From Henningerozyma blattae CBS 6284 (taxonomy: Eukaryota > Ascomycota > Saccharomycetes > Saccharomycetales > Saccharomycetaceae), in the NCBI RefSeq assembly GCF_000315915.1, contig NC_020189.1:1178001-1242000 (forward strand): 64,000 nt of DNA. The letters are read 5' to 3'. The position numbers and the translations under genes were made by a program. The notes under the pieces were generated by a model that was not told where the DNA came from, did no database searches, and saw nothing but the letters and a program-made list of their open reading frames with translations. Numbering within the stretch: position 1 is the stretch's first letter; each line of letters opens with the position of its first letter. Shown here one piece after another: positions 1-64,000 of this stretch.

Positions 1-464
1 AATTTTTAAATTTCAAACATATTTAACGGAGAAAATCCAACAATTCTTGATTTATTCCATTGTTTCCTTACGCGAATTTCTTAAATTTCAAAATTATACT
101 TAATATGGGGAATTGGCATAGGAAACCAACCGATCTAAAGAAAGATTTGACTAAGGTTTAATTCTTATCGTAAATAGATTAAGGGATTTACACACTTGAC
201 AAAATAAAAACAAACAGAAATAAAAGTATAAAAGGATAAAAGGATAAGCAATAAATACTATACAATATACAAGAGAATCAAGACTATAGAACTTAAGCAT
301 TGATTATTTCAAATATATTGTGATCTACTTTTAGAGCAGAGAATTTGATATATATAAGAAAAAAACTTGCAAAAGTAGACTTAACAATAAAAATACAGCA
401 TTAACAAAAGTTAGTAAAAAATATTGAAGTTTGCAAATAAAAAAAGACTTATGATTATTTCATT
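1..464. other. Intergenic 5' region of NTE1
   Basis: AT-rich sequence with no convincing ORF or RNA gene. It ends in an A-rich leader directly before the NTE1 ATG and presumably holds the NTE1 promoter. I see no distinctive regulatory motif. Confidence 0.5.
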
Positions 465-3400
465 ATGACCATCCGTACAGTAGTCAAATATTCAGTATAC
501 TTGGCAAACATCATTATCCGGTTTCTATTGAATAAGATATTTTTCCATTCTAAAAAAACTTTTATCTTTTCAATTCTATTTATTGGATACTTAACATACT
601 ATTTGTTTAGGGATAGAGCCTTATCTCCATACAAGAAGTTAACTCCAGATATAATACCGTTGCAAAGCTCTACAACAAACCAACATCCAATTTCTGGTAG
701 GAAAAAGAAATCTCATATTGCTAAAGAGAATGATACAAAGGATACGGAATCACATCCGCAAATTAATTCAATCTCATCCTATTTGGAGAAATTTCTTAGA
801 GGTATCAAGATTTTTGGGTATTTAGAAAAACCAGTCTTTAATAGTTTGATTAAGAATATTAAGACTCAGAAATTATCTGATGGTGAATTATTAATTATTG
901 ATGATTCCTCAGGGTTTATCATCTTAATTGAAGGTACTTTACAGTTGTATCATAGGGCAATGACAACAACTGCCACAACAACTCCAACTACTCGATCTCC
1001 GTCATCGTCGGCAATCTCTTTGAATTCGTCACAATCTGATGTGGAAAGTTCTGTCTTGAACAGTTCACATTCTGATAGACCTTTTGATTCAGATTCAGAT
1101 TGGGATTCAGATGTAGATATACATTCAGATTCCATGGAAGATGAAGAAGTAGATTCTACTTTTGAAAATGAAGATTTCATTTATTTGAAAAATAATTTAG
1201 GTAAATATCAATTGTTAAATATTGTGAAAAATGGTTCGCCTGTATCTTCCTTAGTAAACATTTTGAATTTATTTACGGACTCTTCTTCTTCAACTACTGC
1301 CACCACTGCAAATTCTTCACCTTCTGTTTCACCAACAACTTCAAATATTAATATTGAATCAGAACGAATGAATTTAAATGATAAAAATATTACATCAAAT
1401 GTTAGTACTAATAATAGAAAGTCATCCACCCCATTATCAAATGTTTATTCATTTGATCATAAAAATTCAGATGATTTCCAATTCTTGTATCCACAACCTT
1501 CTAATGTAATTGCTCGTGCTGCTACTGATTGTACAATTGCAATTATACCTTCACAAGCATTTAAAAATTTAACTTCTAATTATCCGAAGTCTTCTTCTCA
1601 TATCATTCAAATGATTTTAACCAAACTATTTAAAGTTACTTTCCAAATCTCTAATTATTACTTGGGATTAACTGATGAGATCATTAAAATGGAATCTCTA
1701 TTAAACAATAATTGCAAATATTTATTACCAAATGAAATAAAAAAAAATATTTTGGAAAAAAATCATTCTAAAAATCAATTTAATAAAAAAAATTATTCAA
1801 GATTACCAAGTAATATATCAGTCGATGATTCAAATTTAAATTTACGTCCCAAGATGCAAACTGATTTATTTAATGGTGAAATTAACGAATCAGATTTATT
1901 TATCAATGGAAATCAAGATGAAGATTTATTTAATAGTAATCAAACTGTGGAAGATAATTTTTTCAATGATAAGTTACAAAACTCAAACTTATCTGTAGAT
2001 GCTATTCAAGATTTAACAAATTATAATGATGACGCTGAAGATGAAAATACAAATTTATCATTAGCATCTGCAATTCTATCATTCTTGGGGGTAAACGAGC
2101 ATAATTTTAAACCAAAACAACATAAATATAATAATAATATTAATAATAATAATTCTTCATCAATAGAAACATTTTCAAATACAAATTTATTGTTAAATCA
2201 TATTAGATCAAGAAAATTGTCTCAATCATCATCAAGATCAAATTCATTTTCTATAAATAATAGCAACACTAATCATAACTATCATCATAATTCAACTTCA
2301 AATACTAATTTAAAAATATTACCAAGTGATTTTGCCATTAAAAAATCCAAGAAAAAATCTGATAAAAAATTTTCCAATTCTACAACAAATTCAACATCAA
2401 ATTCTAATTCAACTCATTATAATATTAATAAGAAGAAAAAGAAAATTTATAAAGAAATTATTCCTGAACATTTAACTTTTGAATCAGCTAAAATAGAATT
2501 GGCTAAGAATATTGAAGTTACATTTTTCAAAAAAGGCACCACTATAGTGGAACAAGATACAAATGGGAAAGGTTTGTTTTATATTATAGACGGTAAGATT
2601 GATGTTACAGTAATTAAAAATAGAAATGACCACTCCCAATTCGGTACTGATGACAATTATACTCATGTTTTGAAAAAAAATAGCAAGTCATCTCGTTCCA
2701 ATCAAAAAAAATCAAGAGATTCTATACTTTTTACTGTTGAGACAGGTGGAATTGCAGGGTTTTTATCTTCATTAATAGGTTATAAATCATTTGTTAATTT
2801 AAAAGCCAAAACAGATGTCTATGTTGCATTTTTATCAAATAAATCATTAGAAACTATTTGTGATAAATATGTTTCAATATATTTAAGAATAGCAAATACA
2901 TTAACAGGCTTACTGTCCCCCAGATTATTAAGAATCGATCATGCATTGGAATGGGTTCATTTATCACCAAATGAAGTTCTATTCGAACAAAATGATCCTT
3001 CAAAAGGTATCTATGTATTATTAAATGGTAGATTGAGAGAATTTAGACAACAAAATAATAAAAATATTCAATCTATTAAAAATAAGCCTACAGACGATCA
3101 AAAAGTTACTTTAGTTCAAGAATTATCTCAAGGTGAAAGCTTTGGAGAGGTAGAAGTGTTAACTTCAATTAAACGTATTTCAAGTATTGTGGCTATTAGA
3201 GAATCTGAATTAGCTCGTATTCCAAAAAGTCTTTTTGAATTTTTAGCTGTAGAACAACCATCTGTAATGTTTAGAATTACACGAACAGTAGCAAAAAAAA
3301 TCATGACCTCTTTCAATATTAATACTAATAATACATATTTTAATACAATGAATGGTGCTGGTACAATTAATGATAATTTAACTAAGTTTATAAATGGAAA

Positions 3401-5159
3401 TGGATTTAAATATGATTACAATTTAATGATTCCACCAACAAAATTCTCATCACCTTTACATTCTCATGGTCATATATTAAGCTCCTCTTCAAATAATTTT
3501 AAAACAATCACTATCTTACCAATTACAAATGGCATCCCAATTGATTTATTTGCAATGAATTTAGTCAACGCTTTTAAACAAGTTGGTCGTTCTACCATTG
3601 CTTTAAATCAAAGATCAGCTTTAACTAATTTGGGTAAACATGCTTTTGATGGATTAGGAAAATTGAAACAGAGTGGGTTTTTCACAGAATTAGAAGAGAA
3701 TTATGAAATTGTTGTATACATAGCGGATGCACCACCAAGTTCAAGTTGGACAACTACCTGTATTACTCAAGGTGATTGTGTTTTACTAGTTGCTGATGCA
3801 GATCAAGATACTGAAATTGGTGAAACAGAAAGATTATTTTTGAAATATAAAAATACTTCACGAACTGAGTTAATATTATTGCATTCTGAAAGATCTGTTG
3901 AACCGGGTAGTACCATAAAATGGTTAAAATATAGAAATTGGGTTCATTCTCATCATCATATTCAATTAGAAAAATGGAATTGGAAAAATCAGCATCAAGA
4001 TATTAACTCAAATGGTAATTTTGCATTAACAATTATGGATAGATTAATTCAAACTGAATTCTCAAAAAAGACTCAAGAAAATATATCTAAATTAGTACCT
4101 GATTCATTTAAAAATAAAGTGGAAAATTTTTCTTCCAAATTTATAAAGAGAAAGCAAAGATATTATACATCCGTTAATCCAAACAAAAATGACTTTTTAA
4201 GATTAGCAAGGATTCTCTCAGGTCAAGCAATTGGTCTTGTATTAGGTGGTGGTGGTGCTCGTGGGTTCAGTCATCTTGGGATCATACAAGCATTAGAAGA
4301 AAAAGGTATTCCCATCGATTTAGTTGGTGGCACTTCAATGGGTTCATTTGTTGGTGGGTTATATGCCCGTGATTATGATATTGTTCCTATTTATGGTAGA
4401 ATGAAGAAATTTGCAGGCAGACTATCTTCAATTTGGAGAACTTTAAGTGATTTAACATTGCCATTGACAAGTTATACAACGGGCCATGAATTTAATAGAG
4501 GTATATGGAAAGCATTTGGTGATACAAGAATTGAAGATTTTTGGTTACAATACTATTGTAATTCAACAAATATTACTGAATCTGTTCAAGAAATTCACTC
4601 AATGGGGTATGCTTGGAGATATATCAGAGCATCTATGACAATAGCAGGCTTATTACCACCTCTTGAAGAGAATGGTTTAATGTTACTAGATGGTGGGTAT
4701 GTCGATAATCTACCAGTTGATGAAATGAAGGCAAGAGGATGTACTAAGATATTTGCAGTTGACGTGGGATCTGTTGATGAAAGACTACCAGTGAAATACG
4801 GAGATTCATTGAATGGGTTTTGGGTCTTATGGAATAGATGGAATCCATTTTCCAAAGGTGTCACAATACCAACATTAGCTGAAATTCAAGTGCGATTAGC
4901 TTATGTTGCATCTGTGAATGCATTAGAAAAATCAAAAAACACGGATGGTGTCGTATATGTGAGACCTCCTATTGAAAATTATGCAACCTTAGAATTTGGT
5001 AAATTTGATGAAATTTATAAAGTCGGCGTTGAATATGGACGCAATTTTTTGAAAGAATTAGAAGAGAATGGAGAGATGCCATATGTTGCTGGCACAATGG
5101 CTGTTAATTCTGAATTTAATGAACCACAATTCAAGCTTCATAGACGCAACAGTATTTGA
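465..5159 (+). CDS. NTE1: Lysophospholipase NTE1 (patatin-like phospholipase)
   Basis: A 1564-residue orthologue of yeast Nte1 / neuropathy target esterase, an ER membrane enzyme that deacylates phosphatidylcholine to glycerophosphocholine. A hydrophobic anchor lies at about residues 31-48. Cyclic-nucleotide-binding-like domains follow, the clearest at about 690-800 and 820-950, interrupted by long Ser/Asn-rich inserts. The C-terminal patatin domain has the oxyanion loop GGGGARG (about residue 1260), the nucleophile motif GTSMGS with Ser1291, and DGG with Asp1409, so the Ser-Asp dyad is intact. Length is close to the S. cerevisiae protein (about 1680). The ATG at 465 is the first in frame and precedes the membrane anchor. 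In S. cerevisiae it is YML059C, close to OGG1 and PIF1 as here. Confidence 0.97.
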   Translation: MTIRTVVKYSVYLANIIIRFLLNKIFFHSKKTFIFSILFIGYLTYYLFRDRALSPYKKLTPDIIPLQSSTTNQHPISGRKKKSHIAKENDTKDTESHPQINSISSYLEKFLRGIKIFGYLEKPVFNSLIKNIKTQKLSDGELLIIDDSSGFIILIEGTLQLYHRAMTTTATTTPTTRSPSSSAISLNSSQSDVESSVLNSSHSDRPFDSDSDWDSDVDIHSDSMEDEEVDSTFENEDFIYLKNNLGKYQLLNIVKNGSPVSSLVNILNLFTDSSSSTTATTANSSPSVSPTTSNINIESERMNLNDKNITSNVSTNNRKSSTPLSNVYSFDHKNSDDFQFLYPQPSNVIARAATDCTIAIIPSQAFKNLTSNYPKSSSHIIQMILTKLFKVTFQISNYYLGLTDEIIKMESLLNNNCKYLLPNEIKKNILEKNHSKNQFNKKNYSRLPSNISVDDSNLNLRPKMQTDLFNGEINESDLFINGNQDEDLFNSNQTVEDNFFNDKLQNSNLSVDAIQDLTNYNDDAEDENTNLSLASAILSFLGVNEHNFKPKQHKYNNNINNNNSSSIETFSNTNLLLNHIRSRKLSQSSSRSNSFSINNSNTNHNYHHNSTSNTNLKILPSDFAIKKSKKKSDKKFSNSTTNSTSNSNSTHYNINKKKKKIYKEIIPEHLTFESAKIELAKNIEVTFFKKGTTIVEQDTNGKGLFYIIDGKIDVTVIKNRNDHSQFGTDDNYTHVLKKNSKSSRSNQKKSRDSILFTVETGGIAGFLSSLIGYKSFVNLKAKTDVYVAFLSNKSLETICDKYVSIYLRIANTLTGLLSPRLLRIDHALEWVHLSPNEVLFEQNDPSKGIYVLLNGRLREFRQQNNKNIQSIKNKPTDDQKVTLVQELSQGESFGEVEVLTSIKRISSIVAIRESELARIPKSLFEFLAVEQPSVMFRITRTVAKKIMTSFNINTNNTYFNTMNGAGTINDNLTKFINGNGFKYDYNLMIPPTKFSSPLHSHGHILSSSSNNFKTITILPITNGIPIDLFAMNLVNAFKQVGRSTIALNQRSALTNLGKHAFDGLGKLKQSGFFTELEENYEIVVYIADAPPSSSWTTTCITQGDCVLLVADADQDTEIGETERLFLKYKNTSRTELILLHSERSVEPGSTIKWLKYRNWVHSHHHIQLEKWNWKNQHQDINSNGNFALTIMDRLIQTEFSKKTQENISKLVPDSFKNKVENFSSKFIKRKQRYYTSVNPNKNDFLRLARILSGQAIGLVLGGGGARGFSHLGIIQALEEKGIPIDLVGGTSMGSFVGGLYARDYDIVPIYGRMKKFAGRLSSIWRTLSDLTLPLTSYTTGHEFNRGIWKAFGDTRIEDFWLQYYCNSTNITESVQEIHSMGYAWRYIRASMTIAGLLPPLEENGLMLLDGGYVDNLPVDEMKARGCTKIFAVDVGSVDERLPVKYGDSLNGFWVLWNRWNPFSKGVTIPTLAEIQVRLAYVASVNALEKSKNTDGVVYVRPPIENYATLEFGKFDEIYKVGVEYGRNFLKELEENGEMPYVAGTMAVNSEFNEPQFKLHRRNSI

Positions 5160-5531
5160 TTTAACTTTTAAGCTATGTAATATATCAACGTATTTAATAT
5201 CAGTATAATAAACTATACAAATAGAAACCTATTTCAATTTTGTTTGTGAGTTATTCATGATCCATATATATATACACATTAAACTCTTACTCTTGATACG
5301 TCTTGCTTTTATTAAGTCTATATTTGTGATGATGATGATGATGATGATGATGATTACTCTTAGTCCGTAAATATAATTCTATAATACAAAAGCTATATCA
5401 TATAGACATATATATAATAAAGCAATTTAAATGATAAGGGAAATGAATATGATTTCCTATTCGCAAGTAATCATGAATCACTAAAAATGAATGAGATCAA
5501 AGTAATCAGGACTAGAATATTTATTTCTCTC
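5160..5531. other. Convergent NTE1-LSM3 intergenic region
   Basis: A 3'-to-3' spacer with a (GAT)9 microsatellite and AT-rich sequence likely to hold both polyadenylation regions. No gene is seen. Confidence 0.5.
5328..5354. repeat. (GAT)9 trinucleotide microsatellite
   Basis: Nine uninterrupted GAT units in the noncoding spacer between the NTE1 and LSM3 3' ends. Confidence 0.9.
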
Positions 5532-5780
5532 TTACTCTTCAGTGGTTATAAGAGTGACACTATCACCTCTAACAAAAAGCATTTCGGAGTTTCTCTCGGT
5601 CGATTTTAGTTCGCCATCAACCAACTCATATTTGGTTTCAATAGCATCACTTAAAACAATATTGCAATGGGAGTCAAAGGCTTGTAGAATGCCGGATAAT
5701 TCTCTGGCGCCACGCAATTTGACGTATATTTTTTCGTCGAGGTTCAGTTTTAGAAGGTCTAACGGAGCGTCTAAAGACAT
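5532..5780 (-). CDS. LSM3: U6 snRNA-associated Sm-like protein Lsm3
   Basis: An 82-residue Sm-fold protein. Lsm3 is a subunit of the nuclear Lsm2-8 ring that binds the U6 snRNA 3' end and of the cytoplasmic Lsm1-7 decapping ring. Visible landmarks are the N-terminal [23 protein letters not shown] segment in Sm1, the [12 protein letters not shown]m1 signature and the [11 protein letters not shown]m2 signature. It ends shortly after Sm2 and so lacks the short acidic tail of S. cerevisiae Lsm3 (89 residues). The start ATG directly precedes the conserved core. It is divergent from MRPL4, the same LSM3-MRPL4 neighbourhood as YLR438C-A/YLR439W. Confidence 0.96.
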
Positions 5781-6144
5781 ATTATATCACAATTTGAATT
5801 AATTTTTACCTTATTTTAAATTCTATCAAAATTATAAACAAGATATTAGTACTGTTAATATATATATAATTGAATTTATTCATTTTTATATTTTTTAAAT
5901 TACTCTATCTTTTATGACTTTTTCTTCCTTTCGGGTTCTAGAAATTCGCGGACAGAGGGTAACGTTCAAAAAAAAATAAGTAAAATAAAATTAAAGATCT
6001 ATTAAAAAAATATTTATATGGTCCCTTAAATGAATTTAAAAATAATTGTAAATCAGAGTGGAACAAAACTTTATTATTATCGACTATATATTTAGAGGGT
6101 AGAAGTGGCAGTTCATATATTTCATCATAATACTAGAGTTACTA
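5781..6144. promoter_or_regulatory. Divergent LSM3/MRPL4 promoter region
   Basis: A 364-bp AT-rich spacer between two divergently transcribed genes, so it must contain both promoters. No recognisable factor site stands out. Confidence 0.45.
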
Positions 6145-7089
6145 ATGTTGGGAAGGAGATATATTCATTGCACGCTAAATCTAGCTGCTCGTACCAAATT
6201 TACCAAGCCAAAGCCTCCACAACCAAATTCTTCTAATCCAAGGAAGCCAACTCAATTAACTCATCACCATACAAATTTACGTGTTACAAGACCTGTTCCT
6301 CCAACTGTGGCTCAAATAGAATGCCCTGACAACCATCCTTTATGGGAGTTTTTCAAAGAACGACAATTTATTAGAGACACTGCTCAACTGCAAGTTTTTA
6401 AGCAATTTGGAAGACCTTGGGGGATTACTGAATTACGTAGGAAATCCTTTAATGATTTGCATTCGTTGTGGTATTCTTGCTTGAAAGAAAGAAATATATT
6501 GCAAAGAGAGAGACATGTATTTCTTAATGGGGCTCGAGCACATCAACAAAATGATCCATTTGAAGAAGTCGATGCACAAATAAAAACAACTATGTGGAGG
6601 ATTAGACATGTTTTAAGTGAAAGAGATAGAAGCTGGAATAGAATTAAGAATGATGATGAGGAGCTTTATTTCCAAAAGAGAATTGAATTTATTGAAGAAT
6701 TTGAAAAGAGTTTTATTGAAGTGGAAGATGATATTACAGCTTTTGAAAGGTTAGAGAGATTTCAATGGATCGTATTTGGCATAAGTGAAGTCATTGAAGA
6801 GAACAACAATATCGATAGAGTTTTTACCGATGGTATTAAACATATTGCCAATTGGAAGCTACAGAGATTTTATAATAATTTAAAAAAAGATGAAGGATCG
6901 GATAATAAAAATGAATATCCTTTATTAGATGAAATAGCAAAACAAGGTAAAATCACAGACATTGGTGAAGCATTTGTCTTATTTGCATCAGAAAATAATA
7001 TTCAAGATATAAATGAATCATGTATAGCCATTAAAGAATTACGTGAAAAAATCATAAAGTTCAAAAACAAGATGAGATATCGACATTAA
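6145..7089 (+). CDS. MRPL4: Mitochondrial large ribosomal subunit protein uL29m (Mrpl4)
   Basis: A 314-residue mitochondrial 54S ribosomal protein of the uL29/MRP-L47 family. The N-terminus is basic and hydroxylated with few acidic residues, consistent with a matrix targeting sequence. The family core follows (HPLWEFF, GRPWGITELRRKSFNDLHSLWY and the KERNILQRERHVF helix). Length is close to S. cerevisiae Mrpl4 (319). The annotated end is suspect: directly after the stop another frame stays open to a TGA at 7164-7166 and reads like a typical acidic tail, joining the gene at an A6 run near 7042-7048. This could be a real frameshift, a sequencing indel, or simply a diverged terminus. It is divergent from LSM3 and convergent with OGG1. 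Confidence 0.95.
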   Translation: MLGRRYIHCTLNLAARTKFTKPKPPQPNSSNPRKPTQLTHHHTNLRVTRPVPPTVAQIECPDNHPLWEFFKERQFIRDTAQLQVFKQFGRPWGITELRRKSFNDLHSLWYSCLKERNILQRERHVFLNGARAHQQNDPFEEVDAQIKTTMWRIRHVLSERDRSWNRIKNDDEELYFQKRIEFIEEFEKSFIEVEDDITAFERLERFQWIVFGISEVIEENNNIDRVFTDGIKHIANWKLQRFYNNLKKDEGSDNKNEYPLLDEIAKQGKITDIGEAFVLFASENNIQDINESCIAIKELREKIIKFKNKMRYRH

Positions 7090-7386
7090 AGAAGTATATG
7101 AATCAATTAAGTATTAATCAAACTGGCGTTGATGAAGTTGAAGAAACTAGTACACAAACAGCTTGAATTCAGGATCAATAAAAAAAGAAGCCTTTATCAC
7201 GACATGTAAATATATTGATTTGATTTCAAAGGGAACAGCATGCACTTCAAGATTTAATTTGGATATATGTATATATATATATTCTTATATGATGAGTATT
7301 TAATCTAAATTTAGCCTGTAAATATAAATCGTGTAGTATAGTAACCGTCATTGTACAGTATATATCTATATAGATACGTGTGCATG
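7090..7386. other. MRPL4-OGG1 convergent spacer with open frame continuation
   Basis: The first about 75 bp read as a coding-like tail in a frame shifted from MRPL4, ending with a TGA at 7164-7166. The rest is AT-rich 3' sequence with a TATATA run. Confidence 0.4.
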
Positions 7387-8514
7387 TTAAACTTCAGTTT
7401 TAATGTACTTATTTTGTCTCCTATTAGGTTCTTTAAGGGCATTTTTTGGATCATAAAGAGTATCAGCAAATAGTCTCTTCTTCTTACTCTCTTTAGAGAT
7501 GGGAGCTAAAGTTGTAGGAGTAGAGATTTCACGAAAGAACAATATGCCTTCAGCCCAACCCGCGTAAGGACCCCAAAGTTCTTTAAACATCAAGCGGATC
7601 AATTCTAATTCATAATTGATCTTTTTCTTTGTTAGTTTCATAGTTGAATATGTATCTCTTAAAATAGCTAATTCTTTCTTAGATGCGACAAATTTATAAT
7701 CTCTCTTTGCTACTCTCCCAATATGAACATCAATTGGAACAATATCATCCATATGAAACCCCATTAGACAAACACAATCAGCCACCTTTGGTCCAACACC
7801 AGAATATCCCATTAAATGTTCTCTAATTTGAAGATAATCATTTTTATATAAGTTGGAAATATATTGAAAATATTCTGTATCATTTATTATTCCGACTATT
7901 TTTTTCTGTTGAACCAATAATTTGGCTGTCTCTATTATATAACGTGCCCTATATCCAAACCCTAAAGATCTCAGTGACTCTACAGAAGCTCTATCACAAA
8001 GCTCTTCACTAGTTGGGAAAGAATAATAGTTTGAAAACTCATGTTTATTGAGCAGATTCCCATAATGGGACGAGAGTTTTTGACACATTTGAGATATTCT
8101 TGGTATATTATTATTGCTTGAGCAAATAAAACTAATCAAAGTTTCCCAAGGTTCTTGTTGAAGTACTCTTACTCCTCGTAAATTTTTACCTTTAAATGTA
8201 GAATCGTTTGGTAGCCATTGTTCTTCACATAATTTCTCCACATCTACTTCCATTCTAAAATACTGCTTAATCCAATTATGAATTTCACGAGATTCAAGTT
8301 TGATGGAACTTTCCAAATGATATTCTAATTTGCTATCATTTTGTTTTAATCTAATAATTTGAAATTCCGGTGTTAAAGGATATAATTTCAAAGTATTAGT
8401 ATACCATCCACTTTCTGAATCAAGTACCCATCTAAAAGCTTGGCCGGTTTGTAATACATTTTCTAATTGTAAACTACGTCTACATATATTGAAAAACCCT
8501 CTATATTCGTTCAT
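7387..8514 (-). CDS. OGG1: 8-oxoguanine DNA glycosylase/lyase Ogg1
   Basis: A 375-residue base-excision repair enzyme, nearly the same length as S. cerevisiae Ogg1 (376). It removes 8-oxoguanine opposite cytosine and cleaves the abasic site. The OGG N-terminal domain is followed by the helix-hairpin-helix/GPD core: HLMGYSGVGPKVADCV contains the catalytic Lys243, and VPIDVHIGR contains the catalytic Asp262. The C-terminus is Lys/Arg-rich and may carry a nuclear localisation signal. The ATG at 8514 lies just before the conserved RGFFNICRR segment. It is divergent from PIF1 across a 1.6-kb spacer, matching the YML060W/YML061C arrangement. Confidence 0.97.
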   Translation of the reverse strand: MNEYRGFFNICRRSLQLENVLQTGQAFRWVLDSESGWYTNTLKLYPLTPEFQIIRLKQNDSKLEYHLESSIKLESREIHNWIKQYFRMEVDVEKLCEEQWLPNDSTFKGKNLRGVRVLQQEPWETLISFICSSNNNIPRISQMCQKLSSHYGNLLNKHEFSNYYSFPTSEELCDRASVESLRSLGFGYRARYIIETAKLLVQQKKIVGIINDTEYFQYISNLYKNDYLQIREHLMGYSGVGPKVADCVCLMGFHMDDIVPIDVHIGRVAKRDYKFVASKKELAILRDTYSTMKLTKKKINYELELIRLMFKELWGPYAGWAEGILFFREISTPTTLAPISKESKKKRLFADTLYDPKNALKEPNRRQNKYIKTEV

Positions 8515-9185
8515 AATATTGTATCAAATTAGAATTTGATACTGTTTATTATGGTTATTAATTTCATATTAAAAATATTTTTCATTTTTGGCGTTTTTTT
8601 TATACTCCGATAAAATTAGTACGTGTAATATAATAAATGATAATATATAATAATATATATAATTTTTTCTAATTCATACACATCTCTAATGCGTGGATGA
8701 TAAATTTTTAATGAATTAAAATTAGGTTATTATTCTCTAGTAACTAAAATTATTCAAGTTTTTTTCCTTTTTTTAGAATGAATGAATATTTCATTTTTAA
8801 GACAATAAAATTTCTACCTTTTTGGGTAATATTTGCTTTGCTATTAGGTTAATAGATTTATCTCTAAGTTATATATATAAAAAAAATGTTGTTCAAAGAT
8901 TAGAGAACAGGTTTGGTTTATCGTATAACTATACAATTATACTTCTAATTATTTTTGATGTTTTGCTTCGCAGAATCAGTGTTAAAATGATGTATCTATT
9001 GTAGATAGAATATCTTTTATTATAAATAACCAGAAATATTGCTATATTTCAGGAATAAAATTTAATGAATTTACTCTTGTTGCTTTGTTTGCATTTTCAA
9101 ACACAACTACTTAAAGCTTTGAAAGACTAGCATTTGGTAGAATTCATTTCTTCATTGAATAAATATAACTGCTAGAATATATTTT

Positions 9186-9194
9186 TAGCCGCCG
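9186..9194. promoter_or_regulatory. URS1-like motif (TAGCCGCCG)
   Basis: Matches nine of ten positions of the Ume6 URS1 core TAGCCGCCGA. URS1 represses early meiotic genes in mitosis. It lies about 170 bp upstream of the small ORF at 9359 and about 670 bp from the OGG1 ATG. No function has been shown. Confidence 0.35.
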
Positions 9195-9358
9195 TCTTAA
9201 AGAAATATTTTTAGAAAGAGTACAAGCTTAACGAACACTAGTATTAAAAAAACAAACAAAAACAAACAAACAGAATATTCTATACGTGAATTGAATATTT
9301 TATAACTTTAAATACTCCTATATTTACCAAATTAGGAAATAATTCCTGGCATTCTCGA

Positions 9359-9502
9359 ATGGGTATGTCCGAAATTCCAGGGTTGTCCGAAATACAAATA
9401 AATATTTCTAATAAATATGGAATAAAAGCTCTGGAAAATGTCAATTGCAATGAGAACAATTGTAGACATAATGTCATATTGCTAGCCAAGGATATCGTCT
9501 AA
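9359..9502 (+). CDS. Possible small ORF, 47 codons, unknown
   Basis: An ATG-initiated 47-codon frame inside the OGG1-PIF1 spacer. The frame is open from 9290, 23 codons before the first ATG. The predicted peptide is of balanced composition (about four Cys/His, several Glu/Asn, few low-complexity runs) and does not resemble translated AT-rich spacer. A leader of A/C repeats (AAACAAACA type, about 9249-9272) precedes it, which is typical of yeast 5' UTRs. I do not recognise the sequence. It may be a small gene, a remnant exon or chance. Confidence 0.25.
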   Translation: MGMSEIPGLSEIQINISNKYGIKALENVNCNENNCRHNVILLAKDIV

Positions 9503-9944
9503 GAACTTAAATTCAAAGAAACTGTGTATTTTTTTAGTAATTCAATATGGATTGGTTAATGGGAAAAAATCCCAGATAATAATAAACTCTGTAACATGAT
9601 ATTTTAACTACTTGAACTCAAAGAGGTAGTATTCCAGTAATAATTTTATTTTTTAATGCTTAGAAATAGCATTTCCTTATCATAGAAAATATAAATAAAA
9701 TCTTCCTTTCAATCAGCCTCATCTACATTGATACATTCGTTTAGCAGCAAACTTTCAGCCCTCACTAACTTCCGTTAATTAATCAATTGAAATCTTTTAA
9801 GTTTATTTAGAGAATATTCTAACTTGAATACAATATTAGGCTTACATATCAAACTACAGAACTGACTTAGCTACAAAATAAAATCGATGCCTTCCCTATG
9901 TTTTCCTCTTTTGATCTATTTCCGTTAACTATTTCCGCGGCTTC

Positions 9945-9966
9945 ACGCGTTGTGTAAATTGACGCG
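9945..9966. promoter_or_regulatory. MluI cell-cycle box cluster upstream of PIF1
   Basis: ACGCGT at 9945-9950 and GACGCG at 9961-9966, about 150-170 bp before the PIF1 ATG. ACGCGT is the MBF (Mbp1-Swi6) site that drives G1/S transcription of replication genes in yeast. Assignment to PIF1 is inferred from position. Confidence 0.5.
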
Positions 9967-10115
9967 CGTTATTCCATCATAATTTATCAACTTTTCAGTT
10001 AATACTAAAAGCATCAAATTAACCTCAAAACAATTTCATCAAGACTTTTTAGCTAGACATAAGCCTCTAAAGATTAAGAGCAACATCGAGAGTGTGACTT
10101 CCCCTCGTGTGACTC

Positions 10116-12680
10116 ATGCTGAGATCTCTCTCGACCGCCCTTTTTAATCGTCTTTCACATTCTTTTGAAGCCCATAAATACCATCGTTTTATTACCAAGA
10201 CCAAATTTTCCATATCAGCTATCAAAAAGTCACAAACTGCCTCATTTACCAATAGAATTCAATCACATCCAACCACAGAATATTTCCAGTATACAAAAAA
10301 TATGGCTTATTCAAAAGAATCAAAAAAGTTGCTGACCTCTAGTGGTAATATTGGATCATCTCATGATAATTGGAATGACTCAGACTACGATGATATGGCA
10401 GAATTAATGGACTCACCTCCACACAATAATGTACAACTAGAAATTCCAAATATACCGTTGCCGGTGCAGAATAGTATCTCATCCAAATTGACGGATTTAC
10501 CTTTTAAAAACACTCGACAAGAAATAACAGAAGATTATGCTATCTCATCATTTAATGAAGTATCTCATGATAATCCTCCACAATTGATCGATTTATCGTC
10601 ACAAGAAACAATTATACAAGATATTAATATTCCAAAGCTTAAAGATTCGCTCCCAAATCTAGCGGCTAGTACCCCAATTAAACAATCGATTCCAAATCCA
10701 TATACTTCACCAGATTCAAAGTTGAAGGTATCACCAGATAGAGATGATTTTTCTAATCAAAGATTGACATTTTTAACTCAACCACAGCTAGATACTGATA
10801 TCAAATATGCCACAAAGGAAAACACTGTAAAGGTTAAAAAGCCGATTTTATTGAGTGTGGAACAAGAAAATGTTTTGAAGTTAGCAGAAAATGGTTATAA
10901 TATTTTCTATACAGGTAGTGCAGGTACAGGTAAATCAATTTTATTGAGAGAGATTATTAAATTATTGCAAAGAAAGTACGGTAGAGAAAATATTGCTGTG
11001 ACAGCTTCGACGGGTCTTGCTGCTTGTAATATTGGAGGTATTACTGTACATTCCTTTGCAGGAATAGGTTTGGGGAAAGGTGAAGAATCTAAGCTGTATC
11101 AAAAAGTTAGAAGGTCTAGAAAACACAAAGATAGATGGGAAAGAATCAATGCTTTAGTTATTGACGAAATTTCAATGTTAGATGGGGCATTGTTAGATAA
11201 ATTAGATTTTATTGCAAGAAAGATTAGAAGGTCTCATAGACCCTTTGGTGGTATTCAATTGATATTTTGTGGAGATTTTTTCCAATTACCACCAGTAGCA
11301 AAGCCAAATGAACCTGAAATGAAATTTGCTTTTGATTCAAATATTTGGCAAACAGGTATTGATATGACAATTATGTTAAAGAAAGTTTTCCGTCAACAAG
11401 GTGATAATACATTCATTGAAATGCTAAATATGTTAAGATTAGGGAAGTTGGATTTTAAAATGGAAATAGAATTCAAAAAATTGCAAAGACCTTTACCTGA
11501 AGATGATATAATACCTGCAGAATTATATAGTACAAGAAACGAAGTTAATCGAGCAAATAATTCTCGTTTAATGAGATTACCAGGACAAATTACTACTTAT
11601 TCATCTGTGGATTCAGGTTATTTACAAGATAAAGAACAAAGAGAGAAATTATTACAGAATTTTTTAGCTCCAAAAAATTTGCAATTGAAAGTGGGTGCAC
11701 AAGTTATGATGATTAAAAATATCGATTCGACTTTAGTCAATGGTTCATTAGGGAAAGTGATAGATTTTATTGATCCAAATACATATATGTTTTATGAAGC
11801 CATTACCCAAAATCCTAACATACCTGCTTCTGAATTTGAAAAATATAAAGATAATCCTGAATTATTAAAACTTCATTTTGGTAATGATGAACCTGAAAAC
11901 GAAACTGCAGTTAGGAAAAAAACTGTCAAAGAACAATTTTGTCGATTGAATTCAAACCTAGCTGATCAATCTATAGATGGGAATATTTTTGATTTTTTGA
12001 TTGATCACGAAAATGATACAACACAAGATTTAGCAAATCTTCAAAGGAAAAAGGATTTAATTAATGAGCTCCATAAAAATTCTAAAAATCAAAATAAATT
12101 GCCTTTGGTTAGATTTAGAACATCAGATTTGTCAACAAGAACGGTCCTGGTAGAACCAGAGGATTGGAGTGTTGAAGATGAAAATGAAAAACCAATTGTT
12201 TCAAGAGTACAACTACCTTTAATGTTAGCTTGGTCCATTTCTATTCATAAGTCTCAAGGTCAGACATTACCAAAAGTAAAAGTAGATCTTAACAAAGTCT
12301 TTGAAAAGGGTCAAGCATATGTAGCATTATCAAGAGCAGTTTCGAGGCAAGGTTTACAAGTGCTAAATTTTGATAAAAGAAAAATCTTTGCACATGAAAA
12401 AGTTGTAAAATTCTATGAAACGTTACAATCCTCTGAAGAAGTGTTTAAAAAATTCAGCGCTTCTAAAGAAAACGAATTTGTAAGTAAGCATAATCCTAAA
12501 CAGAAAAAATTGAATTTTGCACCAGTTCAAGAAGAGTTTAAACGTCCATTTAAAAGGAGGAATACAAACAATGCACCAAATGGCGGTATAGAAGCAATGC
12601 TGAAGAAAATAATACCATCACGAGGGAAACCATTAGGAACGAAGATAGATGCTCCGCCAGAGGATCTTGAAATATTGTAA
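10116..12680 (+). CDS. PIF1: 5'-3' DNA helicase Pif1
   Basis: An 854-residue SF1B helicase. Pif1 unwinds G-quadruplexes, removes telomerase from DNA ends and maintains mitochondrial DNA. Walker A is GSAGTGKS (residues 267-274), followed by VTASTGLAA, the DEISM motif of Walker [11 protein letters not shown], and the C-terminal HKSQGQT and YVALSRA motifs. The N-terminus is basic and amphipathic, consistent with mitochondrial import. An in-frame ATG at 10302 (Met63) could start a nuclear form, as known for S. cerevisiae PIF1. Assigned to PIF1 rather than RRM3 because of the mitochondrial leader and the OGG1-PIF1-MFT1 neighbourhood. Potential MBF sites lie upstream. Confidence 0.96.
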
Positions 12681-13205
12681 TTATATTAATAATTTAACTC
12701 AATTAAACTTCTATAATTGAACTGCATTAGCATGCTAAAGCCTCCTTTAGCGATTTAAATGGCATAACTAAATGGCAATAATATATTAAAATGAACTCGA
12801 TGATTGAATAATATATAGCATTGATAGCAACTCTTTTTGGTAGAGTATTGTTATTCATATATACCAAGTTCGTGGTGCTACTGACTTTATAGATACATCA
12901 TGACTACTTATTGGAACATACGTGATATTTTAATATAAATTCAGTTTGTTTTTTCTAACTAAATTATATTTAAATAATTTTCATATCTTTAATCGTTTTC
13001 AATTCGCGTCATTATAAATTTATGATACGAAATTTGTACTATACAAATGAAAAAATTAAAAAGAAAAAGGAAAAGTATTTTAAAATCTTGAACTATAAAA
13101 TACATTTTAAAGTCTAATAGGTAAACTATATATTGATTTAGGAGTTGATAATTTACTTACTATAAGTATTATTTTGTTAGAGAAGGTCAACCACCCATAA
13201 TAACA
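12681..13205. other. PIF1-MFT1 tandem intergenic region
   Basis: AT-rich terminator of PIF1 and promoter of MFT1. Nothing else was recognised. Confidence 0.45.
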
Positions 13206-14453
13206 ATGTCATTAACAAATGAACAAAAAGAGCAGGCCAATTTCAAAGTTCAATATTATGAAGCAGATGTAGTTTATAATAATTATACAGATACACTGGA
13301 TAAGATTACTAGAATTACACACTCTTTATTAACAGGTAAATTAATTGAAAACGGACAATTAAAAGAAGAAGATCGATTTAATGCTGAAAATTTAGAACGA
13401 TTGAAAGAATCTATGGAATTAAGTTATATTGATTTACAGACTTCACTTGAAAATAGAAAGACTAGATTGGAGAACTGGGAACAATCAAATAAGGATAAAA
13501 TTACGCAAACTACTAGATTGGTGCATAGAGCATTGCCTGAGCTAAGATCTACTAGAATGAGATTACAAAAGAGAATTACTAAATTAAGAAACATGTATGA
13601 CTCCGTAAGTACGCTAAATCAAGAGATAACAATGTTATCTCGAGGTCGTTCAACTTTAATAGCTACTAGATCTGATTGGGAAAAGCATTTAGGTAAAGAA
13701 TTAACTGAAAAGTTAATTACTGAGAATTATTTAGAATCATTAAATAACGAAGTACCAAATGCCAGTGAAATCAAATATCGCGCTTATGATTCCTTTACAA
13801 AAGGTTTAAAAGAATTAAAACATACAAATACTACAATGAAAGAGGATTTAAATAGATTAGATAAAGAATTATCGTCTTATAAAGAGAAATGGTTGAAGGA
13901 TTCTGAAATATTTGCAAAAATTAATGAGGTGTTACAAGATGAAATAAACAGAAGAAACATGAAGAATAATTTATATCTAGATAGCAAAAGCACAGCTACT
14001 ACTAATGGTGTAGACATTGAAGGTGGGATTATGGAAGAAGATGATGAGGAGGAAGACTATGAGGATGATGAAGATGAAGATGAACAAAAGTATAACGGTG
14101 AAGTTTCTAATGGAAATCAAACAGATATTACCGGTTCAGATAGTGATATCGTTGATGATGATGACATCTCTGAAGAGAATGATTATGAGGATAGTAATAT
14201 ACCAATCAATGGAAAGACAAATATTAATTCCGATGATGACAATGCAAATGTACAAATGGATGAGGAAACAAATATGCAAGTTGATGGGCAAGAACAATTG
14301 CAAGTTGATGAGCAAGAACAAATGCAAGTTGATGAGCAAGAAGATGAAAATAGATTTATTAATGAGACTGAGGAAGCACCCGAAACATCTGTTGATAGCC
14401 AAAGTCAAAGCATTCGAGATGAAATTAATGGTGCATCATTGCCTGATGAATAG
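13206..14453 (+). CDS. MFT1: THO complex subunit Mft1
   Basis: A 415-residue protein matching Mft1 (THOC7-like), a component of THO, which couples transcription elongation to mRNP assembly and export and limits R-loops. Residues about 1-250 are helical and coiled-coil rich (heptad-like Leu/Arg/Glu segments). The remainder is a very acidic, disordered tail of Asp/Glu runs and short tandem repeats of the QVDEQEQ type at about 355-378. S. cerevisiae Mft1 (392) has the same order of coiled coil and acidic tail. The identification rests on length, architecture and position directly after PIF1 (YML062C next to YML061C). Confidence 0.88.
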   Translation: MSLTNEQKEQANFKVQYYEADVVYNNYTDTLDKITRITHSLLTGKLIENGQLKEEDRFNAENLERLKESMELSYIDLQTSLENRKTRLENWEQSNKDKITQTTRLVHRALPELRSTRMRLQKRITKLRNMYDSVSTLNQEITMLSRGRSTLIATRSDWEKHLGKELTEKLITENYLESLNNEVPNASEIKYRAYDSFTKGLKELKHTNTTMKEDLNRLDKELSSYKEKWLKDSEIFAKINEVLQDEINRRNMKNNLYLDSKSTATTNGVDIEGGIMEEDDEEEDYEDDEDEDEQKYNGEVSNGNQTDITGSDSDIVDDDDISEENDYEDSNIPINGKTNINSDDDNANVQMDEETNMQVDGQEQLQVDEQEQMQVDEQEDENRFINETEEAPETSVDSQSQSIRDEINGASLPDE

Positions 14454-14890
14454 GATGAAACGAAATATAAGAGATTGACGAAACTTTAATGATGTAAATA
14501 TACTCTGGTATAATTGCTTATAATCAGACTCTCCTAAAGACGTGCTTTAATATAAATATTTCTAATTTTAATAAATACTTAATTATTTAGCATATCTGTC
14601 AGCATCTTTTTTGATAGAAGAGAAGAATAAACTAAATAGCCGCTAATGGAATTTCCATTTCATCACATTACCATATAAAAGCAACCTTCTGAACGTAAAA
14701 AAAAATAAAAATTTATAATTTATAGTAAAGAATAATAATTAGTTAAATTTATATTTTTTTGATTTGTTAGATGTAAAGTAAAGAGATATGAAAGAGATGA
14801 TATATAGTAGTTAAAAGTTAATTAATACAGAATAATTAAATTACCATAAATAAAAATAAACGTATAAATTACATTTAAAATTAATTTCAT
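14454..14890. other. Convergent MFT1-RPS1 intergenic region
   Basis: AT-rich 3' spacer. It contains an 11/11 match to the S. cerevisiae ARS core at 14747-14757. No gene is seen. Confidence 0.45.
14747..14757 (+). other. ARS consensus-like sequence
   Basis: ATTTATATTTT matches WTTTAYRTTTW at all 11 positions and lies between convergent 3' ends, a favoured location for yeast origins. In DNA this AT-rich many matches occur by chance, and activity is unknown. Confidence 0.2.
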
Positions 14891-15658
14891 TTAAACAGTT
14901 TCTAAAATTTCATCCTTGAAACCAGAAACCTTCTTACCCTTTTCTTCACCGGAAGCTTCACCGTGTAAAGCCATTAAAGCACCTAAATCGAATTTTGGTT
15001 GTTTTAGTAACTTAACTTTTCTAATATGAACGTTTTGTAATGGGAAGATATCTTTGGTAGCGTTTTCAATTTCCTTGTTGATAACTTCTGGAATCAACTT
15101 GGAAGTTAATTGAGCCAAAGTGGAACCTTGAACTTCCTTGGTCAAGATGTCAGAAATAACCTTTCTGATGGCTCTGATGTGGGAAGATTGAGCGTAAGCA
15201 GTTCTCTTGACTTGGTTAGATTGTTTTCTGGTGAAAGCAATGGCGAAGACTCTTAAAACGTAATCATCAGCAGTCTTGACAGTGACGTTAGCTTCGATCA
15301 AAGTTTGCCATTTTCTAACCATGGATCTCAATTTATCAGTAGTGAAATCCATACCGTGGAAGTTGGTCAATAAGTTCTTACCTTGAACTTCATCGACTCT
15401 CAATTTGACCTTTCTGAAAGAGTAATCTTCAGAACCTTGTAAATCAGCCAAACAGACTTCGACGACTCTGCCTTTCAAAGCATCAGCAGCGTTCTTCAAA
15501 CCAGTGGACTTGTTGACCAAGGTTTTACCAACGTTTCTGTTTTCAAAGGTAGATGGAGCTTTGATATCAAACCAATCCTTTCTGGTGAATGGATCGACAA
15601 TCTTCTTCTTCAAACCTTTCTTACCCTTGGATAGTCTCTTGTTCTTACCAACAGCCAT
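14891..15658 (-). CDS. RPS1: 40S ribosomal protein eS1 (Rps1)
   Basis: A 255-residue eS1 protein, the exact length of S. cerevisiae Rps1A/B. It sits on the platform of the small subunit near the mRNA exit. The sequence is almost colinear with the family: basic [15 protein letters not shown] start, [41 protein letters not shown], and the C-terminal LMALHGE segment. Codon choice is strongly biased to highly expressed codons (TTG, AGA, GTC, AAG), unlike its neighbours. It is intronless like both S. cerevisiae copies (YML063W, YLR441C). Only one ohnologue lies in this window. Confidence 0.98.
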
Positions 15659-16373
15659 GTTTGTTCGGTATATATAGTCGTGATCTTTTCAATATCTTAA
15701 ATCTATCTTTAAAAATGTAGTATAATTTTAAACGTTAATTTTAATTAATCTCTTTCAAATTTCCATATATTTTTTCACTATTCCCACCCTCAATAATTAT
15801 CAAATGGGTACCATTACTCCATACAAGGTACTATAGGGTCTTTGTCTCTCCGCCTACTAATCTTACCTTTCCAAAGGAAGTCCCTTCTAGAGAGACAACT
15901 TGTTCCTTCTAGAAAGTTTCAGTATCACGAAAGTCTTTCTGAGGAGGATAAGTTTCTAGAGGGAACTCTGTCTGGAATTTAGAAGGAAGCCGAATTTTTC
16001 TCATAATGACGCAAGATATTGATAGGAAATTTTTTACCGGAAAATCCTATTTTTCAGGATGCACGGATGAGCAGGGAATATTGAAATAGAAGTTTCAATG
16101 AAATTTTACCGAAATGTTACCGAGAGATAAAGATTATGGAGATGAGAAGACACAATTACAAGCAATGACATAAAATGTTGCTATTCCAACATAGGCTATA
16201 CGTGAGATATAAGACGTGAGATATGAGATATGAGATATGAGACTTACAACCTGAACTTTTATTCATGTTGCGTAATATCAAGAAAAAGTTTCTGTTTATA
16301 TGGGTATGCAAATATATATTGTTTGGTTATGTAACTGTACAAAGGTAAGAATACACAATGAATGCGTAAATAT
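15659..16373. promoter_or_regulatory. RPS1 promoter region and ORC1 3' end
   Basis: Upstream of RPS1. It contains several TTC/GAA inverted blocks around 15890-15990 resembling heat-shock elements. I did not find an unambiguous Rap1 or Abf1 consensus. The half near 16200-16370 is ORC1 3' flank with short GAGATAT repeats at about 16204-16240. Confidence 0.4.
15907..15920. promoter_or_regulatory. Heat-shock-element-like inverted repeat
   Basis: TTCTAGAA followed by a spaced TTC, with further TTC and GAA blocks nearby. It resembles Hsf1 sites (alternating nGAAn units) about 250 bp before RPS1. Spacing is imperfect, so this is only a candidate. Confidence 0.25.
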
Positions 16374-19300
16374 TTATAGGCTCTTTAGGATGACGTCTTT
16401 ATCCAACGCTCTTTGGACATCTTCTGTAGGTATTTGTAATTTGATAAGACTCACTCTTTCGTTTCTCATCGTTTGTTTAGTGATGATCCCTGAGTCAACA
16501 AGACAGGAGACAAAATAATCCCAAGATAAGATACGTAATTGTATATTCCCATCTTTAATCGACTTTGAATCTCCCTGCTTACCTCCTAGGTGATAAAGCA
16601 TGGAATATAATTCTTTCATGTACTTGTTACCATTATTAACATGCATCACTAATTCAATCTCGTCTACAATGTTCCCTACCTGATGTTCTTGTGTACCGGT
16701 TTTCTTAACCAGATTTAAAAATGCATATAGAAATAGTTTAATGGTAAAGGAGGAATCAGAGATGTATTGGATACTTGGTGAATTTATAATTTCATTCAAG
16801 GCTTTCATGATATGGAAAATCCGTACTGTTTGTATTTCATTCCCTTCAGAGTCGTATTCAATTTCCTTTAATTTGTCTGTAACCTTCCCATTCTCAGATA
16901 TATCCCTCTGTTCAGCTTCTTTTTCTTCTTGTAGTAATCGATCACCATCATATCCAAACCCATGTCTAGCCATATAATGTTGTTCTGCAATTTCGGTTGC
17001 TCTCTTACAAATCTTCAAGGCTCTTCTTGCATCACCACTAACACTAGCTACTTTTCTCGAGGCAATTTCGATAGCATCATCGCTCATTCTCAATCTCACT
17101 TTTTTAACGTTAGCTGGTAAATATTTCTTCTTTTCAATTACAGTATCATTCTCGTCTACTTCCTCATCTCCTTCTCCTTCTTCTTCTGGAATCAAATGGC
17201 TATGACCAGTATCCATGTTGACATAAAAAGAAGAATTATTCAAACCTTTTAGTCTGAAATGAATAATTGTATTTAATTCTTCATAAGTATAACCTGTAAA
17301 CATGATTCTAGTGAACCCAATTCTTGATGAAACTTTATTACCTAATTCTTTCTCAGGTAAATCCATAGTATTTGCAACTGCCAACACTATTAATTGGGCA
17401 TTCTCATAAGTTGTCCAATTGAAAAAATTATACATGATATCTTGAGATTTATTAACTAAAGCATCCAATTCATCCAATAATAAAATAATAGGTCTCTTTT
17501 TATTCTTGGGTACTTTATTAAAATAAAATTCCAAAGATTCCATAGCAGCACCCCATGTTAGTTGTTCTCCTGATATTTTATTCCATAAAACTTCATAACT
17601 ATCTGTAGGTTTAACCATTTTAAGACCATTGATTTCTACATATTGAAATTTTGGTAATTCATTTTGTATCATGGATGTATGTAATTCTTTAATAACTTCA
17701 CGAACTGTCAAAGTTTTACCAACACCTGGTGTACCTGCAATATAAATTGTAGTCGCTGATGTGGATTGCAAGGCACTATATAAAGAAAGGTATATTGATG
17801 CATATTCATTTTCTCTACCTGGTAAATAATTAGTAAAATTTGTACTTTTAACAATTTCTTCTCTAGAATTTGTAGAATTTAATTGTCTTTTCACTTTAGA
17901 AAAAATAGTCTCCACAACTTCATGTCCCTTAGGTGCTTTTAACTTATCTTCTAATTGTGAGATTTGTAAATCAGTTGATGATTGATTAAATTCAGCTAAT
18001 TTTGTTAAATCAGGAATATCTTTGATCGATTTAAATCTCTTTGAAAATGGAGTATATTTTTTTTTGGCACGAACAACATTTCTTTTAGTAAATTTTCGAA
18101 CTATTGGATTTTTATCAGTATATCGACCAACTGGTTCAAATAACTTAGATGATTTATGGCTTGAACGACTTAAATCAATATCTGATTCTTCTTTTATTTT
18201 CTTGGGTCTGCCTCTAGTAACTCTCTTTTTCGTTCCAGATTCTGATAGAGATGATCTAGAGGTTTTTTGCCCATTGGAACTTATAAATCTTAAATCTCTT
18301 CTATTTGATCTACGGGCCACGAAATCATCATCTTCTTCTTCTTCTTCTATTTCTTCTTCTTCGTCAATATGATCATCTGAATCTGAATCAATCTCTCCTT
18401 CATCGGTATCAAGGCCTTCATCTGAACTGGCTTCTGGATCATCTGAGAAATTACTCTCATTACCAGATTCTTCTGAATTATCGCCTGGATCAGAAGCGGA
18501 TCTAGATTCGTTTCCAATAGAATTTGAATCATCTGATCCATTAGTTATTTCAATATTATCTACACTTATTTTATCATTTGCATTGAGTTCACTTTTAATT
18601 TTCTTAATCTTTGGTTCTTTAATACTTAATTTGCTTATTTTGTTTAAATTTTCATTTACATCTAAGTGTCTTTTAATTTGGTTTGAAGAATTAGTCTCTT
18701 GATTAGATTTTTTATTTTTTGGAGATGACAAATTTTTTAAATATTGTTCGAATTCTTTTGCAGTTAATCCCTTCGCAAAATTCTGAATATTGTTGTAATT
18801 GATTCTTTTAATGCAACTAGAATCAGGATTACAAGAATAGTTTACAAAAAAATTCTTATTTTCGTCAAAATTAGGAGTAGATTTCAATTTGCTCCAACTT
18901 TCTCCTCCATTTATCACGGTAGCAATGTCGACAATTTTGTACAATGGTAATTCATAATATTCTACAGTTAAATAAATTTCATTTGGGTCAGTTTCCTCCT
19001 CAAATTTTTTCAATAAAGTTCCATCATTTAGATCAGTTAATTCTGGATGTAATTGTTTATAATATGCAATTGGATCTAATTCAAAATGCCTTAGATAGGA
19101 ATAAGCCCAAACTTCTACGATATGTGAAGTAGTATTTAATCTGATGTCACCCACCAAGTAAACTGAATACCTCGAAGGATCGTTCAAATCTGTCTCTGTA
19201 TTGTCGTTATCGGCGTCGTTATTTTCTTTAGAGCTCTCTTCATTCACCAGGATATTACTACCGCGGCTAAATATTAGACCATCTGACTCTCTTTGCAATT

Positions 19301-19418
19301 GAACATTTACTTTACCACTTCTTCTACTTGCTCTTTTATTAGTGTCCGTAACTACTTGTCCAAACTCATCTTTAACAATGATCTTCCAGCCTTTTAATTC
19401 TTTGTGATTTTGGGCCAT
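16374..19418 (-). CDS. ORC1: Origin recognition complex subunit Orc1
   Basis: A 1014-residue largest ORC subunit, which binds replication origins and loads MCM with Cdc6. The N-terminal BAH domain (about residues 45-190; SRYSVYLVGDIR, VEVWAYSYLRHFELDP) is followed by a long acidic Ser/Asp/Glu linker and an AAA+ ATPase with Walker A GTPGVGKT (562-569, Lys568) and Walker B LLLDELDAL (about 646). A C-terminal winged-helix region ends the protein. The intact ATPase motifs identify ORC1 rather than its ohnologue SIR3, which has lost them. It is longer than S. cerevisiae Orc1 (914) because of the linker. Orthologue of YML065W, next to RPS1 as expected. Confidence 0.96.
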   Translation of the reverse strand: MAQNHKELKGWKIIVKDEFGQVVTDTNKRASRRSGKVNVQLQRESDGLIFSRGSNILVNEESSKENNDADNDNTETDLNDPSRYSVYLVGDIRLNTTSHIVEVWAYSYLRHFELDPIAYYKQLHPELTDLNDGTLLKKFEEETDPNEIYLTVEYYELPLYKIVDIATVINGGESWSKLKSTPNFDENKNFFVNYSCNPDSSCIKRINYNNIQNFAKGLTAKEFEQYLKNLSSPKNKKSNQETNSSNQIKRHLDVNENLNKISKLSIKEPKIKKIKSELNANDKISVDNIEITNGSDDSNSIGNESRSASDPGDNSEESGNESNFSDDPEASSDEGLDTDEGEIDSDSDDHIDEEEEIEEEEEDDDFVARRSNRRDLRFISSNGQKTSRSSLSESGTKKRVTRGRPKKIKEESDIDLSRSSHKSSKLFEPVGRYTDKNPIVRKFTKRNVVRAKKKYTPFSKRFKSIKDIPDLTKLAEFNQSSTDLQISQLEDKLKAPKGHEVVETIFSKVKRQLNSTNSREEIVKSTNFTNYLPGRENEYASIYLSLYSALQSTSATTIYIAGTPGVGKTLTVREVIKELHTSMIQNELPKFQYVEINGLKMVKPTDSYEVLWNKISGEQLTWGAAMESLEFYFNKVPKNKKRPIILLLDELDALVNKSQDIMYNFFNWTTYENAQLIVLAVANTMDLPEKELGNKVSSRIGFTRIMFTGYTYEELNTIIHFRLKGLNNSSFYVNMDTGHSHLIPEEEGEGDEEVDENDTVIEKKKYLPANVKKVRLRMSDDAIEIASRKVASVSGDARRALKICKRATEIAEQHYMARHGFGYDGDRLLQEEKEAEQRDISENGKVTDKLKEIEYDSEGNEIQTVRIFHIMKALNEIINSPSIQYISDSSFTIKLFLYAFLNLVKKTGTQEHQVGNIVDEIELVMHVNNGNKYMKELYSMLYHLGGKQGDSKSIKDGNIQLRILSWDYFVSCLVDSGIITKQTMRNERVSLIKLQIPTEDVQRALDKDVILKSL

Positions 19419-20096
19419 ACTATATATCCTCTATTATTAGTCTATATTAAGAATTATTAAATTCTTAAGCGTAGTTATATTCTTGTACTTGTTGTAATAA
19501 GATTATCTTTGTAATTGAGGTTACTGAAAATAATTCTTAATCTCGTTATATTTACGATCCTGAGATTTTTTATGTTTTAATAATTTTTTATCGATTTCAC
19601 CGATAAATAAGATGTAAAACATGATAACAGCTCCAAGATCTAAAAAATTTTAGATCTATAAAAAAAAAACACTCTAGAAAAAGCCAAATAAGTAGTTAAA
19701 AATAACTGAATCATATTAAAATTTTAATATAAAAATGTAACAATAAATTTGTCTCATAAAATTTAATAGTTTTGTTTTTTATATAATTTTAACTATATTT
19801 CATGGACCATATTTTGAAACTATAAATGATAAAATTAATATTCTTCAATCATCCCGGCACATGAAATCATTGGCAAACAATATGTTAAATCCTATTTAAA
19901 CAATCTTGATCATACTTATTTTTTTATCTACTGTGTTTTTCTTTACAAGCGCCAAGGATTAAATAATCAACATTAAAAACTCCGTTGATTTGCAAAAAAA
20001 AGGGCAAGCATTTCTAAAAGAAAGTCTCCAATTGAAAAACTTGTAGGTAAAGCCAAACCATTTTAAATATATTTAAAAAGCTGTAAGAGATTAAAA
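19419..20096. promoter_or_regulatory. Divergent ORC1/GMC2 promoter region
   Basis: A 678-bp AT-rich spacer between divergent genes. I looked for URS1 and middle-sporulation elements expected for a meiotic gene and found no convincing match. Confidence 0.4.
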
Positions 20097-20820
20097 ATGG
20101 AAAATCAGAAAGAAGCTATATCACGTCATGAAAAATCTGTCGATTCCCCAACAAAACAGCACCAAAGTTGTCCCAAATCTCCAAATAAATCTTTAGAAAA
20201 ACAAGATCAAAAATCTTATAACGAAATTAAAAAAGTAGATAAATTGAAAAATGATATTTTTTCAGATAAATGGCTAAAAGGGAATAAGAAAGAGGAGATT
20301 ATCAGTCAAATGATGAAGAATGATATCTTGCAAAAAATAGAAGAAATGAATAAGATAATGGATAATGAAACAGAAAGGTTAAATACTAACCTTATTACCC
20401 TTGATGGGGTAGAGAATAAAATTATATTACAGGATTTTGATTGGGACTCTGTTATTAAATTATCTGCTGACTTAATGGATGAATATTTCAAGAAGATAGA
20501 AAATTTGAGTAATAAGCACCGATTATTGTTAAAAGTATGTCTAATTTCTTTACCAAAAAATAAACTTATGATTTACTTTCTTTTACTAACAATTTTTTTT
20601 CCTTCCCCTAACTTATGAATGAAAAATGTTTCTTCAGAAGCATGAATTTTGGAAAGAAGCTGCATTTTCTATGGATAATGCTCAAGCTTCGATGATGTTA
20701 GAAGAATCACAAAACTGGATAATAAATAAGGAATTCCATTTGAAATATAAAAATCATCGTTTAATAAATTCAGTAAAAGCTATTAAACTAGCTACGGATG
20801 AATTGGAAGTAAATGAGTGA
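20097..20820 (+). CDS. GMC2: Spliced meiotic protein, probable Gmc2
   Basis: Two exons, 20097-20534 and 20638-20820, join in frame to give 206 residues (146 + 60). The protein is highly charged, Lys/Glu-rich and probably coiled coil, with an N-terminal disordered part. Gmc2 is, with Ecm11, a component of the synaptonemal complex central region and regulates crossover formation. S. cerevisiae GMC2 (YLR445W) encodes 188 residues and is also spliced. The assignment rests on the single intron, size, charge pattern and the position between ORC1/SIR3 and the COG8-TCB3 block rather than on a strong motif. Without splicing, the first frame would end after 173 codons in an unrelated hydrophobic tail. 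Confidence 0.75.
20535..20637 (+). other. Spliceosomal intron in GMC2
   Basis: A 103-nt intron with canonical 5' site GTATGT (20535-20540), branchpoint TACTAAC (20584-20590), a T/C-rich stretch, and CAG at 20635-20637, which is the first AG after the branchpoint. Phase 0: Lys codons flank both sides. Confidence 0.9.
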
Positions 20821-21673
20821 TTTCAAGCTTCATGTTATTCTGATTTTTAATAAATTCCGGGATTTACTATTTTTTGCATTCCTAATTACGTATAGCTATA
20901 TACTCCATTAATGTTAATACACTAAGTACCAAAATGTATATATTGTCGAATAATAAAGTCTAATTTGACTTTATTAAAAGATATAAATAAGATTTAGTCA
21001 TCTATTTCTGATTTGGTACTACTTATTGTACGTTTAATTTCTTTTTCTTTAATTCTAATCAATATTTTTTGAAGAATAAACCATTTTTTTAAAATATTTT
21101 ATTTTAATTAAACCACAAATAATTATTTTATTTGAGTTTCTAAACTGGCTATTCTAAAAATACTTGTTAATGCTTTTTACTTATTGTGAAAAATACTTTA
21201 GTCAGAAACTCAAATATATTCAATTTTAATTTCATTTTGTATAAACACTTGAAATTAGTGAAATACTATCTTAATAATATACTAAAATAAAGTTTCATTT
21301 TCTGTTTATCTAGAGCACTAGATTCAAAAAATAACAACTTTTAAATGCTATTGTATATATTTCAAAATTATTTGAATTTGAGTATTAAATTGTGACACTT
21401 TTCTATATCTCGCGTATTGAAATTTTATTCATCGGTTTAAATAATAGAAACTTGTATGACAACCAAATAATTATTATAGGGACCATAAAAGAATTTTAAA
21501 AGAAAAAGCTGATCTAATTAGTAAAAGTTAGCTTAGGAGGCCAAAAGACAAAATTAATATTGTGTTACGTTTATAAGAAGATTACTATCTAGTGTACACT
21601 TATTTTCTAACCTGCCAATGAACGTATAATTCGAGTTCTAATAAAGACCTACAGAAAAAAAACACAAACCAAC
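20821..21673. other. GMC2-COG8 intergenic region
   Basis: 850 bp of very AT-rich sequence with the GMC2 terminator and COG8 promoter. No gene or RNA was recognised. Confidence 0.45.
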
Positions 21674-23563
21674 ATGAATATTTTATTGGATACTATTACA
21701 GATTCTTCATGGAATATTAGTGAAGAAGAAAAGAAAAAGGGAAGCCAAATTCTTGAAGATATATTCTCATCACAAAAGGATTTTGAAACTTATTTTTCAT
21801 CACAAGCTATTTCAGGTAGTATAGTTGAAGAAATTGCAGAAGTAGATGCCAAAATCACATTGGTAGAAAAGGATATACGTAAAGTTTTAATTGACAATAA
21901 GGATGAAGTTGTTAAAGATCTATTAGGCAATAATACAATGGGAAAATTGAACGAGTTTCATAAACAATTGGATTTATTATGGGAAGTGAAAAATGGGCCT
22001 GAAAAGGAGGATTCAATTAATACAACTAATATAAATTTACCATCCAATATTATTACTCAGCAGGAAAATGATTTATTGTTGGATGATATATTGAATGAAA
22101 CTGTTGATTCTGATAAACGTCACATAGATAATGATAAATTAAAAGAACAAGAAGATGAATTCCATATTGCTATTAAGAAATTAAGAGATAGAATTAATAA
22201 GAATAAAGATGATGTAATTATTGGTAAAGGTACTTTAACCAGTGTTTTAGATAATATTACGGAAATTACTGAATTAATGGAATTACCCTTTTTAGCAAGG
22301 ACATGTATCAAGACTGGCCATTATCAAGAAGCTGTTTTATTATATACACATACGAAATCATTAATGGTAAAATTTCATGGCTCCTCTATAGTGGAAGGTA
22401 TATGCAATAATGTACTTAATGAGATCACTACTACCATGCTAAATGGATTAGTTAAATTACTATCCACTAATATATCTATAAATTCATTAAAGAAGATTCT
22501 AAAATATTTATCATCTATACCCCCATTTGACGATAAGGATACGTCTTCATTATTACAAGTTTTCCTTGCGATGAGATTTAATTTTATTCAAAAAGAGATT
22601 TCATCCTTTTCATTAGATACAAATCCATCGAATGAAACTTTAATGGAAATCATGATTAAGAGGAAAATTGAAGTGTTAAGAGAACATACTTATACATCTT
22701 TAAACATTTTCCCCACCACTTTTACTTCGATTAAAGAGGATGTCTATATCCCATTAAAGAAGGAATTAGATATAAATATCCCAATAGAAGACAATAAACC
22801 AAATGAAACGGTTGCTACTGAGGGTGCTACTACTGAGGGCGCTACTACCGAGAGTTCTACTACCGAGCATGCTATAACTAAGAATGATACAGCCGAAAAT
22901 GCTACTACAGAACATGCTACAACCGAAAGTGATGCACTTGAAAATGCCACATTTGAAGATAATAAAGGTGCCACAGAAAATTCAGCAAAGAAAGCAGAAA
23001 CCGATGAACTCCAATCAACTGATGAAGATACTAGCACTCCAATTAAGCAAGGACACGTTAAACAAGACACCAGCTCGAACAATGACGCTATAGAAGAGTC
23101 AAAAGACCAAAAAGATTTGATTACAAAGGAAAATGATTCTAAGTCATTATACGAGTCAAAAAAAGATGGAAAGATTACTACAGAAGAAGAAAAATCTGTC
23201 ATAAAAGAAAAAGAGTCCCTTGTAGAAATTACAATGCACCCTAAAGAACCTAAACCTATTGAGCCAAGACGAAACACGTTAACCTCTACTGAAAAAAAAA
23301 TTCCCACCAATCCATTCATGCTTCAGTTTGTTAACGAATGTATAGGGTTCCTTCTAAAAGACCTCACCTCTGCCAAACTGGACACTCCACTGACTGAGTC
23401 CGTATACTTACAACTCATCTATTGTTCCTTCCGTCTCAGAGATCTTAATGTTAACTACCATCGCTTATTCCTAAACAAACTTGGTGAGACTAAACTCTTT
23501 ACCACTTCACAAATACGAAACGCCATCCAGAAGAGATATGAGCTTGCCAGCAAGTACACCTAG
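21674..23563 (+). CDS. COG8: Conserved oligomeric Golgi complex subunit Cog8
   Basis: A 629-residue COG lobe B subunit, which tethers retrograde vesicles at the Golgi. Conserved blocks are the N-terminal helical region (EEIAEVDAKITLVEKDIRKVL, about residues 50-75), LPFLARTCIKTGHYQEAVLLYTHTKSL (about 205-230) and a C-terminal block of about 90 residues that includes FVNECIGFLLKDL. Between them, about residues 375-535 are an expanded Thr/Glu/Ala/Lys-rich insert with imperfect TTE-xAT repeats, probably disordered. S. cerevisiae Cog8 has 607 residues. It is followed in tandem by TCB3, matching YML071C-YML072C. Confidence 0.92.
   Translation: MNILLDTITDSSWNISEEEKKKGSQILEDIFSSQKDFETYFSSQAISGSIVEEIAEVDAKITLVEKDIRKVLIDNKDEVVKDLLGNNTMGKLNEFHKQLDLLWEVKNGPEKEDSINTTNINLPSNIITQQENDLLLDDILNETVDSDKRHIDNDKLKEQEDEFHIAIKKLRDRINKNKDDVIIGKGTLTSVLDNITEITELMELPFLARTCIKTGHYQEAVLLYTHTKSLMVKFHGSSIVEGICNNVLNEITTTMLNGLVKLLSTNISINSLKKILKYLSSIPPFDDKDTSSLLQVFLAMRFNFIQKEISSFSLDTNPSNETLMEIMIKRKIEVLREHTYTSLNIFPTTFTSIKEDVYIPLKKELDINIPIEDNKPNETVATEGATTEGATTESSTTEHAITKNDTAENATTEHATTESDALENATFEDNKGATENSAKKAETDELQSTDEDTSTPIKQGHVKQDTSSNNDAIEESKDQKDLITKENDSKSLYESKKDGKITTEEEKSVIKEKESLVEITMHPKEPKPIEPRRNTLTSTEKKIPTNPFMLQFVNECIGFLLKDLTSAKLDTPLTESVYLQLIYCSFRLRDLNVNYHRLFLNKLGETKLFTTSQIRNAIQKRYELASKYT
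22806..22968 (+). repeat. In-frame degenerate repeat in COG8
   Basis: About ten imperfect 12-15-bp units (GCTACTACTGAG-type) encode a Thr/Glu/Ala-rich tract. The reading frame is kept, so the tract expands protein length without disrupting the conserved ends. Confidence 0.65.
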
Positions 23564-24310
23564 TGTCTACCCACTCACAGATCCATACCTACCAATATTA
23601 ATACACACTATATACAACCATACATTACTTTATATAACCTCTAACTTCCAATGCTTCAGCTCATTACCCTAGAATTTCCTTTTCTAATATATTAAAATTT
23701 CCCAAAGAAGAATAACTTCCTTTACATCACGTGACAAAGTTTTTGATTTTCCTCGTTAGGAAATTTCCCATTCCGGGGTCAAATTGTAGAATTCAGCAAC
23801 TCAGTGAAAAATTCCATCAGATTGAAATTTTCAAGGGTGCTCGGTTTGTTTTCCAGGAGACCAGAAGTGGAAGAAATATTGCATTGACCCTAGTAGTAAG
23901 GAAAACTCATCAATAAACAATGGATTAGATATAATTTGTTTAATGAATGCTTAGAATTAGTTTTTGAAAAAGTCAAATAAGAGCAATTGAATTAGATTGT
24001 TTTATAAAATTACTGTAGATCAGGCAAAACTCTTTATCAGACAAGCTATTTTGAATAATAAAATTTGAAAAATAATAGTTCTTAAAAACAAACAAACAGA
24101 TAATCAAAAAATATATAAAAAAAATTAAAAAAAAAAAATAATTAAAAACGATTGAACGCCAAAACAAAACAAAACAATAATCATGCCTCAGTCTAATGAT
24201 GTTGAACAGACTCCTCAGTCTGCTGATTCCGTTAGTACCAGCGAGGCTTTTTCAAAAGAGACCGGATACTCCCTCGAGTAAACACAATCCTGACAGTAGA
24301 ACCGATAGTA
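23564..24310. other. COG8-TCB3 intergenic region
   Basis: Contains a CACGTG E-box at 23728-23733 (TCACGTGA), a possible Cbf1/Pho4 site about 450 bp before the first possible TCB3 ATG, then an A-rich leader. From 24183 a coding-like frame begins (see the TCB3 entry). Confidence 0.45.
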
Positions 24311-24436
24311 ATGATACAAATGGGACAAAGTCACATTCTTACAAGCAATTGGTCTCCGGGGTTGTTAACCACCCGCCTCTTCACCTTCTGCTATTTCGTC
24401 TGGAACCCAACTCATGATTTGTCTAACTCTGACAAC
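24183..24436 (+). other. Frame-shifting coding-like 5' extension of TCB3
   Basis: An ATG at 24183 opens a frame that reads like a disordered yeast N-terminus for about 22 codons and then stops at 24279. From about 24250 the next frame continues the same composition to about 24374. The first frame resumes at 24375 for about 14 codons, and the TCB3 frame takes over at about 24414. This suggests a formerly continuous N-terminus broken by several indels, real or from sequencing. Confidence 0.45.
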
Positions 24437-27400
24437 ATGAGCAGTGAGGAAATTTTTGAAAAACCAAACAAATCTCGTCCTCATTCAGCCTCAAAGGCCT
24501 CTACTACTCATATATCTACCCACTCTCATTCTAATTCCAAAATGGATACTTCTCGTCCTCGCTCTACCTCGAAAGTGTCAGGTTCTACCAGTCCTCCTCC
24601 TGCTACTTCAAAAATCTCGTCAAAGAATGAAACTTTACATCCTATAGAAAGTGTTGCACTATCTATGAATACTGAAAAGGACTCCAATCGTAATACTTCT
24701 GAATTGCCTACCAAAACTTCATCTGCCCCTTTTGAGGACACACCTTTGCTTGATGAGGAGGAAAAGACCACTAAAAATTCCAAACCAATTAAAATGACTT
24801 CTACAGATTCATCTACCTTATACCCTTGGTCCAAAGTCGGTGTATTCCATCCAAGTGGTGTAGGAGCCCCTACTTCGAAAGATTCCAAAGTCATTAAAGC
24901 TTATATTTTGGAAAATTTTTACAATGATTTGTATTATAATGTTGCTACGGTCTTTGGTACTTGTTTCTTCTCTTGGGGGTTTGCCTATATTGGTATGTCA
25001 TGGTGGTCCATTGGATTCATCTTCTTTTGCTCTGCTGCTGTTTATAACAATGAATACCGTCGTTTCAATAGAAACATTAGAGATGATTTACAAAGAGTTA
25101 CTGTTCAAGAAACTTTAAGTGAAAGAACAGAAACTACTCTTTGGTTAAACTCCTTCTTATCTAAATTTTGGGTCATTTACATGCCTGTTCTTTCAAAGCA
25201 AGTTAAAGAGAGTGTCAACCCTACTTTAGCCGGTGTAGCTCCAGGTTATGGTATTGATGCCTTCTCTTTAGAAGAATTTACCTTGGGTTCAAAGGCTCCC
25301 GCCATTAGAGGCATCAAGACAAATACTAAAACAGGCAAGAAATTTGTTGAAATGGATTGGTCTTTTGCTTTTACTCCAAATGATGTTTCTGATATGACCC
25401 CAAAGGAGGTTGCTATTAAGGTCAATCCGAAGATTTCCTTGGGTGTCACCATTGGTAAAGGTGTTGTCTCCAAGACTGTTAGTGTTATTGTGGAAAATAT
25501 TAATGTGGCAGGTAAATTACGCGTTGGCATTGAGTTTGGTACTATTTTCCCAAATATCAAGATCGTCTCGATACAATTACTAGAACCTCCATTAATTGAC
25601 TTCGTCTTGAAACCAGTAGGTGGTGATACTTTAGGCTTGGATATCATGTCTTTCTTACCAGGTTTAAAGAGTACTGTTAAAAGTTTGATCGATTCTAATT
25701 TGGCGCCTATGTTATATGCTCCAAATAAGATGGATATTAATGTGGAAGATATCATGTCCGCTCAATCTAATGATGCAACTGGTGTATTGGCTGTCACTAT
25801 CCACGATGCTGCAGCTTTAAAAAGCTCAGGATTTATTACAAATACTGTCGATCCTTATGTGACAATTTCTACTGAAAATAGTGTAAAAAATAATGAACCA
25901 TCTGTAAAGACTAAAGTTATTAACGATTCAAAGTCTCCAAAATGGAATGAGACACATTATTTGACAGTTAATAGTTTACAACAAAAGTTATTTTTGAAAT
26001 GTTTTGATTTTAATGATGTTCGTAGTGACACTTTAATTGGAGAATTAGAAATTACTTTAGAAGAATTACTTCAAGAAAATTCATTAGAAAATCAATCAAC
26101 CGAATTATTAATTGGTACTCAACCTAAAGGCCAATTGAATTACTCTTTAAATTGGTTTCCTTGCATTCAAAAGAGTGAAGATAAAGTTGCCAAAGGTACC
26201 ACTGACGATAAAAAGAAACTAGAATCTACAACTGAACAAAATAATCAAGAAGAAAATGATGCTTTCGACGATGTCGACGTTGGTATTATTAAATTCACTT
26301 TACAAAATATTAAATACTTGGATACTTCTGGAACTGTTACTGGCACGTTAAGTCCTTCTGCGGAACTATATTTGAATAATGAACTAGTCAAAAGTTATAG
26401 AACATTAAGAAGAATCAATGAACCTTCTTGGGGCGAAACAACTGAAATTTTCATCCCTTCAAAATCAAATTCTAAAATTAGAATAGATATCTTTGATCAA
26501 GGTATGAATGGTAAAGATCTGATATGTCAGTACAATGGCTCCTTGGAAGATATTTTGAACTCTCTATCCACAGGAAATGGCTTTATTAAAGGTTCTCCAC
26601 AAGGTGAAATATATGTTGATGCTCAATGGAAACCTGTTACTGTCTCTACTAATTTCAGTGCTTCTACCACTGCCCGTGATCCTATTGGTTCTCTTAAATT
26701 GTTTGTCAAGGATGCCAATATTGCCGGCAGTTTAGCCGGTATTGGTGATATTGATCCTTATTTTACTGTTGCCGTTAATAGACATTTGAAATTCAAATCT
26801 CCTCATTTCACAGAGACGAGAACTCCAATTTTTAATAGAGAAGTTTTCATTCCTATTACTTCTGAAAATCAAAATATTACCCTTTCATTATTTGATTTTC
26901 AAGGTATCGGTGGTGATAGGTTTATTGGCCAGTATCAGATTACAGCAAATGAACTAATACAAAAAGATGAAAAGACTAATTTATTTTTACCTGTAACTAG
27001 AGCTCCAAAATTGACTAAAATTATTTTAAATGATAAACACAATTTGAAAACTGAGACCACAGTTACTTTAACTGTTCAATTTATTTCAACTGTTCCTGTT
27101 TATACAGTTGAAGAAGCCGAAGAAATTAATCTGTTAGAGGATGAGTTATCTGAAAAGAAGAGATTATTCCAAATTGAACAAGAAAAACTTAAAAAAGAGA
27201 TGGATATGAAACCAAGTGAGTACGAACTTACCGAAATCGATAATCCATTCTATGCAGAGGAAAAGGCTATCAATAAAAAGAATAAGTTTGATTTATTACA
27301 ATTAATGGAATTCAATTCAGGTATTTTATCTTTAAACTTTATTAGTGGTACGCTGGAAAAATCTTCATCATATTTACATGTTACGTTTGATGACTTTGCT

Positions 27401-29356
27401 TATCCAAGTTTCTCCTCTTTAAAGAGCCAGGGTACAAATTTGGTTCCAGAGACAGGCTCTGCTTTTATCCGTGATTTAAATAATAGTACTGCTCATTTCA
27501 TTATTTCCAAGAAATTTATTGTTCAAGAAGCCTCCGATATTATCTCTCAAAATACTTTCAGAACATTAAGCTTGCTACAAAGTTCTCTTTCGAAACCTTT
27601 AAAATTAAAAGTTGGAAGCTCATATATTACTATTAAGTCAACATATAACCCAACTGCTGCTCCGTTAGATAGATCTGAATCAATCTTAGATACAGGTTAT
27701 TTACACTTGAAAATTATTTCTGCTGAGGGATTAATGTCTGCTGATAGAAATGGAAAATCAGATCCATTTGCTCGTGTTTTTGTTGATGGCCGTAAAGCAT
27801 TTAAAACAGAAGTTGTTAAAAAGACACTGTCACCTGTTTGGAATGCTACTGCCAAAATTGCAGTTCCATCAAGAAGATATTCTCAATTAGTTTTAGAAGT
27901 ATTTGATTGGGATATGGCTGGTGATAACGAAGAATTGGGGTTAGTTGGTCTAGATATTGAAGAATTAGAACCAAATAGAGAATATCACTGGAACTTACCA
28001 TTAAGTACCCAAGGTACAGTAAAGGTTAAGGGCAAATTCGTTCCAGAATACATTAAGGCTTCCTTGCAGGAAAATGCTTCATCTTCTGGTATTGCTGCGG
28101 TTCCATTAAAGAAAATCGGTACTTCTAATGTCTTATTGAAGAGCGGTGGTAATGTTGTTAATGCTGGTGTAGGTGGATTGCAATTTGGTGGTAAGATGTT
28201 GAAGAAAGGTGTAGGATTGGGTGGTGATATTGTTAAAAAGACAAAAAATGAAAATAGCTCACATACACATGAAAAGGGGCACGAAAAAGACACCACTAAG
28301 GAAAATATTGATAGTAACCATGACAGACCAGTTAAACCAACTCCTAGAAGATCTCTTTCTAAGAAGGGTGATGATAGCCATAAAAGGAGATCATTCTCTT
28401 TTATCCGCGACAGAATATCTAGTGACAGTAAGCCAGAAAAGACTCATGAGAGAAATTCTTCTGGAGCCTCTGAGGCAGTTTCTACAGAAGCCGCCCAATC
28501 AAAGAGTAAGAGAACATCATTTGAAAGACCATATCCTCATAGACACGCCTCAACTAGCCGTTCAGTTCATTCATCTCAGGAAAAAGCACCTTCATCTCCT
28601 AAAGTTAAACCACCTTCATCTCCTAAAATCAAAACTCCATCCTCACCTAAAGTAAAAACACCTTCGTCTCCTAGAATGAAGGTTCCTCACACAAAGACCC
28701 CGCAGACAGCTACTCAAGAGAAGGATTCTAACCAATCTCTAAAGAATACTGCTGAGTATGATCCTTCCATTCCGAATCAAGAATATGTCAAAGTTCCAGC
28801 CAACAGTTTAGCTAATAAACCTGAAACAACTGATAAGCAATCCGAACATGCTAATCACTACCATAAGGGTAATGGTGGAGTTGGTGGTGCAACCAATTCC
28901 GGATCACACCAAAGAAGTGTTTCAAGAGCAAGTAGTTTTGCTAGAACTTTAGCTCCAAACGGTACTTATGAGGGTGTAGTGAAAGTGATTGCCGCTGAAA
29001 AAGTTGCCAAGAATGTACAAATCAAAGTTTCATTAGCACAAGGTGGCCGTATGAAACCTTTATTCATGACAAAGACATTAAAAGCTGATGATAAAGGTGT
29101 TGTAGCCTTCAATGATGAAGGTAAATTCAAAGCTTCTCCAGAAGCCAATCTTGTATTTGGTGCCATTGCCCACCATAAATTCTCGAAGGATCGTGACATT
29201 GGTGTTGCTCAAATCAACTTAGATGATGAGCAAATCCAGCAAGAAAACAATATTGCCATCAAATTAGGGGATGGCCATGTTGTCGTTAAAGTTGATTATG
29301 GTGGAGAAGCTTTAAATACCCCCCCTCTTCCTGAGATTCCCCCAGAACATCGGTGA
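24311..29356 (+). CDS. TCB3: Tricalbin Tcb3, ER-plasma membrane tether
   Basis: An extended-synaptotagmin homologue tethering cortical ER to the plasma membrane. From the ATG at 24311 it has 1681 residues; an alternative ATG at 24437 (Met43) gives 1639. After a Ser/Thr-rich N-terminus come an ER hairpin (about 207-250), a lipid-transfer SMP domain (about 270-480) and several C2 domains starting near 490, 665, 790 and 1135. The C2 near 1135 keeps Ca-binding aspartates (DRNGKSDPFARV, DWDMAGDNEE). The C-terminal part has Pro/Ser/Lys repeats (SSPKVK type) and a final C2-like region. S. cerevisiae Tcb3 has 1545. The true 5' end is uncertain: coding-like sequence extends back to an ATG at 24183 but changes frame three times. 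Confidence 0.94.
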   Translation: MIQMGQSHILTSNWSPGLLTTRLFTFCYFVWNPTHDLSNSDNMSSEEIFEKPNKSRPHSASKASTTHISTHSHSNSKMDTSRPRSTSKVSGSTSPPPATSKISSKNETLHPIESVALSMNTEKDSNRNTSELPTKTSSAPFEDTPLLDEEEKTTKNSKPIKMTSTDSSTLYPWSKVGVFHPSGVGAPTSKDSKVIKAYILENFYNDLYYNVATVFGTCFFSWGFAYIGMSWWSIGFIFFCSAAVYNNEYRRFNRNIRDDLQRVTVQETLSERTETTLWLNSFLSKFWVIYMPVLSKQVKESVNPTLAGVAPGYGIDAFSLEEFTLGSKAPAIRGIKTNTKTGKKFVEMDWSFAFTPNDVSDMTPKEVAIKVNPKISLGVTIGKGVVSKTVSVIVENINVAGKLRVGIEFGTIFPNIKIVSIQLLEPPLIDFVLKPVGGDTLGLDIMSFLPGLKSTVKSLIDSNLAPMLYAPNKMDINVEDIMSAQSNDATGVLAVTIHDAAALKSSGFITNTVDPYVTISTENSVKNNEPSVKTKVINDSKSPKWNETHYLTVNSLQQKLFLKCFDFNDVRSDTLIGELEITLEELLQENSLENQSTELLIGTQPKGQLNYSLNWFPCIQKSEDKVAKGTTDDKKKLESTTEQNNQEENDAFDDVDVGIIKFTLQNIKYLDTSGTVTGTLSPSAELYLNNELVKSYRTLRRINEPSWGETTEIFIPSKSNSKIRIDIFDQGMNGKDLICQYNGSLEDILNSLSTGNGFIKGSPQGEIYVDAQWKPVTVSTNFSASTTARDPIGSLKLFVKDANIAGSLAGIGDIDPYFTVAVNRHLKFKSPHFTETRTPIFNREVFIPITSENQNITLSLFDFQGIGGDRFIGQYQITANELIQKDEKTNLFLPVTRAPKLTKIILNDKHNLKTETTVTLTVQFISTVPVYTVEEAEEINLLEDELSEKKRLFQIEQEKLKKEMDMKPSEYELTEIDNPFYAEEKAINKKNKFDLLQLMEFNSGILSLNFISGTLEKSSSYLHVTFDDFAYPSFSSLKSQGTNLVPETGSAFIRDLNNSTAHFIISKKFIVQEASDIISQNTFRTLSLLQSSLSKPLKLKVGSSYITIKSTYNPTAAPLDRSESILDTGYLHLKIISAEGLMSADRNGKSDPFARVFVDGRKAFKTEVVKKTLSPVWNATAKIAVPSRRYSQLVLEVFDWDMAGDNEELGLVGLDIEELEPNREYHWNLPLSTQGTVKVKGKFVPEYIKASLQENASSSGIAAVPLKKIGTSNVLLKSGGNVVNAGVGGLQFGGKMLKKGVGLGGDIVKKTKNENSSHTHEKGHEKDTTKENIDSNHDRPVKPTPRRSLSKKGDDSHKRRSFSFIRDRISSDSKPEKTHERNSSGASEAVSTEAAQSKSKRTSFERPYPHRHASTSRSVHSSQEKAPSSPKVKPPSSPKIKTPSSPKVKTPSSPRMKVPHTKTPQTATQEKDSNQSLKNTAEYDPSIPNQEYVKVPANSLANKPETTDKQSEHANHYHKGNGGVGGATNSGSHQRSVSRASSFARTLAPNGTYEGVVKVIAAEKVAKNVQIKVSLAQGGRMKPLFMTKTLKADDKGVVAFNDEGKFKASPEANLVFGAIAHHKFSKDRDIGVAQINLDDEQIQQENNIAIKLGDGHVVVKVDYGGEALNTPPLPEIPPEHR

Positions 29357-29796
29357 GATAATATACTAATTCTAATACTTAGTTTTGTTTTGTTTTTTTA
29401 AAAAAATTTTTTATTTCCATAAGTTTTCTAATTCTATATAGCTTATTTAGATATCTTCAGAGACAGATTCAGCTGTTACTAGTGTGGCTCTATAATCAAT
29501 GACTATTCTAATATATTTTTCAACTTTCAATGCTAGAAAGTTATCCTTTACTTTAAGAATAATATATATAGGTTGACATTTTCTAAGCTGTACTCTACTA
29601 TAGCCCAATATATACTCGGACACTATGAAATATTCTATAATAGCAAAGCACCAAACGCTATGGTCGCCTGCTAGATCGAAATATATGTATATAATAGATA
29701 TAGATACAGATACAGATATGGATAGATTGGGAAATACTAAATAAAAAATTAACAATAAAATCCGGGTTATCTAAATATCACATGGAAGATTATTTA

Positions 29797-29847
29797 GGTT
29801 CAAATTAGATTTCGATTTTCAAATTAAATGTATTTCGAATCTGAACC
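29797..29847. repeat. Imperfect inverted repeat (hairpin) upstream of AGO1
   Basis: Arms at 29797-29815 and 29835-29847 pair as GGTTCA with TGAACC and GATTTCGA with TCGAATC, with one bulge and a 19-nt loop. It may be a retroelement remnant, a terminator-like structure or chance. Confidence 0.4.
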
Positions 29848-29853
29848 GGGTAA
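29847..29853 (-). promoter_or_regulatory. Reb1-like site between TCB3 and AGO1
   Basis: CGGGTAA, the reverse complement of the Reb1 core TTACCCG. In yeast Reb1 sites form nucleosome-free promoters and can end upstream transcription, which would suit two tandem genes. Confidence 0.35.
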
Positions 29854-30305
29854 ATATTGAACCGAGGATATTTCCCACTACTTAAACTAAGATTCCGACC
29901 AAAATATCTGGAGTTCCTAATGTGATATTAGTCTAATTCTAAGGAGAATCTAATCATCCAACGAAGAGATAATAACATACTTTATAAGATTTTCGCAACA
30001 ATTTTGGATTTGGATTTGGATTTGAATTTAAGCATTTATATAGATATCCTCATATTTACAGTTATTACCTTATTGCTTTCCATTTTTCACAATTTGAATA
30101 TTTCAACAATTTTACCCCAAGAGGCAGATCGAGTATCCTTCGCTACAATATTTTCTATATATATTGCTTTCAATAGACCTAAGCAACAACATTATCGAAA
30201 ACTCCTAAACTCCTGCTATCTAACCATATTTATTTTGTAATTTTGTTTAAAATAACCACATCCATATTGCACTTTATTTTGTTTATATTATAACAGAACA
30301 AGGCG

Positions 30306-33300
30306 ATGTCTGAAGCTCCTGTTGCTCCATTAACTGAAGCGGCTGCTGCTGTCGAGTCATCTTCTGTTACAAATACTCCTTCTGCCGCGGGTACTCCAGA
30401 ACCTGGTACTGCGGTAAAGAAAGAAAAGAAGAAGAAAGATAAGAAGAAGAAGGAGAAGAAGGAACCAAAGGATAGTGAGGAGACTCCTTCTAGCATTGAA
30501 GATAGTGCAGAAAAAGAAAGAAAAAAAACTAAGAAAAAGGATAAAAAACCTAAAGAAAAGAAGGAAAAGAAAAAGTCTTCTGAAGAATCTGTTTCTGCTA
30601 CTTCAGATGTTTCTTCCAATACAGATCAATCTTCTGTAAATAAGGAAAAGAAAGATAAGAAAGACAAGAAAGACAAGAAAGAGAAGAAAGACAAGAAAGA
30701 GAATGAAGAGAATGAAGAGAATGAAGAGAAGGAAGAGAAGGAAGAGAAGGAAGAGAAGGAAGAGAAGGAAGAAAAAAAGGATAAGAAGGATAAGAAGGAC
30801 AAGAAGGATAAGAAGGATAAGAAGGAAAAGAAGGAAAAGAAGGAAAAGAAGGAGAAGAAGGAAAGGAAGGAGAAGAAAGAAAAAAAAGAGAAGAAGGAAA
30901 AGAAAGAAAAAAAATCTAAGTCTGAATCTGAAACTTTTTCATCTGCAGCTTCTGCCGCTGCTTTCATTGACACCACTACTGACTCTACTAGTAACTCCAG
31001 TACCAATACTGGAATTATTATTCCAAATGAAACTTTTGATATTGAAAAAGTAGTGCCAAAACCAGAAGCTTCAGCTGAAATATCTGATGCTTACAGAGTT
31101 CATGCTCGTCCAGATTATGGTACTATTGGTACCAAAGTCGATGTCTTAACTAATCATGTTTTAATGTCTACTGGTGATGATGTTTTGGCAAAGCAAGGTG
31201 TCGTAGCTGATGATAAAATTGACCCTTGGTGGAAGAAGGCTTGGGTTTATACTTATCGTATCGATTTCAAACCTCCTGAAAAAAAGATACCACCTGGTAG
31301 GGGACCAAGAAGAGGTCCACCTCCACCACCACCAGAATTATCTAAGCCAAAAAGATACCAACTGATCGAATCGCTGTTCCATGAAGATGAAACATTATTT
31401 AGATACAAGGATCGTATTTCATTCAATGGTGAAGATTCTCTATGCTCGCATGTTCCACTAGAGGAGTTTACTTTATTTGATGGTTGTTGGGAAGTTTCAA
31501 ATAAGCAACAAAAGAAGAAAACCGTTGCAAAGGAAGCTACTAGCGTTGCTTTAGAACCAGAATTGGAAGAACTAGTTTCACAAATCACTTTAAAATTTAC
31601 TGGTAAAGTCTGTCTACGTGATATTTACAAAGGTACTATTGAACAAGATACCGATTTCCAAGAAACTAAGATGTCTGCCCCAGAAAAGACTATCCTATTA
31701 AACTTATTAGGTGCTAAATTACTAGGTTGTAATCCAAATGTTTTCCAATGCAACGGTAATAAATTTTTTATCTTCAATAAAAATAGTATATGTGCTAGAT
31801 TTCAAGTAGGTGCTTATTTAATGCATGGTGTTTCTATTGCATTAAGAAATGTTTATGGTGCTATTACTTTGAATACAATCAATTTCACCTTACCATTTAT
31901 TAAACATACGAAATATTTGCCAGGTGATCCAAAATTTAAAGAAGATGAACCTGAAATGTCATTTACAGTCATGGATTGGATCCTAGAATGTTATCATACA
32001 ATTCAAGCTCAAAAGCAAAGACATTATATCGCTAAAGGTGTTCCAAGCATTAAAGAATTGAACTTCTTCGTTGAAAAAAATTTTGTTATTAAAGATTTAA
32101 TCAAAGGATTGAAAGTGTACCGTCCATATATTAATTATAGTATTAATCCAGATGGTACTCCAAAGCCACCGAAGAAGAGACAATCTAAAGGTTGTGCTGG
32201 TTTTGCTCGTGAAACTGCCGATTCTTTAAAATTCAATACTACACCAAGTGGGATGCAAAAGAATGGCATTCCAAAACAAGGTGAAAAGGAAATTAAAGTT
32301 ACTATCACTGAATATTTCCAAAAGAAATATGACATTAAATTAAAATATCCAGGCTTCAAATTGGTTACTTTAGGTTCTGATCCTGTCCCTGCTGAATGCT
32401 TGACTATTGTCCCTGGCCAAAAATTGAAGGGTCAAATCTCAGATGATGTTGCTATGATTAACTTTGCTGCTATTAGACCAGCGGAGAAATTTAGGATCAT
32501 TTCTGATTTAGCTTTACCAATGATCAGAAATGCTTTAACTGACAAAGATACTGGCACAGCTCCTCACGACTCTCAATTTAACTTTATGAGGGTTCCATCA
32601 CGTATCATTGATTCCCCTGTGATTCAATATAAGAAATCCATCGTTGAATATGTTGACAAACCTTATGGTACTACTGCCCAATTTACTAAAGAAGGCCATC
32701 AAGAATTAAAAGGTAATTGGAATATGGCGAAACATGAATTTATATCTACTGCTTATAAACCAATGGATTTGAGAGTTTTATATATTGACGATAAAGATGA
32801 CAATCCAAGCTCTGCATTATTAGAAGAATTATTAAGATGCTTGAAAAAATTTGTCTCTGATGTTGCCACTGTTGGAGTCCATTTCAATTTAGCAGGCTCT
32901 CCAATTTTGGTATCTCAATTCACTGCTCCAATGAAAGTCTTTGAAGGTAGTGGTGGCCGTGGTGGCAGAGGTGGTCGTGGTGGCCGTGGTGGTCGAGGTG
33001 GTCGTGGCCGTGGTGGCTTCTCTCGTGCTCCACCTTCTTTTAGGCTGTCACCTGGTGAAGAAAAGATTAACCAATTATTATCATCCATTCCACCAAATTC
33101 GTATGTCCTGTATGTTTTATCTCGTGGTAACAATGATTCAGTTTATAACAGATTAAAATATGTGACAGACTTAAAATATGGTATTCTAAACAATTGTGTT
33201 GTTTGGAATAATTTCAGAAAAAATTCCATTCAGTACAATGTTAATGTTGCCATGAAAATTAATTTGAAGATGAAAGGTGTTAATCATTCCTTAGCTAAAG

Positions 33301-34190
33301 ATCACATCATTGAATTGACTGATAATGAAGGATTACCATATATGATTGTGGGTGCAGATGTTACCCATTATCCTGAACTAGATGAGAGATCCATTTCCTC
33401 TCTTGTTGCATCGTTCGACGACAAATATGCTCAATTCCCAGGTGAATATTTGATGCAAGATAATGTTGGTGAAGAAATGATTACCAGAATTGGTTCCTTG
33501 GCATATGGTAGATTGAAAAAATATCAAGAGCATAATAACGGTAAACTGCCTAACTCTATCTTATTTTACAGAGATGGGGTTTCTGAAGGTCAATTTTCTC
33601 AGTTGGTACAAATTGAAGTTAAAGGCTTGAAGGAAGGTTTAAGAAAAGCTGGTTCTCAATTGTTGGGTGGTAAGAAATACGATCCTAAATTATCCACTAT
33701 TGCCGTCGTTAAGAGAAACCAAATTAGATTTATGCCTCTACAAGAAAATGCCGTCAATGAGAAGGCTGAAATAGCGGCTGTTCAATCTATGGGTAATGTA
33801 ATGCCAGGTACTGTGGTTGATCGTGGTGTTACTTCTAATGCACATTTTGATTTTTTCTTGCAATCTCAACAAGCTCTAAAAGGTACAGGTGTTCCAGGTC
33901 ATTATTGGTGTGTATATGATGAGAATATGTTAACATCTGATAAATTACAGTCCATAACTCACTCTCTATGTTACATCTTTGGCAGATCAAGTACCAGTGT
34001 AAAGGTTGCCTCTCCAGTATATTACGCAGATTTACTATGTGACCGTGCCGCTAGATTCTTTAAAGCAAACTATGATATTGCTAAGAATGAATTTGACAAA
34101 ATTAAGAAGAACAGGGATGACTGCCCTCCATCTAACTTATTATTACCTCCACCTAAAGATCAAGTTAAGAACGTTATGTACTATATTTGA
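30306..34190 (+). CDS. AGO1: Budding-yeast Argonaute (Ago1)
   Basis: A 1294-residue Argonaute, the guide-RNA-binding slicer of budding-yeast RNAi. Residues about 38-205 are a Lys/Glu/Asp-rich low-complexity tail. N, PAZ-region, MID and PIWI domains follow from about 260 on. The PIWI catalytic residues appear complete: Asp1018 (GADVTH), the likely glutamate finger Glu1057 (VGEEMIT), Asp1090 (YRDGVSEGQ) and Asp1242 (YYADLL), a D-E-D-D set; budding-yeast Argonautes use Asp where animal Ago2 has His. A Pro-rich loop lies near 330-343 and an RGG run at 883-904. The C-terminus ends in the usual hydrophobic MYYI. S. cerevisiae has no Argonaute. The gene lies in tandem after TCB3. The partner Dicer is not in the window. 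Confidence 0.97.
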   Translation: MSEAPVAPLTEAAAAVESSSVTNTPSAAGTPEPGTAVKKEKKKKDKKKKEKKEPKDSEETPSSIEDSAEKERKKTKKKDKKPKEKKEKKKSSEESVSATSDVSSNTDQSSVNKEKKDKKDKKDKKEKKDKKENEENEENEEKEEKEEKEEKEEKEEKKDKKDKKDKKDKKDKKEKKEKKEKKEKKERKEKKEKKEKKEKKEKKSKSESETFSSAASAAAFIDTTTDSTSNSSTNTGIIIPNETFDIEKVVPKPEASAEISDAYRVHARPDYGTIGTKVDVLTNHVLMSTGDDVLAKQGVVADDKIDPWWKKAWVYTYRIDFKPPEKKIPPGRGPRRGPPPPPPELSKPKRYQLIESLFHEDETLFRYKDRISFNGEDSLCSHVPLEEFTLFDGCWEVSNKQQKKKTVAKEATSVALEPELEELVSQITLKFTGKVCLRDIYKGTIEQDTDFQETKMSAPEKTILLNLLGAKLLGCNPNVFQCNGNKFFIFNKNSICARFQVGAYLMHGVSIALRNVYGAITLNTINFTLPFIKHTKYLPGDPKFKEDEPEMSFTVMDWILECYHTIQAQKQRHYIAKGVPSIKELNFFVEKNFVIKDLIKGLKVYRPYINYSINPDGTPKPPKKRQSKGCAGFARETADSLKFNTTPSGMQKNGIPKQGEKEIKVTITEYFQKKYDIKLKYPGFKLVTLGSDPVPAECLTIVPGQKLKGQISDDVAMINFAAIRPAEKFRIISDLALPMIRNALTDKDTGTAPHDSQFNFMRVPSRIIDSPVIQYKKSIVEYVDKPYGTTAQFTKEGHQELKGNWNMAKHEFISTAYKPMDLRVLYIDDKDDNPSSALLEELLRCLKKFVSDVATVGVHFNLAGSPILVSQFTAPMKVFEGSGGRGGRGGRGGRGGRGGRGRGGFSRAPPSFRLSPGEEKINQLLSSIPPNSYVLYVLSRGNNDSVYNRLKYVTDLKYGILNNCVVWNNFRKNSIQYNVNVAMKINLKMKGVNHSLAKDHIIELTDNEGLPYMIVGADVTHYPELDERSISSLVASFDDKYAQFPGEYLMQDNVGEEMITRIGSLAYGRLKKYQEHNNGKLPNSILFYRDGVSEGQFSQLVQIEVKGLKEGLRKAGSQLLGGKKYDPKLSTIAVVKRNQIRFMPLQENAVNEKAEIAAVQSMGNVMPGTVVDRGVTSNAHFDFFLQSQQALKGTGVPGHYWCVYDENMLTSDKLQSITHSLCYIFGRSSTSVKVASPVYYADLLCDRAARFFKANYDIAKNEFDKIKKNRDDCPPSNLLLPPPKDQVKNVMYYI
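30655..30920 (+). repeat. Purine-only AAGAAGGA-type repeat in AGO1
   Basis: Tandem and degenerate AAG/GAA/GAC/GAG codons encode KKDKK, KEEKE and KKEKK blocks. The plus strand is almost pure purine over more than 250 bp, which explains the long phantom Phe/Ser-rich frames on the other strand. Confidence 0.85.
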
Positions 34191-35984
34191 GTTATCATCA
34201 CTTCATCACTGGAACTCATTGTTGACTAGAAATCTATTATTGCTCGTTTTTCTATAATTATTTATACCTTCATACATTATAAATCATGTTCACGTTCCTT
34301 TTGTTTCATTTTGAATCTTTGTTTTTGAAGGTTAATATGCAACTTAAGTAAATATATAGAAAAAAAATTCTTAAAAAGTATCCATAGGAGAGTAACATTA
34401 CATGATTATTCATTTTTGTCCTATAATATTTCTGTGTAGTCAAGTTAGTTTTTCCATGTCCTTGGATAGATGATAAGCCTAATATGGCTCATTTTTTATT
34501 TTCTATTCTTTTATGATGGTGAATAAATAAAATGTATCCAACATTCTTGTATATTTTTAATTACTAACAAATTGTTTTTTTGTATTATACTTTGTAAGTT
34601 TCTTTTTGTTTTATCTTTTTTTCTAAGGTTACACTAACACTGCCCTTTTTTTGAACTTTTAATATCAATACTTTAACTACCACAACTTAACTTTGCAGCA
34701 GAGCCTATAATCAAAAAAGATACATTAATACTACGTTGAGGAATATTGTAAAACGATATCTGAATCATTTTGGGGCCAAGAAAATATGGTAAGACAAAAA
34801 TAAAAGAAAGAGTATAAAAAATAATAATCTTAGGGGAAAAATAACTTTTAATGTGAGAACTTGAGATGGTGATCATAATAGGAATATTTTTTGAGTATTA
34901 TTGAAGTAATTACAATTTCGTTCTTTTCTTTGAAGTTCGAAAGGTTAGACATTACCGACAAGGGCTGTCAACAAAGAAAGAAAAGTATTTGAAATGATCT
35001 GTTTAGATAACTTCAGAAGAATGATTTTGGTACAATTACAAGATAACAAAGTTTTTTATATATGTGTTAAATAGAGTTGGCACAACACTTGTATGGGATT
35101 TATAAAATAATGGAGTATCAACGTAGTACCATGATGCCTTATTATGAGAGTTATATCTTATCTAGTTGACACATATAAAGAATACTTATTTATGTCTCAA
35201 CTCTATCAAATTTCTTTTTTTACTGACTGCTTGTTTTACAATCTTATATCTTAACCCATTTTTGTTTAATCATTTGTGTTGACAATATTTGCTAAAAAAA
35301 AAGTTGACAATTTAGGCTATCAGCAAAGAAAAGGGTTGTAGAAGTAAAAAGATATAAGGAAGAAATAGTGTCTGGGGTAAGGGGAGACACTATGATGAGT
35401 TAGTAACAGAGAGATATAATGCTTTAGAATGTTCAGTTAACTCAAATAATGCAATCATAGAAAATATTAGCTCAATTTGGTTAGAAATAGCTAGTTATAA
35501 AGGAAATAGAAAGATAATCCTGGTCTTGTTTTATTTTATTTTGCTTGGGTGGGTATTTTTCCAAAAAAAGGAACTAAAAGAGGAGGATTCAGAGAGAAGA
35601 TCAGAGCATATTACTGCCCTTTATATACATGAGAATTAGGTGTAATGAGTATGAAAACGATGGTAAGTGTGTTTCAGGGGGTTCCCTAAATAGGGTGGCG
35701 CTATTTTTGAATAAAGTGGATGGATTGGTCTTAGTAGTCTGTGTGTCTAGTGTAGTTGGATTCAAGTATTTTATTCTTGGTACTGTACCAACAACAATAA
35801 CACCAACAACTGTTGTAGACATATTCTAAGTATATCAAATGTTAACTAAGCAATATAATAAAAAGTAATGTTGTCAAGTCTAAACTATAAGCAAAGCAAT
35901 CACACAATCTTATGACTACGAATCATACAATCACACAGTCGTGCGTTTAGGCAACTATAAGACTATGGGTCATAATGTTATGTA

Positions 35985-36010
35985 CTCAAGCAATTGTGCA
36001 ATTGCTTGAG
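35985..36010. repeat. 26-bp perfect palindromic repeat
   Basis: Arms CTCAAGCAATTG and CAATTGCTTGAG separated by two bases. This is a perfect 12-bp inverted repeat, the strongest short palindrome I noticed in the window. Confidence 0.85.
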
Positions 36011-36079
36011 AGTTAATAAACTAATATTCAGGATAAATAGTTCTATTTGATAAAGTATAAATAGGGCAGTTTATCCATC

Positions 36080-36104
36080 AAGAACTCCTAAGTTTAGAGT
36101 TCTT
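36080..36104. repeat. 8-bp hairpin downstream of TATAAATA
   Basis: AAGAACTC and GAGTTCTT with a 9-nt loop, 17 bp after a TATAAATA box. It could be part of an LTR R/U5 region or a terminator-like stem. Confidence 0.5.
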
Positions 36105-36388
36105 TTATATTAATTTTATAGTTAAAAAGAAAAAAAATAAGTTATTATTTAAGTACAAATAGTACTCTAGTATTAGTGAAAAGCCAATAACTAATACAAG
36201 TTTATCTAAGTCCATAATTATCTATTGAACAAAAATGATTATTACAACGACTATTATATAATCATCTGGATAGTATTTTACAGATGACTATAACCCTGAT
36301 TATTCTTATAACTATAACTTACTTATCTTATTCTGTGTAATTCTATATAGATGTCTCATGGGCATCGCTTTATATACAAGCGAGTTTA

Positions 36389-36410
36389 CGCGTCACAACA
36401 TGTTGACGCG
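36389..36410. repeat. Near-palindrome at a possible LTR junction
   Basis: CGCGTCA, a one-base bulge, then AACATGTTGACGCG. The CAACA/TGTTG centre is what an end-to-start LTR junction would look like. Confidence 0.4.
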
Positions 36411-36931
36411 AAGGTCTCTGATTTAGTTAGGGCTTGTAAGCTCCTAACCCTTGACACAGTGTACTGACAGTATCACTATGTCACAAAAATCTGTTGTAAT
36501 ACGAGACTGACAGGACAAGGATGGTGTTTCAGAGTTCGGATGGTACTGAGATCAGTAGTTACAGGTTGTATTACACAAGATTATTGTGTCTCCCCTTGGT
36601 CCTTCCTTTATAGTATATAATAGTATATTGATCTATACATGCTCCTTATATACTTCTTTAGAGCTGGACAGTTCTAGGTGCATAGTTACAAGATGCGGTA
36701 CACTCATTGAAACCTGGGTGTCATTCTTACTAATAGATGTACGAGATGAACCAGAAGTGGGTGCAGATTCAGCGGTTACAGTTGATGTTCCACGCCTGCT
36801 GAATAGTTGTTTCTCAGCTGTGGTCAGTTGCTCTGTCCTCTCTCGAGGCTTCTCTTGTACTGATTTTTTGTAAGTATTACGTGAAAGTCGACGGCACTTA
36901 GACGGTTTTACAACACGATAACGTATTTGAA

Positions 36932-37020
36932 GGGCGTGTGGTCTAGAGGTATGATTCTCGCTTTGGGTTGATATAATACAAAAATGCGAGAGGCCCTGGG
37001 TTCAATTCCCAGCTCGCCCC
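36932..37020 (+). tRNA. tP(UGG): tRNA-Pro (anticodon TGG) with intron
   Basis: Begins GGGCGTG and ends CTCGCCCC (discriminator C). The D arm holds the A box (TGGTCTAGAGG) and the T arm the B box (GGTTCAATTCC). The anticodon stem CTCGC (36957-36961) pairs with GCGAG (36986-36990), with the anticodon TGG at 36964-36966. A 17-nt intron (36968-36984) lies directly after position 37. The mature sequence is nearly identical to S. cerevisiae tP(UGG), which also has an intron. A T5 stretch at 37025-37029 can terminate Pol III. The 3' CCA is not encoded. Confidence 0.97.
36968..36984 (+). other. 17-nt tRNA intron
   Basis: Inserted between positions 37 and 38 of tRNA-Pro, the canonical site for the tRNA splicing endonuclease. 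It is shorter than the about 30-nt intron of the S. cerevisiae gene. Confidence 0.85.
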
Positions 37021-37070
37021 TATATTTTTGAATTGTATTTGGTTTGTCACATAGTGTGAGCTATTTTAGT

Positions 37071-37095
37071 CACGTGTATAAACCAAGATCACGTG
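37071..37095. promoter_or_regulatory. Paired CACGTG E-boxes
   Basis: CACGTG at 37071-37076 and 37090-37095, both preceded by T, 19 bp apart (start to start). They are sites for Cbf1/Pho4-type bHLH factors. The target gene is unclear because HMG1 starts 2.6 kb away. Confidence 0.4.
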
Positions 37096-37407
37096 ATAAC
37101 GGAATGGACATGTAGATTAACAAGTAAGTGAATCATGAACATAAATTCTATTTAAGAATCTAAAGCTAAAAGAATAAACTAGAGGGCTAAGATGGAACAA
37201 AGAGGTAAGAATCAGAAAACAAAAAGGACGAAATACAAAAGATGGAAGTGTATAGTGAACAAATCGGAACGTAATAATAATAATATTTAACTTACATAGG
37301 CTCATGTATATAGTTGTATAGTTTAATAAACAGTTGGTATTAAACTAGCAGCCAAAAAGATATACTACTGGGAGTAGCAAAGCATAAAATTGTTACATGG
37401 TTAAAGT

Positions 37408-37413
37408 CACGTG
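37408..37413. promoter_or_regulatory. CACGTG E-box
   Basis: In the context GTCACGTGAT, a good Cbf1 consensus (RTCACRTG). Confidence 0.35.
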
Positions 37414-38088
37414 ATATAGATATTTCTTCATAGCCTTTATTCATGCCGTAGTTTTAGCAATTACATTAGTAGATATTATCTAAGCAGTTGTCCAATAATT
37501 ATCTTTATTCCACAATTTTTTCTTTTTTATTTCTATGAAAGATGTTCTTTTTTATTTTTTTTTACCTATAGAAGCAAAAATACAAACAAATAGACCCTGG
37601 CTAAGAGTTTAAATGACATTTTTGAAACAACAAAGAAAAATTATTTATCTATCATTCATATTGTACTTAGTATGTGTTTTTTTGAAGGATAAACGTGGCT
37701 GTCAGATATTTGCAATAATTTCCATTATTAATATGTGGCGCAGTGATTTTTGAAGTTACGTGATGACTTTCTATTCAGATGAGATGAGATCTACAAGAAT
37801 ATATAAACACGAAGTTGAAAAGTTTTCACTATGACCAAGATATATAGAGAAAAGAAAGAAACGAAAAGTATCAACAAGAGTGATCTGGAAATCTGGAAAC
37901 TAATATTATTATATATTACTTATCTAGATACATTACATACCAATCAAATTATATAGTCCTTTAAGTTAAAGACTTCATTGTTGTTATCACTCAGGAATTA
38001 GTACAAGTAACTATCGAAGATAGAAGGCGTAATAATTACTGATAGAGAACAAGCAAAAAAAATATTACATTTGACAAAAATTGTACAT

Positions 38089-38094
38089 CACGTG
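38089..38094. promoter_or_regulatory. CACGTG E-box
   Basis: In the context CATCACGTGAC, a full RTCACRTG match. Confidence 0.35.
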
Positions 38095-38690
38095 ACTGTA
38101 ATTTATTTACAATTCAGTCTTAACGTAATTTTATTTAATTATTAAAATAACAAAAACTCATTTGTCCTTAATATAAGTAGAACTAAGTGACTTATAACAG
38201 TCTTAGATATATCGATAAATCTTGTTACCTATTATAGATATTATTTGAATAATCAGTTATATGGCGGCTACTCGGAAATTTCGTTGACGCGGAATATAAA
38301 ATAGAAAAAAAATTGGATTACTAGGACAACAGGAAAATCCTCTTAACTTTCTTTTATTCTAAACTTAAGTTCAATATTACTTAGGAGTTTTCAAGAGCCA
38401 ATCAAAATATAGCACAAGCTCAAGAAACTTCTATCATTTCCACATAATCGATTAGTGTTAGCCTTCATTTTCTTTTGTCAAGAGTTTCATTTTTGAGATT
38501 TTCGTAGGCATTCAAATAGCTGCTTTTAGGGTTTAATTGAATTCCACAAACATTCCGTGATCTAATATAATTCCTATTGTAATTAGAGAGATCAATATAG
38601 TTTAAATCCTTCTATCTCTATTCATTGAAATAATATTTTGAAAAATATTACTCAGTGGATTTAAAGAATCCTTTATACTTCTGTGTTTCC

Positions 38691-38696
38691 CACGTG
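38691..38696. promoter_or_regulatory. CACGTG E-box
   Basis: In the context CCCACGTGACT, about 1 kb before the HMG ATG and the nearest E-box to it. Confidence 0.35.
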
Positions 38697-39700
38697 ACTT
38701 TCTCTGACTAATTTAATTTTTTGTTGGATACGTAGGATCTCGTAAAGAGTACAGCCGTAGTATCCGGATAAAGCCTATTCAGAAAACCATCTCCTACTAA
38801 CTTAATCCTTTAAAGGAAATTAACTGCAAAATAATTACTGCTGGATAACACCGTTAGAGCAGCTAAGTGGATTAATTGAAAAATTGGCTAATTGAAATCA
38901 TTTAATTGTTGCTCAATATTTGTGTCTTAGTGCAAATTACTTACTAAGGACGAAAGTGTGAATAGAAAGGACAAATTATTGTGTCGAGATTGTTTCTGTC
39001 ATTGACGTTATTTAATTAGTGATCGTCCTGGAAAAGACGAAAAAAAAAAGATCACATATCATCATACTTTGATTCTCCTTCGTTTACCTTTTAACGACGC
39101 TAAACGATAGTACCGAAAAAACTCAAATACCGTTTACATATTTTTTCACTTATTTGGCAAATTACCAAAGTAACTCCATATTTTTTTTAATTTTGACATC
39201 GAATATTTAAAGGCAAATTTACTACCAGTGGTTGGAATTTTTAAATTGAATATAATTGGATTAGATTGGATTTGATTGAATTGAATTAGATTGTAAAATA
39301 AATCGAATTTTGTTAGTAGCTATAAAAAAAAAATAAATATTAAAGTAATATTGCCATTACAAGATACATCATTACTTATTAGACAAACTCTTGACTTTTG
39401 TTTTTGAATACTTTCAGAATATAAAATTACGGTTTAAATTTTAAGCAATAAAACATAATAAGAATTTTGCCCCTATTTGTTTTGTTTTTTTATTTTTTTT
39501 TTAGATCTTCATCAGTATATTCCAAATATTGTTTTAATCTTTCCCTTTTAATAATAATATACACTTTTAGTCGAAGTTACGACTCTAACTAAACAATTTA
39601 TTTATTTTAAAAAAAATCACCAATAGCGTCGTTTTACTAAATTAACGAAAAAATTAAAATAATAAAAAAAAAATAAGAAATTATAATACAAAACAGTAAA

Positions 39701-42700
39701 ATGAATCTAAATTTAGTAGAATTTATTAGTCCGTTGACAACATTATGTGCTCACTCTGCTAAATTTTCGGCAAGGTATCCAATACATGTAATATTAGTAT
39801 CTTTATTATTTTTTGCTGCTACATATTTATCAGTCATTCAATACTACTTTGATGGATGGAAATTAGATTCCACAAGTATATTTGCCTCCCCTCTACCAGA
39901 TCTGGATTTCTTTTTTGATGATTGCACACATTATTGTAGAAAACCATATTCAAATATCTGGAATGTCTTGGAAACAGAAGATGCCCGTTCAATGATATCC
40001 TTGCCAAACCATTATTATTTGTTAAACTTACAATTTAAAACAAATTCTAAAGATTCTAAATCATTAAATTCAATTTCATTCGCTAATGATACTACAACTT
40101 TCCCCGAATTAAACGGCTTAATTTTTGATTCAAACGATCATAAATATCTATTACAACAAGAACCAAATATCCCATTTGAATTGATTTCTTCTGATGGTAA
40201 AAAATGGAGGCTAGTTGACAATGGCGTTCATTTCTTTGAGCTCCAACACTTGGCCTTATCATTATACAATAATTTTATTTCAAGAATTCAAAGTTCAAAA
40301 TCATTTGATATATTTATTATTGGTTCTGCATACATGATGGTCGTATTCACCGTTTATAAATTATTCCGTGAAATGAATAAAATTGGTTCAAAGTTTTCAT
40401 TAAGTTTAGCTACAATGACAAATTCGGCGTGTGCATTATTCTTAGCGTTATATTCAACTCAATATATTACGAAAACACCTGTTTCTGCCTTAAGTTTAAT
40501 CGAGGGGTTACCATTTTTAGTAGTAACATTTGGCTTTAAACATCAAGTTAATATGGCCAGGTATACTCTTGGTCAATTTAAAAGAATTGGATTATCTAAG
40601 AAAAGTACACCAGAAAGAATTGTATTTGATGCCATTAAAGCCGAAGGGTCAAGCTTTATTTATGAACATTTGCTATCAATCGTTGCCTTTGTTGGATGTA
40701 CGCTTTATGCATCACATTTGGAGGCTTTGAAAAATTTCTGCATTTTATGTTCATTCATTGCAACTTACGAAGTATTATTTACAATGACTCTTTATTCTGC
40801 CGTGTTATCATTAAAATTAGAAATCGATATTATCCATAGATCAACTGTTATCAAACAAGCTTTAGAAGAAGATGGTATCATCCCAATGACAGCTGATTTA
40901 GTATTTGGAGCTGAAAATACTTCAAAGAATTCTAAGTTAAAATCTAATTTTGCAGTTTATTTTATTAAAGGTGCATTAACGATATTATTTTTGGGTATTA
41001 ACCTTTATAATTTTGGATTAAGATGGGCATCACAAACTGTTAATTTTTTCTATAATAATCCATCACCTGTGATTTCTTTACCAGAATTCATCCAGACTTC
41101 TAGCATAAGTATTTTAGATGAAACTGTGCTGATATCTGTAACCCCAGTTCAGTACTATCAACAATTAAATATGTATCATATGGTCGAAGATGGATTAATA
41201 TTATTACTAAGATATTTCAGTATTGCAATTAGTGATCGTCTGGTTAGTAAAGTCTTAATATTTTTATTAATTATTAGTTTAGCAACCAACATCTCCTTAT
41301 TAAACGCAACTAGGATTCATACAAAATATACTGCAGCCGAACTTAATAAGAAGAAGACTGATTCCAATAATTTCAAGAGTCTAAAGAGTAATTCATCAAA
41401 TTTATCAAGTGAAGAATCTGAAGAAGATACCAATAACAGTACTAGTAATAATTCTAGTATTAGCAACAGTACTAAAGCAACAGACAACAAGATCGGCTCA
41501 ACCAAACAGAAAAAGAAAAACACTAAGAAATCTGGTAATAATAACATCAATAAAAGTGATAAAAAACTTGAAACAAAATCCATTACTGATGATGAAGCTG
41601 ATGATGATTATTCTGAGGTTACAATTGATAATTTAGAAACTTACACTCGACCATTAACTGAACTACAAGAATTAATGAAGAGTGGTGAAGCGCATACATT
41701 GAAAAATAAAGAAGTTGTTTCATTAGTTGTTAAAGGTAAAATGCCATTATATGCGTTAGAAAAACAATTAAAAGATTCTACTAGAGCTGTTAAAGTTCGT
41801 CGTCAAGCTATTTCATTATTATCTGATTCTTCTGTCTTATTATCAGAAAGGTTACCATACAAATATTATGATTATGATAGAGTTCTTGGAGCTTGTTGTG
41901 AGAATGTTATTGGATATATGCCAATTCCAGTTGGTATCATTGGCCCCTTAATTATTGATGACATATCATATCATATTCCTATGGCCACTACAGAAGGTTG
42001 TTTAGTTGCTTCTGCTATGCGTGGTTGCAAAGCTATAAATGCAGGTGGAGGTGTTACTTCAGTATTAACTAAAGATGGTATGACAAGAGGACCATGTGTT
42101 AGATTTCCATCATTGAAGAGGGCTGGTGCCTGTAAGTTGTGGTTAGATTCTGAAGAAGGACAAAACAAAGTTAAAAAAGAATTTAACTCTACGTCAAGAT
42201 TTGCTAGATTACAGCATATTCAAACAGCTTTAGCAGGAAATTTATTATTTATTAGATTTAGAACGACTACTGGTGATGCTATGGGTATGAATATGATTTC
42301 TAAAGGTGTGGAATTTTCTTTAAAGAAAATGATAGATGAATTTGGTTGGGATGATATGGAGGTGATATCTGTTTCTGGTAATTATTGTACTGATAAGAAA
42401 CCTGCTGCTATCAATTGGATCGAAGGGCGTGGTAAAAGTATTGTAGCAGAATCAATCATTCCTAAGGATGTTGTTGAAAAAGTATTAAAAAGTAATGTCA
42501 AGGCGCTAGTTGAATTAAACGTTTCTAAGAATTTGGTTGGTTCAGCAATGGCTGGCTCTGTAGGTGGGTTTAATGCCCATGCTGCCAATTTGGTTACTGC
42601 AGTATTTTTAGCATTAGGTCAAGATCCAGCTCAAAACATCGAAAGTTCTAACTGTATTACATTAATGAATGAGACATTAGAAGGTGATTTGAATATTAGT

Positions 42701-43045
42701 GTTTCAATGCCATCTATCGAGGTCGGTACTCTCGGTGGTGGTACCATCTTGGAACCACAAGGTTCTATGTTGGACATGCTGGGGGTCAGAGGCCCACACC
42801 CTACTAACCCTGGTGCCAACGCTGGACAATTAGCAAAAATCGTTGCATCTGTGGTATTGGCTGGTGAGTTATCTCTGTGCTCTGCTTTGGCTGCAGGTCA
42901 CTTAGTTCAAAGTCATATGACTCATAATCGTGCCAAACCGGCTACTGCCGCTAATGGTTCTGCCCCTGCCCCTGCTCCTGCTGCCATTAACAACGAAGAA
43001 CTTACCCGTTTGAAGGAAGGCTCCGTGACTTGTATTAAATCTTAA
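39701..43045 (+). CDS. HMG1: HMG-CoA reductase (Hmg1/Hmg2)
   Basis: A 1114-residue rate-limiting enzyme of sterol synthesis, reducing HMG-CoA to mevalonate with NADPH in the ER membrane. The N-terminal half is a multispan membrane region with a sterol-sensing-like domain (about residues 190-370) and further segments near 415 and 510. A charged Ser/Asn/Lys linker (about 545-635) leads to the catalytic domain. Catalytic residues are Glu765 (TTEGCL), Lys899/900 ([11 protein letters not shown]), Asp859 ([10 protein letters not shown]) and His1067 ([10 protein letters not shown]). Orthologous to the ohnologue pair HMG1/HMG2; its position before WAR1 favours the HMG1 name. Final residues include an Ala/Pro-rich stretch. 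Confidence 0.97.
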
Positions 43046-44162
43046 ATGCACAAATTGTGCACCTTCCACCCCCCTTTGCATTATATACACGCTCATTTTA
43101 TACCATTTATTAAATTCATAAGTTTATCTAGCTATAATTACATTGCATCATTTTGTATTACATTGTATTCAATCTTATGTACTTACTACTCATATATAAT
43201 TTCTTTGTTCCTTTAATGAAAAGTATAGGAAACATCTCAAACTCTAACTAGGGCTATACTTTTTCTATTATATATATATTTTAATCCATTAACCAACTAT
43301 TAGAAAGCACCTTTACAATTAATTATTTCCAAAATATCAATATTACTGCGAATTAATGCCCATAATTTGAGCCAAAGACTAAATTTCCTTAATGTATTTC
43401 CGGTATAGAATCTAAAAGTTCCAATATGCCAATATTTTTCATATCTCCCTATTACTCTTTTCCCCCCTATCTCGCACTGACAAAGCAGTAACCCTTCCCC
43501 AACCCATACTTTGAAGTAATATTACTTAAATACTACATATCCAATTACTCACAAAGAATATATTAATTATAATCTACCTTGGCATAGATCAAATTATTAA
43601 TAATACATATACATACTATTATATTTCATTTTTTCGTACAGAATGACTTTAACTCTAGGGTTTAAGACCTGGAATATCTCATGCGGAACCCTTTAACTCT
43701 CGGGTAATTTGTCCAAATATTTCGCAACTTCACGATTATTCGGAACAGGAAGAAAGACCAAGAGTGAGATGAGCAAGAAAAGCAAATAATAGATATTCAG
43801 GGTCCGACAGCAGTACGGCTAATCTAGAGGGTTAAGGGTATTAAAGGTCACGTTGGAAACCCCAGGAACCTGTGAAGTCACAGAAGATTCATTGGTACGA
43901 CACTATCTCATAGGCTATTCTAAAAAAACGTGTGAACAGCCCCACCGGAGTAAACAACAAGCAAAGAGGTTTAGCATAGTAGTCAGAGCAATTATCACAA
44001 CAATCACGGGAGATATCATCACAACAAACCATCATTAAGAACAATAGCAAGTATTAGACAGTTTTGACAAGTAGTGAACACACTTGAATCAAAACAATTT
44101 ATTGATAGACAGGCTGGATAACAGACCAACACAGATTTTGATTTAACTTTTAGCTCCCAAAG
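43046..44162. other. HMG1-WAR1 intergenic region
   Basis: 1.1 kb tandem spacer with a Reb1-like CGGGTAA at 43701-43707, upstream of WAR1. No gene was recognised. Confidence 0.45.
43701..43707 (-). promoter_or_regulatory. Reb1-like site upstream of WAR1
   Basis: CGGGTAA, an exact reverse complement of the TTACCCG core, about 460 bp before the WAR1 ATG. Candidate only. Confidence 0.3.
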
Positions 44163-44805
44163 ATGAGTACTATTGACGAAAATAGCAACAATAATGGGAA
44201 TGGTCTTCCTAACAATCTTGTTGGTGGTATGGTTCAAACACCGGGGTCCAAGGAGATAACCTATGATTCGTTATCTAATGGATCTACTGGAGGGGGAAGT
44301 TCTCATGGTAACGATAATAGAGTGCCAAGTAATAATCAAGGCTCTGGTAACGCCTTAGAGGTACCTCGTAGGTGGGTGGCCGCCACTGGTTCTGATGCTA
44401 ATAATTTTTCTACAACGATCGATAAGACACAGACTACCATTATTCAGGGGATCGAATTGGATGATGCTAGAGTTCAAAAACCAACCAGAAGTGAAGGTGG
44501 CTCTAGCAAGAGAAATACCTTTGCCTGTGTTAGTTGTCATTCTTCTAAAGTTAAATGTATCCCATCACAATTGGATGATATATACAGAAAGCCATGTCAA
44601 CGATGCTTGAAAAACGGTAAAGTTTGTACTTTTGATCTTTCTAAAAGAACAAAAAGAAGAAAGCAAAGAAATTCAAATAGTACTTCTTCTTTGGTATCAA
44701 TGACAGGCTCTTTCCAATCATCTGTTGGAATGACGAACCATACTAACACTGTTAACGTGCCTATACCAATTGATACAAAAAGGTTCATGGAACCAGGACC
44801 AATTC

Positions 44806-44854
<49 letters not shown>

Positions 44855-47800
44855 GCAGCAGCTGGTGCTGCAACAGCAACAACAGCAGTCACAACTATTA
44901 TCAAATGGTAGACCAAATCCTCAATTCGGTATACCAATATCTAATTCAAGTGTCGAATTAAACTCAACTAATTATAATTCTACCAACAATTCTCTACAAA
45001 ACACTAATGACCAAAGTGATTTACCGAAGCTACATAATGGGAATAATAACATTTCGTATATGTGGCCAGCAAATATGAATGAGAATGATTTTCAAAACCA
45101 AATCCAAGCTCAATTTCAACATAACAGAGGTCGACAAGGCCAGAATTCAAACCCCACTCACACTTCTCATTATCATCATCATCAAAACCAGCTACATCAC
45201 CAAGTATCATCTACAAATGATCTTCAACATCCTTTGCGAAACCATACCAGACAAAACAATTTACAACCAACGTCAAGTATGAGCATGACTAATCTACAAA
45301 CTTCATCACAATATTTAAATCAATCTACAACAGATTTAAACCATCAGTATGAACATTTAAGAAATGCAAATACTCCTCCACCTAATTTGTCTTCTAAACA
45401 TCCAAACCCATTGATCTTTAATCCAAATAGCCAAAGTTTGCATAATACTTCTAATCCTAATTTGACCCCTATAATGAATACAAATTTAAATAACTCTACT
45501 ACAAATACAAACTCAACTAATAATACCCTGCCGAATAATATTCCAATAAATCATAATCAAAATATTGAGTCATCTGCTATTCCAAATAATAATCAAAACC
45601 CAATTGTAACAACTAATCCCACTTCAACATCAACTAATAACACACAAACAAATGATAATGTACCTATTAAACATCAAGAAAATAATACAGCCGTTAATGG
45701 CCAGACTTCCCCAACTTTAAGAACTCAAATGTTATCTGCATCTAATAATAGTTTCAATTCAATTACTTTGCCGAATAATAATAATCCTAATTCAAGTAAT
45801 GGAATAATAAACACAAGCAGTGCAATTTTAGGCTCTTCTGCTCCAATCCAATCCAACTCTTCGTTAGGTATTATAAATACTGAAAAATCAATGTTTGATA
45901 ATCATATCAATCCTGATTCTGTAGCTAATGCTACTTCTAATATAAATTCTACCACTACGACTGCTTCAAGTATTAATAATAAAAGAACTGGCTTAAATTC
46001 AACTTCAAGAAGGAAAAAACCTAAATATAGAAAAGAATTGTATTCTGTATTGATTCATCAGAAAGGTCAATTACATGAAATCGCTGAAAAGTATGAAACA
46101 ATATCACAAAATTGGGACAATTGCATGAAATCCAGCAAATATATGGAGCACATTTTAGATCCAATCACTGCAGGAATTTTGACGCTTGAAGAAGCAGAAG
46201 AACGGTTAAATATATATAAAAATGATGTTTCTTATGAAAGTAAATTTCCTTTTATTAAAATCTCTAAAAATTCTACTGTTCATCAATTTATTAATGAAAA
46301 ACCAATATTTTTCTCAGTTATAATGTCAAGTGTTTCAATTCTAATGACTGAAAAAAATACAAATCTTAAAAAAGTGATGGAATTGAATGCTTTTGTATTG
46401 AATTTAATTACAAATCAAATCTTTAAATCTCAAAATAGATCTATTGAATTGTTAGAAGCTCTATTAACGTGGTGTATGTGGTATAATATTCCTGCTTGGG
46501 CTAATAAAACTCACTACAATATCTTCAGCTATGTTTGTAGTTGCCTGAACCGTGATTTAGCTCCGACTCAAATTAATGAAAGCTTTAAGATGTTTAGTAA
46601 TGATGATAATTTCAAGATGAACGAGAATAAATTTAATAAAAAGCAATATGAAAGTTCAGAAAATTCTCCAAGATTAACACTAATGACATATATTACTGCT
46701 TTAAATATTTCAATATTTCTAAAGCAACCAGCTCAGACTCGTTGGTCAAAATTAATCGAAGAGGCAGCTAAGGCTGTATTAAATGAAACAACTTCAAATT
46801 CCCCAATCTATAAAGTTGAAGATGATGAAGTCTTAATAGTTTTCTTAAGATTAAATCATATGCTAGAAAAAATCCATATCCATTTACACGAAATAGATCA
46901 AAAAATCGAAAGAGAAGATGATCCAGAATACACTGATAAGCATTTGAATAATTTAATTACAAGATATAAATTCCAATTGGATGAAATTTATGAACAAATT
47001 CCAAAGGATAGACATAAAGTTTTATCATATTATTATAGTGTAGAAGCTTATTTGTATCAATATATTTTAGGTAGCTTTGTTGAAAAATTACCAGATACAT
47101 CTCAAATTTATCCAATACCCGAATTAATTCATAATGCTATTATTCGAGGCCAAGAGAGTTGTGTTTCATGCTTAAACCAATTTTTGAAAAGTCAGCCAAA
47201 ATCAGTTGCTTCGTTACCCCTATTTCATACATCTCGTATTATCTATACAATTGGTATGCTATTATTAAAAATAAGATATTCTACAGTGGCTATTGCTTCA
47301 TTCCACTATTTAAAGCCAATGACTGAAGGTGCCCTTGACATTGTTACTAGGGTTTCCCATTTATTAGAAGAATCCTCCAAAATGTATCCTTTCAACCATT
47401 TTGTCTATAAATTTCAATATGTCATCGCATTATTTATTCAAACATATGCAAATTTATTAACTTCGGTAGCTGATGTTGACATTGCTGAAATGGATGGTAA
47501 TTATTCAAAGTATAATAAGAAAGCAAAATTAAAAGAAAAAGTAATTAAAGATAGGGAAAGAGAATGTCAGGCTCAATCTAGAAATCAAACAGAATCTAGA
47601 AATCAAACAGAATCCATTAATATGCATAATATTGATAATATTATTCGCAATAGTTCAGAGTTTGCGACAAATCCTAGCGCTACAATGAATATAATAAATT
47701 CTTCAGATAGCAATATAAATCCTAATACAAACAACAATACACCGGAAACAATGAAGAATTATGCAAATATACCGAATAATAATAAAATCAGTAATAGTAC

Positions 47801-48014
47801 AGCTGACAATTCAAATATTATATCACCTTTTGAAAGTAACCAATCAGGCACTGCCGATGTTAAGTCTGATATGAACACAGAACTAGGAGTTTCTCCAGGT
47901 GGATCTAGTGTTAATTTGAATGATTATTTGACTGATATTGATTCCTTAATGTGGGGATTCAATTCTTTAAACGATGAATTTTGGGGTGATATTATTGGCG
48001 GCAATCAAAGGTAA
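44163..48014 (+). CDS. WAR1: Zn2Cys6 transcription factor War1
   Basis: A 1283-residue regulator of the weak-acid stress response. In S. cerevisiae War1 activates the PDR12 efflux pump when sorbate or benzoate enters the cell. The binuclear zinc cluster has Cys122, 125, 132, 145, 148 and 155 (C-x2-C-x6-C-x12-C-x2-C-x6-C), and the FACVxCHSxKxKC and DIYRKPCxRCLK segments match War1 closely. A 19-Gln tract and about 400 Asn/Ser-rich residues follow, then a conserved helical middle-homology region (about residues 620-1110) and an acidic C-terminus (DIDSLMWGFNSLNDEFWGDI) likely to be the activation domain. It is longer than S. cerevisiae War1 (944) because of the inserts. HMG1-WAR1 adjacency matches YML075C-YML076C. 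Confidence 0.95.
44805..44861 (+). repeat. CAA/CAG polyglutamine repeat in WAR1
   Basis: Sixteen CAA followed by three CAG, giving 19 consecutive Gln just after the zinc cluster. It is likely length-variable between strains. Confidence 0.9.
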
Positions 48015-48805
48015 AAATCTGGTATGCTTCTATTATTGTTTTTTAGTACTGTAATGAAAATATTCTAAAACCATAATGGTATAATATAGAGGGATACTAG
48101 TGTAATTAAATATTATTTATTTTTATTTTTTTTTTATTTCTGTTGATACTAACTATATTTAATGTTCCAATCATACTTAAGACAAAATAAGCTCATATTT
48201 TTTTTATTTGAGTCAAAAAACCCAGTAAACCCCTTTCATAAAGATGTACGCCTTAATTTGATGAACTTCGTTAAAACCAATTAAAGATATTGTGTAACTA
48301 AAATTAAAAGGAGAATATAAAAAAAATATTACCATACTGGTATTCATCAATTTTAGCAGACGAACATTATTCAATGTAAAAGTTACAAAATCTAATAGCT
48401 CAAAAAACTATACATTACGTATGTGTACAAAACCTTTATGGCAATATGGTGTCAAACAAGTTCAGTATATCACAGTTGTAACAAGTATTCCGGTTGTATA
48501 CATAATACTTAAATTATCTAACCTCTTACCATCAACATCATATATTAAAAATGCGGAGAAAAAAAAACTCAGTAAAATGTCGAAAAGTTATGTAGTACAA
48601 AGAGAGAGAAAAACTAGTATATGATAAATATATATTAAATGTATATATACAATAAAATAAATTAAGTTGAAATACGTAGTTATACCAATTTTTCAAATAT
48701 TTATAATTGTTCAAAACGAGCACATAAAAATGTCAGTCAGATATGATATATTAATGAAGGAACAGCTTAGTAATTTATAACTGGTAGCTTACAAGGGCTA
48801 ATATA
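48015..48805. other. Convergent WAR1-ENT3 intergenic region
   Basis: AT-rich 3' spacer. A 67-codon ATG frame at 48421-48624 is present but has no supporting feature. Nothing else is seen. Confidence 0.4.
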
Positions 48806-50086
48806 TTAAAAATCTAATAGATCCACTTCTTGATTTGCATCATTACTATTATTAGATGATGGCACAGCAGCGGCATTGGTAGATGCTTTAAAATCTCCAA
48901 ATAAATCATCATCATCATCATCATTATCATTGGCATTTGTTTGTGTAGAAGTTGTGTTAGACTTAACAATAGTTGAATTTGTCTTTAATGTACTCATAGC
49001 TTGAGTAGCAGAAGCCGCTGGAGAAGTAGATTTTGTATTTAACTTTGCAGAGGAGAACAAGGAACCGAAAGGATCTGATTTTTCCGTTTTTGTTGCAATT
49101 GCTGGTACAGGCGAAGAAGAATTTAAGTAACCACTATTATTGTTATTGATAGTCATACCCAAAGTATTATTAGTGTTCGTGTTAGAGTTCATTAAAGAAG
49201 TATTCATGTCCATATTCATATTTGAAGAATTGTTAACAGTTGAATTGTTGTTCATACCACTTAACAAGTCCATAGTATTAGTAGTATTAGATGCAGCAAT
49301 ACTTGTAGTTATTGGCTGAGCACTTTGAAAATCGGCAAAATCTTCATCATCGTCATCATCAGCATCTTCAGGTTTGTGCCCACTTGAAGGAGCTGTATTT
49401 GCGGTAGTAGTTTGCTTCTTAGAAGTGGAAGGTTGAGATTTAGCTGGTTTTGACCATTCTGGAGTATCATCATCCGAATCTGGATCAAAATCAGCACTGA
49501 CACTAATACCATTACTACGAGCAAACCCAGCATGGGTGTTATAACCAGATTCACCCGTTGCACCCATAGCATTACCAGTTCCGCGAAATTTACCTGCTGT
49601 TGATCTTGCTTTACGACGTGCGCTTCTGATAGCATCGTCACTTGACAAAAGCGACGTCATTGCTTGAGCTCTACTACGGACATTAGCACCTTGATCTCTG
49701 CCCTCTGAGTCCACGTAATGGAAACTTTCTAACATTCTAATCAATCCTAAACTGCTACGAGCTTCATCAATAAATCTCTCTGCACCATGAGTAATTAAAT
49801 ATTCCAATAGTTGTAAAGCTTTATAAATTTGACGCCACAAGTTACCACTCTTTTCAGTAAAACGTCGAAGGATCATAGATAAGATTTCTTCACGTTCTCT
49901 CGGATTATAAGTTCCTTGAGCGATTTGTTCCATCAAAGTAGATGAGGCACCCCAAGGCTCATTATTAGTAGCCTCACGAACTTTAGCTTCCATATCAGTA
50001 TAATTAAATACCACATTTTGTGCTTTACGGAAGTATTTTTTGGCATCATACAATGTCATATTACTTAGAGTATCTTCTAAACTCAT
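48806..50086 (-). CDS. ENT3: Epsin-like clathrin adaptor Ent3
   Basis: A 426-residue epsinR-type adaptor for trafficking between the trans-Golgi network and endosomes. The ENTH domain (residues 1 to about 150) starts SLEDTLSNMTLYDAKKYFRKAQNVVFNYTDME and is nearly identical to S. cerevisiae Ent3; it binds phosphoinositides and Vti1. The C-terminal part is disordered and Ser/Asn/Thr-rich, with acidic-Phe motifs (DEDFADFQSA, DDDLFGDFKA) of the type bound by the gamma-ear of AP-1/GGA, and a terminal LLDF clathrin-box-like motif. S. cerevisiae Ent3 has 408 residues. ENT3 next to an RSF2-type gene reproduces YJR125C/YJR127C without VPS70. Confidence 0.96.
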   Translation of the reverse strand: MSLEDTLSNMTLYDAKKYFRKAQNVVFNYTDMEAKVREATNNEPWGASSTLMEQIAQGTYNPREREEILSMILRRFTEKSGNLWRQIYKALQLLEYLITHGAERFIDEARSSLGLIRMLESFHYVDSEGRDQGANVRSRAQAMTSLLSSDDAIRSARRKARSTAGKFRGTGNAMGATGESGYNTHAGFARSNGISVSADFDPDSDDDTPEWSKPAKSQPSTSKKQTTTANTAPSSGHKPEDADDDDDEDFADFQSAQPITTSIAASNTTNTMDLLSGMNNNSTVNNSSNMNMDMNTSLMNSNTNTNNTLGMTINNNNSGYLNSSSPVPAIATKTEKSDPFGSLFSSAKLNTKSTSPAASATQAMSTLKTNSTIVKSNTTSTQTNANDNDDDDDDLFGDFKASTNAAAVPSSNNSNDANQEVDLLDF

Positions 50087-50438
50087 TTTGGAAATTGTTT
50101 ATTTATATAATTTTTTGTTTATCTGGTAACTGCTGAATAACACAAATGTAACACTCCGCTTAAGATATCTGAAGTGATTCAATTGAATTTCTATTTTACT
50201 GTCCTTACCGCTTATGAATTTGTCCGCTATAATTCTAGATATGTCACTGCAAAGTATTTTAGATTAATTATATATCTGTCAATAGGTCTACTTTCCTTAT
50301 TTTTGGTAAATTTCACTTTGTTTTCCGTTTTCCTAATTGCATTTTTCAAGCCCCGAGGTGTCACAAAAAAAGGGGGTGCCAGTAAATCAGCATGATAAAC
50401 AGAAAACAATGAACTATGTTTCTATTTTGTCATTACTA
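50087..50438. other. ENT3 promoter / RSF2 3' region
   Basis: A 352-bp tandem spacer on the minus strand with no distinct features. The short frames present are not supported. Confidence 0.4.
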
Positions 50439-53400
50439 TTAGATATTATAATGGTTTTCACGATTGTATATAGCCCTAACTTGTAGAGCTTGAGCAAAAA
50501 CTACAGCAATGGGCCAAATTGGAGCATCACCCAGAATTCTGACACCCAAGTATAAGCATCTGCTTGACAATTTAGCTTTGTTGATAACATTGATCATATC
50601 ATTAATTGGAACTTTATTAGATTTCATAACTCTTTCTGCAATTTCATCATTTAAGATTTCCACATCTAACGCTCCTTGGGCTTGTATTCTTAAAAATTCT
50701 GCATATGATTCTTTGTTATAGCCCTTGGGTAATAAATGTCTTTCAACTTTCTTAAAAATTTTTTCACATTGTAACCATAATATCTTATCAGAGATGCTGA
50801 TATCCAAGTTCAAATTATTGTTATTAACACATCCCCCTTCTAAATATTTCATTCTTTCAGAAATAATAAAAATAGAAATAAAAATACACGTAATTGCAAA
50901 AATTGGGGTTCTTCTTGAAGTTGATCTAGCATCATTTTTAATTGAAACACTGTTAATCCAATATTCAACTATACCTAAGGCATGCTTAGTGGATTCATTT
51001 AAATTATCAATCTCATGACTTAAATTATTCAATCGTAAATTCATATGCTGCCAATCTTTAATCCAAACAAATCTCATAATTTGTGACACACCGATACATT
51101 TACGAATCCTTGCCAATAAATATAATGGAATAATTAATTGGATTGATAAATCTTGTCTAAATTTATGTATATTGTTAGCATTGATTTGTAATATACCACC
51201 GTTTTTCAAGTATAATGATTCCCACGATCTTAACGCAGATTCAATAATTGGCCTTGAATTTAATTTCCAATCAACATCTTCTTCTGGAGTTTTCGTATAT
51301 GTCGGTAACATAAAATTACTGTTAGTATTATCATCCTTATGTCTTTCAATGAAAATTTTTTCATGAATGGATAATAGTAATGATAATAACACGTTATTTG
51401 ATATCTTTTTATTATTTTCATATATCATAACATTTCCAATAGCTAAATAGGTTAAAAAATTTTCATAATTTTCTCCACCATTGGAAAGTTCAATCAATGA
51501 AAATTTGGAATCTAATTTAATGTTTTTAGAAATTAAAATATTGTTCCATTCTTTCGAGTTCATACAATTAAATAGATTTTCATAATAGGTTGGGATACCA
51601 CATTTCATATCTAATGAATGGAAACAATATTCGAACCCAACAATAGAAGTAAATAAATTAGAAATTAATAATAAGATATGACATGTTCTAATTCTTGATT
51701 GAGATTCAATAAAATATTCATAGTTCTTATTGATTTGTTCTTGAGTGACATATTGGGCTCTATATTCTGCCATTTGATCGGGTTTATTCTCAAAATCTAA
51801 TAGATGATCACTTTCAATTGGGGGTTGTTTAAATAGTTCTAATGGCTGATTGATTTGGGTTAATTTTACTAATTCAATCAATGACATCAATTGACTATAT
51901 GTTTTCTTAGTTATATTTAAGTCATTACTAAACATATTAACGAATGACAATAAAATAATTGTTTGAATGACCCATAATGGGGTCACTTCTGGATTATTTT
52001 TATATTTTTCAAAAAGTTTTCTTTTCTTCGATGCAGCAACATTTGATAGTAACATAGCATGTGATGAATGGAAGCCAAATAAGGCACCGATTGCTGTAAT
52101 TGCTAAAATCAACGCTGCATTCTCAATTGTAGGTTTTATTGAATATAAATGTATGAACGGAAAATATTTATGAAAATTTTCCACATATAAATCAACATAT
52201 TCATTTAATTCCTGCAATTTAGGGAAAACATTGTTTTCTAAATTCATTTGAATAATAATTTGATTTCTTAATTCACTGGTAAATAATTGAAGATTTTTTC
52301 CATTTGTTACCATAGTAGTAGAATTTGAGCTTGAAGAAGTAGAATTAGAAGATACCGTTGAAATATTTGAATAGATATTTTTCAGATGATTTTTGGAATT
52401 ATTTGGAATAGTAGAGGGAAGTATTGGACTTATTCCATTAGTACTTTGATTTGAAGATATATTATTACTAGATGAATTATTGCCTGTTACATTAGGAATA
52501 GAGTCCGAAATTAACATAGAGTTAGTACCTGAATTTGTGGATGGTGCTGAAGTTGGATTAATGGACATTGTAGGATCTCCCTTAGTCACATTATTTGGAT
52601 GAGCCTCGTTATACAAGTCGATTTGTCTTGAAGTGAAAAGTGATGATATAGTTGTAATTTTATTGGGAATTTTTTTATCCTTTTTACTATTATCTATATT
52701 GGATTTTTGCATTTGGTTGTGAGCTAATTGGCAATTATGGAGCTGTTTGTGTAAATGAGTTTGTTCATGTTGAGCAATATTTGTTGCTCTACTTGGTTGT
52801 CGATTATTGTTAATAGGATGAGGGGAAGCTCTCAATGAATTTGGATTGGAAAGATTATCAGATAAAATAGTTGGAGAAACGTATGCCTGTTGCTGAGTTA
52901 TCGGAGATTCTGATGAATTCAGATTTGGATATGATGATGATTGAATATTTGAAGATGGAGATAAATAAGTTGGGCTCACAAGTGCACTATTTGATGGTGC
53001 AGAATTCATATTTTGTTGAACGCGCAGAACTTCTGGTTTTACGGAGTTGTTAACATTTGATGGCGCTAAATTTGAAGAAGTGGAATGAGGTGAGTAGTAG
53101 TTAATAAACTGTGTATTTGCATCAACATTTGTATTTGAATTATTAATACTGGAATTGGTTTTATGTATAGAGGAAGACAAGTTTTGTAAATGGGAATTTA
53201 ATGAGCTAGGTGACATCGATATGGAATTAGGTCTTGAGGATGTTTGTGAAGGAGTATTATTTGGATTTATAAAGCCAATATCATCAATATGATTGAAATT
53301 AACTTTGAAATCAGTGTCATGAATTGGATTTGATAGTAAATCAAAGAGCCAACCTTCATCATGTGGTTCGTTTAGTAGGTTTTCATCCAAGGTATTGTTT

Positions 53401-55406
53401 TTATCATCAAGATTTTGTTTATTAGAAGTATTTAGGATTTTATGAGATGAAATCTTTGAAGTAGAATTTTTTGCCGTATTTTTTGGTGAACATTCATCCA
53501 CACCATTATTAGGAAGGGATATAGTATATTCTAACTGTTTATTATTTCTATGAACACTAATTTCTAAAGGGTTTTCAGTATCTTCTTCTTCTTCTTCGTT
53601 TAAATTATTAGAAGCCGTATTAATAGTGGTCGGTTGGATTTGATTTGTAGTGTAATTATTTGGAGTTGATTTTTTATAATTAAAATAGTCTAAATTGGTA
53701 TTTGTATTATTATAATTCATCAAATTGTTTGTATAGCCTTCCCCACTTAAAGTAGGACCCATTGTAAAAATGTTCATTAAGCTTGGCATTGGTTTCATTA
53801 AGAAAGCAGAAGGTGTCATTGGTGTTTGCTTTTGCAAAGGATCAATATCATCAATTTCAGTAGTATTTATAATATTCAAAGAGGGATCATCATTAATATT
53901 ATTCGTTAAATTATTCCCCAATAAATTATTGCCGTTATTGTTTGAATCGAATAAAGAATTATATGAATTTTTAAATATATTCGTGTCAAGAGAATCTAAA
54001 TTGTGATTAGCGGTACTATTATTTTCTCCATTATTATTCTGATTAAAGTTAATATTATTAAGTCCAGGAGTAGTTGATGTTACCATATTGAGTGGGTTAT
54101 TGTTTGAATTATTATTTGATAAACTTTCTTCAATATTATTAAAAACGTCTAAAGATAATTCAGGAGGTAATTCTAATAGAGAAGGATTGAAAAATCCAGA
54201 ATCTACTACTTTTTCCATAAGTTGTTGAGCAGATAATTGTGGTGTAGAAAATCCTACTTGATGAGGTACATCATCCACAATGGGATGATTATTATACTGT
54301 GAAGTATTGCAATTTGTATCAGTAATTCCGTTTAAATTAACATTTGAGATTTGATTAGTATTCTTATTGTTTATATTATTATTATCCATTAAATGTGATA
54401 AATCAGTTGTTGAATAAGTGAAAGCATTAGATGCAGAAAAAGAGGCATGCCTTTTCCTTTTCCCATTAATATTATTATTAATATTATTAGTATTATTATT
54501 AGTATTATTATTAGTAGTATTCACACTACTCATTCCTCTTATTCTTTTCTCATCGGTAGTAATACTTTTAGATATTGAATTATTTAAAACTGGTATAGGG
54601 ATATTATTGGAATTCAAATTCATTATAATATGTGGACTATTGCTCATTCCTTTATTAGAATCAGTAGAGGAAGTAGTAGTAGAGCCACCCGTGCCACTAC
54701 TTGTTGAAAAATTTATATTTGTTGATGTGGATCCGTTATTTGAGTATTTTTCTTTACGTTTGGCTTCTTTTCTTAATTGAGCAGGTGTCATTGCCATTGG
54801 ATTTGCCGGTGTTGGTAATATCGTTTCTTTATTTCCATTAATTTTAATAACATGTCTGATTTGATTATCATCTTCATGCTTAGAGCTTTCTTCATCAATA
54901 TCAAGTGAAGTTAGGTTTAAATTTTTTTGAGTCTTTAAAAAATTCATATTATTAATCTTTGCTTCAGTGGATTCCATACTAATTAAAGTAGGGTGTAATT
55001 TATGTTGATGTCTTAAAACCAAATCCCTCCTTGCAAAACATCGGCCACAAAAGACACATAAAAATGGTTTTTCATTGGTATGAGCTCTTTGATGTCTTCT
55101 TAAATGTTCTTGTCTGACAAACCCACGAGTACAAATCTGACATAAATAGGGCCTTGGCTTATCGGTCTTAATGGTTCTAGATTTTTTAGGAATAGGTAAA
55201 GGATTTGAGCTATTATTTGCGGGTGAAACGTCATTATTATTTGTGTTCATTGTAGTTGTTAAACGAGTCGTATAAAGTCCATCGTTGCTAGAAGCTGTGC
55301 TACTATCCAATCGTATGTTATTACTATCTGGTCTATCATTGATACTATTGTCATTGGTTAAATATGAATTATTAGAATCACTGCCCATTGTGTATTGTGA
55401 TGTCAT
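50439..55406 (-). CDS. RSF2: C2H2 zinc-finger transcription factor, Rsf2/Tda9 family
   Basis: A 1655-residue regulator. Two C2H2 fingers at residues 87-138 carry the Rsf2/Tda9/Adr1-type signature (CxxCxRGFVRQEHLRRHQRAHTNEKPF and CFARRDLVLRHQHKLH). A very long Asn/Ser-rich region follows, then a conserved helical block from about residue 1095 to the end that matches the fungal-specific domain of Rsf2/Tda9. In S. cerevisiae, Rsf2 controls glycerol and respiratory growth genes. RSF2 (YJR127C) and TDA9 (YML081W) are ohnologues, and this locus has neighbours of both (ENT3 on one side, ATP18 on the other), so the copy cannot be chosen with certainty. It is longer than both S. cerevisiae proteins because of Asn tracts. 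Confidence 0.92.
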   Translation of the reverse strand: MTSQYTMGSDSNNSYLTNDNSINDRPDSNNIRLDSSTASSNDGLYTTRLTTTMNTNNNDVSPANNSSNPLPIPKKSRTIKTDKPRPYLCQICTRGFVRQEHLRRHQRAHTNEKPFLCVFCGRCFARRDLVLRHQHKLHPTLISMESTEAKINNMNFLKTQKNLNLTSLDIDEESSKHEDDNQIRHVIKINGNKETILPTPANPMAMTPAQLRKEAKRKEKYSNNGSTSTNINFSTSSGTGGSTTTSSTDSNKGMSNSPHIIMNLNSNNIPIPVLNNSISKSITTDEKRIRGMSSVNTTNNNTNNNTNNINNNINGKRKRHASFSASNAFTYSTTDLSHLMDNNNINNKNTNQISNVNLNGITDTNCNTSQYNNHPIVDDVPHQVGFSTPQLSAQQLMEKVVDSGFFNPSLLELPPELSLDVFNNIEESLSNNNSNNNPLNMVTSTTPGLNNINFNQNNNGENNSTANHNLDSLDTNIFKNSYNSLFDSNNNGNNLLGNNLTNNINDDPSLNIINTTEIDDIDPLQKQTPMTPSAFLMKPMPSLMNIFTMGPTLSGEGYTNNLMNYNNTNTNLDYFNYKKSTPNNYTTNQIQPTTINTASNNLNEEEEEDTENPLEISVHRNNKQLEYTISLPNNGVDECSPKNTAKNSTSKISSHKILNTSNKQNLDDKNNTLDENLLNEPHDEGWLFDLLSNPIHDTDFKVNFNHIDDIGFINPNNTPSQTSSRPNSISMSPSSLNSHLQNLSSSIHKTNSSINNSNTNVDANTQFINYYSPHSTSSNLAPSNVNNSVKPEVLRVQQNMNSAPSNSALVSPTYLSPSSNIQSSSYPNLNSSESPITQQQAYVSPTILSDNLSNPNSLRASPHPINNNRQPSRATNIAQHEQTHLHKQLHNCQLAHNQMQKSNIDNSKKDKKIPNKITTISSLFTSRQIDLYNEAHPNNVTKGDPTMSINPTSAPSTNSGTNSMLISDSIPNVTGNNSSSNNISSNQSTNGISPILPSTIPNNSKNHLKNIYSNISTVSSNSTSSSSNSTTMVTNGKNLQLFTSELRNQIIIQMNLENNVFPKLQELNEYVDLYVENFHKYFPFIHLYSIKPTIENAALILAITAIGALFGFHSSHAMLLSNVAASKKRKLFEKYKNNPEVTPLWVIQTIILLSFVNMFSNDLNITKKTYSQLMSLIELVKLTQINQPLELFKQPPIESDHLLDFENKPDQMAEYRAQYVTQEQINKNYEYFIESQSRIRTCHILLLISNLFTSIVGFEYCFHSLDMKCGIPTYYENLFNCMNSKEWNNILISKNIKLDSKFSLIELSNGGENYENFLTYLAIGNVMIYENNKKISNNVLLSLLLSIHEKIFIERHKDDNTNSNFMLPTYTKTPEEDVDWKLNSRPIIESALRSWESLYLKNGGILQINANNIHKFRQDLSIQLIIPLYLLARIRKCIGVSQIMRFVWIKDWQHMNLRLNNLSHEIDNLNESTKHALGIVEYWINSVSIKNDARSTSRRTPIFAITCIFISIFIISERMKYLEGGCVNNNNLNLDISISDKILWLQCEKIFKKVERHLLPKGYNKESYAEFLRIQAQGALDVEILNDEIAERVMKSNKVPINDMINVINKAKLSSRCLYLGVRILGDAPIWPIAVVFAQALQVRAIYNRENHYNI

Positions 55407-56104
55407 TATACAACTGTTCTAGTTATTTGTACCCTAATATTTGTTTCGTTTGAAATAGTGTTGGAAAAATTATAGTCTGTATGGTTTGAAAATAGCTGAA
55501 CACAAGTTTGTAATAAAGCTATAATTTAGTCTATCAATACTAGAAAACCCCTCTGTAGTAATTCTATTCCACTCCAATGAATTGATGAATTTAAGCCATT
55601 GACTCTATTTTGGCATGAAAATTCAAAACTTTATTTCTACAAGAGTATATGACTTTCTAAATGATAGATAATCTTTGTGTTGATATTTTTGCTGTTTTTG
55701 TTTTTAGAATTTATCACTCGGCCATAACCCTATATATGTGCAAGTTTAACCCCGATAACCCTTGCAACCCTAGTTATTTTTCAAAATTCATCAATGACAT
55801 AGGTAATTCGTAAAAAAAACTAATCTTAAAACATCCCTTTTTATTAACTATCTTTTTTATTGAACTATTTCAATGTTATTATTGATTAATATTTTTACAA
55901 TTTTATCACGTGATGGGCTTTCCCTTATTCGGTTAGCTCTCCGGTATCCCCTCCGAATCTCAAGGGCGTAAGAGATTAATAATTAAGAGTATACATAACA
56001 ATACAATAATATAATTAAAAAAATGGAAGACATATACAAGTTTAATTATAACAATTACGAAGTATATTACTTTGAAGAGATAAAAAAAATTGACTACAAC
56101 AACT
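55407..56104. promoter_or_regulatory. Divergent RSF2/ATP18 promoter region
   Basis: A 698-bp spacer with a perfect TCACGTGA at 55906-55913, a Cbf1-type site about 190 bp before ATP18, a common element of respiratory and sulfur genes in yeasts. Confidence 0.45.
55906..55913. promoter_or_regulatory. TCACGTGA (Cbf1-type) site
   Basis: Palindromic E-box between RSF2 and ATP18. Confidence 0.45.
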
Positions 56105-56278
56105 ATGATTTCCAGATTTTCATTCCCTATTGTTAAACACTATTGGCCAGTCTTCGTCAGTGCCACTGCCATGTATTATGTAGTTGGTAAAGCTGCTGAT
56201 GCTTACTCACAAACTGATGAGTATATTAATGATCCAAGAAACCCACGTTTCTTAAGAGGTGAAAAATGGTTGATTTGA
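56105..56278 (+). CDS. ATP18: F1Fo ATP synthase subunit i/j (Atp18)
   Basis: A 57-residue mitochondrial inner-membrane protein of the ATP synthase Fo sector, important for assembly of the enzyme. It keeps the family pattern: an RFSFPIVKHYWPVFVSATAMYY membrane helix, then KAADAY and the signature YINDPRNPRFLRG. Length fits S. cerevisiae Atp18 (59). The frame is open five codons further upstream, but that extension begins at TTG, so the ATG at 56105 is the real start. Divergent from the RSF2/TDA9 gene, exactly as YML081C-A is from YML081W. Confidence 0.95.
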   Translation: MISRFSFPIVKHYWPVFVSATAMYYVVGKAADAYSQTDEYINDPRNPRFLRGEKWLI

Positions 56279-56637
56279 ACAAGAAGGCATAAACGGACAA
56301 CACAGTTTGTTATTTTTTCTTGGCGTTTATGTCTATTTACTCTTCATATTCCGTTGTATATATTCTATTCTATATTCGTAACTTAACCATTTAACCTCAA
56401 ATTAGGTAACTACATATATATATATATATATTTAGTCTTTTATAATGAGTCTTAATATATAAATATAAATATTCATATGATAATAAATTAAGATGATGAA
56501 AAAAAGAAACAAAAAAATCAAAAAAAAATCAAAAAATTAGTTCTGAAAATAATAAAATAATATTGAATGCAAAAATTGATTATATACATAGAAAGGATGG
56601 TCATAGTATAGAGCTTGCTTTGTAGCACTGGATTATT
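56279..56637. other. Convergent ATP18 / STR2-like spacer
   Basis: AT-rich with a (TA)n run at 56413-56431 and A-rich blocks. No gene. Confidence 0.45.
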
Positions 56638-58743
56638 TCATGGTAATACATTCTTGATGTCTTCTAACAACCTATTCCCATCAACATTACCTACAGTGAT
56701 TCTCCAGTTCAATGTTGTAAATGTATTATTGCTTTTCAAAGGTGCTTCATTAACACTTATTCCATGAATTTGACTCAATTTATTGGCTATATCTTTGGAA
56801 GTTCTAATATCAAATATATTTCCATAAGCTATATTATTTTGTTTACGTGAGCCATATAGCATCCCATTGTAATTCTTTAAACTGTCTTCTTTCAAATTAG
56901 GATACTTTACGTGATATTTTTGTGGCTTTGAATTACCTTGTAAGTATTCAATAATCTTTAAGGTATTTAAATCACAATTGATAGAAGTTCTAATAAATTC
57001 TCTGCTTTCGAATTCCCAAGTTATAATATCTTGACACCAAACAATATCGAAATTATCATTTTTATATTCTTGTTGGAAAAAAAGTTTCATCTCTTCGTAA
57101 TTCTTACTGTCTTTATTTAATACAACGCCACCGCCATTATTAGTAACATCTTCGTTACTACAAGTTTGATTGTTATTGAATCGTAGTGTTGTGCAAAGAT
57201 CACATGTGATGATATCACAATATTTCAAAACATTAATATATAGATGACTACAAATGCTTTCATCTATTATTATTAAAAACCCATAATCATTTGATAATTT
57301 CTTTAATTTTTTTAAATTGTACATATCTAAAGTCTTTGAACTTGGTGCTTCTAAATATACCCCTAAGATTTGTTCACCTCTTTCTAAAATTTCTTCCAAG
57401 GATTTGAAAGGATTATCATTTTCCAAATAATAGGTATTTTCATAGCGATTTAAAATCTTAAATGTACTATCCTTAGAATAACCAAATAGAACCGTCTTTT
57501 TATAAGGTAATTGTTCGCTTTCTAAATTATTTCCAAGATTATTATTTATAATTGTTGTTAGCGTTGTGGTAGAAGTGATGGTATTGGTAGTATTATTAGT
57601 GTTATTAATTAATATATTATTTTCCAAATTACCGTTGTTGATTGGAGATGATGAATTTGTATATCTCAATCTCTGAATTCGTTTATAATCTAAATCAATT
57701 AAAAATCGATGAGTGGCAAAAATGGCATTTTTACCATTTGGAAATAAATATATATCTGTATTGGGATTTGCTCTAAATCTATTGGAAATATTTACTGGTG
57801 GACAATTAAGATTAGTATTGTTATTGTTATTGTTATTGTTGTTTGTTGTAGTAGCAGGTGCTGTTCCTGTTCTTGGATTACTTGAATTATTAAATTCTAT
57901 ATCAAATGTACCATCTATTGGTTCAGCTGGCACAATAGAAGACATTGTTAATTGATCCAATGAAGTTTCAAAGTCATTCAAAGTCATAGGATCTAGAAGA
58001 GAATTACTACTATTAAAGATCATGTCTTCTGGCGATAGTAATAAGGTATTCAATATATCTTGTCTTTCTAAAGATGGTGATGTATTAGCATAATTTTCAT
58101 TTGATGATGAATCTACCAAAGTTGTAGTATTCGAATGGTTGTCTTCAAGAATAGGACAATTTTTGGGCTGTAATGCCAACCGTCTCTTGATCCTTGCAGT
58201 GTCATGATTAGCCATTGATAAATCGTTATGTCTTCCATACCGATCTTGTAGATAATCATCTTGATGTGATATATGCACATTACTATTAGTATCTATCATA
58301 TTCGGTATAGGAATGGTATCGGAATGTATATCTCTATTAATGCTAGAAGAATGTTCCACTAAAAACAATTCTTTTAATACATAAGTAGCCATTAATATAG
58401 AAATAATCTCGCCAGACATGTTTGAATAATCCTTAACTAGTGGTAAATAGCTTTGATCGAAAAATAACGTTGCAATTTTGCATTCTTTCTTTGTCCTAGA
58501 TTCTACATTATTCATTGGTTTCGGAGTGGCCAATTGTAAGATTCGTAATCGTTTGGAAACTTGTGAAGATTCATTATCTAAAGAACGGTTTCTTGCTATC
58601 AAATAGCGTACGTATTCACGGCATCTCTTTGCAGAGTTATATGAAGGAAACACCATACAATTCTCTCCTTCTCGAGCATATTTTTCTCTGAGAATTCTTG
58701 TGAGACGATTTTGGACACTTTCTTCTTCAATAGCAGACGACAT
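56638..58743 (-). CDS. STR2: Str2/YML082W-family protein, probably lacking PLP-enzyme activity
   Basis: A 701-residue member of the Str2 (cystathionine gamma-synthase) / YML082W branch of Cys/Met-metabolism PLP enzymes. Diagnostic segments are the N-terminal CMVFPSYNSAKRCREYVRYL, RILQLATPKPMN, the FPNGKNAIFATHRFL core and a fold I domain to the C-terminus (LNWRITVGNVDGNR). The PLP lysine, expected in an S-L-T-K type motif after the DIITCDL strand, is missing: residues 513-521 read TCDLCTTLR, and no Lys occurs before the LNKDSK segment. The SGM motif that shapes the pocket is also changed to NGK. Asn/Thr-rich inserts lie in the middle. The frame is otherwise intact, so a noncatalytic role is likelier than a decayed gene. 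Ohnologue identity (STR2 or YML082W) is unclear. Confidence 0.85.
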   Translation of the reverse strand: MSSAIEEESVQNRLTRILREKYAREGENCMVFPSYNSAKRCREYVRYLIARNRSLDNESSQVSKRLRILQLATPKPMNNVESRTKKECKIATLFFDQSYLPLVKDYSNMSGEIISILMATYVLKELFLVEHSSSINRDIHSDTIPIPNMIDTNSNVHISHQDDYLQDRYGRHNDLSMANHDTARIKRRLALQPKNCPILEDNHSNTTTLVDSSSNENYANTSPSLERQDILNTLLLSPEDMIFNSSNSLLDPMTLNDFETSLDQLTMSSIVPAEPIDGTFDIEFNNSSNPRTGTAPATTTNNNNNNNNNTNLNCPPVNISNRFRANPNTDIYLFPNGKNAIFATHRFLIDLDYKRIQRLRYTNSSSPINNGNLENNILINNTNNTTNTITSTTTLTTIINNNLGNNLESEQLPYKKTVLFGYSKDSTFKILNRYENTYYLENDNPFKSLEEILERGEQILGVYLEAPSSKTLDMYNLKKLKKLSNDYGFLIIIDESICSHLYINVLKYCDIITCDLCTTLRFNNNQTCSNEDVTNNGGGVVLNKDSKNYEEMKLFFQQEYKNDNFDIVWCQDIITWEFESREFIRTSINCDLNTLKIIEYLQGNSKPQKYHVKYPNLKEDSLKNYNGMLYGSRKQNNIAYGNIFDIRTSKDIANKLSQIHGISVNEAPLKSNNTFTTLNWRITVGNVDGNRLLEDIKNVLP

Positions 58744-59322
58744 ATATTTGAATGTACACAGTTTCTTTGTGAGTGTTTTCTCCAGTAACTTTAAAAGGTG
58801 AGTACCCAGATTTTATCTTTACTTTTTTTTTTTAATCTTTTTATTTCGTTAACACAACTATAACATTATTAGGAAATTTCGTCTGTTTAATTAGGGTGAT
58901 TACTCATCCATAAATCGGATACCTTGATTTGACTACTCGTCCGATGCGTTGAAAATGATATACGATTTTTAAATATTACATAGAAGTATAAGGTCTATGA
59001 TAAAGATTAAATGATAATGATTTTTATCAAGAATCTTTTATTTATTGTGTAACTATACTATAATCTATAGTGAAATGCCTTTTTTTTATGTGAATACATT
59101 GATAATATCTGAGTGTAGCGAAATACGCATGCATTAATGTCTGTGCCATAAATACAATATACAAATTTTGCAAATGTAATTTTTATATATTGAATGACTT
59201 TAAAACGTCAGATGTGTTCCATTTCATCATATAAATGTGTTTACAGATTATGCTGAACATTTTTGCATCGAATATTGTTCAATATTTGTTAAATCAATAT
59301 AAAATTGATGAATCCATCTTCA
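58744..59322. other. STR2-like / CTF8 tandem spacer
   Basis: A 579-bp AT-rich region between two minus-strand genes. Nothing distinctive was seen. Confidence 0.45.
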
Positions 59323-59730
59323 TCACATAATTGGTAATGGTCTATTCCTGAATACGATCTTATGAGTAAACACATCTTTCAGTTGATATTCTTTGGTTTC
59401 ACTAACAAAATGTAAGAGCCCTAGAGGAGGGTCAAGCTTCTCAATTTTTCCTAAGAGACGCTGAGTTGTCCCTACATACATGGTAACTTGTTTTGAATCC
59501 TGGTCTATATTCAATATGCCTACTTTCACTATAGGATTATCTTGAGAATCTAAAGAAAATCTACTGTCTTGCAAGTAATTATCCTTCGGAAGCTGCTGCA
59601 AGCTAGGAATATCTAATTCGCCTTGTATCTCGATAATAGTATTGCCTAGAGGAGTTGCTATTGTAGATAACTTTTCCTGTGCTAGTTGGCCTAAAACGTG
59701 ATGGTCGATCGATATGTCTACTACGTTCAT
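59323..59730 (-). CDS. CTF8: Alternative clamp loader subunit Ctf8
   Basis: A 135-residue small subunit of the Ctf18-Dcc1-Ctf8 RFC, which loads/unloads PCNA and is needed for sister chromatid cohesion. Conserved blocks are IATPLGNTIIEIQGELDIP (about residues 25-43), VGTTQRLLGKIEKLDPPLGLLHF and the C-terminal IVFRNRPLPIM, ending like S. cerevisiae Ctf8 (133). The ACGCGT box at 59956, about 230 bp upstream, suggests G1/S expression. CTF8-LNP1-EGD2 order matches YHR191C-YHR192W-YHR193C. Confidence 0.96.
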   Translation of the reverse strand: MNVVDISIDHHVLGQLAQEKLSTIATPLGNTIIEIQGELDIPSLQQLPKDNYLQDSRFSLDSQDNPIVKVGILNIDQDSKQVTMYVGTTQRLLGKIEKLDPPLGLLHFVSETKEYQLKDVFTHKIVFRNRPLPIM

Positions 59731-60141
59731 CTTAGTTGAAGATTTTCTTTAAGTTCTAATTGAAAATATTCGTCGGAGAATGTAATGATTGCTGAAATGT
59801 TTATTGAAAGATAACTATAAGGATAGAAATATATCTGTTATTCAAGCTAAATTGTATGTTAAATAAGCTATGAATGGTAGTGCCATACGTTCCCATAAAA
59901 TTTACTTTTATATTGTTTTAAATTCCATTTAATTAATATTTCGATTTCACGTAAAACGCGTGTGTTAAATTCTAACCTCTAAAAATAGCTAACTACTTTA
60001 AGATAGTATAATAATAAAAGATTTAAATAAAAAAAAAAAAATAAAAAATTAAATATAAAAAATTATAAGAAAATAATATTTATATTGAGAATATAACAAT
60101 ATAAGACAATCTGCAACAATTTTTTAAACTATTATATCAGC
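59731..60141. promoter_or_regulatory. Divergent CTF8/LNP1 promoter region
   Basis: A 411-bp spacer with an MluI box at 59956-59961 and A-rich LNP1 leader. Confidence 0.45.
59956..59961. promoter_or_regulatory. MluI cell-cycle box (ACGCGT) upstream of CTF8
   Basis: Exact MBF core about 226 bp before the CTF8 ATG and 180 bp before LNP1. Replication/cohesion genes are classical MBF targets, so CTF8 is the likelier target. Confidence 0.45.
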
Positions 60142-60846
60142 ATGTTCTTTAGAAAGAAAAAACCTGTTTTAGAGCAATATACAAATGATTTGAAAACTAT
60201 CACCAAAACTATCCATAAATTGGAAAATAAATTAAGGAGGAAAAGGTATTTCAATGATAACTTAAACTTATATATCTTATGGTATGGATCCTTGGTCATC
60301 TTGCTATGCCAATGCCTTTTATATTTCTACTACCATACTACTAGCTTTAAGATCAATTGTTTATCAATATTTATATCCATTATTATATTATACTTACTTC
60401 GATTATTATTATTTAAAATAAACGAATGGTCTATTAAAAGGTATTCATTAAAATTAGTATCGCTTAAAGAAAGACATCAATTAAAAATAAATGAATTGAA
60501 GAATGAAACAAACTTTAATATGACTAATATAATTATAAATCGATTCTCTTCAGGTGATTCAAAAGCTGAAGATGCCATTGAATTAATTGATGATGAATTA
60601 AAAGAAAAAAAATTGCAATTAGAAAATCTTGAGAAAAATTTAAGATTATTAGAATCACAAAAGGATAAATTAAGTGAAGATAAATGGTTTGATAAAGTCA
60701 TTAGCACGTTAGCCGGTGGAAATGATATAAATAATATGTTTGTTCCAGAAGTTTGTAAGAAATGCGGCTGTTTTAATGGTGTATTTAAATTAGCTAATAG
60801 AGAAGTTCATTGGGTTTGTCCTGATTGTAAGTTCGAAAATAAATAG
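60142..60846 (+). CDS. LNP1: ER junction protein Lnp1 (lunapark)
   Basis: A 234-residue lunapark protein that stabilises three-way junctions of the ER network. Two transmembrane segments lie at about 44-64 and 71-91, close together as in the family. A coiled coil (about 150-190) and a C-terminal C4 zinc finger follow: Cys205, Cys208, Cys226 and Cys229. The N-terminal MFFRKKK region is basic and cytosolic. S. cerevisiae Lnp1 (YHR192W) has 278 residues, so this is a shorter version with all landmarks present. Confidence 0.94.
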   Translation: MFFRKKKPVLEQYTNDLKTITKTIHKLENKLRRKRYFNDNLNLYILWYGSLVILLCQCLLYFYYHTTSFKINCLSIFISIIILYLLRLLLFKINEWSIKRYSLKLVSLKERHQLKINELKNETNFNMTNIIINRFSSGDSKAEDAIELIDDELKEKKLQLENLEKNLRLLESQKDKLSEDKWFDKVISTLAGGNDINNMFVPEVCKKCGCFNGVFKLANREVHWVCPDCKFENK

Positions 60847-61155
60847 ATATATATCTACTTGTTTTGTTGAATCATGTTGCATATTATTGAGTTTGATATT
60901 TTTTGTTTTTTCTTAATTATTGCATTTTTTTTAGTTTAATTGAAATTATAGTTATAATTATGATATATATATATACATATATATATATATATTATGTATG
61001 TAATTTACAATACAGTTAATTCAAATAATTAATACCTATATGGTGAATTATTATCCAACTGAAATTTTACAATGAAAGTATAAAAAAAACGCATTAATTG
61101 CATTTATTAAAGTTGTATAGATGTATAAAAAAATCGTTTGATAAAAGGGCTACGT
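60847..61155. other. Convergent LNP1-EGD2 spacer
   Basis: 309 bp with a (TA)n stretch at 60961-60996. No gene. Confidence 0.45.
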
Positions 61156-61656
61156 TTATTTAGATAAAGACATAATAGCGTTAACAAGGTCACCTTTATG
61201 TTCAGTTAAAGCAGCAATAGCTTTACCTCTTGGGACGTTAGCTTGTTCCATAATCAATTTAATATCTTCTTCAGATAAATCGCCAGCATCTGCATCATCG
61301 GCAACTTCAGCTGGAGCATCAGATGCATCCTTCTTATCAGCAGCAGCAGCAGCTTCCATGTCTAATTGGATGTTCTTTGGGTCCTTAGCATCGGTAGTTG
61401 GTAGGATACCAGAAGCTTCAGCTTGAGCTTGGGCAGCAGCCAACTTTTGAGTGAAATCATCAACCTTTGGTTCACCGAAAACAACGTAGTTACCACCTTG
61501 AGATCTGTAGACTTCTGGGTTTTCAATGGCAACGATTTGGTTATCCTTCTTTCTGAAAGTGACACGAGCAATACCTGGCACTCTTTTTAAGTTCAACTTA
61601 GAGATCATTTCTCTAGCTTTCTTTTCATTTTTGTTGACGACAGTAACGTTAGACAT
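61156..61656 (-). CDS. EGD2: Nascent polypeptide-associated complex alpha subunit (Egd2)
   Basis: A 166-residue NAC alpha subunit; with Egd1 it binds ribosomes and shields nascent chains. The NAC domain (about residues 10-75) includes NLKRVPGIARVTFRKKDNQIVAIENPEVYRS and VVFGEPKVDDF. A linker and a C-terminal UBA domain (about 125-166; LSEEDIKLIMEQANVPRGKAIAALTEHKGDLVNAIMSL) follow. Codon use is strongly biased, as in RPS1, consistent with high expression. S. cerevisiae Egd2 has 174. Confidence 0.97.
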   Translation of the reverse strand: MSNVTVVNKNEKKAREMISKLNLKRVPGIARVTFRKKDNQIVAIENPEVYRSQGGNYVVFGEPKVDDFTQKLAAAQAQAEASGILPTTDAKDPKNIQLDMEAAAAADKKDASDAPAEVADDADAGDLSEEDIKLIMEQANVPRGKAIAALTEHKGDLVNAIMSLSK

Positions 61657-62545
61657 TGGTAATTGATTATCTTGCTGGTTGATATGACGAATGTTTGAGT
61701 AAACGATCTTTTTCAGTTATTATTAATTATTAAATAAAAAATTTTTTTTTCATATTTGAATAATTTTTCAGTACTCTTGTTTCCAGGTTTTGTTAAAAAA
61801 AATACAGAGTAGCGAACCAAGAAATTTGGCGAGAAAAAATCATATTGCACGAGTAATTAAGTGTCACAATATAAAAGAAGATCTTAACCTGATAAGAATA
61901 AAACTGTACAATAACTGAGTGGTGATGATGATGATGGCAATAAAAAAAATCATCTATTAGAGCAAGACGTAAGTAAGGTATCTTATTTGATTGTCTTCAT
62001 TAGATTAAATAAAGTTGTAAATGTACTTTAACGAATGAAAAAATTGTTAGTAAAAGAGTAACATTTAAATTTTAAATTTTGTTGCAAATTCTTCGAATAG
62101 TTCAAAGAATATTTCTTAAATAATTCACATATACATATGTTTTTCCTATGATATATGGCTCCTATAAGTAACAAAAAGAAGTATATTATTTTATAATATA
62201 ATATTTGAAATACTTACCAAATGTTGTTTAGAAAAAAAACTTTAGACCAAAAAAAGTCTCCTATTAGGAATAAAATTCATTCAACAATAGTATTATTATG
62301 TTGAATAATAATGTAAGTTAGCTCAGGTTACCCGGCTTAACACTTTTTTTTTAAATTTTAGCCTTAAATTTTTTTTTTTCTAAGAGCTCATCGCTAAAGG
62401 ACAGATTTCAGATTTTTAAATCTTAAAAAAAGTTGAAAAAATTATGAACACTTCATAATATATATATAATTTTTTTGGGCAAAGCGTCTCAGGCAGCTTA
62501 AATTGGATAATATATAAAATATTTGACTACTATTAATATTCAAAT
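61657..62545. promoter_or_regulatory. Divergent EGD2/NMD5 promoter region
   Basis: An 889-bp spacer with a Reb1-like TTACCCG at 62328-62334, T/A runs and no ORF. Confidence 0.45.
62328..62334 (+). promoter_or_regulatory. Reb1-like site upstream of NMD5
   Basis: Exact TTACCCG core about 210 bp before the NMD5 ATG. Confidence 0.35.
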
Positions 62546-64000
62546 ATGGATCCAAATAATCTATTACAATGTTTTCATGCAACATTGTCACAAGATAAAT
62601 CAATAAGAACTAATGCAGAACAACAATTGAAACAATATAATAAAACACCGGGTTTTTTAGGAGCATGTTTGGATATCATCAGCTCTGACCAAATATCTGC
62701 TGATATAAAGCTGTCTGCTTCATTATATTTTAAAAATAAAATCACTTACGGCTGGCCAGAAAATTCAAATAATCATACCAAAAATGACCTTTTAGATTAT
62801 GCAATTGATAATGACGAAAAACCAATTATCAGAGAAATGTTGATCCAGACATTATTAAAAGTGTCCAATTCCTCTACTGAATCTCATACTTCAACATCTC
62901 TCTTGAGAATTTTGAAAACACCTTTAATGATTATTATATCTATTGATTATTCTAATAAAAAGTGGAATGATCTTCTACAATTTTCTTTAAATTTAATATC
63001 TAATACTAATGAATCAGATCCACAGACAATAAATAATGCTTATATAGGTCTGATTTGTTTGTCTGAAATTTTTAGAACTTATAGATGGACTGATAATGAT
63101 GCTAGACAAGATTTAGAAATTCTAATTCTAGATTATTTCCCTTCACTTTTAAATTTTGCAAACGATTTTTTATTAAATGATGGTAAAAATTTAAATAATT
63201 ATCAGTATGGTGATATGTTAAAATTAATTATTAAAATTTACAAGTTTGTTACTTATATTGATTTGCCATTTTCTTTACAAAAGCAAGAATCATTTATTAA
63301 TTGGGCTAATTTTTTTGTTAAAATCATTCAATTGCCTTTATCAAATGAAATCCTATCTATATCTGATGTAGAATTAAGATCAAAAAACTCATGGTGTAAA
63401 TGTAAGAAATGGTCGTATGCAAATTTATTTAGATTATTCCAAAGATACTCAACTGATTCTTTAACAAAAAAATTCGAATATAATGAGTTTAAAGATCTAT
63501 ATAGATCACAATTTTTACCAAATTTATTAAAGATTTTATTTTCCCAAATTGAAAATTATAATCCAAATATTACAAATACTACAAATTGGTTAAGTGATGA
63601 ATCCATTTATTATATTGTTTCGTTTATTGATCAATCTATTATTGATAAAAAGATTTGGCCGTTAATAAAACCAAATTATAATAATATTATTCAATTTATT
63701 GTTTTCCCAATATTAATTCCAAATGAATCAACTTTGACTACTTTTGAAATTGATCCACAAGAATATGTTCATAGAAATTTAGAATTATGGGATAATGATT
63801 ATTCTCCAGATTTAGCGACTATAAATCTATTAACTACTGCAGTTACTAAGAGATCAAAATCCACTTTAGAACCAACTTTACAATTTATTATTGAAATTTT
63901 GAAACAAAATATTACACCAAATGGTAGTTTACCATTAGAAAATGCCATTAAAATTGAATCAGTATTAAGAATGTTTTCATGTATTATTGATAGATTAACA
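62546..64000 (+). CDS. NMD5: Importin-beta family karyopherin Nmd5 (5' part)
   Basis: An open frame of 485 codons from ATG 62546, still open at the window end. The N-terminus (MDPNNLLQCFHATLS, RTNAEQQLKQ, PGFLGACLDII, LSASLYFKNKITYGW) matches Nmd5/Kap119, the importin that carries TFIIS, Hog1 and other cargo into the nucleus; its relative Sxm1 is the alternative. The importin-beta N-terminal domain is followed by HEAT-repeat helices. S. cerevisiae Nmd5 has 1048 residues, so about half is seen. It is the YJR132W neighbour of STR2 (YJR130C). Confidence 0.94.
   Translation, partial: MDPNNLLQCFHATLSQDKSIRTNAEQQLKQYNKTPGFLGACLDIISSDQISADIKLSASLYFKNKITYGWPENSNNHTKNDLLDYAIDNDEKPIIREMLIQTLLKVSNSSTESHTSTSLLRILKTPLMIIISIDYSNKKWNDLLQFSLNLISNTNESDPQTINNAYIGLICLSEIFRTYRWTDNDARQDLEILILDYFPSLLNFANDFLLNDGKNLNNYQYGDMLKLIIKIYKFVTYIDLPFSLQKQESFINWANFFVKIIQLPLSNEILSISDVELRSKNSWCKCKKWSYANLFRLFQRYSTDSLTKKFEYNEFKDLYRSQFLPNLLKILFSQIENYNPNITNTTNWLSDESIYYIVSFIDQSIIDKKIWPLIKPNYNNIIQFIVFPILIPNESTLTTFEIDPQEYVHRNLELWDNDYSPDLATINLLTTAVTKRSKSTLEPTLQFIIEILKQNITPNGSLPLENAIKIESVLRMFSCIIDRLT

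What the first reader, a model, noticed from the sequence alone, without database searches (positions are those of the whole stretch)
30306..34190. Complete Argonaute gene with an apparently intact slicer tetrad
Seen: a full PIWI domain with Asp1018, Glu1057, Asp1090 and Asp1242. Known: S. cerevisiae and many post-WGD yeasts have lost RNAi, while a few lineages keep AGO1 with a noncanonical Dicer, and budding-yeast Ago1 uses Asp as the fourth metal ligand. Inference: this species can silence transposons by RNAi, and the gene-poor, relic-bearing DNA directly downstream could be a source or target of small RNAs.
Basis: partly seen in the sequence, partly recalled or inferred. Interest (0 to 1): 0.75.

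Follow-up and report, generated by a model that had tools for sequence, protein, structure and literature searches.

The report
One of two yeast Argonaute genes
This is an intact RNA-interference gene of a budding yeast, and the same genome keeps a second, much-changed copy of it along with a Dicer gene, which makes the yeast a natural test of how two copies of such a gene divide their work.

Summary
ORF 30306-34190 (+), 1294 aa, is a full-length budding-yeast Argonaute (AGO-A). Asp1018, Glu1057, Asp1090 and Asp1242 fall on the KpAGO catalytic columns (which columns are catalytic is recalled) and are D, E, D, D in 15 of 15 aligned rows. The pair lies in a block of five gene pairs with the same order and orientation and silent sites are near saturation except in one PIWI patch; whole-genome duplication is the likely origin. 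The copies are unequal: AGO-A has a K/E-rich tail and strong codon bias (rank 4 of 71), AGO-B an RS-rich tail, a long branch and weak codon bias (62 of 71). The DNA downstream is LTR-like debris around a tRNA. RNAi activity is inferred; no small RNAs were examined. A new member of a known kind; the unequal pair is the interesting part.

The parts
30306..34190 (+). AGO-A: budding-yeast Argonaute, 1294 aa
30411..30950 (+). Lys/Glu-rich low-complexity N-terminal tail (about residues 36-215)
   Evidence: read from the translation; composition
31227..31616 (+). AGO_N domain (residues 308-437)
   Evidence: Pfam PF18236
31905..32195 (+). Fungal Ago_N_1 domain (residues 534-630), leading into the PAZ region
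   Evidence: Pfam PF18351
32949..33020 (+). RGG-repeat stretch before the MID/PIWI match (about residues 882-905)
   Evidence: read; six RGG triplets counted
33105..34061 (+). Piwi match (residues 934-1252)
   Evidence: Pfam PF02171
33357..33359 (+). Asp1018, tetrad
   Evidence: aligned column
33474..33476 (+). Glu1057, tetrad
   Evidence: aligned column
33573..33575 (+). Asp1090, tetrad
   Evidence: aligned column
34029..34031 (+). Asp1242, tetrad
   Evidence: aligned column
33717..34016 (+). Patch (residues 1138-1237) where AGO-A and AGO-B use the same codon more often than expected
24311..29356 (+). Tricalbin-like gene; paired gene on C2
   Evidence: Pfam; best other match in the genome
44163..48014 (+). 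Zn2Cys6-type gene (WAR1-like; type and name by reading and recall, no Pfam match); paired gene on C2
48806..50086 (-). ENTH-domain gene; paired gene on C2
   Evidence: Pfam; best other match in the genome
50439..55406 (-). C2H2 zinc-finger gene (type by reading); paired gene on C2
35857..36192 (.). dispersed repeat, LTR-like by size and copy number
36492..36915 (.). dispersed LTR-like repeat with inverted ends TGTTGTAA/TTACAACA, ending 16 bp before the tRNA
36932..37020 (+). tRNA gene with intron, probably Pro(UGG)
   Evidence: amino acid from reading and recall
37045..37397 (.). dispersed LTR-like repeat, TGTCA...TTACA
37700..38069 (.). dispersed LTR-like repeat, TGTCA...TTACA

Best explanation
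DCR1 cuts long dsRNA into siRNA duplexes; AGO-A loads one, cuts the passenger strand and then cuts complementary transcripts with its D-E-D-D tetrad, the main targets being Ty-type transposon transcripts. The gene is one of two AGO ohnologs left by the genome duplication; the other, AGO-B on contig C2, also keeps the tetrad but has diverged faster, carries an RS-rich tail and has weak codon bias, so it most likely does a low-level, conditional or differently located job. Shown here: gene structure, conserved tetrad columns, predicted fold, DCR1, second AGO, double synteny, largely saturated silent sites, codon-bias difference. Inferred: catalytic activity, pathway activity, targets, date of the duplication, division of labour.
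Against: No small-RNA, expression or genetic data were available. The tree does not reject AGO-A and AGO-B as sisters (AU p 0.061), and AGO-A, AGO-B, KpAGO and T. phaffii fall together in the best tree, weakly (60/62). A and B share four identical changes within columns invariant in the 12 other yeast rows. Residues 1138-1237 share codons beyond expectation (47 of 67 against 31.7-33.4; 0 of 2000 shuffles reach the top window), so silent sites are not saturated everywhere. No relic of the FPR-like or L6e gene was found beside AGO-A. The codon-bias reference set is only four genes. Dcr1 without a detectable Ago1 is reported in the C. auris group (PMC8262905, passage), so DCR1 beside AGO does not by itself prove RNAi.
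Confidence: 0.83

Rival explanations
1. The two AGO genes come from a later segmental duplication, or are ohnologs partly homogenised by gene conversion, so that their history is not a simple split at the whole-genome duplication.
For: A+B as sisters is not rejected (AU p 0.061); four identical private changes in otherwise invariant columns, three of them at 985-1041; a patch of excess codon identity at 1138-1237.
Against: Outside that patch codon sharing is as expected (22 of 24 windows with |z| under 2) and four-fold sites overall are at the saturation value. In the patch itself A and B are less alike in residues (69 of 100) than either is to KpAGO (77 and 76), and no state at 1117-1237 is private to the two, which speaks against recent conversion. 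AGO-B groups with KpAGO and T. phaffii (83/96, not starred); five collinear pairs of similar divergence with reciprocal gene presence.
Confidence: 0.13
2. AGO-B is the working RNAi Argonaute and AGO-A has taken another role.
For: AGO-B, not AGO-A, groups with KpAGO, and AGO-A with KpAGO as a pair is rejected (AU p 0.009); Pfam PAZ is found in AGO-B only.
Against: AGO-A is closer to KpAGO in sequence (59% against 48%), has the shorter branch (0.52 against 1.64), fewer changes in columns invariant in the 12 other yeast rows (20 against 28 of 268), more RGG triplets and stronger codon bias.
Confidence: 0.12
3. The RNAi pathway is inactive; both AGO genes and DCR1 are kept for other RNA work.
For: Presence of genes does not show activity; C. 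albicans SC5314 carries an Argonaute disabled by one PAZ change (PMC11047096, passages read).
Against: Full-length genes under constraint with tetrad, RNase III acidic residues and the PAZ-region Glu kept.
Confidence: 0.1

Closest known systems
KpAGO, Argonaute of Vanderwaltozyma (Kluyveromyces) polyspora, PDB 4f1n / 5the
   Same: Domain order, tetrad columns, RGG stretch, C-terminal MYYI; 59% identity over 1027 aligned positions
   Different: AGO-A has a long K/E-rich tail (the KpAGO row has only 15 residues there, being a crystallised construct) and is one of two copies in its genome
Argonautes of Tetrapisispora phaffii (TPHA_0B01610) and Naumovozyma dairenensis (NDAI_0D03150)
   Same: Same family and tetrad
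   Different: About 47% identical to AGO-A each; one hit per species is named, which does not prove single copy
Budding-yeast noncanonical Dicer, K. polysporus Dcr1, PDB 3rv0
   Same: The genome's DCR1 matches it at 330 bits and keeps the RNase III acidic residues
   Different: Long Asn/Thr and poly-Asn repeat between the two dsRNA-binding regions

Membership tests
Budding-yeast Argonaute (AGO1/KpAGO type) | N, PAZ, MID and PIWI in order, full-length alignment to KpAGO | tested here: met
   PAZ by alignment, not by the Pfam PAZ model
Budding-yeast Argonaute (AGO1/KpAGO type) | DEDD tetrad | tested here: met
   15 of 15 rows
Budding-yeast Argonaute (AGO1/KpAGO type) | Guide-directed target cleavage | not testable with these tools
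   needs protein and RNA
Budding-yeast RNAi pathway | A noncanonical DCR1 with RNase III acidic residues in the same genome | tested here: met
Budding-yeast RNAi pathway | DCR1-dependent 21-23-nt small RNAs | not testable with these tools
   no small-RNA data
Whole-genome-duplication ohnolog pair | Double conserved synteny | tested here: met
   five collinear pairs; best other match in the genome checked for three of the five
Whole-genome-duplication ohnolog pair | Divergence dating to the duplication | tested here: inconclusive
   four-fold sites at saturation overall but a patch of excess codon identity; sister relation not rejected (AU p 0.061)

The most novel reading that the evidence does not exclude
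The two Argonautes have split the work after genome duplication: AGO-A is an abundant general slicer, while AGO-B, with an RS-rich tail (37 RS/SR dipeptides against 0-3 in the 14 other rows) and fast-changing N, PAZ, L2 and MID regions but a conserved PIWI, is a low-level slicer controlled by SR-protein-kinase phosphorylation and nuclear import, for instance in meiosis or against a special class of transcripts. That would be a division of labour between Argonautes in a yeast lineage usually described with a single AGO1 (recalled).
Probability: 0.3. Interest if true: 0.65.

Novelty: new member of a known kind. Interest (0 to 1): 0.42.

Why it matters
Most yeasts near S. cerevisiae have lost RNAi. 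A species that kept two Argonaute copies together with DCR1, in a genome with many transposon remnants, lets one ask directly whether a duplicated minimal RNAi pathway divides its functions, with simple yeast genetics and only three genes.

Tried and rejected
Relics of the FPR-like or L6e gene (neighbours of AGO-B) in the gaps beside AGO-A: tblastn at E<=10 gave only short noise matches. A locus-specific dsRNA source downstream: the inverted repeats found in 34190-39700 are five pairs of 20-45 nt, AT-rich and 76-90% complementary, nothing like a long hairpin. Recent gene conversion: I first read as showing no patch of low silent divergence; on checking, residues 1138-1237 do show excess codon identity. 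Recent conversion is unlikely there because the residues do not show it, but an old tract or a codon-level constraint remains open; for this the confidence in the main reading was lowered from 0.85 to 0.83 and that of the duplication/conversion rival raised from 0.10 to 0.13. Reading the missing Pfam PAZ hit in AGO-A as domain loss: rejected by alignment. Publication of the AGO pair: of ten library searches, eight bore on it (two, 62 and 88, were on killer viruses and RS tails); I saw no title or abstract start in those listings that describes two Argonaute genes in this species, and read passages of seven papers. Wolfe et al. 2015 and Drinnenberg et al. 2009, likely places, are not held, so the pair may well be in print. 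Rows dropped: P0014 (895 aa, partial) was left out of alignments and trees; of 579 proteins found, 120 were listed and 13 (P0002-P0013, P0017) went into the first tree with AGO-A and AGO-B; the second tree left out P0017.
Full report
The window is G000:C5:1178001-1242000 of a 14,041,469-base genome in 10 contigs. A review table lists Tetrapisispora blattae CBS 6284 at 14.0 Mb and 10 chromosomes (PMC5499181, passages read); this makes T. blattae the likely source, which is inference.

DCR1. The genome has four matches to the RNase III domain. One, on C3 (L012 4790-7102, 770 aa), is DCR1: 330 bits to K. polysporus Dcr1, with Dicers_N, RNase III and two dsrm stretches. Its residues E141, D145, D215 and E218 are kept in 40 of 40 aligned rows and E138 in 39 of 40 (38 relatives, DCR1 itself and this genome's RNT1); that these are the RNase III active-site acids is recalled. 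A second match is RNT1 (345 bits to 5t16). The other two are a 276-aa protein (Ribonucleas_3_3 at 73.6 bits, PF00636 at 26.4 and 28.6), whose signature reads NEKFQLLGTHF in place of NERLEFLGDS, and a 381-aa protein (dsrm 33.5 bits; mL44 25.9, under its cut-off of 27); both look like mitochondrial ribosomal proteins, which is partly recalled. A genome search with DCR1 found only itself and RNT1.

The second Argonaute. Both genome searches, with the Piwi profile (2 of 2 candidates) and with the protein, found a second gene, AGO-B, on C2: 1244 aa, 46% identical to AGO-A over residues 195-1294 (44% by BLASTP over 1074 columns; 40% over 1208 aligned positions tails included), with Piwi, AGO_N, Ago_N_1 and PAZ by Pfam and the tetrad as D975, E1014, D1047, D1198.

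Origin of the pair. Of 20 non-nested window ORFs of at least 100 aa, five match the 160-kb C2 block at E<=1e-5: tricalbin-like, AGO, a Zn2Cys6-type gene, an ENTH gene and a C2H2 gene; all five keep the same order and consistent orientation, at 40-45% identity (the C2H2 gene has one further, weaker match in the block). Genes between them differ: an HMG-CoA reductase was seen only beside AGO-A, an FKBP/NPL (FPR3/4-like) and a ribosomal L6e gene only beside AGO-B. For AGO, ENTH and tricalbin the C2 copy is the best other match in the genome; the other two pairs were not checked genome-wide. From memory, HMG1, FPR3, RPL6A and TCB3 lie next to one another in S. cerevisiae, so an FPR-AGO-RPL6 order is what the ancestral locus could look like; no call tested this. 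Four-fold silent sites are at the saturation value overall (40 of 120 identical against 41.8 expected), while codon positions differ as under purifying selection (56, 68 and 42% identical at positions 1, 2 and 3).

One exception came out on checking. In 24 windows along the core, codon sharing at conserved residues is as expected except in two neighbouring windows at 1117-1237 (z 3.2 and 4.1). At 1138-1237, 47 of 67 conserved residues use the same codon against 31.7 (gene-wide usage) or 33.4 (local usage) expected, and 0 of 2000 shuffles reach the top window. An old conversion tract or a constraint on the codons themselves could do this. Recent conversion is unlikely: over those 100 residues A and B agree at 69, A and KpAGO at 77, B and KpAGO at 76, and no state at 1117-1237 is private to A and B.

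Tree. Without the Candida outgroup, AGO-B joins KpAGO and T. phaffii (83/96, below the starred level); AGO-A with KpAGO as a pair is rejected (AU p 0.009); AGO-A with AGO-B is not rejected (p 0.061); AGO-B with T. phaffii is not rejected (p 0.336); the four rows together are one side of a branch in the best tree, weakly (60/62). In the first tree, with Candida, these rows were unresolved. A and B share four identical changes in columns invariant in the 12 other yeast rows, but over all ungapped columns they share only 8 private states, fewer than AGO-B shares with KpAGO (18), N. dairenensis (17) or T. phaffii (13); the N. dairenensis figure shows that long branches add chance sharing. I take whole-genome duplication as likely, not proven.

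How the two differ. AGO-B has the longer branch (1.64 against 0.52). Among 268 columns invariant in the 12 other yeast rows AGO-A departs at 20 and AGO-B at 28. Five of the 12 rows were left out in turn as controls: T. phaffii departs at 33 of 301 columns, N. dairenensis 21 of 289, KpAGO 18 of 286, P0009 14 of 282, P0003 4 of 272; on the same backgrounds AGO-A departs at 26, 23, 22, 20 and 23, and AGO-B at 38, 35, 35, 31 and 28. So AGO-B exceeds every control, and AGO-A lies below T. phaffii and above the other four. The N-terminal tail of AGO-A is K/E-rich (83 KK/KE/EK dipeptides), like P0002 (48); that of AGO-B has 37 RS/SR dipeptides against 0-3 in the other 14 rows, five of which have tails of only 11-15 residues, the KpAGO row among them being a construct. 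RGG triplets are 6 against 1. By region, AGO-B is least like KpAGO before MID (33%; T. phaffii is lower there, 29%), in L2 (40%) and in PAZ (41%), and close to the others in PIWI (61%, other yeast rows 62-69%). A codon-adaptation index referenced to four ribosomal and histone genes ranks AGO-A 4th and AGO-B 62nd of 71 ORFs of at least 200 aa in the window and the C2 block; the contrast stays in the cores without K, E, G and R codons (0.449 against 0.261). This suggests that AGO-A is the abundant protein. The RS tail invites the idea of kinase-controlled nuclear import, a guess from other RS proteins.

The PAZ glutamate. In C. albicans a Glu-to-Lys change at Ago1 position 361, in PAZ, inactivates RNAi (PMC11047096, passages read). 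Both copies keep a Glu in the VPAEC motif, a column invariant in the 22-row alignment that contains AGO-A; that this is the equivalent position is inferred.

The downstream DNA. The 5.5 kb between AGO-A and the HMG-CoA reductase gene holds a tRNA gene at 36932-37020 (probably Pro with intron, by reading) and stretches repeated elsewhere in the genome: 52 matched stretches for 36280-37040 (40 of 120 candidates scored), 47 for 34230-36280 (40 of 43), 60 for 37030-39680 (40 of 108), self matches included, so lower bounds. Three have LTR-like ends (TGT...ACA) by reading: 36492-36915, 37045-37397, 37700-38069. The RVT_2 profile gives 24 matches in the genome, 20 over the cut-off, 15 of the 24 with stops inside. 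So there are transposons to silence, but this cluster looks like usual LTR debris beside a tRNA gene, without a long inverted repeat. A review states that siRNAs in N. castellii and C. albicans correspond mostly to transposable elements and Y' elements (PMC5499181, passage read).

What is known. Budding-yeast RNAi with an Argonaute and a noncanonical Dicer is established (PMC5499181 and PMC7528652, passages read). A killer-toxin paper names T. blattae among yeasts without KKT genes (PMC7888664, passages read; its figure on RNAi presence was not seen). In the listings of eight library searches I saw no paper describing two Argonautes here, but a key comparative paper is not held. Verdict: the window gene is an ordinary, well-preserved member of a known family; the retained and unequal pair raises it to moderate interest.

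Noticed in passing
L008 1498-5232 (G000:C2:1477173-1480907): Second Argonaute gene with an RS-rich N-terminal tail and an intact DEDD tetrad.
   Followed up: yes
window 33717-34016: AGO-A residues 1138-1237: AGO-A and AGO-B use the same codon at 47 of 67 conserved residues against about 32-33 expected; old conversion or a constraint on the codons, unexplained.
   Followed up: partly
L012 4790-7102: DCR1 carries a long Asn/Thr then poly-Asn repeat between its two dsRNA-binding regions.
   Followed up: no
window 36492-36915: LTR-like repeat with inverted ends finishing 16 bp before a tRNA gene, close to the spacing recalled for Ty3-type insertion.
   Followed up: partly
whole genome G000: 24 RVT_2 matches, 15 with stops inside and 9 without: Ty1/copia-type remnants in mixed states of decay.
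   Followed up: no
P0135 and P0136: Naumovozyma dairenensis shows two DCR1-like proteins and one named Argonaute hit (P0012), the reverse of this genome's two AGO and one DCR1.
   Followed up: no
   Followed up: no
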